A DNA stretch of 64,000 nt from Pagrus major. Taxonomy: Eukaryota > Chordata > Actinopteri > Spariformes > Sparidae. The position numbers and the translations under genes were made by a program. A model generated the notes under the pieces. It made no database searches. It was not told the origin of the DNA and saw nothing but the letters and a program-made list of their open reading frames with translations. This document shows, in pieces, positions 1-64,000 of the stretch (position 1 is the stretch's first letter; each line of letters opens with the position of its first letter). The DNA is taken from contig NC_133219.1 of NCBI RefSeq assembly GCF_040436345.1, positions 20,425,458-20,489,457 on the forward strand, given 5' to 3'.

Positions 1-98
1 AATAAATGTTGGCAATGTACATTTCTGCAAACAGTTAAAGTAAAATTTTACGTATCTGCAGGTTCAGTTTTCTATATAATGTTGTGACAACTGGGCTC

Positions 99-270
99 AA
101 AATACCTGTTTTGGTTGCCACAAACACGGCTGGAGATGTCTTGAGGTCTTACAAATGTTTAAACGCAGTCTTGAGCTGTGGTCACTGGCTTGGCAGCTTT
201 CTTGCTTAACTCTGCCGCCATCCCATCCACTTTCCAATGTGAAGGTCAGGTCATCAACATGTAATGTGAA
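99..270 (+). repeat. Inverted repeat, left arm
   Basis: This segment is matched in reverse complement by 2838-3020. Shared blocks are CTGTTTTGGTTGCCACAAAC with GGCTGGAGATGTC, then TCACTGGCTTGGCAGC, TCTGCC...CATCCC, and GTCAGGTCAT-AACATGTAATGTG. Order and spacing are kept. Confidence 0.75.
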
Positions 271-2837
271 TATGATATAGTAGAAAATGTAGAAAATATC
301 AATATGGTAAAAAAAACCTTGCCAAATGAGACCATGTAAGCGCCAATATAAGTCAAATGTCCTGTCCTCTGCTTTGATTTATTTAGTTTTTACCTCTATG
401 ATCTGGGAGCATGAAAGTGGATTGTAGCCACTGACCTGCTGTTGTTTTATTTATGTGTGCCTCATATTTAGATCCATTAATTTCAAGGCTACAGGACTAA
501 GTGGGTTCATTTTGCCAACTGCCTCTCTTTGATTGGGCAGCATAATTCAGGTGATCAGTGCAACCGCACGCTAATATCAGAACTATTCATTCACAGTCGG
601 AGTGAGAACAACTTTTGGATTCCCACAGGGGCACTTTCTCAATTACAGTAGAGTCACCGTGGCATACATCGTGAGAATTTGGTCTCAGTGAGTAAAGTGA
701 AAATGAGAGAACATAGTTGTCTCTTCTGAGGACAATTATGATAGATAAACTCTCAAAGAGATAGCACTCTATCTGGATGTGTTCAGAAAGAGAAATTAAT
801 TCTTTCAGAGGACGATTAGTCAGTCTCCTTTGATAAATCACAGTGAGGATTATGTATGGTCTCCTTTACTTTAGAGATTTATTAGTTCATTCTAGTAGCA
901 CTCTGTTTGTCCTGATTTCAAGCAGAGCCAAGTGGTTCTGGTGATATATTTATAATGCCTATTCATATTGCAGTTTTACAGTTGTATATCTCTCTGGACT
1001 TGATAAGCCATTCATTACATTTCTGGCGCAAGCAGTACTGAGGCGTTTGTATCCTGTAAATGGTTTGTGACAGAGGAGAAAATCCTCCGACAGCAAGCTG
1101 TGCCCGTATTTCATTACACAATACAAACTTTTACACATCAAATATACTATACACTACTCACCAGTCGGGATGTTTTGCTCACCTTGGCCTTCGATCAATA
1201 AATAAAGCTTTCAGGGGGAGACGGAGTATTTGCTAAAACTGTTTTGGCACCTTATTTAAGAGTGTCTATGCCTCCTGCGTGGCTGCAACATGCTGGTTTT
1301 TAGCCAGTGTGTGGTGGAAAGCCCCTCTTTCTGAGAAAACAGATGGAGCGGGGACCTCAGGTGGATACTGAGGTATTGTTATTCTGTAAACAATAGCATC
1401 ACACCCAGGGAAAGGGGGAAAAAACACAGCTGGAGGCTCTCAATGATTCAAACTATACCTCTGGTAAGATATTTTGTCGGGAAAATATATGTGAAGAATA
1501 GCTGCCGCGAATGTCACACCGCTCCCTTTTTATAGATTGCATGCCCAGATGTAATTCATTGTAATACACGATTGCCAAGTACCTTTGTCCCTGTGGCAGG
1601 GTTTCTATTCTGCGGACGTGCGCTCGATTTGCAACAAACTATTTCCTGAAGCCGCGCAACCACATTATACACAGAATGACACACACTGTTTCCTGCCGTC
1701 ATCGATATTTCATGTTTTGTTTTTCCTGCTGAAATATTTGTCACAGACTGTCACGCTGTGGATTTTGGCCCGAGGCTCGGCCATTCATCGCCTTTCTGAC
1801 ACAAATCACCGGAGCCGCAATTCCCATTTACAAGACTTTGGGCTTTGCAGTGGATTGATAAAGTTTGTTTGCATTATTACACTCGAGTAACTTAACAACC
1901 GGTAATTGGCTGTAATACTGAGATGGAAAGTCATTTAAATTCGCCTACCTGGCAGGCTGTTATTGTCGCTCAGTTGTGCAACAAGTTACGCATCATTTAG
2001 CTGCTTCATTCAGGTTTTGTTTTCATAACTCATTCAAAACTCCACCCTGCACTTCATTTACAACCTCTGACCTGATCTGTAATGCTTTTCCTGATCCCTC
2101 ATTACAAAGACTGAATATAACTTATACATGACTATTCAGCAATTCATTTTAAAGCTTCTGATTCCACCAAATGCCAGATTAGAGAGATTGCAGATTTCCA
2201 TCAGCCTTATCTTAAGATTCATCTCCTGCTCTGCTCCTTTGTGTGCTAATCAGTCGGGTGACACGAAGATGGGATGGGTCTAATATTGTAGGTGACTTTC
2301 TCTTGCATATAAATGATAGGATTCAATCCTTCAAGAAGTGTAAACAAGCAGAGAACGAGGGGGGGATATGCAGTGTGGCTGAACTGAGGAATTAACAGCT
2401 TTAAGATTTCCTTAAGTGATTGTGGCTCTACATTAGCAGCACATCTGCTACACAGTGTTCAAGTACTGTGACGTCTTTTCATTGGATTTTATTTTACTAT
2501 TTGGTTTGAGTTTCTGTTGGAGATACAGATTTGTTGCTCCTCTTCTTGTGTTTATCTCAAACTAACTGCGGTTACGGCTGCTATAACCAAAAGTAGGGAA
2601 GGTGATTCTTGAGAAAGATAGGAATTCAGCCCGAAATTCTAACCCAAGACGTCAATATTTGACGACCTGGGAATGAGTCAAGACTCAACAATCGACCATC
2701 TTTATTAAGAATCGCCTACCCCACCTTTAAGGCACATAACTCCAGGTTTCCATTGTCGACTTCTTCCAGTGGTTTAGTATTGGACTTCCATAAAGTCTGG
2801 AGAGTCAGCACAGAGAGATCACGAATGGGCAACAATG

Positions 2838-3020
2838 GTCACATTACATGTTAATGACCTGACTTATATCGGGAGGAGGAGGGGATGGTGGTGGCAGATA
2901 GGTGACAAGGCTGCCAAGCCAGTGACTGCAGGTCAAGCTTGTGTTTTTCAAAGTGTGTAATTACTGAATATTTTTCATGACATCTCCAGCTGTGTTTGTG
3001 GCAACCAAAACAGGGATTTT
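2838..3020 (-). repeat. Inverted repeat, right arm
   Basis: Reverse-complement partner of 99-270, roughly three-quarters identical by eye. The match stops at both ends, so the unit is about 175 bases. Confidence 0.75.
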
Positions 3021-3037
3021 AAAGAAGATCATGATCT

Positions 3038-3095
3038 TACTAACCCTAACCAAGCGTTTTTTGTTCCTAAGCCTAACCAGACCCTAAGCACAGCG
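3038..3095 (+). repeat. Dispersed repeat fragment, CTAACC-rich family
   Basis: It reads ctaaccctaaccaagcg then cctaagcctaaccaga. The same arrangement recurs at 7312-7360 and, inverted and weaker, at 29138-29190; a still weaker copy is at 19762-19800. It is not telomeric, since the CCTAA units are irregular and interrupted. Confidence 0.5.
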
Positions 3096-3729
3096 TTGTC
3101 GTTACATAATATTGAAAATTAAACTCAAAGAAATGCAAAGTATCAACATATGGATGTTTGCCGATGCGTACATTTTTTCTGGCAATTGGGTTGAGTATGG
3201 TGGTGTGACTATCACATGAACTGGACAATGGAAGTATGATTCAACATGACAGCGTTTTAGAAACAGAGCAGCAGCTACTCAAACCAAACGTACTTTCTGG
3301 ATGAAAACTTAAGCAGCCCACACCTACAGTTCATCTGCTGCTCTCAACCAGAAAAGAATAATCTCACAAAGACTTGGAAGCCTCCTTTAACCACTATTAA
3401 TACTGGCAACACAAAGTGGATTCCAAATTCATCACAAGTACACCAAAATCATCCAAAAACTAGAAATGGAAGAGGCATGAATCTTCCACGGACATACAGT
3501 AGATAAGCTTCTGTACAGAAGTACAGAAAGTTCAGTCTCATGGTTAGTATCAATAAAATAATAGGACCATTTATTATGTAGAAGCCTCTGTCAAAAAAGA
3601 AAACACTCACTCATTAAATCACTTATTGAACAGGCCGAAACCATTTAGTAAGAAAATAAACTGATTAACATAATAATTCTGGCCTCGAGACAACCTTCTC
3701 TCCTTTGGTTTGACCAAAAATTCACGTTT

Positions 3730-4024
3730 AACTACTAATCTAATCAAACACTTAAAGTCGCAATTTTTAAGAATTCAAAACTTGTCTAAAATTACAACTT
3801 TATAACAATTTTCAACAGAAGACGAAGGAACAGTTCTGATGTTATGACTTCTATGTACTGTTGAACAGCATGTCTAGCATACTAACCAGCGAGCTCCTGC
3901 CCTTCGCGGTCCAAAACTCCTGTGCTAGCAGTGTGAAGGCCGATAGAGGTTAGCCTACTTTGGCCACTATTTGTTTTAAGTAGGAATTCAACAGGTGGCC
4001 AATTCTTACATATTGTATCTTTAA
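3730..4024 (+). repeat. Dispersed repeat copy 1 (GTGCTAGCAGTGT family)
   Basis: Shares with 38150-38500 the string tcc-aa-ctc-tgtgctagcagtgt. Further on both carry ctatttgtttggagta/ctatttgttttaagta and a gaattcaacagg/gaattagacagc-type tail. A reverse-oriented tail copy is at 26690-26850. Confidence 0.5.
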
Positions 4025-4731
4025 TGAAAACATCTCAACGAGCACTCCTAAAATAACTGAAAACATAAAAATGAAACATTCTTGACCTAAAATAAGAATT
4101 TTTGACCACCAGAGAGACTCTAAAAACAAACACTCCAACAGATATTTTTTGCAGTGGAGCTAACTTAAAAATCCATTTATCGGTGGATGATAGTATGAGT
4201 AATCCTTTTACATTATTATTTGATTTCGCCATCAGCTCTTACACATCAGAGTTCAGCAATACTTTTCAGCTGTCGGTAATTGATTCAAATTCTGGGTAAC
4301 TTATTCCAACCTTTCTTATTTCGAAGAAAATAATTGAACCGATGGGAAACTAGGAAATGCAACCACTGGGTAGATTTTTCCACCTAGTCTGAGAGCAGAA
4401 TATATTCTAGTTTGATTATTTTTGGCATTAAAGCTCTGTAGATTTTGTCAGCCCGGAGAGTTACACTTCATAGGTTTGATTCATCCTCATGAAATTTTAA
4501 ACACAAGAGAAGTACAGGGAATACTGCCCTTTAAAATGTTGACAATTTGTTCTGATCTCAGCTCTTTGTTCAAGGGTATTTTTTCTTATTTCACTGGTGG
4601 AATTTGTTCTCCTGTGCTGCCAACCCCCATATAACTATGACTCAAGCATTGATGCGGCATAACAAATGTGTCTTTGGTGCGTGGAACATTTCCCACTTTC
4701 ATATCCTGCTCTACCGCAAGACTTCAGCTCC

Positions 4732-4747
4732 TGTGTGTGTGTGTGTT
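4732..4747. repeat. TG run at the cabp7 exon 2 acceptor
   Basis: (TG)8, seven bases before the acceptor AG, standing in for part of the polypyrimidine tract. Confidence 0.85.
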
Positions 4748-4755
4748 CTCTGCAG

Positions 4756-4899
4756 AGATCCGCGAGGCCTTCAAAGTGTTTGACCGCGATGGGAATGGGT
4801 TCATCTCAAAGCAGGAGCTGGGGATGGCCATGCGCTCCCTGGGCTACATGCCAAACGAGGTGGAGCTGGAGGTCATCATCCAGAGACTGGACATGGACG
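4756..4899 (+). CDS. cabp7: cabp7 exon 2 (EF-hand 1 and start of EF-hand 2)
   Basis: The exon starts after a (TG)n-rich tract ending in tctctgcag and ends before gtgagg. It encodes IREAFKVFDRDGNGFISKQE through the first residues of the second Ca2+ loop, DMDG. The first two bases complete a split Glu codon, and the final G is split with the next exon. Confidence 0.93.
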
Positions 4900-7800
4900 G
4901 TGAGGCAACACAGACACACAGGCGTGGATTCTTCTTAAATCACAGATCCCAGAGGCCGTTCGCTCTCTAGATGCCCACAAATCTGGACTGTAGGCAGAAA
5001 AAGCAGCGATAATAAACACCAACTGTTTTTCTTTTTCCGCAGGCGATGGCCAGGTGGACTTTGAGGAGTTTGTCACTCTTCTGGGCCCAAAGCTGACGGC
5101 AGCTGGGTTGCCAGATAAGTTCCACGGCACTGACTTTGACTCCGTTTTTTGGAAGGTGCCCATTATTCAGTCACTCATTCCCTCCCTATTAGAGAGAAGA
5201 TAGACAGCAGAATCGCAGCTGTAGCAAACCTCCAAGTGCAGAAACATTTAAACTGTACGACTTTAAAGGGAAACCAGTTTTAATTGCCACATCCACTGTG
5301 TCGTTAATGGGGGGGATTTTAATCTTAGAGAGGTTTGGATTCCCCTGAGAACTGTTTCTTTTATCAAGACCTTCTCCGCCTCTTCATGTGTGGCGTCAGT
5401 CTTATTACTTAGAACATTAAAGTCAATTTTTATGTAAAAGAGATATTAATTTATTTACAGACACCTCATTAGATAATCAACCGCTCACTCTGACAGTGGG
5501 AAAATGAAATTAATGGGAAGGAGCTTGTGTTAAAGCTGCCTTTGTTGTAGTTAGGTGATAACAGCGCCGGCGTGGCTGTCAGAAAGAGAGACTGCAAATG
5601 GAGTGAAAAAGAGGGGATTTATGGGAATTCTTGGAGCGGCCAGTGTATGAAGAGGAGAATCACAAGCAAAGACACACGCTGGGAGAGTCAAGAAACCCGA
5701 GGGACTGTTGCGAAGGCCGCATAGCTTCACACAACATTATATGGGAAGAGTGGTATCAAGCATGTGATGCTGGATTGATCACACAGAGCCTCCGGTCACA
5801 CTGGTGAGCTCGGCTCTGGCTGAGCTGAAAATGAGTAACATGGATGAGCTTTCCAAACAGCCGCCGAGCCTGGATTGGCATTTTTGCAGGGATATTGATT
5901 AGTCATTCAAGGATTCTTTATATTGTTCAGCTCAAATATATGAACTCAGTTGTCTAGCTGGCAAACTACGCTGCCTAAACATCCAATGGGACATTTAAAG
6001 TGGGGGTGGGCGGCAACATGGAAGTTTAACATGTCATACAAACTGATATTCCCACAATCAAATGTTAACTGCACACAACTTTTCAACATATTTCCCTTCC
6101 GTACACTGTTATTTTTGCTGTTATTGTTCACTTCCTCTCTATGTGTTACGTGTGTGTGCGTACATACTGTGTGCATGTGTAAATGCCTGTCTTTAGATTT
6201 GACTGTATGTGTGTGTTTGCGGTGTTGTATCCGTCAGCCCCTGTCCATGTTAATGTTCAGTTATGTGTGTATATCTCCAGTGTGACATGCAGAAGTTAAC
6301 GGTCGAAGAGCTGAAGAGGCTCCTGTACGACACCTTCTGTGATCACCTTTCCATGAAAGACATCGAGAACATCATCATGACTGAGGAGAACCACATAGAG
6401 AACCCGGAGGAATGCCAGGTGGATATAGACAGTAAGGAAGAACCTCCTATACCTCCTGTACTTCTTATTCTCATCTGTTTTTGTTGTTGACAACTGGCCG
6501 AAACTAGACAATGACATATCCATATTTTATTTCAATGGGGAGAGACTTTATTCTGAGTGAATGACATTGTTTGGGATGAAGATGAATGGCTAAAGATCTG
6601 GATGTGATGAGGAGTAGACTCTGATGAGCTCAACCTGGGCACTGGAAGTGATTTTGTACTGAGATGACAGCTGACAAGACAGCAGAGAGGCGACCACAAT
6701 TAAGGTTTGACAGCCTCAACATGTTTGGCTGATGTAATAGTGGCAAAATCTGGTTGGTTTAACTGAAAGAGTAAGTGTCCGTAGTCAGCTGATTAAGAAG
6801 TGGGAAGAGAGAGAGAGAGAGTGAGAGAGAGTCGTGGATAAACAAGCATTAAGACAGGCTTCCTGATTGAACTTACGCTGTAAAATTAAAGGGCAACTTA
6901 CCCCTATTAGTAGTAGACTATTTTCAGTTTCATTTGCTAATGTTTTGACTATAAGATATATGCCACTACTCGTATAATTTAACTACTACTATCACATATC
7001 AAATATTTCAGTTTTTTCAGTCACAGTCTGTCATATACATGGTTAGGTTAAGCAAAAGATGGTTTGGGGTAAAACACACTCTTTCAAGTGTTAGAAAGGA
7101 TAACTTAAAGAAATTACAAAAACATGATCCTTCAGTTGCAATTCCAAATTGGGTGGTGGTTGGATGGGTCATGAGGACTTCCCTCCAGGACACTGGGGTT
7201 TGCTATGAAACACGTGTCACTGAATTGTTTTTAAGCTATATTGCCTAATTAAGTTAACCAAGTAACATAAGTACATAACTGAATGTTATTTTAACATAAA
7301 GCTGGATGTTTTCCTAAACCTAACCAAGTAGCTTTGGTGCCTAAGCCTAACAAAACTGTGCCTGTTTCACAATGTTAATAATAGTCCAAAAGTAATATAA
7401 TGTCATACTGTGTCAAACGTTTGTCTGCAAGCTTTATTTTGAAAGCCCAATGAGATGTTGCAGGTAGTGTGCAAAGCTGATGCTTGAGGGGTAGGTAGTG
7501 TCATAGTTTGAAGCTAAAGGCCTTCGAGCTGACGTGGTTGATGAGGTCAGAGTGAGACTGTGTTGTGATATCAGATCGTGCCTACCAGAGCGCCCCTCCT
7601 GCTGAATTTTCTGCTGAAATAAATTTGCTTTACTTTGATTTATTATTATATCAGAGGTGGATATCTCAAATAAATAAAACCCTAATTATCTGCATGTCCA
7701 GATACCACTATAGGGGTAGGTGAGGGGTTTGCATTTTGGGGGAAATGATCCTTTAAGATGCAAGCAGCATTTCCTTAAAACTACATCAGAGATGACAGAG

Positions 7801-9251
7801 CTTCTCGTGGGGTGTTTGAAATATTATATGGCCATGACAAGACACCATGTATGATATTATTTATGGAAGTGATGACTTTTGAGTTGTCAGGCCTCACCGT
7901 TCTTCAGTCGCTGTGTTCTGAGTAGAACATATCTAATCATTTGTCATCTGTTGTCTTTTGATACACTCCAGTGTCAACATATTAGTAATAATGTTTGTTA
8001 AATGAACAGATTACAGGTTTTCTCACAATCAGAACTTCCTTTCCTTTCTCACTATTTTGCACCAAAATCCAGCGATCGCACGTGGAGAGCTGAGCTGTGC
8101 TGTTGAAACAACAGTGATACAAATTTCTCCCATCAGCAGCCTCAACAGATCATAATGTACTCCAGCCAGTTATCAGCAGTGTATTAAAGGCTGTGCCCTC
8201 TTAGGGAGCTGTTTTGTAATTTGAGCAACTGTGCACAGCAAATGACATTGTTCCTTCTCCCCTGTCGCTTTCTCCTCACCTGAAAAAATTACCACACTAT
8301 TTATTGCTAAAGCTCCGTCCGCCTACACAGACTCTGCGTGGAGAAACGCCATCCTCTGGAGCTCATTTGAAAGGATATCCCTAACTGAAGTCGCTGCAGA
8401 GGCACGATTTGTGTCAACAGTGAGAAAGTAAATTTCACCTTTTCATTACAAAATAACTGGAATTTACTGAAGATGGCAAATTGCTGCCTGTCTTTTAATT
8501 GTTCATTTACAGAGGGTCATTCATCTAATGTGTAGGTGTAACGATTGTTGGAGCCATCACAAACCCATTCTATGTTTTGCAGTGATTGTAATCTTTCTGT
8601 AATCTTTTTTGCTGGAAAAACACTTTTGGGACGGGAGGTGTTTTTCTCTAAGAACAGCAATGACCTCTTGAGGAAAAAAAAGATAACTCATGAGCAAGAT
8701 CAATTTTAATCATTTTGAAATATCGTCTGTTCAGACAGAAATAAGGTACAACAGATATTAAAGTTTCTCTCTGAACGTTTGTTTTGCCTCATATGCAGTT
8801 GGTTCTTACTGGGGATGATTCTGCAGGTATACTACATCTTTTCCATCCTTTTATAATGCCGCTCATGCACCAGTTCATTTGTTTGTTGTTCCAAAACTCT
8901 AATCAACATTTCAATCTAGATGCAGCTACGCAGCGTACAGGTGTGAAAACAAATCTCCTTGGCGACGCTCATCCCTTATAATTGTCTTCATGTAATTGTA
9001 AGCTTTTGTGATGAGCTCTTTCATTCATTCGGAAATTACTATCAGATATCTATCAAGCAGTAAATAACACTTGATTCAATGGGCCTGCAGGTAATCTTTT
9101 TCTCTTTCCCTCCTGCCCAGGTTCCAGCCCGACGCAGCAAGTCAAGCAAACTTGTGTGCGCAAGAGCCTGATATGCGCCTTCGCCATCGCTTTCATCATC
9201 AGCGTCATGCTCATCGCGGCCAATCAGGTGCTGCGGAGCGGCATGAAATAG
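4756..9251 (+). CDS. cabp7: Calcium-binding protein 7 / calneuron 2, exons 2-5 (5'-partial)
   Basis: The CDS joins 4756-4899, 5043-5155, 6281-6431 and 9121-9251. All introns are GT-AG, the phases are compatible, and 178 residues precede the TAG. Two canonical EF-hands come first (loops DRDGNGFISKQE and DMDGDGQVDFEE). A degenerate EF-like half follows (FWKCDMQKLTVEELKRLL onward). The protein ends in a hydrophobic tail anchor (about SLICAFAIAFIISVMLIAAN) and a short NQVLRSGMK terminus. This is the calneuron layout. In CaBP7 the tail inserts post-translationally into Golgi, lysosomal and other membranes, and the Ca2+ sensor restrains phosphatidylinositol 4-kinase IIIbeta (family knowledge). The FWKCDMQKLTVEELKRLLYD stretch fits CABP7 better than CALN1. 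The first base of a split Glu codon and about 37 N-terminal residues belong to an exon I could not find in 1-4755, so it probably lies upstream of the window. Confidence 0.95.
5043..5155 (+). CDS. cabp7: cabp7 exon 3 (rest of EF-hand 2 and linker)
   Basis: This exon is bounded by ttccgcag and gtgccc. It completes the EF-2 loop (DGQVDFEEF) and encodes a linker ending DFDSVFWK. The donor GTGCCC is a weak match to consensus, but the reading frame joins exactly to CDMQK of the next exon. Confidence 0.92.
5156..6280 (+). other. cabp7: cabp7 intron 3
   Basis: An intron of about 1.1 kb with no supported gene. Its 3' part is TG-rich (about 6140-6275), ending in the ctccag acceptor. Confidence 0.8.
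6281..6431 (+). CDS. cabp7: cabp7 exon 4 (degenerate EF-hand half)
   Basis: The acceptor is atatctccag and the donor is gtaagg. The exon encodes CDMQKLTVEELKRLLYD onward, then MKDIENIIMTEE. The C-terminal lobe lacks a Ca2+-loop consensus, as expected for calneurons, whose EF-3 and EF-4 do not bind Ca2+ (family knowledge). Confidence 0.93.
6806..6830. repeat. GA microsatellite
   Basis: An almost pure GA run in cabp7 intron 4. Confidence 0.85.
7038..7360 (+). repeat. Dispersed element with inverted CCTAACC-type arms
   Basis: The left arm (7038-7066, ggttaggttaagcaaaagatg) is roughly the reverse complement of the right arm (7312-7360, cctaaacctaaccaagtag then cctaagcctaac). The 69-codon open frame across it has no gene-like feature. 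Confidence 0.45.
9121..9251 (+). CDS. cabp7: cabp7 exon 5 (tail anchor and stop)
   Basis: The exon follows a pyrimidine-rich acceptor (ttccctcctgcccag). It encodes QTCVRKSLICAFAIAF and the rest of the hydrophobic membrane anchor, then LRSGMK and TAG. The near-invariant C-terminus is the strongest single diagnostic for this gene. Confidence 0.95.
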
Positions 9252-10510
9252 GAGCAGCGGCTTTTCCAGCCTTGACCACCACCTAAAGGCTACCTTACAG
9301 ATAAATGACTGAGGAGATGGAGCTGAAAAAAACAAACAAAAAACAAATAAAAACAGACAATCACACAACTGTAACACAGGCCCACGTATGACTGCAGAGA
9401 AACTGGACTCACCCCGGACACAACATGGGGTCAGAGACAAATTTCAAGGACAACAGGACCTCACCTACAAAGATACAGCGGTGTGTTTGGCTTGGACAGC
9501 TGACTATACATATCACTCTTCGTAAAAATAACATTTAGTATTCAATAGCTATGTGCATTTGTTGCATTCAGTATGGTGGCAGCTATAGAGAGAAGTGTAG
9601 TGACTGTCCAGTTTTGTATTTGTCCAGTGTACCATGCGGTTTAGTAGAATTGATTAGAAAGAAATCTGTGAAATATTGTTGGGACAGAAAATATATTCCT
9701 GGAGCTAGAAAGTGTTATGTGCCAGGTCTGGAGTGCGCAACATTGTGGAGATATTGTATGTGGTGCAACATTGTTCAAAAAAACCACTCGGGAATAACAA
9801 TAGCTTGGTAAGAAACAGATAAGAGGGTCTTTGAAGGGAGGTGCGTGTGATTGCGTGGATAGCTTCATTCATTCACAGGCAGCAGGGCTTCAGTCGGAGG
9901 GTGAGGCAGGTTAACAGCTCTTGGGAGGAAGGCGTGGAGGTCTGAGCAGACAGGTAACTGGCTGGAAAGTGGCTGGACATGCAGTATACACTCAACTCTC
10001 TCTGTCTCCACAGCGGGGCTTTGCAGGCCTCAGAGGATGACCATCATCTATGCATGAAATGCATGGATTTAAACAGTCGTCTTGACACATTTGTAAAAGT
10101 TCTTATCAATGTATTAATCATTATGACTGTGTAACAGAGCTGTTTTCAATTACTTAATGACAACTGTGAGCAACCGTGTGCGGTGCGGGGTATCAGCAAT
10201 CACAACAAAATTAAAGCATACAACTGCATGAAAAAGAAGGGCTGCATTAGGACATGCTCGTGAGAAATTAGTTACGATTGCTAAGCTATGGACCTTTCTA
10301 CCTGGCAGGTGCCTGATGATCATCACGCTGCCACCAAATAGCAAACAACGTCAAGATGTGTGCCACTCAACCATTTAAAGAATATGCATCGGATCTGATC
10401 TGGTTAGTCGTGCTGATACAAATGTGCAGGAATGTGTTTTGTTCTTTTTTATTTTTAGTTTGTTTTTTGTCTGGATGCATTGCTATGGAGCAATAAATGT
10501 GTGTAAAATA
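9252..10510 (+). other. cabp7: cabp7 3' UTR (inferred)
   Basis: This sequence follows the cabp7 stop and holds no coding exon. A canonical AATAAA lies at 10492-10497, giving a 3' UTR of about 1.25 kb. Further AATAAA motifs at 10781 and about 10963 could serve as distal poly(A) sites. The end is inferred and needs transcript data. Confidence 0.5.
10492..10497 (+). promoter_or_regulatory. cabp7: Candidate cabp7 poly(A) signal AATAAA
   Basis: A canonical hexamer about 1.24 kb past the stop, followed within 30 bases by T/G-rich sequence (tgtgtgtaaaatag). Confidence 0.45.
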
Positions 10511-13500
10511 GACATCTCACATTGCTTTGAACGGACATTAATCATCAAAAACATGAGCACCAGTGGACCTAGTAACTGTTGAGGTCGGAAAATGTTCTAT
10601 AGCACTTTTCAAATAGAGGTTTTGGCAATACAAGAGAGACATTTGGCTCTGATGTTCAAACAGGGTGCAACCCTCTCGTTCAGTGAGATAGAGATCAGAA
10701 TGATGAGTGGAAACATGGGTGTCAGAAGTTGCCCAGTGCATTGATGGTCTGACAGGGGGCCAAATGGTGTGAACTGTTGCAATAAAACATTAATATCTGT
10801 GAAGCACCACATAAATTTGATTGGGTGTAGTTTAGATTGTTGTGCATGCATCTGGGTACGGTCTGTCACTGTCGATGTGTATTGTACATATAAACCAACT
10901 TCAACCAAAGCTTTGGACGAATCTGTGACAATAGAACTGAGCCACAAAACAGTACAATTAATGAATAAAGTTAAATGAATTTTATGTGAAAATAGTAAAA
11001 AAAAAAAAAAGATTTTAAAAAATGACTTGGCCAAGTTGTGTTTGGAGAGTTTAAAGCCAAAACGCCCTTCAAAATATGCCCCAAAACAACACAGAGCGAT
11101 ATAGAAATCTAACTAATAAACATCCTTTGAATATCTCTTTTCAGGACCGCCATTGGCAGCCCCCCAAACTTGGATCACATACAAGAGCCAAAAACCCTCA
11201 CAGAGGCAACAAAATTAGACTACCCTATCGCCCGCAGCCAGGCGGGATAACAATTATCTGATGCACTCCGGCAATTTGTCAAAAGTGTCAACTCTGTGGG
11301 GAACACGGTCAGAAAAAAGCCCATTTATAAACAAATACCTTTGTTTCCATTTTGCACTTTAAGATGTGCTGCAACGCACAACAACAACTCACCGCCATGA
11401 TTGTTCATCCATTTCCAGATATAGTTTTGGCATAAAGAATTACATTACCATAGATGTATCTATTTTGTGATATAAGAGTGCGATGGACTAGAATATTTAC
11501 TGACTGGGAAATTATACCGATTCATTAGTTTTCTATTATATCATGACTGAGGGAGCATTTCCATGGGGAATAAAGTTATAATAATGATTTGTTGCCTTAT
11601 TCTTTGAGACACTTTGGCATTTTGCAAACACATAAAAACACACTTATCAAAGGTTTATAATTTATCACCAGAGCAAAATGTACAAAAAAAAAAAAACAAT
11701 ATTTATTTTCTTTTTACAGATGAGAAAAAAAAAAGTTGTATGAACATGTTGATAGTCTACTGAATGTTCGATTTCCATTGTTCTGTACTTTGATACTTGT
11801 CTGGATCTTGCAAAAATGTTTATTGACCATGTGATATCCGTCCATTGACTCCACCCGATGTTCTTCTTCTATGTCTGTGGAATGGTATTTCACATGAATA
11901 AAATCACATAACGACCACGTTATGTGTCCGTGACATCATTTTCGTTTGATCAAATCCTCAATCAGGGAGCTCCAGTTTGGCTGTATTGATTGACATTTTG
12001 ACATTTCAGATTGAAATCCATAGAAAGTGATGGATTCGTCAGATCCATGGATTGCTTTATTGCATTTTGAGATGCCCTTTGGTTTAGCTGAGTGCTTCAG
12101 GCCCCATCTGTCATATTTATCCCAGCAACATCGCCTCTTATATCTCTTATGTCCACTTGCGATGGTAAGGCTGGTTTATTTTGACAGTCTAAAAAAGAGT
12201 GGGAGAGACTTTTTGCAGCCATCCTTTACTAGAAAAACATCAGCTGTATATATACTGCGTGAAACTGTCTACCTTAGGCAGACTCTTAAGAAATCAAGGA
12301 CTGAAGCATTTCCAACCGTCATGCCATTCCCTTTGAACTACGGTGGCCCGTAATGGCCAGGCTAAAATCCAAGAGAAACATCTTTTGAGGCATCCACACA
12401 TCGGCATACAAATATTCCCCCAAATACTGCATGTACATTTCCTTTTTTAGCCCAAGAAGAACACATTTCAGCCTTTCCAAATGTTGTCATGATAAACTGG
12501 TCTCTTGCCCGCAGCACCATGTTCCGTCTCTGAGCTGCAGAAAAAGCAAGTAGGTGGTGAGAAGAGATTAGGAGTGTCTTGAATTGCCAGGAGGCGGACA
12601 GTTTGTGTCCCCAAAACTGAGTTCAAAGCAACCAATGGGTACTGAATGCTTGATGTCTAAGCTTCCTTTAATGTAATTGTGGAATTACTGATAGAGATTT
12701 GATCATTTTGTGGAATAGGAAGCTACTAAATTATATCTTTTGGGAAGATACAACACTTGACAGAAAGCTTTTTTGGTGGTCTTCATATGTTTAACCATTT
12801 TACCATTTAATCTTCCATGATCACACCATGAAAAGTAATGAGCCTCTACCAAAGAGTTACCACGTCTATTTGAAGTAAAGGTGCACTTGAACAACTTGAA
12901 CAGATATTGCACTATAAGGGAAGCAAATAAATAAAACCTTTAGTAAATAAACATGTGACCTTTTTAAAAAGAGATAAATTAAATAAAATGCATATCAGAC
13001 ATGCTTATCTGTTGTTTAGATCTTCATGTCCTTTACACTTCTGCTGGAACACCACCTCCAGTGTTAAGAGTTTGGTGATTCACATCCCAAATTTTACTTT
13101 GAAGACTTATTGCCAAAAAAAGTCTTTAAAGACTTTATTTTAATTTATAATGTATAAAAAATTTACCTGACAATGGTTTGTTACACGGAACGATCTTGGA
13201 AGTCCTCCTTGGAATCAGGCACTTTCAATCAATCTGTTCTTTGCTCTTAAATACTATAAATAATAATGTTCTCCACTGTTGATATAACTGATGCTATATC
13301 AGCTCTTCATTAGCCACCAGTGTTGCTTTCAAACAGTTGCTTCTCTTGCCACTGATTCATCAAAGGAAGCTAATTGATCTTAACCACTGTGGTTTGGCCA
13401 CAAATACATAGCTTGAAGCTTGGAAAGGTGGATTTTTGAGATCCCATGATCGTGTGATCTTGCAAATCCATCTGCTTCTGAAATAACCAAAAAACATTAG

Positions 13501-15001
13501 ATATGTAATTGATATGCTTTTCTAAAATGTGCTACTGCAATACAGTACTAGACTTTGTTTTTTCTGAAACAAACTACATAAAAAAAACAAAAAAAAAACA
13601 TCCATCATAAACACATAATATAATCATCATACATAATAATATAATAAGTCATCCGAACAGGTCCAGTTCTGAGATGGCAGGGTCCCTTTGGGTTTTTATG
13701 GGCTGAACACACTTCAACTGATTGTTGGACACGGCTCAGTCAGCTTAAGTAACAACTTATTTTCAAGAAGATATAACACCTCAAAATAGGCTCTAAAATC
13801 ATAAAAATGAACATTTTCAACATCTATTCTTATCCGGCTGTATTGCACAGCTTCTGCATATTTGCATTCTGATCTATTTTTCTATCTTTGCTACACAACA
13901 CATTCAAACCTCTCAAGTGTCAGTTCTGCAGACTAAATTAAAAAAAAGGATCTCACATTGAGAGTGTCAGCAATTGTAACATTCCTGTGGAAACAGACAG
14001 CAGCATGATGATTGATGCTGCAGGTTATTGATGCCTCGAATAGAAAGAGCCAAAAAGAAAAGAAATCTGAGCACCTCTGAAACATGTTGAGATATACACA
14101 TCACACATGTACTAAAATAGAAACAACTAAAGCATCCCTGTCCCTCTAGGAAGTTATACAGAAATAAATAACCTAGATTAGATCTATTCAAGACAAAACT
14201 TTACGTAAGAAATAAATGAGTTAATACAATATTTGCAGATGCAAATAAAAACTGGAACTGCAGGAGAGAGTGTTTCATGCATGCATTTCATTGTAAGGAC
14301 ATCGCTATCGGGGAACAGCGACCTAATAATGGTAATTTTTTTGTCACGTTTTTTTTTTTTTTTTTTTTCAGCTTGATATGCTCGACGAGGCTCCAAATGG
14401 CAGCACAAGCCCTTGCCAGAATGAGTAACGGTTTTGTCATTCCCAGAGAGGAAATGGGAAAAGTATTTCATTTCTTTTGTCTCAACATTAATCAGTTGCC
14501 GAATGCCTCAAGGTGAACACTGGTAATCAAAAGGAAATAACTGGCATGACATTCATCTTTCTTGTGAGCTGCGGAAAAAACCTTGGAGACACAAAAAAGA
14601 AATAAACACTCAGCAAGTCACCGATGACCCAGTGAACCATTACGGCGACCTGAGGATCAATGGAGGTCAGAAAATAAAGTTCCGCATGAACACATAAATA
14701 ATACTGGAAGAAGAAGAAGAAGGAGAGGCAGTCGTCAATTTTCTACATGGTGTTGGAAGTCTTGTTTTTTTTTCAGGAGAGAAGCCAGATTTATCCCAGA
14801 TTCCTCTGTGGGATCAGTGACTCACGGTAACTTTATTACTCAACCGCAGGGTTCAGAAAGAGCTCTATTGCATCAGTCCGTAAAGAGCTTTCACTGAAGT
14901 TCTGCATATCACCAGTGCCTCTGTGCACCCAGGGACCATCTCCCTGCTTGGTAAAGCTTAAAGGCTTTTCATTAAGAAAAAGAAGAAGGAAAAAAAACAC
15001 A

Positions 15002-15002
<1 letters not shown>

Positions 15003-15037
<35 letters not shown>
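15003..15037. repeat. TA microsatellite
   Basis: About 17 uninterrupted TA units. Confidence 0.95.
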
Positions 15038-15040
<3 letters not shown>

Positions 15041-16585
15041 AATGCTGCTTTAAAAGAACAAGCCAAGTCTGGACACGGTTCCTAATATGACTTGAAATCC
15101 AGAGATGGCATTAACCCAATGGATGGTAGTGAAAAGACATGTCTCAGAAATACTCAAGATAACACCTAAGAGCTATGTAAACCCTTAGAGGAAGTTTTGT
15201 TAATCTCATCACAGCTGCACAAACAAAAACGGCGAATTGAGCATGTTTTCCTCCCCACCATACCTAAATAAGCACTTGAGCTAAGCCGATATGGCTGCAG
15301 CACCAGTGGTAATCAAATTTATTTATGGAAGGGAGCGAATTAGAGAGCGTATAAAAGTTTGTTCTGGGGAATCTCCGCATCCATAAAAAGCATATTAAAT
15401 CGGATAAGCAAATGTTCAGAAGAAGGGGCAACAATATTCGTGCAGGAAAACACAATGTTAAATTGCTAATTGCTTGATTGTTTGCAAGTCAGGTGCACAG
15501 TGTGTATTTGTGTGCAGACAGTGAATGTGCATGCAAATGTTTGCAAAGTAATGGAGCTTAGTCTCTGAATTAAAGGCTGTACACTCTCCTCTCAACCAGT
15601 TCTTTCAATTGTTCCGGCTCTCCTGGGCGTCTGAGCACAACAGATCATTATCAATTCCCAATAAGGGTCTAAACACATTTGCACTATCCAACTGAGTTAA
15701 TTGTCAAGGGACTAACTGTAGTGTTAGCCAATCGCCATCAATTTGGGCTGCCCAGGCTGCATACAGATTAGTGGTTTGTGAAATGTGCAAGCGAGCTCTC
15801 CGAAACAGCAGTGCTGTCGTTCGTATCGGTGCATACTGTATCATCAGATCACATCAGTTTGGACGGGTGCATTAGCAGTCACATCAGGCCACACGATGAT
15901 TTCCCATGGAGAGCCAGTGATTAAAAGGACTGGTTCTCACAGCAGCGGCAGAAAAATGGAGACATTTCTCATCCATTACTGATGAGCCTGTTTGGCTTCC
16001 ACAGATGGAAACATGGAGCTTATTAATGATTCATTCTTTCAATCTCAAATTTCAGCGACGGGAAAGTTAGATTTGTTTAAATGAGCTTATTTGAGTCATT
16101 ATAAAATCCACGGTGATTAATAGTAAACAAAGGTGCAGAAAATCAAACAACTCAGGGGAGTTTGGAGAAATCAATTGCATTGATTAAAGTTATAATGGGA
16201 CACAAATGAGTACACATCTCTGTAAAATGGGTCCACTTTACTTTTCTCATTACTAAAAAATACCAAGTCACAAAACTGTTCTTATATCAGCCAAAAGATA
16301 GAAAGAGAGGAACATAACATGTCGTTCAGCTGTCACCTCAGCATTGCAAAGACATCACGACCCACCTCTTCCCCTTCACCACCTCAACCATGGATGCCTG
16401 GCCATCTCCTGTCAACCCTCCAATTAGAAGTTGTTGAAGCTCCGTTCCTCACCACCACCATCACCAGTGTCTGGGCTCTGGGGCAAGGACGCGGGTTTGG
16501 TTTTGATAGTGGTGGTGACAGAGGACATCACAGATAGTTCAAGCAAAGATAGTTGTTATAGCTTTTCCGCTGTCATCACACATTT

Positions 16586-16890
16586 ACAAGCTTCAACATT
16601 TCATTTATCATCTGAATATGGCGACAATATCAAAATATTATGAAAGCCAAGACTTAACTTGTTTATTTAAACTGAGAAGAAAACCCACTTCTGCCTTGTT
16701 GAATGACGCTAAGCCTTTCATTCAGGGAGACAGAGCGCGAGGGAGGGAGAGATCTGAGTAGGACCAGAGTGCAGTTGATAATCGTCTGCTGCTAGCTTTT
16801 GTCATCGTGCCTGGACAGGCTTCAGAAATGTATTTATCGTCTGAATCTGGGGATAAGAGTTTCATATTCTGAAAGCCAAGATTTATTTAA
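16586..16890. repeat. Diverged direct duplication, two copies about 230 bases apart
   Basis: Copy A is 16586-16670 and copy B is 16815-16890. Both read acaagcttca/acaggcttca, then atttatc-tctgaat-tgg, then gaaagccaaga-tta with a tttatttaaa ending. Confidence 0.6.
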
Positions 16891-19800
16891 AAACAAACAA
16901 AACCCCTAAATGACCAAAAATCAAGATGTTGACATAAATCCACGTTTATCTAGAAATGTGCCGTTGCAACATCCGATTTTGATAGAGCACGTCACAATTG
17001 TAGGCTACTGTGACTTACTGAATCAATATGAGACGTTCTTCTGACGTTATTTACGCCCGGGTGCACAGAACAGCTTGGGCACAAATAAATGCAACCAGGA
17101 TGAGCCAGCCTATTACACGTTAGCAATAAACGCAAAGCCAACCCTACTAGTGATATTGGTCACTGGATATTAGTGGGGACATGTCCCTAGCGTCCCTACC
17201 CAATCCTCCGTCCATGCTCTGGGGGGAAGTCTCCTTCATACTGGAAACACCTAATGTCAGACTGCTTGCCATGGTGACCTACTTCTTGCTGGAGTCTAAG
17301 TGCCAAAGTCCATTCCTTCTGTTCAAACAAAAAAATGATCATACTTCATATCCTGTCACTCAATGTTTGAGGGGCAGGGGAGAAAAAATAAAAAAGGGCA
17401 CCACTTGTATGCGGTGAGGCAACAGTGCGCAGAGAGTCCAGATACATTTCTAGTGAACTGGAAGGGCAGTTAAACACAAAAGACTATCCTCCCAAAAATT
17501 ATAAGAAAATCAGCCTTTTCAGCAGTTCAACTAACACTGCGTGTTAATAAGCAGTTTTGTGAAAGCTTTCAATCACCAATCACTGGAATGACATGTCTGT
17601 CCAGTTCAGGCTGCCACCCCTTCACACCCTATGCCCCCCCCATGTCCAGCATGTTCACAGCTCAGGAGATGAAGAGTAATCATCAGACTTCCAGGAAATC
17701 AAACAGTGTTATATTTCCTGCCAGGAAGAGATGTCATTCAAGTCGACCCCAGGGTCAAGGCCAGTTTGCTTCTGTGAGCGGAGATCTGGGGACCTATTTG
17801 ATGTCATCAGCGCTGGACTTGATGGGAGCAGATGGAGCACTCGCTGCTGATGTCTGGCCAGCTGCAGCTGCCAGAAGTTTTATGTTGGCTTTTCATTGTT
17901 AATTTAGTAGTGTTTTTATTTATTTTATGCTCGTTCTTTTTTGATAAGGGGAAGAGCTTTGCTGTTTGTTTTTTCAGCTGTAATGTGGAAGACTTTGCTG
18001 AGTTTGCAATTGGTCTGGCTATGTGATTAAGATTTGAGACATTTTCCGATTAAGAACAATCCAAGATAATTGAATGGCTCTGGACACCCACATCTGTTGT
18101 ACTGCTGTATGTAATATGTGGGTGGAGAATTTAACAAAACAAGAAAACTCCTGCACACTTTCTCTACCTTTGCAGTGCTGCTGTGTCAGACAGAATGGAG
18201 CAGGTTACCTTACTGTGCAGTGCAGTTACTGAGAGGTCAGGAGGAGTGACTACATGTAGTCCAATTAACACATCTTTTGTCTCGTTGAGTTCATAAATAT
18301 GGCTCTTTATTAATAGAGTATTCTGTTGAAATACAACTTCAATGGCATAAGCAAATTTTATTGAACTTACCTAAAACAATCTTTTAGCCAGAATTAGTGT
18401 AAAAACACCAAGAGTCTTGACTTCTATTAAAAATAACTTTTTCAAACTATGAAGAATAAGGGTCTCGGGATGGTTCTAACTTTCAAACAATGCATGCTGG
18501 GAAGTATGCTAATATGCTACGAATCAGGCCCCTCCTTTCTGTTACAGACACGTAACATACTAAGTAATCTGGCCTTAACATGATCATTGTACTGCATATT
18601 TCATCTGGTTAGTGCAAACAACTAATTTGATTTAGCAATGGGAGTTTTTTTTTTCTTTTTCAAAACATAAAACATAAAAGAATAATTCATGACTGCTCAA
18701 AAGTTTAATTAAAACTAAATCTGGGTTTACAGTGTAGTTGTGCCATGGTTTGGACCACATTTCTGCCATACTTTGGCTTCAGCTGTGAAATAATTTGGCT
18801 GACTTCGTGCCGCCTAGCTTCCACATTTTTAATGGAATTTGGAAACAAGTCTTTTTGGGAAGCCATTCAGTACACAAGCAAGACAATATTGCGGGAAACT
18901 ACCAGAGAGACCAATCTGGTGAGAGGAAATTGAGACCTCACAAAAAAGGTTTTGAGGTACTGTTTGTGAACTTGTCTAGCTTCATCTGAGAACAGCCTGT
19001 ACACACTCACACTGTGATGAGAAGAGGTCCAACCCACCCTAATAAGTTAAGACACCTGTGTGGTGTACTCTGTGTCAGTGCTTTAACAAAAATATATGGC
19101 ATGTTAAAGGGATTTTAACAACCCTATGCATGAGGTACTGTAACTTTTCTTTCAGACAAAAGGCTGACAGATGTTCTTATGCCAAATGAGATCTAGTTGA
19201 GAAAATGCCAAATCATTTCACCTTTACAATCCTCTTCATTGAAAGCTTAAGGACACAGCAAGTCCACGGTCACGGTTAGTCAATTTCGCAGGGAGGCTGG
19301 ATCTCAACATTTACAGACGTGACCCTCTGCCTGCCTGTGGCCATCAACCCAGCCAGTCCCTCTGCAGGGATGGATAATACCCAACAACTGCGGATTCAGA
19401 GGCTCAGTGGCTCTGTGCTGCATGCAGTGGTGCTGCAGGAGGCGGTCACATAAGGTACTGAAGGATTACGGAGTGACTACATATACAAGGCTTCCAGTGT
19501 ATCAACCTAGAATAATGGCAGTTCATGGAAAGGTGATGAAATTTAATTTTTGGCTTTCATATATATGGGCACAAATTGTCTATTTTTCTAAGTTTAACGT
19601 GCAAAATTAGTGTCCGTGTACATGAATCCTAAAGATCGTCACTGTTTCACAAACTGATGTTCATCAAAATAAAGCCTGAAGCATGATTTTTCTCTAACTT
19701 TGACCAAAAGGGAATATAGATCAAATCTCGCCACTGTTTTACACACTGAAAACATCTTTTCATAACCTTACTTAAGTGCTTTTCTTGCCCAAATCTAACA

Positions 19801-22800
19801 GCAAACTGCATGTGAATACTGGATTCTGGTGTGACAGGCCCAGACTGGAGTTCACCTCCCTGAGACTCCAGCGTAGTTCATAAATAAAGCATTTAATTAT
19901 GCTACACCAATGGAGTGCCCTTTTAAACCACAACCCTGTGGCTAACCATCATAATAGACCAAACAACAACCCCAGCCCAGAACAACATCCCCTTACAGGC
20001 AGTCACACGTTATTGATGGATTTCGCAGAGCCTGTATTGATCTGCAATTATTATTATTTCCTGTTGTTGTGCCTTTTTTCTCTCGCCGTTTTCACATTAT
20101 TCACACGATAAATGCTGAACTGTCCGTCAGATTTGTGCCATTTTTCATTGTGCTGTCAGTTAATGTTGCGTTTCTTCCCTCCGACAGCCTGACGGAGCAG
20201 TGCGGCACACGGGGCAGCATCGGGGGAAGCTCTTTTCCTCGTCAACCTTTCCTTCTGGCTTTAAAAGGGGAACATCATCATTGCAGTCTCTAGACGTCTG
20301 GCAATCAGGCTGCAATGACTTATAGACATACTCTTGTTCTCACTGTTTTTAACTGATCTCAGTGCCATAAAGTTTCCATCACCGTCCCGCCTGCCTGACT
20401 CCAGTGTGTCATGTTTCTGTCCCTCTCCACAATTGTCTTCAGAGGCATTATCATTCATGCCATGGTCATGGACCGAAGCCAAGAGCTTGATTGGATCAGG
20501 AGTCACAGAATTTCCAGTTTTAATTGAATTGAAGCTGCTCTCTCCCTAGGAGTCTACCAGTGGCCCGTGGGTAGATAATGAGAAGCAGAGCACTAAGAAT
20601 ATGTATGAGATGATTAAGGTGCATTAACTGGAGGCTTTAAAGAGGTTAATAGCCAGTGGATATTGATACATATTTTTTTAATTTGACATTTGTGGTCAGA
20701 ATACACAAGGGTTCATTTCAGACTAGGAAAATATAGACAACCCATTACTTTGGGATCTATACAGCTACTTAAATGAATATTTCATGAAAAATGTGAAGAG
20801 CTCTATGAGATGGAAGTCGTGCCCTTTTCTGATCATACATTTTTTATCTCTATATCCTGATTGTCAAATACTTTCTGCTCTTGATGTCTTTTATGTGCCG
20901 GGCTTCACATGAAGAACTGTCAGACTGGAAAGGAGTTATTAGTTTGTTTTTCAAAAAGCTGGCATCACTCACAGTCATGTTTTCCTGGCTTGGAGGCAGC
21001 TCGATCATCCAGCTAACTATCACAGTTAAAACATGTTTTCCCATAAGCGCCTGTGGAGAATTCTCAGAAGCTCGGTGGCTTCTGCTTCTGCTGTCGCTGT
21101 CCCCGACAAAAACAAACCACAACCTGCATAAAATAGAGTTCATATGAGAATACTTGGTGGGGAGTCATGGGTAATTCTTTTCTGAATAAATTATTATTCA
21201 TAAAATTAGTTATGATTTTTGTGTATTTGCACACCCACATGCTCACATCCCACCGATTGATTAGCGTAACAGCTCTTATCCTCCTGGATCTCACAGACCA
21301 AAGGCTTTAATACTTTTTGTCAGAAGACACCTCAAATGAAATCTGAGTCCCGACTGAATCAAACGGCTGGCGTCCCTGCGACTGCTTCATCCCAACTTGG
21401 AAGTGGAACTCTGTTGATCTGCTGTTTAACAGAAGGGCCTTAAAGCGCCTTCGTATTCATATTCATAGTCATATAATCAAAATTTCTTTTGAGAACAAAG
21501 AAAGCATTCATCAAAAGCCACAAATGGCAGGAGATTTAGTTGAAGACTGCAAACTTCATACAGAATATGCAATACAAATGGGAGGTTTGAGGCCTTCGAT
21601 TCACAATGAGATGAAAAAAAAATTGATAATGATTTTGGACCTCTTGTTGTCATAGATTAAAAGCTGGTGCCACAAACATGTGGAAACATATGGAAATACG
21701 ATTATGTGGTACCAGTTTAGCTGATAATGGTAACCAGATAATTTGAGTTTCATTCGTTTCATTAAATGTGTCAATAATTGTAAACTCTTGATGAAGGAAA
21801 CTCCTCAATAACAAAAATAGCAAGTTCTGATCAATCCAGATCAACTTCACATTCAAATTGACAAATGCCGGTAAGTCCCACCCACTACTGGTTAAGTCCC
21901 GCCCACCCTTAGTACAGCTATGGATACAGATAACTTGGTTAAACTGAAATTGACACATAACGGTGTACTATTGCCATCATAACTCCTTTGCTTCTTCTGT
22001 CTAATAGCAAGCAAAAATAACAATTTCCAAAGTAATTTGAGGTGTGATAACCCCACAATCAGAGGTTCATCCCTCCTGTTGCCAATTTCAACACAAAGCA
22101 CGGGACATGCTCCTTGTTTTTAATGCAATCCAAATTTTAAAGTGATACGAGGTAACATTGGCTTAACAGGCAGCTCGAGAGACTCACCACGGAGCACTTC
22201 AACCTCTAAAGCAAGGGTCAAATGGCCGACTGTGGCAATCAGAGGCTTCAGTGGGGCACTTTATGGTAGCCATGCTGGCTCTTCTACTTTTATTGGTAAA
22301 CAGTAAAGAAGCATATAACACAAAAGTTTCCTTTTTTTCATTCCTGCTAGTTCAGCTACCTCCGTCAGGCACATGACCCTCACATTGCAGGTTATGACAG
22401 TCTGTTTAGAGTTGTACCACAGCAGGAAACAGTAAACGCGTCCCTGTTCAGGTACTCAGTGATTACTTGTTGCCTAGCTTTTCTGAGGAAACTACTGAAA
22501 TGTTTCTATGACACGCAAAAATGTCACATTGTACAGACTCTAACAGTTGGCAAACAATATCCCTCTAAAGATTGCTACCATTAGCTAAATATTAGTCACC
22601 ACAGACTCCTTTTTAAAGCATGTGCTCTCCTTTGTCTGCGTCTCAACAGCATGTCTTAGTTTCTTTACGAGCACCCGTCTGAAGCACGATGATATTTCTA
22701 AGGTGATGAAAGAAAGACGGCTCGTGTGCTCAGACCCCTCAACTGTCAAGGTTACTGCAGATCCATCAAGTGCCAAGACGGAGTGTCCTTGAGAGAGATG

Positions 22801-24354
22801 GTTAACCCCCTGCTGCTCACTCAATGACGGACCCTTTGATCATCAGATACTGCAGATGGTTAGACTATAATTCGACCTGCTGAAGTACGATATTTTTTTC
22901 ATTTGTTCGTTTATAGCAGGGGTGTTAAACTTAATTCTGCATGTGCTTTCCCCTCGCCAGTCAGAGTAGTTGTTGTCTCATAAAAATATTTACATATCCA
23001 CAAATGACATCAAAAAAGGATTACTGTAGGTAACAGCCGAGAACAGTTTTAAATCCTGTGTCTAGAAATCATGTATTGTAATGTGAGTAAATTCACCACA
23101 GCATGTTTGTGTTAACAAACCTGGCTAGTCTGGGATGATTTTAACAGCAAGACAGCCAAAAGGGACAAAAGCCAAGGTTTCTTTGGACAAAATGCTTGGT
23201 TACAGATTTCCAGGCAGTATTTCACTTTCCATTCATCAGTTGTTCTGCCGGTGACAATGAGAATTAGGCAAACAGTGACTCCACCGGATCATGTTTAACA
23301 GAGAGGGGATACTTTTCCCTTCTGCACGTCATGCACTTACCTTCTGTAATTTATCTCACTTTGGTAAACACGTTGTTGTAATTGTCCTTTAAGTGAAGGG
23401 TCACAGGCTTAACATGCACCACAGCTAAAACAGCACCCATCAGATTCTCTATTGTATTCAGTGTCCTTGACTACTTCTCTTTGATTTAACTGTGATTCAG
23501 ATAGGCCCAGTTTCCCACACATTAAGTGTTACAGTAATAACTGCTACTTGTACAATTCAACAAGGCCGATGGATTTGACAGGCAGATGGATGGCTTTTAT
23601 GGCGTAGTCAAATTTAATCTACAATAGCTGGGGATTTACAACTTCTAATGCTGGATGGATGGAGAGACTATGTTTCCTGGCAAGAGTCCTGGCTGGATTT
23701 CTCTGAGCAGAGAAGAATATAGCTGTTGCCAAATTTGAGTATGAGGACTCTGTTTTGCCTAAAAATTGTTCTTTTTTACGAGCTGAACAACCTTCCCAGT
23801 GTTAATTTCTTCATTCACACACTCGATCATATAATGTTTAATAGACATACTGTACATAGATCGACAATATGATTAAAGCTGGCAGCTCGATTGATTTTGA
23901 CGGTGCCTGAAAGTTCCTCAACATCTTCCCCGATCCATAATCTTCATGTTTGTTTCCACTACACCTTCTGTTTCATATTGTTATGTTTGTCTATCCTGTA
24001 GATACGACATCTTTTTCTCGTGATGAAGCAGATAAGGTGGACCCAAATGCAGTAGACGGCAGGCAGGAAAATTGTTGGGATCCATCCTGGTGCCCGAATA
24101 TTAAAGAGTTGTTTTTTTTTCTTTGCATTGTGTTTTTCTCTATCAAACCTGAGGATCTATAGTTAGAGGATGCTAGATTGTAATGCCTTGTGAAGCAAAT
24201 TTGTGATTTAGTGCAATATAAATAAAACTGATAAACAGCCTTTTAAAATGTTAACTGAAGTCTGGATGTCAATACACCTGAGTGACAGAATGTGCCACTT
24301 AATACACTTTTTGTTTTATTGTTTGTGTCCTGTGCAGATTTTAATACAACATAA

Positions 24355-24420
24355 GATCAGATAAGAAAGCTTTATTGGTTCTCAGAGGGGACATTTGTTT
24401 ATTGTAAGGACAGAAATTAC
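24355..24420. repeat. Dispersed repeat fragment (AGATCAGATAAG...TTTATTGGT type)
   Basis: Resembles a short string common in teleost genomes (agat-agact-ttattgatcccacagagggg). The assignment is from memory and not to a named family. Confidence 0.3.
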
Positions 24421-26689
24421 TACAGTTAAATAGGACAAGTGAAAATAAATAATAAGAGGTATGTTGAACTAAAGGAAATAGTAATAATAGTAAACTATAG
24501 GAAAAGTAAAAATTAGAATTTATATAAAAAGACAGAGACAAAAAGATAAAAATATGAGGTGACAAAGTGACAGCAGTGTTGGTAAGTCTAAAACATTAAA
24601 CAGTATATAAACAGTATGTACACCAGACTAATAAACGGTAGGATCAAGGGTGTACTTAGCAAACAAGTGACCATATCCCAGCTACGGGGGTATTGGACTA
24701 TTGCCTCTTGCAGTACAAAGTGGTATTATGAGACAGGACGGGCTAGGGGTAGCTGGTTAGCATGGTTAGCAACTTCAGTAGGCATCTCTGCAACACAATA
24801 CATGTTTGTACTGTTGTTTCCTCACACTGTGTTGATAATGTTAGTTCATTTTTTGAACGTTTTAAACTAAAATTCAGGTCATATCTTACAAACTGCCCCT
24901 TTAAGACATGAGTTTTTGTCTGTATTAATATAAAAATACAATGTATTAGATAGTACTATATGTATACTGTAGTATTTGGTGAAAAGTAGTAATATAGTAT
25001 GTATAGTATATTGTTTTTTTAGTATGTGTGACTGATGTTAATAGTGAAACCATATATTGTGTCATGTATACTGTCTGTGATTTATATTAAATATCTTTTT
25101 TGCACATGCCACCATGTTAGTTACAGGCAAAAATCCTTACCTCTGAAAAATTCAGGAACCATCCAAAATCTAGTTTCCAGTTTGTGGAAACAGCTGCAGG
25201 TGAGGGGCAAAACTGGGTCAGAAAATCCCGTACTTTTGCTTTTCCTGCATATAAACCAAGCCTCAAAAGATTAAAATTCCTGCTCCTGGAGTGAAATAAC
25301 CTACCTCTCATGTGAAGAGCAAATTCAGCTACCATGCAAATGGCTCTATCCAAAACCCTCTCAAATTATGGTAAAAATAATAAAACAAAACATGAACTGA
25401 ATATAACAGCTTTTATGTGGTTTGCCCTGAAGGCAGTACATTCTCCTGTGTCATCAAGCTCTACAGATTTAATACTGTCACTCCTGATAAAATATTCATC
25501 CGTACTGTATGGTGAGTGGCCATTTAAACCACCCAGAGAAGTGAATTGCCCTGCCATTCCCTCTCACCCAGGTAATCAGACCCAAATTGAAAATATCCAG
25601 CCACCAATTTCGGTCCGACTTTCAATATTCCCTGCCTGCCAGTATGATGTCACATTTCCTGCGGAGCCTGCTGGCTGTAAAGGTGGAGACAATGTAAGTG
25701 GCTTATGAATGAGATTTGAATTTCATGGCCCAATAGCAGTCAGAGTCCGTAATTGGGCAATCTGTATTCTGTACCCTTAAGAGGGAAGCAGTTGGGGCAT
25801 AGGGACGCCATCAAATATTGGAGCCATACATGTGTTCCTATCAGCTATCATATTGCCATTTCTTTGCAGATGTAAGGCCCTATTCTATCAGCCCTATCTG
25901 GGGAAATGAGTCAGAGAGATTGAACAATGTCCCAGAGGATTTGGGGGTAGGCTCGCAGCTTGACACTCTCTGCAGGCCTGCACAACTGAGGCTCACAGTA
26001 TGCTCTTGGAAGTATTTTCCTTCAGTTGCTAATGGAAACAGGTTACAGAGGAGTAGCAGAGGCATGCAGAGGTTGGTCAGCTGTGGATGTCTACTTGGTT
26101 TAATGAGTTTCTCTATTAGCTTAGAAGATTCAGTTAAAGGTCTAGTTCATCCAAATTATAAGAAGCCTTTGTCCTCTCCTCTAGTTAGTTTGCACAGCTA
26201 AAATGCCATGATAGGTAGAACACTCATCTCACCACATGATGCTCAGACTTGCCAACAGTATCTCCTCTGACCCCTCACATGTTTCAAATGGAGAAGACCA
26301 ACTTTTTCCCTCCAATCGGCGATGTAGAATCACCAAATTTAATTACAACAGGCCAAAGAATTATTTTATACATCAGTCTCTCCTGTTGATTAACCAAAAT
26401 CAGTGTACTGCTAAATAAGATCTGGGACTGTTTGATGTGCTTTAAACGTCTATGACTATGCGTCATATGTGTATCTGTGTGTCTAACCTGTGTGTAAGGA
26501 TGCAAAATGAATTTCAGTGTAAACAGACAATAAAGTTTACGGCTTTCATGCAGGAGACCGGATTTTGCCTCCTGTGACAGTCACGGTTTTATTAACTGCA
26601 ATCATGATCTTTTCCCAACCTCAACAAGGTGCTTTATGGTCCCTTGACTATTTATTTGCTATAGACACAATATTTCCCTAACATTAACA

Positions 26690-26850
26690 TTAAAGATAAC
26701 CTCAAAAATGGGGCTATATGTAAGAGTTGACCACCTGTTGAATTTATAATCCAGACAAATTGGGGGCAGCATAGCACCAGAAGGTTAGGTTGTCCAGTGC
26801 TATAATAAGAAACAGGGAAGCACACAGTCCTTAGCCAGCGTTAGCATTTA
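26690..26850 (-). repeat. Dispersed repeat fragment (GTGCTAGCAGTGT family, inverted)
   Basis: The string atgtaagagttgaccacctgttgaattt is the reverse complement of the tail at about 3985-4015, with a few differences; the rest is more diverged. Confidence 0.4.
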
Positions 26851-29137
26851 CAGCTGCTTCCTTACCAGTACAGAAAAAATGTCAAACTTCAAATTCTTGT
26901 CGGGTGTGCATGGTCATGGTGGTGATAATGGTCACTTGCCAAGAGCTTCAGCCATTGTTGCGATTACTCTTCCTTTCATTGACTACCTATCCCTAAAAGG
27001 TCTTATCATGCTCTCATGTTGGACTGAGGGTCAACTGGAGGCTGCAGCAGCTCACTATTGCCTCCTCAGGTGCAACGTGCTATAACCAGGCAGCGTGGGC
27101 ATGCTAACTTTAGTCCATATCCCAGCAACATAATAGATGGCTTTGACACGACATCCAAACCGTTCACATTCTGTTGATCAAGTTTTGAATGTATTAACTA
27201 AAATGTTTATTTATAGTAGCTCCTTCAAACAGCTCATAGCCATACACAACAAATTCTGAAAATAGGGTTGTCAGGGGAGGAAAAAAGCCAAGGGGCTCAT
27301 ATGAAGTACTAGACACAAAAAAGCAAAACAAAAACAAATAAAACACGAATGACAAAGGAAACATTAATAACAAGGACTGGTTGAAGAAACATTCAAATAA
27401 ATATGACAAAGCACCAAAGACGTAAGCGCTGAAGCAGACAGTTTTACTCCCCCAGGTTGAGATGTCTGTCTGATATTTTACCTTGATACAATAAAAGTGA
27501 ATAGAATATTAATTATGCTGCTCACAGCAATGAAAGCTGCAAACAGGTTCATCAGGACTTCTTGGTAGTAATTGGTTCCAGTGGTACATAGACATATCAA
27601 AACTTGGCCACATATAACTAAATTCTGTATGGCTGGAAAGTACCTCAGTAATATACTATTGGTGATATTCTAAGCCTTTAAACAATAAGCATGGTGTGTA
27701 TTAGGCAACTTGTCGCTATACAGTTTATGAATGAAGACAATAGTAACCACCTGAGATTAATAGGATGGGAACATTTCCAGACGTCTTGGCAGGGCCGGTT
27801 AGCTCTCCACCACGAGGGATTACTGAAATGAGGACTGAGGATGTCGCTGTTTTGGATATTTATTCCAACCACTGCTGAGTCTCGCCAGTCCCTTTCTGTG
27901 ATTACCTCTGAGCTGCACCCAATCATAATTAAGGTGAAGACGGACTCGCCGAGCTGCTCCACTGTTGCATTGTGGAGTAGATGTGAAGAAGAAAACTCGA
28001 TGAGAAGTTGCAGGGAGCACACTTTCAAAAGGACGCTAAGAAAGCATGAGGGAAACAATATGTTTAGCGAGATAGAGAACATTACGTCCCCAGATTATCC
28101 GAGGCTATTATTCACCACACTCCACCAAAGAAAGGCAATTTGACTGGGCGAAAGGTGCGAGGCGCTGCTTCAGATGTGACCGCTGTGTCTCTGGGGGGAA
28201 TTTCTATTGCTTTTTTCACCACAAGCTGGTTAATCTTGTTCCTCTCAGCACCTAATAGAGTTCATACTTATTAAAACTGGGTACGGGAGGAGCAGAATGG
28301 GCTTGGTGTGCATACAGTGCGCTTTTGAGAAAGCAACAAGGACTCTTATTTCTCTTTTGGTATATGATCAGTAGATTTCTGTTAAGCATAAAGACAAGGA
28401 GAGACAAAGTATTGAAAGATGCTCTGAGAAGCATTTTCAACAAATCAATGCATGATTAATTGTGGCTCCTTGGTGTAATTACCATCAGCAAATGAGAACA
28501 GTGTTGAGAGGATCATAGTGGATCTGACTCCTGCAGCTTCAGTGTTTCTCAGATTCGCCTCCTTTTGTCAGTGTCTGTCTGCATGTGTTTGTTTTCTCTT
28601 TGGCTTTACTGAAGAGGAAAAACATGTTGAAAGCGACTTTTCCGTGAGCACTTTGCTTGTCTGAACATCTGCCATTATGGGACAGCTTTAGCTCTGTTTG
28701 CACTGGGGGACCAGTCGTAAAGACAAACATTTCGTCCTCCTCCTGTTATGTGCTGTGACAAATTCCATGCAGTGTACAGTAATATGGGAGCTTTTCTGAT
28801 TCAAAGAGAAGAAGAGACACCAGGATCAGCCTCTGCTCTGGTGGTTCAGTTGGATTCTAGGCTCTCGGAGTTGATGTAGCAATGATGAAATTTTTCTCAG
28901 AGCTTCAACAAGATCTGCAGCACTGTGATTGTTCAACCAACCCCTGTAGATGGTTGCATGGTTGTTTTATGATGGTGATTATTATTGTTAATGTAGTCTA
29001 ATGTAGTCTTAGCTGGGGTGCTAGCCACAGGAACAACACATCCTCATACCTAATCGACAGAATAGGTCGATTGCCAGTCACTCCCAAAACAACATGACTG
29101 TGAAAGGCGTACTGGACCTTCGTCACATGGTCGCAGT

Positions 29138-29190
29138 TTGGTTGGGTTTAGGCAAGAAAACTACTTGGTTTAGGAAAACATTATGGTTTG
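29138..29190 (-). repeat. Dispersed repeat fragment, CTAACC-rich family (inverted)
   Basis: ttggttgggtttaggcaag then aactacttggtttagg, the reverse complement of the arms at 7312-7360. Confidence 0.45.
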
Positions 29191-29224
29191 GGCTAGACTG
29201 TTGGTATATACCTGTCATTTGGGC

Positions 29225-29500
29225 GCCTTTTTTAGGCCCATTCAAAGCAGCAAAATCTTAAAATCAATTCTTAAACTCAAAAGGTAGCCAGTGAAGTTCA
29301 GCAAGGATTGGTGCAATGTGGTTACTTCTCTTGGTAGGTGTTTAAAGTCTGGCAGCAGCGTTTTGTGTTAACTGAAGTCTCTGGATGTTTCACTTGCTAA
29401 TACCAGAATAAAGTGCATTACAATAGTCACGTATAGAGGAAATAAAAGCATGTTTGTCTGATATTGTTAGCACTGCTTTCTTTAACTCTATCTTTGTGGT
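29225..29500. repeat. Possible old dispersed repeat
   Basis: Contains strings such as ggcagcagcgttttgtgtt and attacaatagtcacgtatagagg that resemble a frequent teleost repeat. No open frame is preserved. Assigned from memory only. Confidence 0.3.
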
Positions 29501-31179
29501 AGGATTGTCAGTGCTGGCGGCATTTTCTTTAAATCCACAAGGTCACACAGGTAAAATTCAAGACATGTGGGGCATTTTTATTTGTGGTTAAAGGGATCAT
29601 GAAAGACCTATCGTATTTGGATCCAATTTAACAATGAGGTCGAGGTAAATTTGTTTAAACTCTTTCAGCTTTCAGGTTTTAACTCTAAGGACAACCAATA
29701 CATACACTGAAAAGTAAATATGTGTCCCCTTTAAAGCAATATGTGACCTCATGTTAATGGTATCTTTTGAGTGTCCACCTCTATATAAAGTGGTGAATAT
29801 AAATTGCATCCTCAACTCTGATTTTTTTCTTTTTTCCATTTGCTGTTGTTCATGAACAGTGCAGCAGCCACTGCAGTTTGTTGTTCCTGAATGTAAAGTA
29901 CAACCAGATAAGCATGTTGCATCACAGAAACTGTGTCTCTCACATAACCAGCTTGTTGACAACATCGTGCACAGCACTCTAAATCATTTCTCAACAGAAA
30001 ATTAAAATAGAATAGAGCACCAGATACTGGCTGTGAGCTTGCTGTAAAACAAGTGTGACATTTTATATCCAAAGAGAAGAAAAAAGGTGCAGACAACATT
30101 TCATGAAATCGATTTTCCTGACAGACAGGACACAACTTATAGATGATCATATAATACATCATATTCAAGTGTGGACATACCTAACCTTTATTCTGCTGCC
30201 AGAGGGTTTCCTGACCAGGACATGTGCTGCATGATAATCTGTTCTCATTGGGCTTTGCAGCACTGTCAAATGCTCCCCATCCCTCTTCTGGTCACTGACT
30301 GCCACTGTGTGGTCATAAATATTTAACACATTTCTGCTGCAGTTTGGTTTAATATCTATCACTCCACAAGCCTCAAGCAATTTTGTTGGTGCATCCCACT
30401 TATCAAACAGCGATGGTAATATTATATACTGTAGAATGGCTTAAGGATAAATTTGATAGATTGAATGTTAGTCTCACATTGTTCCTTCCAGAAACAAAAG
30501 AACAGGTTGCTTCGTACCTGGCAAACACTAATCTGCTTTCAAGGGCAAAAAATTGAATCTACTTCTGCAAAAACAATTCTGTTGCACCAACACTGCAGCC
30601 TGCATCATCCATCACCATTAAAGAAGAGGAAAAAATGAAACACCTTTAACACTGTTTGATAAAAGCAGCTGCTGGCAATGCCCTGCTGCGTATTTTGGAG
30701 CCCATTTTGTTGTTTGATGGTGTATTTTGCTCTATTACCCTGTAAAGGCACATCAATCCATGACAGTTTGGCTGACATGGCTGTAGGTTCTGACATTTAG
30801 AGTGGGGGTAAAGTGATGTTTTTTCATCTTTTTCAAAACAAAAGCGCTGAATGTCTGGATTTGGCATCAGTGTTTCTATTATATCAAATAGGTCATGCAG
30901 GGCACACATTTCTGCACTGGCGTCAATTCATTCAATTCATCCTTCCTCCACATTCTACCTAAAATAAAACATGTTTAATTACATATTTTATAACTTATTA
31001 TTTATAAATGCATTTATGTAGTTTTATTTTGTGTGTCACACAAAGGGACTACAACTGACATTTCGTTGTACAACCCTGTGTTACCTAATGACTAATGGAT
31101 TGGTTTTGTATCTTGAAAAGACCTGATTGCAATGCTCTTGCCATACAAGTAGAAAGACGCAATTTTTTTTTAACAAAAT

Positions 31180-31685
31180 AGTATGATAGTTTTATTTAAC
31201 TGCACTCAATGCCACAACTGATTGAGAAGAACAAACTCACATTTATTCTCATGCAGTTGGCACAGGCAACTTAAAGGGACACTTCACCTCTAAATCAAGA
31301 AAAGTGCTATTTATCCATCCAGCAGTTTCATGTGGGAACTATTTTCTTTTTGCTTAACACCAAGCAGAAGGACGCGTCTACCCATGGACGAGAGGCTCTT
31401 GCATGTTACCGCACAGGATGGAAACATTAATGCTGAGCTGAATTTTAGCTAGCTTAGTTAACTAAGCTAACAGCGGATATCTTCTAAACTCAGCAACCTT
31501 CTCTAAAATTATTTTAGATGTATGAACAGCACTATAGGTAAGAGGAAAATGTGTTTTAATTTCCCTTTAAAACTCACGATGCGGTTTCAGAAATAGTGCG
31601 TAAACAAAAGTACCATAAATTAGGACGCCCAGACACCCCAAATCTAAGTATCAAAAATCGTAAAATTATTTTAAGGACTTTGACT
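31180..31685 (-). other. tmem17: tmem17 3' UTR (inferred)
   Basis: Non-coding sequence after the tmem17 stop. A minus-strand AATAAA lies at 31196-31191, about 490 bases past the stop. The end is inferred from that hexamer only. Confidence 0.5.
31191..31196 (-). promoter_or_regulatory. tmem17: Candidate tmem17 poly(A) signal
   Basis: TTTATT on the plus strand, AATAAA on the minus strand; the first canonical hexamer I found downstream of the tmem17 stop. Confidence 0.45.
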
Positions 31686-32003
31686 TTAATGGTACATATC
31701 ATTGGGTGACACGGGCAGCACGCTGTGGTGATAGGGCAGCCCAAAGACAGGGCTCATTCCCGCATGATGGAGGCTCTCCACCTTGCCAAACTGGCGCAAA
31801 TGGAAGAGCAGGGTGAGCTTTCGGGTCATTTTCCTGAGCGCCAGGAAGGAGGCCAGGATCTGGGCGAGCAGGAAGAGGAGGTAGAGGGAGTGGACCGCCC
31901 TCTCTAGAGGCAGGATGATAATTCCTTCATCGGTCAGGAAGAACAGCAGCACTGGCAGCTGGAACATGAAAGACAGGAGCCAGAAGGCTGCCAGCTCTGG
32001 CAC
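31686..32003 (-). CDS. tmem17: tmem17 exon 4 (third and fourth transmembrane segments, stop)
   Basis: The acceptor is ccctgtcatcag. The exon encodes VPELAAFWLLSFMFQLPVL, then PLERAVHSLYLLFLLAQI, LTLLFHLRQFGKVES and a His/Pro-containing tail ending VSPNDMYH. Confidence 0.94.
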   Translation of the reverse strand: MPELAAFWLLSFMFQLPVLLFFLTDEGIIILPLERAVHSLYLLFLLAQILASFLALRKMTRKLTLLFHLRQFGKVESLHHAGMSPVFGLPYHHSVLPVSPNDMYH

Positions 32004-34166
32004 CTGATGACAGGGAGAGAAGGAGGAAGGAGAAATTGGGTTGGTGGATGGAGGCGATGCAGAGATAGAGCAGTCAGGCATCAAGTGCTTCACTTGTATC
32101 CACATGAAAGCGCAGACACACCTGCCCGTCCAAAACATACACACAAACTCAATAGACAGTTGTAGCCAAGAGCTGATTGTTTACACACGCAGGCAGAATA
32201 CTTAAGCAGCCACTTCCTCTGCTGTGTTATTCAGGAGACGGCCCACAAAAGAACCCTCCACAGAGCGGATGTTGGTTTGAATTACCTTTTCTTTAAGGTT
32301 GCCAATGTAGCCCAGATAAAGTCGGACCACTTCAATGACTGTGAGGAGGATCATCCCGGTTATGAGCAGAGCCTGGTAGTACCCGGGTAGATAATAGAAC
32401 TGGAAATAAAGCAGAGCTGGAATGTCAGGATGTCAGGACGGTATGAAAACACTTTTTCCTCTTCAAACTGTGATTTATTTAGTGGACGGACATACCTAAA
32501 GACACAGATAAAAGAAAGCTGTGAGCCTTTCAAATGATTTTAATGGTGTCATGGCTTTGCAGAAGGATGAGATAACCTCAGTGAATTGGGCTCCTATATG
32601 TGATACTTTAACTCTATTCATTTCCTGGTTAGGTGAGAGGTTCCAACAGGGTCTTTTTTCTGCTACCACTAGACGGCACCAAAGTCAAAGGCTTTCAAAT
32701 AGTGGATTTAATAAAATAGATTTAGCACAACTTCTGCTACTTCTGAACATATAAAAAGTAAATACTATTTTTTATACGCTTTAGTATACTTTTACAGCCT
32801 TTAAATGCAGTGGAATGCAGCATGAATTGTTCTCAGCCACCAGATTAAACCTTCTGATTGTGCTATTTTGTCTTAATGACACCAATGATGCAACATGACA
32901 GGCGGTCACTGTCCAATAAATGAGCTCCTTGCGAATGAATCATTGTGAATTCCTTCTTACACTCGGTTCCTGTATAATATGTCTCGGTGAACCCACAGCA
33001 GACCGACCGAGAGAACAGACCTGAAAACTGACTTGTAAACCACCAACTAACCTTTATTTCCAACATGAAAACAGCAGAGAACCACCAGCAGGGGAAATAA
33101 AACATGTTGAAGTACAGCAGCATCTGCAGGGGGAGGTGGGAAACCAGCTCGTTGACCACTGCAAGACAAATGACTTATGTCAAGACTCAAATTCATCACA
33201 TCCAATACTATTATGAACAGCCTCACAATCAAAATTAATCTTTTCTTTGCACAATAACCATCATAGCAGACACTTGTTGTCTGTGATTTTCTTTTTCACC
33301 TTTCACTGAGAGCAATAGTGTCTTTTTCAGGAATGCTCTGATATAATTCACACACTTTAACTTTCACACCTGGATGCTGCCTTGTTCAACCACAGTCTGC
33401 GTTTTAAAACAAGTCCCCATCTACATCAGTTGTTTGGTAGAATGCTGCAACGCTGTTTTATTGCGTAGTTCCAGAAAAGTTTTGTGGACTAATACACTTC
33501 ATCTGACTTTACATCGGCATGGGGGTGAGTAGGCAATGACTGAATTTGCCTTTTGGGGTGAATTTATCCTTTAAGTGCCTTACTCCAGGGCACGTCAGTG
33601 GTGCTAACGGTGGAGGGGCTGCCTGTCCAGTCACAAGCTCAGTTCTCTAATCTTCAGGCTAACTCGGCCGCAAATTTGATAATGACATACATTAGAACAA
33701 AAATTGGTTTTGTGAAAAAATACTTAATTTAACATAATCACATTTAAGGTTCATCACACATTTAATGCTGCATACAACAATTAAAACGAAAATCTTCAAA
33801 AAGGCCAAAACAGACATTAATAACTGCAGGAGCATAATTCAATAAAATATAATTCATTTGATTAGATTTAAAGTAGTTTATCTGGAGTGTTCACATTATT
33901 TTGTCTACCCCTTGTAGTCAGCTGTAAAATATCATAATTTGTTTCAGTTACACATATTGCCCACGTGTAATCATAATACTATGTACTCTACAATGCTGTC
34001 TCCGATTATACAAACAGCGTTTGGAAGCAATAAACCAACCAGCGGCGTCCTCCTGCTCCCTGCTGTAGTCGCTGTCTGCCGTCCTGTTGTTGGTGAACAC
34101 AGAGCCTCCCATATAGGCCAGACCCATCTGCAGGTTCTCGGGAACAGGTGAGTAAAACACAGGCAT
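31686..34166 (-). CDS. tmem17: Transmembrane protein 17 (ciliary transition zone), complete
   Basis: On the minus strand the exons are 34166-34040, 33158-33052, 32399-32286 and 32003-31686. All are GT-AG with matching phases and give 221 residues. ATG at 34166 is the first ATG in its open frame, has A at -3, and begins MPVFYSPVPENLQ. The protein has four hydrophobic segments: about residues 52-72 (LLYFNMFYFPCWWFSAVF), 83-105 (LITGMILLTVIEVV), 120-142 (FWLLSFMFQLPVLLFFL) and 152-172. Family-typical stretches are VVNELVSHLPLQM, RLYLGYIGNLKEKVPELA and PLERAVHSLYLLF. TMEM17 belongs to the MKS/B9 module that gates the base of primary cilia and supports Hedgehog signalling (family knowledge). The tail after LTLLFHLRQFG is longer than I remember for the mammalian protein. 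Whether this is the a or b fish paralogue cannot be decided here. Confidence 0.93.
32286..32399 (-). CDS. tmem17: tmem17 exon 3 (second transmembrane segment)
   Basis: This 38-codon exon lies between ttatttccag and gtaatt. It encodes FYYLPGYYQALLITGMILL and ends RLYLGYIGNLKEK. It is too short to appear as a long open frame but is strongly family-like and in phase on both sides. Confidence 0.93.
32400..33051 (-). other. tmem17: tmem17 intron 2
   Basis: A 0.65 kb AT-rich intron with no gene or repeat recognised. Confidence 0.85.
33052..33158 (-). CDS. tmem17: tmem17 exon 2 (first transmembrane segment)
   Basis: The exon follows catttgtcttgcag and ends aataaag before gttagt. It encodes VNELVSHLPLQM and the first membrane segment with the CWWFSAVFML core. 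Confidence 0.92.
33159..34039 (-). other. tmem17: tmem17 intron 1
   Basis: A 0.9 kb intron with no gene recognised; AT-rich in its middle. Confidence 0.85.
34040..34166 (-). CDS. tmem17: tmem17 exon 1 (start codon, cytosolic N-terminus)
   Basis: Encodes MPVFYSPVPENLQ through DYSREQEDAA. The donor is gttggt after gccgctg. An NRT sequon is present but would face the cytosol in the usual topology. Confidence 0.85.
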
Positions 34167-34744
34167 TGTGGGTAGAGCTGGTGACCATGACCAAGCCAAG
34201 GAGTCAGGAAGTGTAACAGTCCAAAACTGTGTTTGTTTGTGTCCCTCGCGTCTGCTGCTAATCCTTGTTGTGTTTCAGTCGCACAGGTACACGAATGCAT
34301 GAAGGCACAGATACAAATGGACACACACACACTCGAACGCGTGCTGGCAGACACCACTGCTAATCAGATTAGAGTGAAGGGAGGCGGGCAGAGGATTAGG
34401 CTGAGACAGCAGCGTGGCGGTTTGTGAGTAAGTTAGTGGCCATTTGTGACGCTCAGTAAATTTGCTGATCAAATTAGAGAATTTAACAGTTGTTTAAGCT
34501 CTGCAGGGACACAACAGGGACCAGAATGAAAGCAAGAACAATGCATAGTCAGTAGCAACAAAACCCTCCTTCATTTCACACACATACACAGATACATATA
34601 TTTATTGTTCTCCCACAGAAATAAAACATTCAGATTTCTATTTTAAGTGTGTGCACAAATTGTGTACTCAGCTATTTTTTCATTTTATTTACCCCTCCAA
34701 GTATAAATAGTAGCCTAGTAAATGTAGACAACACATTAAATGCA
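34167..34744. other. Short selenoe-tmem17 intergenic interval
   Basis: About 0.58 kb between the selenoe poly(A) signal and the tmem17 start codon. It must hold the tmem17 promoter unless an upstream non-coding exon exists. I saw no TATA box placed convincingly. A weak RFX X-box-like string lies at 34181-34194. Confidence 0.6.
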
Positions 34745-34760
34745 CTGATCCACTCAATAA

Positions 34761-34766
34761 TTTATT
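34761..34766 (-). promoter_or_regulatory. selenoe: selenoe poly(A) signal AATAAA
   Basis: A canonical hexamer on the minus strand (in ccacaataaattattg), the first after the SECIS hairpin. Confidence 0.65.
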
Positions 34767-34840
34767 GTGGTGTTTTACAGCCTTTTTTAATGTATTCAGC
34801 ATATGAACACACTGACACAGATATGACTAACGCACTGCGC

Positions 34841-34936
34841 GCCGCTCCCGACCAGCGACTCCTCAGAATGGTGCCTGGCTTATCGTTTTGGCCTTGGGGC
34901 CCCACTCGTCATTCATGCTTGCCGGGGTGCAGCGGC
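34841..34936 (-). promoter_or_regulatory. selenoe: SECIS element in the selenoe 3' UTR
   Basis: The hairpin begins 22 bases past the stop on the minus strand. Helix I pairs GCCGCT (34936-34931) with AGCGGC (34846-34841), and CCGGC (34925-34921) with GCTGG (34856-34852). The core has ATGA (34912-34909) opposite TGAG (34865-34862). Helix II pairs GAGTGGGGCC (34907-34898) with GGCACCATTC (34875-34866), with one mismatch. The 22-base apical region starts CCAAGGCC and can form a mini-helix (GGC/GCC) leaving AA unpaired, as in form-2 SECIS elements. It would bind SBP2 and direct Sec insertion at the upstream TGA. The pairing was folded by eye. Confidence 0.82.
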
Positions 34937-34958
34937 AGAGCTTGGCCACAAGGTGTCA

Positions 34959-35102
34959 TCACAGCTCGTCCCTTGGGGCGCGCAGGGGGAAGTGCTGGAA
35001 CTCCTCTGGCACCTCTTCCCCTTTCTTGGACCTCTTGTAGAAACCGTGCGAGTCTAACAGGCTGCTGATCTCGTCTGCCTTCATCTTCTTCACGGGAACA
35101 GT
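34959..35102 (-). CDS. selenoe: selenoe exon 4 (C-terminus with RDEL)
   Basis: The acceptor is acgtcag. It encodes TVPVKKMKADEISSLLDSHG onward, then EEVPEEFQHFPLRAPRDEL and a TGA stop at 34961-34959. This TGA is the true terminator, since it follows the RDEL signal and precedes the SECIS. Confidence 0.93.
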   Translation of the reverse strand, partial: TVPVKKMKADEISSLLDSHGFYKRSKKGEEVPEEFQHFPLRAPRDEL

Positions 35103-37135
35103 CTGACGTGTTGGGAAGGAGCACACACACACACACACACACACGCATTTGGACACAGGGTTAAAGGCTTAAAAGCAGTGATGCAGTGTAAAATGTGCAG
35201 AGGAGTATGTGTTTGCAGACTTACAGTGTTTTCTGAGTCCCATTTGGACTGATGCATTCATTTGGTCTCCTAAAATTGGATTTTTATTAAACTTCTCTAG
35301 TCTCTGCTGATACGGAGCTTCCTCCTCCACATTTGTTTTCATTCATTTGCTCAATAATTCGTTCAATAATACTCACAGTCTCAAAGGGCGCCCACATTGT
35401 GAAACACTAAACGAAAACAATATTAGACCCTGAATGTGACTCCTACATGAGCTTTATGAGGGAAAATCCAAAGGTGAAAAAACCTCATGAAAGCAGTGAA
35501 GTCTGTGAGAAGTTTACAGCAGTGGATGTTTTGTGCATTTTTCGAGGAGGCTAACACTGAAGAAATTTATTGGTTTCAGTGGAGAGTTTTATTGTCCCAT
35601 TCTGGCCTAAATGAAGGTTCAGGGGCTTTTCCACACTGACAAAAATAAAATAGTGTGGGAAACGCTGAACAGTTGTAATTCCAGGGCATACAACTGTTCA
35701 AAATCATATCAGCGTTCATACCAACTCTTCTGTTTCACGACAAAAAATATTACTCAGCTGTCAGAAAACCCCTAATTTAAATGCTCTCTGACTCTCTATC
35801 TCTCTTGCCATCTGTTATTTTTTTGTAACTCTGCCTCGCTCTTTCAAACACAATCGCTCTCGACTTGGTATCTGACAGAGGATCTGATATCGGATGCAGC
35901 AGTCTTAAAACCTCCCTACATGAATGCGTCTTGACATTCACCCCGGATAAGCTCCATCACAAGGCGGAGGAGTGAAAGATCCCTGAGCTCACATCTCACC
36001 TTTACAACCTCGTCCTTTTCGTTATAGAATATCAGGCGCGGATTCTTCTCCTCCGATGAATCATATTCCAAGTTGTGGCTACACAGGGAAGCAACGGATC
36101 AAGGGAAACAACAGGTAGGCAGAAATAAAGAGCATTACATCAGTTTTGATATTTTTAGACTCGCTCAACATGATTCTGACTTGGAAGAGGAAGAGTTTTG
36201 GAAAGCTCACAGGGCTGGCACTGGCCTTGGCAACTTGTTTTGTTTATGAAAGAGGTCATGAGAAAATCTGGGGTGTTTTTTGGGGGGGGAATTCATTTCT
36301 TTTCCAGCACAAGGATACTATAAAGCCCAGCGCTCCATGAGAAAATGTTGGAGCTCGGGCATTTTCTTTATGCCTCATCCGACCAAACTGGGAGCCTGCA
36401 GGGATGACGACAGACAGTTGTTAAAACAGCATGACAAATAGCGTTGTGCACGCTTCGTTCTTACGTCTGATTAAAGGTGCCAGAAATAGGTTCCGCAGAA
36501 TACATACTGACATGACAACACTTGGCTTATCATCGTAATCATTTTCCAATTTGCTTCCTGTGTGCTGTCACCGCGTCCCCTGTCGTCTCTTCATGTGTGT
36601 ATCTCATTTCAGACTCTGCACCAATCCCTCACCAAACTGTCACATGTGACATGTGATTGGTTATTTTCACATGTGAACTAAAATGTCATCATGTGAAAAT
36701 ATAATTACGTCACAAGTGATTGGCTTTTTTCATATATGCCAAAAAAACAAGTCAATGTTAATACATTTAATAACATGAAATGAATGAATTTCGACATTTT
36801 CTGACAGTTTCACACGCAATTTCAGATGAGAACTACAGATAAAGTAATTTCCCGTGGGAACTGGACATTTTCTCACGTAACTGGCTTTTTTCATATATGA
36901 ATTTCCAAATTAAAAAAAATTACATTACATGCGCAATCCCTTTTTCCAAACATTTTATGGTCATGACAAGATATGAAGATAACATGTGAAAGTCATCCAT
37001 GTTGTACATATTTCTGTCTGTACTCACCAGCAGTTTACCTCTGGCTATAACAAGCTCTTCTTCAGCCGCTGTGTCGTTGGTAGAGTCTGATGCTCTAACA
37101 GAAAGGGCAAGAGTGAGCACCAAGAAGGCCCACAT
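34959..37135 (-). CDS. selenoe: Fish 15-kDa selenoprotein (Fep15, selenoprotein E), complete, with in-frame TGA = Sec
   Basis: On the minus strand the exons are 37135-37028, 36395-36319, 36078-36000 and 35102-34959. All are GT-AG with matching phases and give 135 residues including Sec43. ATG at 37135 has A at -3 and opens a signal peptide (MWAFLVLTLALSVRA, probable cleavage near residue 15). Exon 2 reads APSLVG-Sec-GIKKMPEL, with TGA at 36377-36375. Exons 3-4 supply the thioredoxin-like half (YHNLEYDSSEEKNPRLIFYN, then KKMKADEISSLLDSHGFYK) typical of the Sep15/SelM family. The protein ends in RDEL, an ER-retention signal. A SECIS-like hairpin follows the stop. Fep15 is known as an ER-resident, fish-restricted Sep15-family member with Sec but no partner cysteine; here the whole conceptual protein contains no Cys. 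Its exact reaction is not established. SELENOM was considered, but its CGGU motif is absent. Confidence 0.93.
35103..35999 (-). other. selenoe: selenoe intron 3
   Basis: A 0.9 kb intron. A CA/TG microsatellite (35122-35144) sits about 20 bases from the exon 4 acceptor. Confidence 0.85.
35122..35144. repeat. CA microsatellite
   Basis: (CA)11-12 in selenoe intron 3, near the exon 4 acceptor. Confidence 0.95.
36000..36078 (-). CDS. selenoe: selenoe exon 3
   Basis: The exon begins after tgtgtag by completing a split Tyr codon. It encodes HNLEYDSSEEKNPRLIFYN and ends DEVVK before gtgaga. Confidence 0.92.
36319..36395 (-). CDS. selenoe: selenoe exon 2 carrying the TGA selenocysteine codon
   Basis: A 77-base exon between catccctgcag and gtatcc. 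Read in the frame fixed by exon 1 (phase 0) and exon 3 (phase 2), it has a single stop-like codon, TGA at 36377-36375, flanked by Gly on both sides. It encodes IKKMPELQHFLMERWAL after the Sec. Frame-continuous translation on both sides shows the TGA is read through rather than terminal. Confidence 0.9.
36396..37027 (-). other. selenoe: selenoe intron 1 with diverged CACATGTGA-type repeats
   Basis: A 0.63 kb intron. From about 36638 to 36905 it carries several imperfect copies of CACATGTGA and of a GGCTTTTTTCATATATG string (36722 and 36882), so part of it is a degenerate local repeat. No further exon is needed, because exons 1 and 2 join in frame. Confidence 0.7.
37028..37135 (-). CDS. selenoe: selenoe exon 1 (signal peptide)
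   Basis: Thirty-six codons from ATG to ARGKLL, ending exactly at a codon boundary before the strong donor gtgagt. It has a hydrophobic signal sequence followed by an acidic stretch (DTAAEEE). Confidence 0.88.
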
Positions 37136-38149
37136 TTTTCTATGACAAATTAAGACCTTTGAGTGCTTTCGCCTAAGTTATCACCAACAATATGTAACCC
37201 TTTAATCCACTTGGATGGTTTTTCTCAAGCTGGACAAGACCATGGCCACCCCTACAGGGGAGCAGTGCCCTCCTGTGTCAGAGTTTTCTTACTGTTTCTT
37301 GCTGTTTTCCTATCAAAAATTCTTTATAATCTGAGAAGTAGGTCACTGGTTAACCAACTTGTCCACATGTAAATTATAACTCTGTTTTATTCTTAGCTAT
37401 TAGGCTGTTTTGTTTTTTTCAACAGCCCCTGGTTTTGTAGTTTATAGTTTCTTCCACATCAGATGTCACTGGGGGTCCACAAAAACCATAGCATCTGTGC
37501 TGTTATCACTTTTTCCCACACAGTTCAATCGCAGGTGGTTGATGGCCACTGAGAGACGTCCACGCTCTCGTAGCTGCTGAAAAGCAAATTTTACCTGAAG
37601 TGGATTTGTACAGGTGTCCTTAAAAGAAAAAAAGAGGGACTTCCCTTTTCTCATAAAAAATATGAAGAAACTTGTGCACTAAAAGAAATCAATTTTGAAT
37701 CTCACTGGATTCCTCATATGTCCGTATTAACTGAGGGAAAATTTCTAACATAAAAAGGCATAAACTTACGGTATGTTAAACAAAACACTGGGCTGAAAGA
37801 TACTACATAGCTAAATCTGTGGGGATAGAGTGCAGGATGCTGATAATTCTGTGTGAGCCCATTTACATACAAGTAGACATGTGATCCGTTGTAAATGTAA
37901 ATATATTGATCAGAGCCACCATGATTTGTAGGCCCTAGAAGTGATGGTAAGTGTATTTTAAAACTGATGACAGCCATGTGTTAATAAGACTATATAAGTG
38001 TTTATGTAATAGACTCATCGACATGTTTATGTAGATTATAAAACAATTGTTATATATTGTTATAAATAAGTTAGTATGTGTATAACAAAGGATTTATTAA
38101 CCCTATTGTTCTCACTTTAGATTCTGTAGCTGCAAAACACTTCTGTTAA

Positions 38150-38500
38150 AGATGCAATAAGTAGTTTGTATATGAGTTTGAGTTGAAAACATTTCAAAAT
38201 AACTAAAACTACAAACAGAATGTGAGAAAAGGGCAATTTTGACATGACTTCATGACATCTACATATTGTGTTGTTGAGATTAACATGCTAACTTCAGTTA
38301 GCCCTGGCCTGTCCGGTCCAAAGCTCATGTGCTAGCAGTGTAAATACTAACGCATCCCTGATGTTCTGAGCTCTGGACCACTAGCTGCTAACTAGCTGAC
38401 AACAGCTACAATTTGCAGCAGTTAGCGGTTACTGTGGTGATATGCTGCCCCCTATTTGTTTGGAGTATGAATTAGACAGCTGGCTGTTGAATTAAGACTT
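38150..38500 (+). repeat. Dispersed repeat copy 2 (GTGCTAGCAGTGT family)
   Basis: Aligns by eye with 3730-4024 over several blocks, including ggtccaaagctcatgtgctagcagtg and cccctatttgtttggagta. Confidence 0.5.
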
Positions 38501-39934
38501 GTATAGTCCTAACACATAATAATGTTAATCCTATAAAGACTTAAAATGGCTTTAGTACCAATTATTCATTTAATCCTAATGCAGAATTTAATCTAATTAT
38601 AACTCCTGTGCCCTGCATAGTTTGGGATTTGGTCAAGGAAAGGTTTGTCCTAGAACATATTTGTTTAGCTTTCACCATTGTATTATTACATCCTAAAGTA
38701 GTTTAGCAGACCAAACCATCAGGCGCATACACACTGTGATAACATCACAAACTTCCAGTTTCTTTCTCTCTCTCTTTCTTTCTTCCTTTACTCGCCGTGT
38801 TGCAGTTGCATGAGAAGCCATGTTTAATTCCATTGTGTACTCATACTGTGTATGAAATCAGACCTCATGACAGCACAGCACATTTGCACTGTGTTAACAC
38901 CCTGGAGGAGGAAAACATCTCTCCCCTCCAAGTTTGTTCCTCTGTGTTGTGAAAAAACAAGTACGTCAGGTCACCACAAGAGGGCGGTCACGCCCGCATG
39001 CAAACTCTCTGGCAGTTTGGCGGGTAAAGTGTACTTCCAAATCCTAGCCACAGACAATTATGTTTCCAACAAAAATAAACCATTCCTGCCTGGAATGCTG
39101 AAGAGAAACCATCTCTCTGTCTCTATCTTTTCCAGACATGGACGTCTGCAGCTCAGAGTCCTGCGCTCGTTCTGTTTGAGATTATGTGTCAAATGGCAGT
39201 AAAACAGTTCCCCTTTTAAAAGGGTTTCTTCCCCTTTGGCAGCCATCATAAATCTGCAGGCTTGAACACTTCTGCTTCACTTTTGCATGTTTGCATTTCG
39301 TACAATGCACTGTATGTTTGCTTCTACAGAACTTAAAAAAGACGAGAGAAAGCACAATGAGCAGTGGGGGTGGGGTGATCTCGCTGTGGCTGACTCCTCT
39401 TTCTATACGTGTGGATGCATACCATATGTGTTCACAATTACAATTCAGCTTACATCACATAGTGCGTGCCAAAAAGGGGGATGTTGTTATTAGTAATCTG
39501 CTGACAAAGGGGAAAACGCAGTCGTTTACAACCGGGATGGAGAAGTAGATGATGAAAACGTTTACAAAATTTTCGAAACTGAGCAACTTTTTCCAGTAGG
39601 AGTTTAGCAAAATGCAACACTTGCAGCTGGCAAAAGATCAAAAGCTAAAACACCTCACTGTAATCCTGCCTCCCTCAGAGAGCTTCTCATAAAGACACAC
39701 ACACTTCCTGTTTCTCCAAAGCACCGGATGCTGCCGACTGGCCAGCGGGATGCTAAGTTTGTGTGTCTGCTCTCTTAAGATGTGTGGCTCCAGTGTCTAT
39801 TTCTCTGTGCTTTCGTCTGGAAATGTATTAGTATGTTTAAGAGGGGAGATAAATAAAAATATGAGTTTGAGTACAAACAGTAATCAGTGTGTCCATATGT
39901 GTGTGTGTTATCTGTCTGGAGCCTCGGGGCAACT

Positions 39935-39948
39935 GGGGGGGGGGGGGG
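39935..39948. repeat. Poly-G run
   Basis: Fourteen consecutive G; its true length may be affected by sequencing error. Confidence 0.9.
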
Positions 39949-41284
39949 CCTGGTGCCTGTCTGCATGCTGCGCTCCGGTCTGCTCATAAAGAAGAGAGGC
40001 AGTGTTGAAAGAAGTGAAGGCCATGTGGAGGGCTTCATTCAATAAGAACACAATGCTAATGAGTGTGCTCCGCTGTGTACTGTACAGTAAGTGGACATAA
40101 CCTTGTGGAGGTTCAAAACTATTTCCTCTACTTGGAAAATTAGTTTGCCCAGCACAAAACAACAAGTCCCAGTGTTTTCTTTGTATTATTATCTCATGTA
40201 GAGCTTCTACTCAGAAAGATAAACTGTTTTTTATGTTAATTTGCAGCATTTGACCGTCAAGATTTGTCTCTCTTGGCTGCGACTCTGGTAATGAGTCCTA
40301 ATGGAGTGAGATGTCTGTGCGTGACAGCAACTGTAAGCAAATTTACAGCTCCAGAGTAAACGAGAACGTCACCGAGTTTGATTTAGCCTTGTGGTTGGCT
40401 TGAACCTACGACCTAAAATAAGTGGCTCCAATTTTCCCCACGCAGGGAGGCCGCAGAAGGCTGTGCGACGCTGCTGGCCTTGGCAGACGATGTGTGTTGC
40501 ACAGGCATGGATGACGAGGATGGTTTGCTGCCAGTGACCTTTTTTTTTTTGCAGTGTCTTTGTAATGTTGATGGTGAAGGTGAGAGACGGTTGCTGCTTT
40601 TTATCAGCATTATGGCCTATTTAGTCAGATTTTGTGGAATGGTATTTAATACAGTATTTGACATCTCTCCTTGGTGGAAGGCCGTAACTTGCTTCATTTA
40701 TTCAGGTACAATGCTGAAGTACAATTTTAAAATCCTACATCAAGCACAGGAGATGCTTTGAATATTTGAATTTTATGCCACTTTATAATTCTACCATACT
40801 TCATATTTAAAGGACGCATATTTTGCTCATTTTCAGGTTCATCATTTTATCTTGGGTCACTACTAGAAAAGATTTATGTGATTGGTGCTCAAAAACACAT
40901 CAGTTATCTTCACTGTGTCCCCCCTCTGTCTGAAACACTCTGTTTTGGCTCCTGTCTCTTTATGGCCGCCCCTCCCGAACACCCAGTCCCCTCTGATTGG
41001 TCAGCTCACACATGCCTGAACCAGCACCGCTAACAACAACAGAGGAGCTGTGCTAAATTAATTATTTTACTCCACTATATCCATTTGACTGCTGCAGTCA
41101 TGACGTACTCTGCAGATTAAGGTTTTACATGCAAAATTAAATTATTATTATTCAGCAACCTAAAATAAAGTAAGCTATAGTTAAAAGTACCTCCTCTTCT
41201 ACCAGCTACAACAACTTATTTTCGACACTTTCAGTGCATTTTGCAGGTAAAACCTTGTTACCTTGTGCTTTTACTTTTACATGC

Positions 41285-41645
41285 AGAACTGTGGGAAATG
41301 CACTTCTTGCCAAGAGTTAGATGAGAAGATTGATATGAATTGGACGTCACTGCACTGGTCAGAAAAAGTCCTGAATATTAACCCACGTCAAACTGTGAAT
41401 TTTTACACTTTGGTGTTTTTATCGATTAAAAAAGGAGACATAATGTGTCTATTTGTGAGCTTTGGATGTGCCGATGGGCATAAAGTGAGCCAGGCTAGCT
41501 GTTTCCCTCTGTTTCCGGTCTTTATGCTAAGCTAACAGGCTGCTGGCTCCAACTTGATATTTATCCGATGTGAAAATGGTATCTTGCTTATCTAACCCCA
41601 GGCAAGACGATGGAAATGTTTAACTATTCCTTTGGGTAAAAGATC
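41285..41645. repeat. Dispersed repeat, inverted half-copies
   Basis: About 41285-41345 (ggaaatgcacttcttgccaa then gatgagaagattgat) is in one orientation. About 41487-41645 (ccggtctttatgctaagcta and onward) is a reverse-oriented copy. The forward family member is at 53225-53350. Confidence 0.5.
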
Positions 41646-43488
41646 TGAATAGTCAATTCACCATCCCAATAATCAGACCTAAGTTGTTTTGTTGTCTAAG
41701 CAATGACCTACTTTCTATTTGCCGTTTTAAATTACACCATGGTTTCTCAACTTGCACCAAGAAGTTTGATCTCTTGAACTGGAGGCCGTTCTTTAGGGTA
41801 CTTGGCATGTGAGTGGTTTTTATGCAGACTTCAGGATGCCTTTCATGAACACAGTATCATGATGCAATTTGCATCCACCCGGCTGAGGGAATAAAGCTTT
41901 TACATTGTTGTTTTAAACACCATCTGGCTCATTAGAAAGGATGATGAAAAACTGATGAAAAGCTGGCTGCAGCAACAATGATAATGACCACTTCTGGACA
42001 GAAAAAAAAAACAAAAAAAAAACAAACCTGCAGAAAATTCTAATAGAATGACCCCAAAACAGAGGATTTTTCGAGTAAACAGTGTCTGACTGGCAAATTT
42101 GGATTTCAGTCGATCTGATTTTTGGGTTGTTACAGTTAAAAAGTATGCTGTAAGCAATTCTTGGACATGAATGATGTGAAAAAAATGTTTGTGCTTTTTT
42201 GGGCGGCCTGTTGACCACTAAGAGTCCTTTTAGTCAGTCTGGGTTGGGCTGCTTTGGTGACACATAGCTGTCAAAGTGTCCTTGGGCAATTCATGGTTTC
42301 CTCACACTCACACGGCATACTGTCTTGTTGCTCACCTCTGACCTCTCCAGAAGGAGGCAAGTCATGAGAGAATTCCCCTGTGGAGGTCAGAAGTATCACA
42401 CTACTGAAGCAGCAACAAACACACAACAGTGTTTATGATTAAGCAAACGAGCGCACATTTTCAAGAATTACAGAGTGACAGCTTGGTGTTTTTGGCACCA
42501 TATGTAGGTCAAGGAGGAACAATTTCACTGACAAAAATCCCAGTGTTTACATTTTTTGAGTGTCATCAAGGCGGATGTGAGGTGGGAAGGGGGCGAAGGC
42601 GGTGGAGGGATCTAGCACTGATGGATGTCCAGTTTCTGGCCACATCAGACGAGCCTGGGGGCAAGCAGACAGCAACTGCTGCTCGCCTCCCTCTAATCTG
42701 TGCCTGGGTAAATCAGAAACACATGGCTCCCCATAATGGCTCCAGTGTTGTCCTGCGAGGCAGAGCGGGGCTGTGAGGGTTGCGTACACACCAGCACACA
42801 CAGCCACGGTGACGGTAAATACACAGCTAACACTTCCCTTCACGTGCCAGTGCACTGCAACCACATGCAGTAAATATATCCTGGCATCCATGTGCAAGTA
42901 AAGGCAACTTCTCCGGCTTAGCTATCAAAGTGTGTCCAACCAAACAGGCTGTGGGGAACAAGGGTGTGAATAATCCCAACCTGTCCTCGGAGTCATGATC
43001 AAGAAAATCTGTTGGAAAAAGGGGGAAATGTTCACTGCAGGCAAAGACGAGTAACTCTGCATCGACATGTGTTTGACTGGTTTTGGAAGAAGACTGAAAA
43101 AAGAAATTGGAGTGAAAGTTTGCGTCTCAAACAACAAAGCTGTTGTAAGCTACAGTTCGTCGGTCACAGACTGATTGTGGGACAGTTGGGGTTCAGTGCA
43201 TAAAAACATAAGCCATCTGCTTATTTTCCTTGGGCCTGGGCAGACATATTCAGTCTTGTGATCATTTTCCGTCCCAATATCTGGAATCAGGCAGCAGCTT
43301 TCTCTCTCTTTCTCTGCTCTCTGTTGGAGTGAGTGAGAAGCAGTAAGGGAAAAAAAACAAAAAAAAAAAAACTTTGGGTCAGCCTGTGGAATTATTTGAA
43401 AGCTGAAACCTCAAGCCACATTATGAAGTCTCGAGTCCCACTTTACTGCACAGATAGCGGATGGACGGGTGTGTGAGGGAATAAAGGA

Positions 43489-43625
43489 CGGGGGGGGGAG
43501 GGGGGGGGGGGGAGGGAGGAGGAGGAGGAAGGAGTGAATGAGGGAGAGGGAAAATAGGCTAACGGAGGAAAAAAACATGAGAGAAGGAGAGAGGGTTTTA
43601 AAAGAAAGAAAGAGGAAGAAAGAAG
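43489..43625. repeat. G-run and purine tract
   Basis: Near-pure G from 43489 to about 43512, then GGA/GAA-rich purines to 43625 with one short break. It could form G-quadruplex or triplex DNA. Confidence 0.8.
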
Positions 43626-45934
43626 CATCTGACTGATCTGCTTTCTATTAGCCATCCAAATCTTCTCCCCTGATACACTCGTTCCGCAGAATTATGCTGA
43701 CAAAGGGGGAAAAATCCAGGGCAATTTGAAGTCCCAGACAACTGTTTGCACACCCCTCCATGTGAAAGAAAAGGGGGAAAAAAAGAGAAAGAAAAGTCTC
43801 CATCTGGATTGAGAGAGTAACTGTGGCTTAATTACATTTATGGCTATTCATATTCATTTGTATTTCCACATTAGCAGTACTTGTCAGGACGAAAACTGTG
43901 TGTGTGTGTCTTCCAGGAGCGAGAATAATGATGCATCAGTAGTTTGAGATGTCACGGATGCAGCAAAGTGGGTTGAAGTAAAGTAAATAGTAGTTTCCCG
44001 TCTCATACATTGACTTGAAGCGGAATACTGATGCTGAGACTTTTCTGACCTAGTTTCAGCACTTCAACAGCTTGTCTGAGTGTCTATTTGGGAGGTCGGC
44101 GTGTTGTGCGGTTGCTCTTAATTTCTGCATTAAGAGCGGCCCTTTTTTTCGATCGGTGCCACTGCAAAAGGGAGTTTCGGGCCTATTATAATGACAGTCT
44201 TAAATCGCAGAGTGAGTAGATGTCACTGGAAATCTATAAACACACATTCGGCGCTGGCGCTGTTTCTCCCTCCCCATCCTGGTTGCGAGCTGACCTCAGT
44301 TCTCAGCGGTTTTGGCTCAAGAAAAGCAACCAGCTCCGTTTCCAGTAAATGTCATTTCATAGTTACTGCATTTCCACGGGGCTGAGAAACAACATTTAAC
44401 GTGTAAGGAGGACTGCAATTAGACAGAGTTTCTCGCAGACAGCGCGTCGACAGGGATAAGAGACAAAACAGCATTCTCAAATCTCCTCTGGCCACGTCTG
44501 ATGCAATGAATCCACCCGGGAAATTAGTGCATTTGAGGAAATCTCGCTGCAACAGACACATTTACGGCGGTTTGAACGCGGGAACAAAAGCTACTTTTTC
44601 CATTGTGAACGTCAAAAACCGCGGACTCTCTGTTACTGTGAGGTTTTTCAAGAAATAATGAACACTGCAAATATTTCAACAATAGGATTTTCAAAACAAA
44701 TAAGGGGATTTACACAGAAAATGTCTTTCTATGGCCACATGAAATCTTGCCTTTGTTTCTTGAGCACATGCATGCTAATACAAGTTGCTTTCCACTGTAG
44801 GCCTCTTACACAATTTCAGCTCAAATAAAGCTTAATCCATTATCCTGAACTTCCATGGGCACCGAAAAAACCACGGTCGAATTAATATTTTCAACCCCTT
44901 TTAAGTGTAACTCGACTCCACTTTCTTTCTGCTTTGCATTGCAGAAAATATTTGTCTTTTTCCCCCTCACTCATAAATTTCTTTCTTCCTCTCCTTGCAG
45001 GGACTGAAATGGCTACCAGATGTGGTTCCAATCTGTTCCCGTTGCCGTGGAAACACAGAGACTGGAATAGGTTTTCTGAGTCCAGGGCTTTTGGCTGACT
45101 CATAGTGCCTGAGTCTTAAAGCCTCGCCGTTTCTATAGACTTGGCACACCGTGGACGCCCAAGCTCCAAGTCATGTTTAGACTGGCAGTCGACATGTCAT
45201 TGAACCCCCTTCCCACACTCCTAACCCTGACTTTTTGACCAAGCTTTGCGTTATCCTGTATAGTCGCCCCTTTGTATTCACTTGTGTTGCAGCGCCAAAG
45301 CGAATTTATGTTTCACGCGTCAACCTTCAATACCAAGTCAATAAAACAAGCAAAATATTACTCTTAGCTAACTGCAGAGGGAATATAAAAAAGGCCAGGC
45401 TCCACAGTCATACACAGGCCTCTCCCACTTAAATTCATTAAAAGGCAACAGGCACAGAAATCCATCACAAGTCACACATATGCTCAATCAACACAGTTTC
45501 TCCTCAAATGCTGCACAGTGGTGACACGCAACGCACATTTCCAGGCTGTGACTTCACCACAACATGTCAAGGATGAAAAGTCAGAGAACATGTGTTGGTA
45601 TGCTCAGCTGAGCGTCTTCTCCATCTGCAGGCTAAGGACGGGCAGATGGAGACAGTTGTATCAACATTCCTCTCCATGCTGGCGGTGAATCAGACTTTGA
45701 GCCATTGTCACATGAAAAATGGGATGATTTTAAGACTCCAGTACGGGGTTTGGCTGATAGTCTGTAAATCAAGTTATAAGGAAGATTGATTTGGAGACAT
45801 CGAGGTTGTGATAGTTGAACCAGGCATAAGACCAGGTCCAAAGCTGGGCCAAAAAAAGAAAGACCTAAACCAGATCAAGCTGTGACCTATTAAAGACTAA
45901 GTCTACAGCCAGTCGTGCTACTCTGAGGTCAACT

Positions 45935-46570
45935 GGTGGTGAATATTGGACCTCTAAGGTATCAAAAAAGTTATTATAATTTAGCCTGTGGGGACCATGA
46001 ATGCCACAACCAAATTTCATATCAGTCCGTTCTATAGCTTTTGAGACATTTTAGCCACAAACATCAACTTCAAGGTGGCCCAAGAGGAAAAGTCAGGGAT
46101 CAAAAAAGTAAAGTAAATATAGTCTGGGGACCATGAATGTCTGTACCAAATGTTGTGTTAAGACGGTCAAGCTCATGGGGAAGCTAGAGGAAAAGGGGCC
46201 TTCCGAAAGTAATCAAGGTTCATCTTCTGAGGGCAAGGAAGTTCGTAAGCATGTTAGCATTTAATAAGCCTAGGGCTAATGGGAATGTCATTAGTTTTGT
46301 AGGTATTGACATTTCAACCACATACATCAACTTCAAGGTGGACCAAGAGGAAAAGTGGATGGCTGGATAAAATATTGTGCCAATCCATCCAATATTTGTT
46401 TGGACATTTCATGAAAATAAAGGTCAAGCTCAGTGTGAAGCTAGAGGAAAAGGGCATTCCAAAAGTGACCATGGTTCATCCTCTGGGGAACAGGAATGTC
46501 TATGCAACAATTCATAGCAATCCATCCAATAGTTTCTGAAATATTGTTCAATGTTGATCTACTCTAGAGA
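45935..46570. repeat. Repeat block with recurring ACCATGAATGTCTGTACCAAAT-type units
   Basis: Imperfect repeats include gggaccatgaatgtctgtac/gggaccatgaatgccacaac and acatcaacttcaaggtgg (46063 and 46325). Others are gaggaaaagtc/gaggaaaagtgg and tccatccaatagtttctga. A related fragment is at 63725-63845. Confidence 0.6.
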
Positions 46571-47374
46571 AAAAAGGTAAGGCATTTCATGTTGAGCAAA
46601 CCTTTCATCAGATGCACATCCATTTGTTGTCAAGGTCATTATAAGGTATATTCAAAATAAGCAAGTCCATGACGAGTCCAAAAGTGAATTATAAATCAGA
46701 CTAAAAGTGTTATAAGACTTTTCAGGACTGCAGAACTTGACACTTGTGTATGAATAACACACATGTACATAGTAAGTAAGTTGACACCAAAAGAGTGGAA
46801 TCCAAACACAGCAGCCTTGCCTTCTGGTTCCAATTACCCATCACATGACCTATCCATCCATCCTCATATCCATCCATTCTTCCTCCTTCATTGCCTTGTG
46901 CCCCAGTCCTGCCATATCCCTCTCCTCCCCGCCAAAGAGGACACATATGCAGCGCGTGATTAACTCCTTAGCACAGACTTTCCACTGTTTTTCCCCCATG
47001 AAAGGAGCTCTTGTCCCCCCATCCTGAAGGAGCCAAATGAACAGGTCCCTGGTTTCCTCCGGCTCTTTGAAGAGCCACTGTGACCGAATGACTCCGGAGG
47101 ACTCCTTTAGCCCAGAGTCACAGGAAAGGGTCAAATATCAATAAGCATTTGAGGGAATCTGTTTGAAGAATACAAAGCCAGATTTATGTGGTGTATTACC
47201 CAATACATTCCTTTTTACCTTTTTGTTGTTCTAGTTGATTGAACGCTGAGAGAAGATGCCATGATGCCCCCATGAGAACGAGTGGGGTGATCAATTAGGA
47301 TGACTGTCATTGTGAATTGATTAAATGAGGACTGATTTTTAGGTTCCGGTTTGACTAGAGCTACATGTATTGCT

Positions 47375-49949
47375 TTTTTTTATTCCAAAGAAGTAAATGA
47401 GGAAACACCAATTTAATGACCATACACAAATGGAAATCAAAGATGCTAAAAACAAACCACAAAAGACAAAATATACCTTACAGTTGGTAATGATTTTGCA
47501 GCTTTTCAGGCCCTTCTTTACAAAAATGCACTGTAAGCCTGTAAAAACAGGCACGGGCCAGTCAGATAAGAAATTGCCACTTCATAATTACACAATGTTA
47601 TTGTTTTAAGTATAAGTTTCAACAGTGGTATCATAGTACTGTACAATCCTTTCTGCATGAGTTATTTTTATGGGAGGCAATAATAACAACCGGGCGGGAC
47701 GAGAAGGTTACAGATATCCTGTGCAGCTATTAATGCCATATAATTACACTCTGCGTCATGCAGTTAAGTGTTACACAAACAATAACATCAACAGAGAACA
47801 ATTACAAAGCCAATGTAAACTTTACAGGAGGAGAGTACTCATACTGTAGATTTGGTTCAGAGCCAAAAATAAGCAACATACCAAAAAAAAAAGCAAATAC
47901 AACATGAAAGCCAGTTCATTGACACCAAGGAAAACAGAAGAACTAAAAAGGTCATATAAGCACAGCTTACAAAGATAATAAAAAGTACACAATGTATACA
48001 AGTAGAAAATGTTGAAAAAATAACCAAAGAAATGTGTTGTACCTTGATAAAAAACACATAAAACCAGGACGATTTTTCAAATTACCTGTAAATGTAAAAT
48101 AACCAATAGCACATTAACGTGTTGCATACATACCTATCATCCACTGGTCATAGCTCATGTTTGGAGTGCTATTTTCAAAATAGCTATCCACCATTACCAG
48201 AAATAAAAGGTTTTTCTCTTGACATACTGAATGAGTCCAGTTTAAGTATTCCACCCCACCACTTTCTTTTTTGGCTTAGCTGAAATAAAACTTGGCAACA
48301 ACATTTAGGCAAACATAGCTTGTTTGGCTTAAACTGATCCACAGTTGAGGCACATTTGCACACTTCAGGCATGGTACCATTTAGCCTTATAGTCTCACCC
48401 TAAAACAATTAAATGAAAGCACCCCGTTACTTCAGCATTCATCTACTAGCTTAAGATAAAATGATCCTTAAGGGACAAAACATCTATGAACAGATTGTTT
48501 TTTCACACAATACCCCGATGGCATAAACAACTTAATGTAAAATGAGAATAGCTCGAGTGGCGTTATTGACCTAGTTTCTCGACTAAACTGAAAGAGCAAA
48601 TAAAGACACATGGCAGTCTCCTCCTGCTCTGAAGAGAAGGCTACTAACAGCCATTGCTTGAAAAAAATCTGCTTTACAGAGGGGAATTATGTCCTGAAGT
48701 ATGTTTTCTTAAGTACAGCATAGGGAAACTACAGATGTTGCTGTATTACAGAAAAAGCAAGTGTGTTTAAAGTGATTTATAAGCATGACATAAAGTGAGG
48801 ACATAGGATAGCCTGGGATTTCATTTTTGGTTTAGTGGTTTCGCTGACTGAATAAAACTTACAGTAAGAGCACATTCTGGTGATTTGGTGTTAGCAGAAG
48901 TATGAAAGAGGTTTCAAACAGCCCTTTTTGCAGAAGGATCAAAGAGCTTGTTTGGGTTCCAGCAAACCATGTCTGACAGAGTTGGACAAAAGAGAGCTAA
49001 GACTTTAAATCCCAAAATGTAACATTTCTGTAGAGAAAAAGCCTCGAAACCAACTCTGAAGCTCAGTGTGGAATTAAACGTGACTCACACAAGCAAAGAA
49101 GACAATTAAGTCCTAAATGTAGCATAACTTGTGTACTGCGGGGTGTCAGATTGAGTTGATTAAAGGGGAACTTGCTAATAACATGGTGTATCAACCTGAA
49201 AGTTGCTCTCGTAGCAAAATAGAGGAAAATAAAAAAAGGTGCTTTCTTTGCTAAAGAAAGTTCTCCAGCAAATCACGCTGAAACTGTGAAAGTGTTGCTT
49301 TTAATTAACACTTAAGTTGACCATTATCTGTAAAGAAAAGCCTTGACGTCAGTAATAAAGGTTACATCTATTTGAGGGTTGCTTTAGATATAAAATTTGT
49401 GCAAGTTGGTCCTTCGAAATGAGAAAAAACAAACAAAAAAAAATAGCTTGCAATCCTCAGAGGATCTAATTTTCTTGTTATTCTTAGTACCTTTTGTACC
49501 TTTGGAGAGCATACATAAAAAATAGCTACTTTTGCGACACCTGCATATGAAAACTCAAAAGCAATCCATACATAAATATAGTGGTGGACATACTGCAGAG
49601 GAATAGAGATGAATGAACTATGGATTATGTCTGTGCACCACTGTCCTCACAGTTGTGTCCGGCTTAGCCACAGGTTGTGGTGTGAGATTGATACGTAGTT
49701 GTTATACAAAAAAAAGGATTCTTGAAATGAAATACAATGGTGTATAGAGGTCATTATAATACAACTCACCAATCTGACTCGCCTGCGCCCTCGATTTTAA
49801 AGCATTTCTCACTCTTGAATGGTCCTGGAGTCACAGCACACTCAGAAAAATGTTCAAATTCCTTGATTAAAAAACTATGTGGTTCACCTTCCACCAAATC
49901 CATTTAAGCCTCTTTGGAATCCATCTTTGGCCATCTTTCAAAAAAACAC
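47375..49949 (-). other. scarf2: Presumed scarf2 3' UTR and flank
   Basis: AT-rich sequence with no open frame of coding quality. The first clear minus-strand AATAAA I noticed below the stop is near 47385-47380, which would imply a 3' UTR of about 2.5 kb. This is a weak inference; a shorter UTR using variant hexamers is possible. Confidence 0.35.
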
Positions 49950-51187
49950 TTATTTCACTACCTGTGGTGGCATAATGGCTGTCTTTTGCTGAGGTGTTTT
50001 AACCTCCGACGTATCCAAAGTACCCTCCTTGCCTTTCTTCCTGGGTGGCTTTTTTATGGGAGTCTTCTTTGGTGTAGGATCCAACTTTGGGTCCGCTGCC
50101 CTTGAGTCGTTCAAGTCCTGCTTCTCCGGGCTCTTGGCGTCAGGGGTCCCGAGGTCGGTGGTGACGGGTGCCACCATCTTCTGGAGGCTGCTCGAGGTAG
50201 GCAGCAGGGGCTTGTTGGAGCCCTGCTGACTCAATCCACCTGAGGGGGTCCTCTTGGCTTTCTGTGGAGGTGTTGGCTTCTCCCTGTTTCCCTTGGGTGT
50301 GGAGAGACCATTGGTTTTTGTCAGACCTGTCCCCTCGTTCCTGTTGATGCTTTGGGTTTTCTCCTTGAGCTGAGCAGCGAGGAGCGTGGCCGCCTCAGAG
50401 TTCATATGAGGGTGGATGACCTTGGGGCTCTTGGGTGGCTCCTTGGCGGTCTCCTTTGGACTGTCAGCACTTTTCTTCTCAGATGAGGAGCTATGGAAGT
50501 TACTTATCTTCTTGAGGGCATTTTGAACCACGCCGTTTATGTGCTCCATGTGACTGGGACTGCTGTGCTCGTCCCCAGACTTCTTACCTCGCAGAGGTTT
50601 GTGTTTGCTGGGGGAGCCATTGACTTCTGCCTCCTTCCCCTCCTGTTTCTTCTGTTGCTCACGGCCCTTCTCCTTCATTTTCTGCCGCTCCTCGCTCTTG
50701 GCTGAGCCATCGCTGGAGCTTCTCTTTTTCTCCTTTGGCACTACAAGTGACTTCATTCCACCCTGCCCCTGCTGCTCTACCTGGGGAGAGCCTGTAGTAT
50801 TTCCATGTATCCACGATACTTTGGGCTTGGTGGATGGGTCTGGTGGGCGTGGTTTGGGCTTGCCAGGTGAAGGTGGTGGCTTTCCATTGCGCTTTGCCTC
50901 TGGTGTGGGAGTACCATCTCCATCCCTGCCGCTGCCATCGTCCTCCTTGGACTGCTTGGAGAGGCGGGCGATTCGGGCGTAGAGGGCTGCAGTAGTGGAC
51001 TCGGAGCCACTGGTGGAACCTTCGCTGTCAGAGGATTTGAGCAGGGGCTGCTCACTGCCTTCTGGTTTTGTGACACTGGTGTCTTTCAGGGAGGTGTACT
51101 CCCCAGCATCGTCTTCATCAAGGACAGCTTCTGACTTCTCTGTTGTCGGGGAGGGACTGTGCTTCTCTTTGCTTTCGTTCACAGATT
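49950..51187 (-). CDS. scarf2: scarf2 terminal exon (411-residue disordered tail)
   Basis: The acceptor is gatccacag. It encodes a low-complexity tail rich in Pro, Ser, Lys, Glu and Thr. Recognisable islands are ALYARIARLSKQ, TKPKVSWIHG, EAATLLAAQLKEKTQSINRN, REKPTPPQKAKRT and KKTPIKKPPRKKGKE; the last resembles a basic nuclear-localisation-type cluster. TAG at 49952-49950. Confidence 0.93.
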
Positions 51188-54100
51188 CTGTGGATCAATG
51201 GAAGGTGGTATTAGTCAATGATTATCTCTTCAATATTTATAACTAAGGCACAGTTTTTATTTTACTTTTTTAAATTAAGACATAATATAAACTCCATTCA
51301 CATAATACATTTAAGCAAGATAATGCAATTCATGATCAGTATGGTCAGAGATGTACTTGCTTTTTAATCAGGCATCTGCATAGACAATCGGTTGCTTCGT
51401 GTATGTACTTGCCTATATACTATGTGTGTTGGCATTGTTGTCCCTGCTGCTACTGACATGCTTGCTGACTCCTGACTCTGTTACATCGCCATACTGATGC
51501 TACACTGCCCCTACGGTATGTGTGTGTAATGAATCTAGTGGATACGTAGCGTTAATTTCTGAGGACGTGCAGAACTGACGCTCCAAACGAATGCAGGATA
51601 CGCAAGGCAGTCATTACATGAATGCGAACGCGTTGTTAAAAGCAAGTATGTGTGCAACCTAAAACGAACTGTGGCTTTACTTGGTAATGGTGGTGGCTAA
51701 TGTTTGCTGATGTTAGCTAATTACAATCTCAATGCTTCTGGATGCTTTGTTTTGTGGTGTATATTTTCATTTGAATCGAGGGGCTGAGGGTAGAGCGTGC
51801 TGTTGGTATACAGATTGTAAAGCCAAGCTAGATAATGAGCTTCATGTATAAAACTGAGCAATACAATCAAGACAATCAGTTAAGAATTTATTGTTGTAGA
51901 TGGTTAAGTAGAAAACAGCCTGTAAAAATACCTCTTCCCCATTAGAAAAGCAACAACACATGTTATTTAAAGACTAATATCTGTACCATTCATTTGCTAA
52001 TTTGTATACACATACTTGAGACTGGAGCAGCTTGGTGCAACTCCAATTCAAAACCCTTTCCTGATGTTTGCAGTAATTCTTTTGTGCTCAAGGCGTTTCA
52101 GTCAAAACAATTGTTTTCAAGCCCTTGAACCACTCATGCGCAGAATGAGAGCTGAACCAAATGAGCACTAAAAATCCAGCGATTTGCACCGTCACACTTC
52201 CAAAATAGAAACCGATGGAACGGGTGTTTTCCACCAAACTTCAAGGAGTTAGTCATTGTTTGGATTTGTGCCATATGCTGACTTGACCATTCCATTTCCT
52301 GTTTATGCACTCCTTGTTCTCGAAGCAGAACCTGGGCCTAGATGGCATATGATAAAGGAACTATCTCCATAATGAGATTTACAGAAGCTGGTGAGTCACT
52401 GCACGGTCACACTTCTCTCTGTGTGTCTATCATCATGTGTGTGTGTGTGTGTGAGTGTGTGTGTGAAAAGGCTCCTTCATGCCAAAGACAAATTAGGGAT
52501 TTATGTGCGTCATTCCAGATAACTAAACTGTTTGTTTATTCTTACGATGACTCACCTTCATGGGGCACACAGTAAACTGGCCCCTCGTCTCCACTCTCAA
52601 AGGAAGAGAAAGACTCCTGGGACGACCAGGAGGAGGGGGAGGGCTGCTCAGCCACTGAGGGGGGCTCGATGAAGCTGCAGTTGAAGGTGTTCTCTGGGTC
52701 GTGGTGGGCTACTGAGAACAGAAAACAAATGCAGAAGCCAAAAGGTCAGCAAGAGGGTATTGTACCGTGTTACAAGAACAACAGTCTGTTCTCACTCACT
52801 CTCACAACTGCTGCGGAGTCGTAGAAAGTGTTGGTTTAGGTGAGTCTGCGGAAAAACTGGGTTTTATTGGCTTTGCATGTGAGCTAACAAAGGCTCCAAC
52901 ATTATGAAAAGCGAATGAGCTGTCAAGTATTTTTATATGTTGATGCCAAAAGCTGAAGTGATTCAGGTTTTCCCCAGAGTTTTATCCTAAGCAGGTTAAA
53001 AGACAGACAAGAAACAGTGTTACGACCATCATAAGAGACACAGATTTTCAATCAGCCTTGGTTGATTTTGACATTTAGTGGGTGAGCAGTATGTAGGGAT
53101 AAATAGGGAATAAATGACAGATTTCTCTGGGTTTGAACATTTGTGATACTATAAGTAGACAACTTGACAAAATATTTAATAAAGGTCTAGTTGGTTTTAG
53201 ACATTTTAATGTGGAAATGTTACATATTAAATCTTTAAAGGGGTGGTTCAGCATTTAGGGAAATAGTCTGAGAGTGTGATGAGAAGATTGATACCAATCT
53301 CTTATAAGGACATTCTTATCCTAGCTTAGCATAAAGACAAGGAGAAACAGCGAGTCTGTAAACCTTTTAGCTGTATTAATTGAGAATCTGTGATAACATC
53401 AGCAATGTTTTGTATAGAATCAGTCAGGTAATCAATTATTAAACCTAAGTTAAACTTTTGCATTGTTAGCATCATGGCGTCTCGTATTCTGGTCTTTTCT
53501 GGTTTTTCGGTGATGAGCAAACTGAGTCAGAAAATCGCTTTGTTGGTCACTTTCCACTGAAACCTTTCCCTCAACCATACTGTATGTAGATCAAGTCATG
53601 TTTCTCGCTCACTGTCTGCCTCCTTCTCTTTCTCAATCGTCCTCTTCCTTCCTCCCCTTCAGACACTGCAGCATTCTGCTGACCCTACAGTCTCAGGACA
53701 GCTGTGGTTGCTGAGGGATACTTGCGGTTGATCGTCCCATCTGGCGTGAAGAGCGCAGTTTGGGCCTAAACTGTGCTGGGCGTTAACTCGACATGACCGA
53801 CCACATCAGATGCTCCTGTTTACATGCCCAGAGACACACGGGTCCGTCCATTTGTTTAGACCTCAGATAAACCCTGCGCAGAAGAAATCCCCTAACTGTA
53901 CCAGGACCCTGGCCAGGAACAAATCCTAGCTCCTTAGCTGTTGTTGTTTGACTGTAACTAAAAAGATGAACTACTTTAAGAGATTGACAGCTGGATTTTT
54001 GCAGACATGATGACTTGTAGAAGCGCTGTCAGATGAAACACTTTACTTTGCATTTACTTTGTCTTTCATCTGTAATATCAAGGTATGAAAGCAGCTCTGT

Positions 54101-57100
54101 CAGTCAGATTTCACACAGCTTTGCTTAAATTCTCACTGCATCTCATCTTGTAAGTGATGAAATGCATGCACATTATAAAAGACTACAAAAGAAGAAAATA
54201 TTGATCTTAATAACGTTCAAACAGATATAACTTTGATGACCTGTTTAGATGTTCCTCTCACCAGAGGGTGTAAACTAAACATGTCTGGTTTATTTTTCCT
54301 CATAAACCAGCCCGATGTTTATTCTCTTGCTTCCCGTGTCAATCCGTCTGCCTCTCACCATGTGACTCTCTGTCTCATCTGCTTTTCTTGCTTCAACATT
54401 TTCTCAAACAACAACCAGATTTAGTCATGGTCAACTCAGAATCACAGAGGATGTGTGCGTGTGTTTGTGCCACAGAATTGTTTTGTATACTGACATGTTT
54501 GAACAAAGCAGTTTTTTCACTGACAATGATTTGTTTTTTTCCTCGAGGATGCTGAGTTTTATCTAGTTTGCCAAATCATAGGATTTAACTGTAAGTCAAT
54601 ACCTCAGATCGGAGATCTCTTTCTAAGAAATAAGACTTGACCATCGGGTCAATCTTCATTTGATACACTGATCTAAAACCATTGCTCTTTAAAAAGATTT
54701 TCTTACATTTATCCAAAACAAGTCACATAAACACCTGACCTACATGTTAATATCGGCTACAATTGTATTTCTCTGCAAAACAGCCAGGTTCAGGCGAGAG
54801 TAAGGCTTTGCTGTTACCTGACTACAATGCAGTGGACTCCACAATGCTTTTAACACATGAATAAGCAATGTCAATATCCTGTTATCAAATGTAGAACCTC
54901 CTGCTACATTCATTTATGTCATAAATAGTATTTATTATCAGATTCTGTCATCTTCCAGCTGCATGCAGTATGTTTGTGCGTGACTGTCAGTGCAAAAAGG
55001 GAGAGACGAGTAGGAAGAATCAGATAAGAAAGTGCACGGGTGGTGAAGATTGTTATAGTGGCAGAACATTAACTGTTTAGTTGAGGGGGGAAAAAACATT
55101 TCACTAACAGAATTTTAAATGTGTGGGAGCTGAGCATCCCTAAGGTCTGATCCTAGAGTCGCCCCTGGTGACTCGTAGGGTGGATAATGTCAACACAGGT
55201 GCAACATGTCTACAATAAGCAGCTACAGATGTGTGTGTTAAAAGGGGAAAACAAAGACAAAGAATAACAAGCATTTCGATATGTATGTAGAGGGGACTTC
55301 CACCCAAGGGCACCCATTTATGTGATTATTTAAGGATATCCTGTTTTAGCAGAATAATGCCACGCTGCTCTCTCTGCATGCGTGCTCAGTGTTGGACTGT
55401 TGTGTCTACAAAAATGACTCTACCATGGCCTTACTATTTTGAGTGGATTATCTATAAAAAATAAATCAACTTGGTGTGGATGTGCTAGATTAGTAACAAT
55501 ATATACTGTATACAAAACCCAGAAAATATTTAGGGGGGGAGGCGTGGATGACAAACAATATTTTTCACAAATTCCTGACCTTGTGCAGTCTTCGCTGTGT
55601 AGCAGCAGGCAGAGAGGCAGAGACTCTTTGAGTGGCTGAGGAATGTAATGCAGCTAACCTATGCAAAGACTTCAGATGAGTAAGTCAACAAGCTAACACA
55701 TGGGGCATTTCGCGACATCACTTGTATGCCGTGATGAACAACTGCTGCCCTTGAAAGCTGTTCCCTCCAGACTTGCGGGGCTAATGGGGCAGATTGCTCT
55801 TCAGACTGGACGCCACTGTGATCCCTCCCTACATGGAGGCCAACGCACAACAGGGCATTATTGACACGTCCCAGCTGCACAGCCTCACCACCACAGTTGC
55901 TCAGTGGGGGGAGGCATTAACAGACCTGAGGCAGAGGTAGTCTTAAGGCTAGAGAGCTGGGCCTGGGGAAAGGAGGTGGCTAGTTCAAATGCCTGCTGGA
56001 TATTATGATATGCCAATGATAAGAAGAAATAATACATTTCAGTCTGAAATAGCCTGTGTCAGGGTTACAGAACACTGAGTGACATCAGACACGGCCGACT
56101 CAGAGCCTGTTAACTAATCAACGATGACAAGTATTTGTAAAATTATCTGGTAAAGACAGAAGCATGTTTCTCATGTTCTCAAGCACTTAAAGGACCGGTG
56201 CGTAGGATTTAGTGGCATCTACATGTCAGGCTGCAGACTGTAGAGAACTGAATACCCTCCCCCTCACCATCCCCCTCCAACTGTGTAGAGAACCTACATT
56301 GGCCGCTAAAAACGCAATAAAAGCAAAAGGCGCTCTCTGTAGCCAGCATTTGGTTTGGTTCTTGGCTAATGTAGGCACATGCAACATGCGACATGGCTGA
56401 CTCTGTGGAAGAGAAACCACTCTTTATGTAGATATAAAGAGCTCTTCTAAGGTAACAAAAACAATGATTGTTACTTTCAGAGGATTTTTCACCAATGAAA
56501 ACATTTCAGTTTCTGCCAATAGATCCCCCTTAGTCCTTCACACTGGACCTTTAAGAGTGACTTTAACACTTGCAGTCCCAGCCAACTTTCCCACGATATA
56601 TGAGGATGAAAAAAGCAGGTGGCGCTGCTCTCAGCCCTCACTGATGGGGAAGCATTTGGACACAGGGGATGCAGAAATGCTGACAGACGTGTATCTGTAG
56701 GGCGTGGAGCAAATATGCTTAGAATGGAATGCCAAACTACAAGCAAACAGCTTTAGTTGCGCCAAGAGGCAAATAAGTGACAGCGTGTTCATGTAGCTGT
56801 TTCTCTGAGGCTAACTATGCTAACGGACGAATAAATGTTGTCTTCCTCCTCTACTTCCCCCCGTTCCTTTTTCATTTTGTCTTGCCACATCTGTTGCAAC
56901 TGACCCTGGTGTGGATAAATCACAGTTCTGACACGGGCTGGGGTAAATTTGACCACTTCCTGTTTCCAGCCCCATCGGGCCCCCTCTGGAATGTGTGTGT
57001 GTGTGTGTGTGTGCAGGACTGTGAAGCCCCAGTCAGAGTTTGAGTTTCTAAGTGTTGGCAGTCCAAGCTTCTGTGGGTAACCCAACAGAAAGCAGCGGAG

Positions 57101-60100
57101 AGACACATAGCTGTAATAGGTTTGACTGGGTATCGAGGACTGGTCTTAAACTTCATTACATGGTAGTCTTATGTGTTGGTTGTCTAAAAATGTAGAAATC
57201 TTGACTGTAAAAGGCTAAAAGCTGTTTTGTTTCTGTGCTTGGATTCTAAACACAAACAAAAAAATGAAAATGATTTTTTTTTTGTTTATTTGATGTTGCT
57301 TTTAATGCCTCTGGCATTCAAATGCTTCACATGGTCAAACTCTTCACAAACAAGCACATTAATGTCCCACAATACGATGACAAAGGCAACTCTGTCCCAG
57401 TGCTGTGAGGCATAATGGAGACAGATTCTAGCCTAAATAATCAGCTGGATAACTGAGGAGGCACATGCTGCTAAGACGCAGAGAAGAAACCAGGTCATCA
57501 TGTTTTAACTCCTTCCACGGCACACTGACTGCAGCGGAGCCCTGTTAATGAATCAAATTACAATGTTTCCTAATGATGCTTAAGCTGAGGCAAAGTTCGA
57601 GACTGTTGTGCGACACTTTGTATATATATTTTTCAACCAATCAATGACTTAATCTATAAATCAGAAAATAAAGAGAGTAGTTTCCACTTCCCAGAGCCTA
57701 AAACCAAAATCATTGTTTTGTCAGACTAACAGTCCAAAGATTCAAGTTTGGAGTGACAAAAATCGGCCAAAAGCAGATAATTTGACAAGCTGTAACAATA
57801 GAATGTTTTTTCATGATAAAAAATAACAAAAATACATTAACTTCCTGTCAGTGGACTAATTATTTAATCAACTAATTGCTTTTGCAATGTTGCAAATGTC
57901 ATCTGATACTCTGGCAATGTCCTTGGCTAAACATTATTTATCTCCTTCTTCAAACTATTAAAAAAAAACATTTGCATAATTAATACAAATGGTCTCTTTA
58001 GAAGAATATGTCCATGTCTTGAAAATATTGAAAATTCGATATAGAAGTTTGAAAAGTACAGAAAGATATTGCTGTTCTATTCTGCAGCACATGACAATAA
58101 ATCTGCCCTGCAACTTGCTTGTGTTGTGACTATGAAGAATAATCATTTGTATAATAATATATATTTTCAGATAATTGTGTATTTTTAAACCATTAAAACT
58201 ATTTATGAGCTCAGAACAAAAACAGTCATGTTGAACTGTGTGCGGTGGGGTTTAGAAGATCAGCATATCTCCTCTGTCTATAATAAAAAAAAGCACGGGG
58301 TCACAGACAGATCTGTCACAGACCACGAGACCTCCGCATGGAGCAGCAGAGCTGCAGCGTCCACCCAAACAGTGCGGCCTTTGATAGTGTGTCACTCAGC
58401 ACCACCCGGGCCCCCCTGACGACCACTGGCCTTCTTTTAATAACACAGCCTCCTCCTCAGCCCAAGAAAAATTTTCTTGGGGAAGAAGACGATGGAAACG
58501 AGTAAAAGAAAATGGGGCGAAAAAAGCCCCAGTTTAGGGTTGTAATAATATGAACACATGGCATTTGAGGGTGCCAAGAATAATAAGGGGCTCTAAAACC
58601 AGTGCATTCCTTTCAAATGAAACCCCATACTCGCCTGGCAGCCACCATACACTTTTCAACCCTATTCATCATCTAAGAGGCAGACTAAGGTAGCACTGAA
58701 GGAAAATGCTCACCGACTGACATTCACTGCTGTCACTGTCTCGGATGTTTTAAGCTGAAACATATAAAATCTCTGATAACCAGTGAAACCACAGTTTTCA
58801 TAGTCCACTTCCATCGATATCATTGCATGCATGACCTTAGCTAATTATACTATAGCTATCAATGATGCTAAGAGTGAGAGTCAGCAGACTGTGTTGTACA
58901 AGCACCAGAGAGGATGATTACATAAAATACAGCAGCCTCTGGCAGCACTGCAGCGGGATATGAGAAAGAGTTTTAGGGCTTACCGACTACTTTGGGCAGT
59001 TTCTGTCGCCTCAGTGGAATACGGGGAAGTTTAGTGCTGATTCGGCTGAATCGTCCACACAGGATCCGCTTGGCTTTTTTGCTGTTGGTAGAGTTGTCTC
59101 GGTTAGGATTGAAAAGGGATGACGCCATGGAAATCCAAATGAATCATTCAAAGGAGGCATATTAAACCTGGCCCCGTGCCTCTTTTGAGGGCTCTTGGGC
59201 TGCTCACATTGCTACTCACGCCGTAATGTCAATACATAAAAGCACTTGAAATACAATTTATATGCAGTTATTCATTTAACAATCTGGTACCTGTGAGAGT
59301 AAGTAAAAAGAAAATATTTTCCTCTATTTTCATAACCGGGGTGAGCCTCCTACTAGGAACTCGAGCCTCCATTGTGGACGGTAAAGGTAAAGACACCCAT
59401 CTGTCACTCACTTGTGGTCGTCTTTGTGTCGACAGAGGCAGCAGCAGCAGAGCAGCGAGAGCAGGACAATCAGTAAGAAGGAGACCAGGGTTCCAGCCGC
59501 AATCACACCCATCCGCTGGTTGGGCTCTGAAAGACGAGACGCAGGGAATTCTGGGTGTGCCACATTGCCACATTCAGAGCAAACCTCCCCATGCCAATTT
59601 CAACAAATCTCTCTCTCTGTCATCACTAACCCTAGACACCTCGGCGTGTAGCATATTATTGTGATTTACTGAACGAGTACATTCTAATGACTTGAGGAGA
59701 GGCTTGAGCTAACTGTGTATAATCTTTATTGATGTGACAGTAAGCTTTGATAACAAAGATAAAGCATGGGGTTGCATAAACAATTGATTTTCATTCGCTG
59801 CTTGACGTGAAGCATCGCAGAGGAAATGAGATTGCAACAGGCGGCGATTCACTCCAAATTATTCACTATTAATCTTATCTCCCTCAAGACATGAGACCAC
59901 TTACCCTTTCATTGCTGATTTCCTGCAAGCGACTTCCTCCCCTTTACCCCCTCACCATAACTCATCGATGATTTATTAGCACCCCTCCCTCTTCAAGTGG
60001 AACACACCCCAAAGATAATAAGTGCCACATTGCATAAGTGTGGACGGCATTTTGGCGCTTGCAAGGACAGATGACACCAAGAGAGGAGCAAGCCATCAGT

Positions 60101-62947
60101 TAAGGGGTAAGAAGAAGAGGCCCTCTGGTCTTTACACTGTCACATAAGGCTGAGATGGATTGTTGGGCAGTGTGGGCGTGACATGTTGTCATTGCTCTGC
60201 GTTTGCAGATGGATAAAGAATGGACAGCTGTTTGGGAATGGGGTTAAAGTAAAAGTGACAAGGTCTTATAAAATCACGGACCGACCTGCCGCTGCCCATC
60301 ATGCCCACTGGCCATATTACCTGCTGCCTTCGTGTTCTTTACGACAATATTCTCCCCCACCTGCCTCCAACCATCTCCTCTTTCCAAACAGCCCACATTT
60401 GCCTCTCCCTCTGTCTCCCTTCCAACTTCTCTTTTTCTCTCATATTTTCTCCATCCCCCTCTCTTTATGTCTTCCTTCCTCTCTCTCCTGCTTTCTCTCT
60501 CTCTCTCTTTCTCTCTCTCTCTCCGGCTGGACAGGAACAGAGCCAACAAACACAGCCATAAAAAGGACACCGGTCTGGGTCTGGAAACACTATCAAGGCC
60601 TCGCTACGTTAACTCTCCCACTACACACACTGACCTGAATAGATGTGTTTGTTGGTGCTTGGTGTGTACAGCCAACTATTAGACATTTAATACGCAGGCA
60701 GCACTAGTGGCATCTGGCTCATTGGACAAACAGTTCAGAGGGTTATAATTATTTCTGTTTGTGTAGCCCGAGTAAGAAACAACTGTTTTTTCTGTCTCCG
60801 AGAGGGCGCATTATTGAGAAAAACGCTAGTTTGCGTAAACATCAAAGCATGCTCCTGAAGAAACAGGAAGATTTCCTTACGTAGATAGCAAGCACCAGAC
60901 ACAGGATCACAGTTCTTGACATGGCAAGAGCAGGTTTGGTTGCAGTTCACTCCATACTGGCCAGGCTGACAGGTCATATTGCAGCTTGAGTACAGAGAAG
61001 AGACAAAAACAACATCTGTTTAATGTTCCCTCCAAGTGACAGATGCAAAAATAGGACACAGAAAGGAAGAAAATGACTAATGGGATCGGGTTCTTTCTTC
61101 CCGTGATGGAGGTTTGTGGGTATTTCACTTTACTATTCCAAGAGTGTCCTTTTTATCATTATCTGTAAAAAAAATATGCCTCAAAACACAAGCTCACTCA
61201 TTCAATTCCCAAGAAATATAAGCGTGCAACATAAATAATATAAAAGCATGTGTGCTGTAAAGCTGCCGAGGGCATAAACATGAGTTTTTTTTCGGGTGTG
61301 AGGCGTCTCAGTCATGACTTACTAGGTGCCATAAAACCCCGGGTCACACAGGCACTCTCCGGTGACAACATGACAGATGCCGTTAAAACAGTGACTGCAG
61401 TTGTTCTCACAGTTCTCGCCGTATGTGCCATTGGGGCAGCGCACCTCACACCTATCGCACACAAAAGGAATGCCGTGATTACAACCATTTTCATGCTGAG
61501 CAGTGTGAGTCATAGTTGTTATCACTGCGTGGAAACGCATATTACAGTAGCTACTAGTTAAAGATACTGCTCTTATGTTTTTAACTCTGGAAATGACAAA
61601 GCTCTATGAGATAAAAAGGTCTGACTGAACAACAAAATATGAACATTGCATGCTGCTTTTACTCATTTCTAAGTTGGACTGTGTGTGTTTTCTTACCTGT
61701 CCCCAATCCAGCCAGGGTTACAGTGAGAGCACTTGCCATGTATGGGATCGCAGTGGTGACCGTCTTTGCAGGTGGGACACACTTCTTGGCAGTTTTCACC
61801 AAAGAAGCCTTTGGAGCACAGCTGGTCACACCGAGTCCCATTCCATCCTCTGTCACAGGTGATGCAGCGTCCCTCGGTCACCTTACAGGGCTGCTGGCCC
61901 TTGCAGTGCCCACACCTGTGGTCAGCCAAGAAAAACAGAAAAAAAGAATTCTGTTTATCTTGTTTACACAAAACGTCCTCCATTTCATCTAAATGCAGTG
62001 AAACTGTTCTGGAAACATGATGAAAAAGAACCTGTATTTGGACGTTGCTGTAATGATCTTTTAAAGAGGGAAACAATACTAAATGCTAACTGTGATCTCT
62101 CTGGTTTGTATCATGTGAGAAAGGCACAGTCCATGGAAGGTAAATCACTTAACCTGAATTGCTTTTACATGTTGGCTGACGAGTATGGGGTAATGTGAAT
62201 ACCAACTCCCAGATCTCACTTTATTATTGCTCCATTAAGTAACATTTACAGATATTTTAACGGTTATCAGCTGCAGCATATATCAAATGTTATTTCCTAT
62301 CAAAACCACAAAACCGCACCATAATATGGATCAGACAAGGGAACTGAACATTAGATATATGTAAAACTACATGCTTGCTGTGTTTTTGAAATGCTGCATT
62401 TGCACCCTGCCGAGTTATTTCCCTCACCTGTTCCTGCAGTTTTGGCCATAGAAGCCAGCAGGACATGGCTCCCTGCAGAACTTCCCACGGTACCCTGGTG
62501 TGCAGGTACATGAGCCGTCTGCCTGGTTGCACTTGCCGTGGATGCATTGGCAGTATCGCTCGCACCGCGGGCCCCATAGCCTCTCCCTGCACTGGCAGCG
62601 TCCTGTGAACTGGTCGCAGGGTGAATTGTTGCAGTTACACTGGATTGCACAGTTCCTCCCGGTCCAACCAGGATTGCACAGGCATCGCCCTGTCATTGCA
62701 TCGCAGACAGAGTTGATGCTGCAGTAGCAGTTGTTGTTGCACTGGGGACCCCAGACGCCAGGGTGACATGTGCATTTGCCCGTCTCTTGGTCACACTTGC
62801 CCTTTTGGCATAAGCAAGCATTCTCGCAGTTCGGTCCCCAACGATTGTGGTTGCAGGTACACTCGCCGGTCAAGTCGTCGCACTGGCCGTTGGGGTAACA
62901 ATTACATTTCCCTTTGCAGTCGGGGCCCCAGAACTGGGTCGGGCACT
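49950..62947 (-). CDS. scarf2: Scavenger receptor class F member 2 (SREC-II), 3' eight exons (5'-partial)
   Basis: On the minus strand the exons are 62947-62428, 61915-61697, 61451-61323, 60984-60881, 59526-59412, 59081-58984, 52711-52556 and 51187-49950. All are GT-AG, every phase matches, and 858 residues precede the TAG. The ectodomain is a run of Cys-rich EGF/laminin-type repeats (for example CPTQFWGPDC, CREPCPAGFYGQNC, CHPGVWGPQC). One membrane segment follows (GVIAAGTLVSFLLIVLLSLL plus a Cys cluster). The juxtamembrane block CGRFSRISTKLPRIPLRRQK and the HHDPENTFNCSF block are SCARF2-like. The last exon is a long Pro/Ser/Lys-rich tail with KPKVSWIHG and PRKKGKEG. SCARF2 is a cell-surface adhesion or scavenger-type receptor; its human loss causes Van den Ende-Gupta syndrome (known). 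The signal peptide and N-terminal repeats lie beyond 64000. SCARF1 or MEGF10 relatives are less likely given the tail motifs. Confidence 0.93.
51188..52555 (-). other. scarf2: scarf2 intron before the terminal exon
   Basis: A 1.4 kb intron. A TG microsatellite (52436-52465 on the plus strand) lies about 90 bases inside its donor end. Confidence 0.85.
52436..52465. repeat. TG microsatellite
   Basis: An almost pure TG run in a scarf2 intron, with one GA interruption. Confidence 0.9.
52556..52711 (-). CDS. scarf2: scarf2 cytoplasmic tail exon
   Basis: Encodes AHHDPENTFNCSFIEPPS then SSWSSQESFSSFESGDEG and PVYCVPHE. The DEGPVYCVPHE stretch carries a candidate Tyr phosphorylation site. Introns of 6.3 kb and 1.4 kb flank it. 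Confidence 0.92.
53225..53350 (+). repeat. Dispersed repeat copy (AGCTTAGCATAAAGAC family)
   Basis: Shares gatgagaagattgata with 41320-41335, and cttagcataaagac--ggaaacag in reverse complement with about 41500-41535. Confidence 0.5.
56187..56554. mobile_element. MITE-like element with terminal inverted repeats, TTAA at both ends
   Basis: The left end ttaaaggaccggtgcgtagga and the right end, reverse-complemented, ttaaaggtccagtgtgaagga are matching inverted termini. TTAA at both outer edges fits a piggyBac-type target site. At 368 bases it is too short to encode a transposase, so it would be non-autonomous. The interior matches a string I recall as common in perch-like fish, but that is unverified. 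Confidence 0.65.
56992..57013. repeat. TG microsatellite
   Basis: (TG)11 in the large scarf2 intron. Confidence 0.95.
58984..59081 (-). CDS. scarf2: scarf2 juxtamembrane cytoplasmic exon
   Basis: Encodes KKAKRILCGRFSRISTKL then PRIPLRRQKLPKVV, a very basic conserved block. The acceptor is ctaccaacag, with a branch-point-like CTAAC about 25 bases upstream. The only frame-consistent alternative is an intronic in-frame ATG at 59128. Confidence 0.88.
59412..59526 (-). CDS. scarf2: scarf2 transmembrane exon
   Basis: Encodes PNQRMGVIAAGTLVSFLL onward, a single hydrophobic helix ending in Leu-rich and CCCCLC sequence, then the charged stop-transfer RHKDDH. Likely palmitoylation on the Cys cluster is an inference. 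Confidence 0.93.
59527..60880 (-). other. scarf2: scarf2 intron with long pyrimidine tract
   Basis: A 1.35 kb intron. A plus-strand CT-rich tract (about 60360-60525, with pure CT repeats at 60491-60523) gives long spurious open frames on both strands. Confidence 0.8.
60491..60523. repeat. CT microsatellite within a longer pyrimidine tract
   Basis: CT units with one TTT interruption; pyrimidine-rich sequence extends from about 60360. Confidence 0.9.
60881..60984 (-). CDS. scarf2: scarf2 last EGF-repeat exon
   Basis: Encodes CNMTCQPGQYGVNCNQTCSC to CDPVSGACYL, with N-glycosylation sequons NMT and NQT. The acceptor ctcaag is an AAG-type site, less common than CAG. Confidence 0.9.
61323..61451 (-). 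CDS. scarf2: scarf2 EGF-repeat exon
   Basis: Encodes CEVRCPNGTYGENCENNC to CLCDPGFYGT, one EGF unit of 42 complete codons. The donor is gtaagt. Confidence 0.93.
61697..61915 (-). CDS. scarf2: scarf2 EGF-repeat exon
   Basis: Encodes CGHCKGQQPCKVTEGRCITC onward to HCNPGWIGD, with regular Cys spacing. The exon runs from ctgaccacag to gtaaga. Confidence 0.93.
62428..62947 (-). CDS. scarf2: scarf2 EGF-repeat exon (first in window)
   Basis: A 520-base exon encoding about four Cys-rich EGF/laminin-type repeats, from CPTQFWGPDCKGKCNC to CREPCPAGFYGQNCRN. It opens mid-codon after tttccacag, so an upstream exon exists. Confidence 0.92.
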
Positions 62948-63257
62948 CTGTGGAAATACAGAGCAGTGATCATGAGATGGGAAATATTCTGTGACTTGGC
63001 AAATATTCTTAGACTTAAAATGTCTACAGTGGTGTAAGTGGTGCAGCAGTGCTTTGAGCTAAACGCCAGCATGGAAACATACCCACAACGGCGACGATGT
63101 TTTGCTGGTGCAATGTTCACTGTGGTCACCATCTTAGTTTAGCATGCTCACTAACACTGCTAATTAACACTAAACACAGCATACAGCTCAGGCTTTCGGG
63201 AATGTGGGTAGAGGGCAACTGTTGACCTAATAATAGTCCCCGGAGAAGGAGATTGCC

Positions 63258-63665
63258 AGTGGTGCTAGGACTGGGCAATATGGTCTCAAAATAATATCTA
63301 TAATATAATATTTTTAGGCTATGTCGCAATACACAGTATACTGTACATCTTGATATTTTGAAATCTCCTCAAAAGCACTTGGACTGGGTGACAGAATCAC
63401 ATATCACAATATTTTTGACCAAAAACCTTGAGATTGATATTGCAACAATAATGTACAGAAGTCTATTGGTAGGCCTTCTTCCACAACATTTTAACACAGT
63501 GAGCTTCTTGATAAATAATCATCGTTAATGTGGATATAATGACTCAGTGGGTAAAGTGGAAAGTGGAAAAAGTAGAACAGTCTTCTTCAAAACCGTTCAA
63601 AATCCAACACAATACATAGTCTCATTTCATGACAACCATATAATATCAATATATTACCCAGCCCC
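63258..63665. mobile_element. MITE-like element with GGGCTGGGCAATAT-type termini
   Basis: The left end is ggactgggcaatatggt. The right end, reverse-complemented, is ggggctgggtaatatattg. The interior is AT-rich with repeated atatcacaatat/gatattg motifs and no coding potential. It resembles a non-autonomous DNA transposon family common in teleosts; the superfamily was not determined. Confidence 0.5.
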
Positions 63666-63724
63666 TTCAATTTATCCTGAGGGGAATTTTGTGTGTGTGT
63701 GTGTAAATTTCATCCCAATTCATC

Positions 63725-63845
63725 CTGAGTCACACTAGAGGAAAAGTCACAGGATCACCAGAGTCATGAGGGGTGATCATCTGGGCTCCATTAACATCAG
63801 TACAAAATTTGAGGTGCAGTCTATCAAATAGTGATTGAGAAACAT
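63725..63845 (+). repeat. Dispersed repeat fragment related to 45935-46570
   Basis: Contains gaggaaaagtcacaggatcacc and gtacaaaatttgaggtgcagtctatcaaatag, parallel in order to the units at 46085-46530. Confidence 0.4.
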
Positions 63846-64000
63846 CAGTCTGGAACAGAAGCAGAGAATTCTGCTTACGTTATAGTTTTAGAAGTTTTAA
63901 CGAGAGCTAAAAACTTGTATTTACAAGTGAAATCATTTCTATTCATTTGACCTTTAAACACCAATGTCAGGAGGCAAAAGGTAGAAACTGCTGATAGTAA

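Follow-up and report, generated by a model that had tools for sequence, protein, structure and literature searches.

A probable fish selenoprotein E gene (selenoe, Fep15) with an in-frame TGA, a candidate SECIS hairpin and a cysteine-free product

Introduction

Fep15, the fish 15 kDa selenoprotein, was described by Novoselov et al. 2006 (as cited in PMC3316567 and PMC2375036), and is reported from bony fishes and the elephant shark, with a cysteine (Cys) form in frog (PMC3316567). Under the name SELENOE it is counted with SELENOF within one homologous family (PMC12822975). Expression of the gene has been followed in Atlantic bluefin tuna larvae, in which selenoe mRNA was measured with two RT-PCR primers and was higher in larvae on selenium-enriched rotifers (PMC9854485). 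Databases frequently misannotate the gene: fewer than 1% of the SELENOE, SELENOL and SELENOJ genes in Ensembl are well annotated, and in RefSeq the fish-specific selenoprotein families fare no worse than the mammalian ones (PMC12822975).

Here we describe a locus in a 64 kb window of the Pagrus major genome (the window being the whole stretch of DNA analysed, 64,000 nucleotides, whose numbering is used throughout) which, judged by sequence comparison, is almost certainly an intact selenoe gene of a ray-finned fish, with a UGA codon predicted to be decoded as selenocysteine (Sec) through a SECIS element. As an orthologue it is ordinary, its family being already known, and its value is practical: it illustrates cleanly the kind of Sec gene that standard pipelines cut short or miss. 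The coding exons, the Sec TGA, the SECIS candidate and a polyadenylation motif have all been given coordinates.

Results and Discussion

Structure of the gene

The gene lies on the minus strand and has four coding exons, at 37135-37028, 36395-36319, 36078-36000 and 35102-34959, with lengths of 108, 77, 79 and 144 nt (the last including the stop codon), which sum to 408 nt, or 135 codons ahead of the stop. All three introns (632, 240 and 897 nt) begin with GT and end with AG, the exons start in phases 0, 0, 2 and 0, and the joins, recomputed by script, match in phase. The spliced frame contains a single internal TGA, at 36377-36375, beyond which 92 codons are all open, and its terminal TGA stands right after a C-terminal RDEL. 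An initial annotation of this DNA had placed the 77-base exon and its TGA at precisely these positions, and had proposed that the exons join in phase with TGA read as Sec and leave the frame open to RDEL; the recomputed joins agree on both counts.

The first exon opens with the start ATG, encodes a hydrophobic N-terminus in which a signal peptide was judged by eye, and ends in IARGKLL before the donor GTGAGT; its 36 residues are also found at the head of a metagenomic protein (P0075). The model assumes one 5' exon; a non-coding first exon may lie ahead of it, and four is therefore a minimum for the mRNA. Exon 2, bounded by the acceptor CTGCAG and the donor GTATCC, carries the in-frame TGA as residue 43 in the context SLVG-U-GIKK, and is followed in the spliced frame by exon 3 (HNLEYDSSEEKNPRLIFYNEKDEVVK) and by exon 4 with RDEL and the terminal TGA. 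RDEL ends all 34 rows of a family alignment (A1) and 64 of the 93 protein matches described below. A second in-frame TGA abuts the terminal stop (TGA TGA, 34961-34956, minus strand), with 46 nt to the ATGA of the SECIS candidate. Further downstream, a possible polyadenylation signal, recognized by motif only, is the AATAAA at 34761-34766 on the minus strand; more AATAAA motifs occur at 34689 and 34606, and ATTAAA at 34791.

Family identity

When a protein collection was searched with the spliced product, 93 of 114 candidates passed E <= 1e-3, with a best value of 7.5e-58; they comprise fish, frog and shark rows together with metagenomic rows. Five are called selenoprotein e or E by their source (P0031, P0042, P0053, P0054 and P0066), and the comparison with SELENOE entries that the initial annotation had suggested as a check thus comes out in its favour. 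The product matches Pfam Sep15_SelM (2.8e-14, 53.3 bits, cut-off 26), two further Pfam families at 0.04 and 0.075 being under their cut-offs, and the top match in a sequence search of the PDB is mouse SelM (2a2p, 7.6e-12), two others (0.0075 and 0.92) being chance-like. The window protein keeps all 26 columns that are invariant across the 34 rows of A1, and together with the 93 matches this lifts the spliced frame above a chance join. A scan of viral contigs for relatives gave two pattern matches, neither of them a relative.

Rows for SELENOM were obtained in a second protein search with a piece of SelM as query, which matched 231 proteins, of which 120 were listed. A tree of 24 rows separates the window protein and 14 SELENOE-type rows from nine SELENOM rows with support of 100/100; the rows of both the tree and A1 were chosen by us, the nine SELENOM rows being drawn from the 120 listed and the tree comprising SELENOE-type and SELENOM rows. 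Most forks inside the SELENOE side are weak, and the nearest row to the window protein is that of Siganus, at 94% over 88 columns. Since Aldrovandia and Pyxicephalus each have one row on the SELENOE side and one on the SELENOM side, SELENOE and SELENOM are separate genes.

In its comparison with SELENOE/Fep15 the locus shows no difference in any of the features considered: it falls in the sequence group that includes the rows named selenoprotein e or E, comes from a fish host, encodes a thioredoxin-like Sep15/SelM domain and an RDEL end, and places its Sec codon where the frog relatives have Cys. The Fep15/selenoe identity proposed in the initial annotation is thus upheld by the family match, the source-named rows and the tree, as well as by the Cys column, the SECIS-like hairpin and the tuna primers considered below.

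The selenocysteine codon in relatives

The column occupied by TGA is Cys in all 22 of the selected full-length relatives, namely 21 frog rows and one fish, Metynnis (P0001). These rows, which run across the TGA column, were picked by eye from the 93 and include two isoforms from a single frog (P0035 and P0047). The letter U appears in none of the 213 protein rows fetched in the SELENOE and SELENOM searches, and a control with SELENOM is instructive in this respect: among the 120 rows listed, the Sec letter has been dropped in 22 (giving CGGQ) and is written as C in one (P0101). The rule of the collection is thus to drop the Sec letter, a form seen in none of the 93 SELENOE matches, yet given the one exception in the control a C in these rows may occasionally represent Sec. 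A frog Cys homologue has, however, been reported independently of these rows (PMC3316567).

The row of Metynnis hypsauchen (P0001) has Cys at the Sec position, and that of its tree neighbour Serrasalmus (P0026) starts just after the Sec codon. On the strength of this one row, a change from Sec to Cys may have taken place within the fishes. The account in PMC3316567, in the portion available, mentions the Cys form for frog only, and a literature search for Metynnis with selenoprotein found nothing.

A candidate SECIS element

A combined motif and fold scan identified a candidate SECIS hairpin within the 3' UTR, at 34836-34937 on the minus strand, with ATGA at 34912-34909, AA at 34895-34894 and GA at 34864-34863. 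The ATGA faces the GA across the helix and the AA is unpaired in the apical region; the distance from ATGA to AA is 13 nt, with a CC just before the AA, at 11 nt. The initial annotation made no mention of a SECIS element, though its range (from 34841) takes in most of the hairpin. The rules given for eukaryotic SECIS elements call for facing ATGA and GA, two unpaired A (or C) residues in the apical loop and a distance of no less than 51-111 nt from the Sec UGA (PMC3316567), and by the motif and fold scan the predicted element conforms to these rules, with its ATGA 325 nt downstream of the Sec TGA in the mRNA and 46 nt past the stop codon. Because 46 nt falls inside the minimum distance of 51-111 nt, the terminal TGA should still stop translation.

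The scan, which looked for ATGA, two unpaired bases (AA or CC) 10-13 nt further on and a GA opposite the ATGA, covered both strands of the 64 kb window and gave 12 core matches. The candidate at 34912 has the best core energy of the 12 (-14.7 kcal/mol, the runner-up being a plus-strand match at 35447 with -13.1), and with its flanks is by far the best (-46.1, the next being -26.6). When the 193-nt 3' UTR was shuffled 2000 times, a core match arose in 25 shuffles and the energy of the candidate was reached in two; when the window's minus strand was shuffled 30 times, it was never reached. The stability of the 148-nt fold at this place is less distinctive, with a z-score of only -1.67 and 12 of 200 shuffles equally stable. 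Rfam gave no SECIS match in the whole window at gathering scores, and none over 34700-35000 at E <= 10.

The tuna selenoe primers (PMC9854485) provide a further point of comparison, and the conservation of the SECIS was judged through them only. At the locus 19 of the 20 bases of each primer match, against 14 and 15 at the next best sites in the window, and the predicted product at the locus is 178 bases, against 177 in tuna. They cover exon 4 and the 3' UTR, with exons 1-3 outside their reach, and the site of the reverse primer (34878-34859) includes the GA of the SECIS. From these positions it follows that the tuna selenoe mRNA spans exon 4 through the 3' arm of the hairpin.

Public gene models

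Many public rows for this family are misannotated in recognizable ways. Sixteen of the 93 (13 from bony fish, two from sharks and one without a named source) start at the Met five codons past the TGA, and by pattern eight join exon 1 to exon 4, three start at the next Met and two read exon 2 in another frame. A downstream start, a skipped Sec exon and a different frame are among the error types defined in PMC12822975. The 42 rows that belong neither to these classes nor to the 22 full-length relatives include many that look like single-exon fragments read into introns and others that look like models in which unrelated sequence replaces exon 2; P0059 resembles another join of exons 1 and 4, and P0042 and P0043 resemble further starts at the next Met.

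These rows bear on the suggestion, made in the initial annotation, that a standard caller would stop early or skip the 77-base exon. Public models are indeed misannotated, but skipping exon 2 alone is not a viable model, because the frame breaks and stops appear. Similarly, the description of the gene as hidden holds for many annotations, although such misannotation has already been published (PMC12822975).

Alternative readings of the locus

Under the standard code the frame ends at 36377-36375, and the locus could on that account be a pseudogene or a gene for a 42-residue peptide only. A real stop, however, is at odds with the 92 open codons beyond it, with the conservation of the family in the product (no invariant column of A1 being lost), with the presence of the downstream frame in the 16 public rows of bony fish, shark and unnamed origin, and with both the Cys of the selected full-length relatives and the SECIS candidate, and we consider it exceedingly improbable. 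No more credit is due to the view that the true product is one of the short forms that the public models themselves suggest, either the 88 residues that start at the Met past the TGA (as in 16 of 93 rows) or the 83 residues of the exon 1-exon 4 join (as in eight, by pattern). The former would have neither signal peptide nor Sec, and the latter would lose exons 2 and 3 and hence Sec and much of the domain, whereas 21 frog rows and one fish row read exon 2 in frame with Cys; moreover, errors of just this kind are known for selenoprotein genes (PMC12822975).

Assignment to SELENOM or SELENOF in place of SELENOE might be argued from the Pfam domain, which is named for both, and from SelM leading the solved structures in both the sequence and the fold comparison (the latter among the best 50 of 741 matches). 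The chance that this is correct seems to us negligible. The nine SELENOM rows stand apart with full support in a tree of SELENOE-type and SELENOM rows, in which Aldrovandia and Pyxicephalus have both kinds; five matches are named selenoprotein e or E by their source; and the window protein has no Cys and so contains neither CGU nor CGGU. The reading as an intact selenoe gene is therefore the one that we carry forward.

Fold and the absence of cysteine

The structural comparison was made with a model of P0001, a row that shares 78% identity with the window protein across 90% of the latter; its mean pLDDT is 75.5, with blocks of 88-96 over residues 31-110, and its core has the order beta-alpha-beta-beta-beta-alpha. 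Against PDB folds SelM ranks first (E 1.6e-7, TM 0.60/0.64) and is the sole match below 0.001 among the best 50 of 741; in the same 50, ranks 2-4 are chains of the mitochondrial ribosome and complex I, and Sep15 of Drosophila (2a4h) is fifth at 2.4e-3.

With SELENOM the window protein thus shares the Pfam domain, the fold and the placing of the redox residue, which lies at the same aligned position before the first helix. It differs in occupying a separate branch of the tree and in the motif itself, the solved SelM row reading CGGC where the window protein has SLVGU and no Cys. In nature Sec is the fourth residue of the SelM motif (CGGU), and this CxxU redox motif is absent from the window protein. 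With SELENOF it shares the Pfam domain and, through 2a4h, the fold match noted above, and it differs in having no Cys where SELENOF has CGU (PMC5981252), the CxU motif likewise being absent. The Cys found three places before the redox residue in SELENOM, and two places before it in SELENOF (PMC5981252), accordingly has no counterpart here.

In fact, the 135-residue window protein contains no Cys at all. Beginning at the APS motif, a single Cys is present in each of the 22 Cys-type rows; their remaining Cys, at residues 8-31, probably sit in the signal peptide. Among the rows that start after the TGA, 14 of 16 are also free of Cys, the exceptions being P0033 and P0038, which have a Cys in DEIC. 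This DEIC Cys, far downstream of the Sec place, occurs in P0033, P0038, P0042, P0046 and P0066, all of which we take to be from catfish.

We propose that the mRNA would be spliced from at least four exons, and that the UGA at 36377-36375 would be decoded as Sec with the aid of the SECIS hairpin in the 3' UTR. Translation would yield a precursor of 135 residues that probably reaches the endoplasmic reticulum (ER) through its putative signal peptide and would be retained there by RDEL; the mature domain is predicted to adopt a thioredoxin-like fold of the Sep15/SelM type, in which Sec occupies the active-site position. Since the protein has no Cys, the selenol would be without a resolving partner in the chain, and given the upstream Cys of SELENOM and SELENOF this suggests that the product is most likely a single-selenol redox protein of the ER, whose oxidized selenium would be reduced by an outside thiol. 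More generally, SELENOE as a family may be a lone-chalcogen redox protein, whose single Sec or Cys, unaccompanied by a resolving Cys in the mature chain, joins an external thiol (that of glutathione or of a PDI-like protein) in a mixed selenosulfide, or may serve as a binding adaptor; on the pattern of residues in the available sequences we regard this proposal as evenly balanced, the further Cys (DEIC) of the catfish rows counting against it. Because Cys is lacking altogether, the identity of the SELENOE redox partner becomes a question that experiments can address.

Neighbouring sequence

The next gene on the same strand is TMEM17-like, at 34166-31689 (minus strand), with pieces of Pfam Transmemb_17 in the open frames 33174-32866 (just under cut-off) and 32180-31689. 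Its start ATG, at 34166, begins the sequence MPVFY, which we take to be the start of TMEM17. An annotated protein of Albula (P0074) carries the SELENOE C-terminus at its head and continues into an MPVFY start like this one, which suggests that the SELENOE-TMEM17-like neighbourhood is conserved.

Elsewhere in the window, the minus strand at 62969-49953 holds EGF-rich open frames at 62969-62427 and, more weakly, at 62085-61696 and 61603-61325, together with an open frame of 414 aa at 51194-49953 that has no Pfam match; the frames of this region presumably resemble a SCARF-type scavenger receptor. On the plus strand, an open frame at 4653-4967 encodes a calmodulin-like EF-hand (Pfam EF-hand_1, 1.3e-10).
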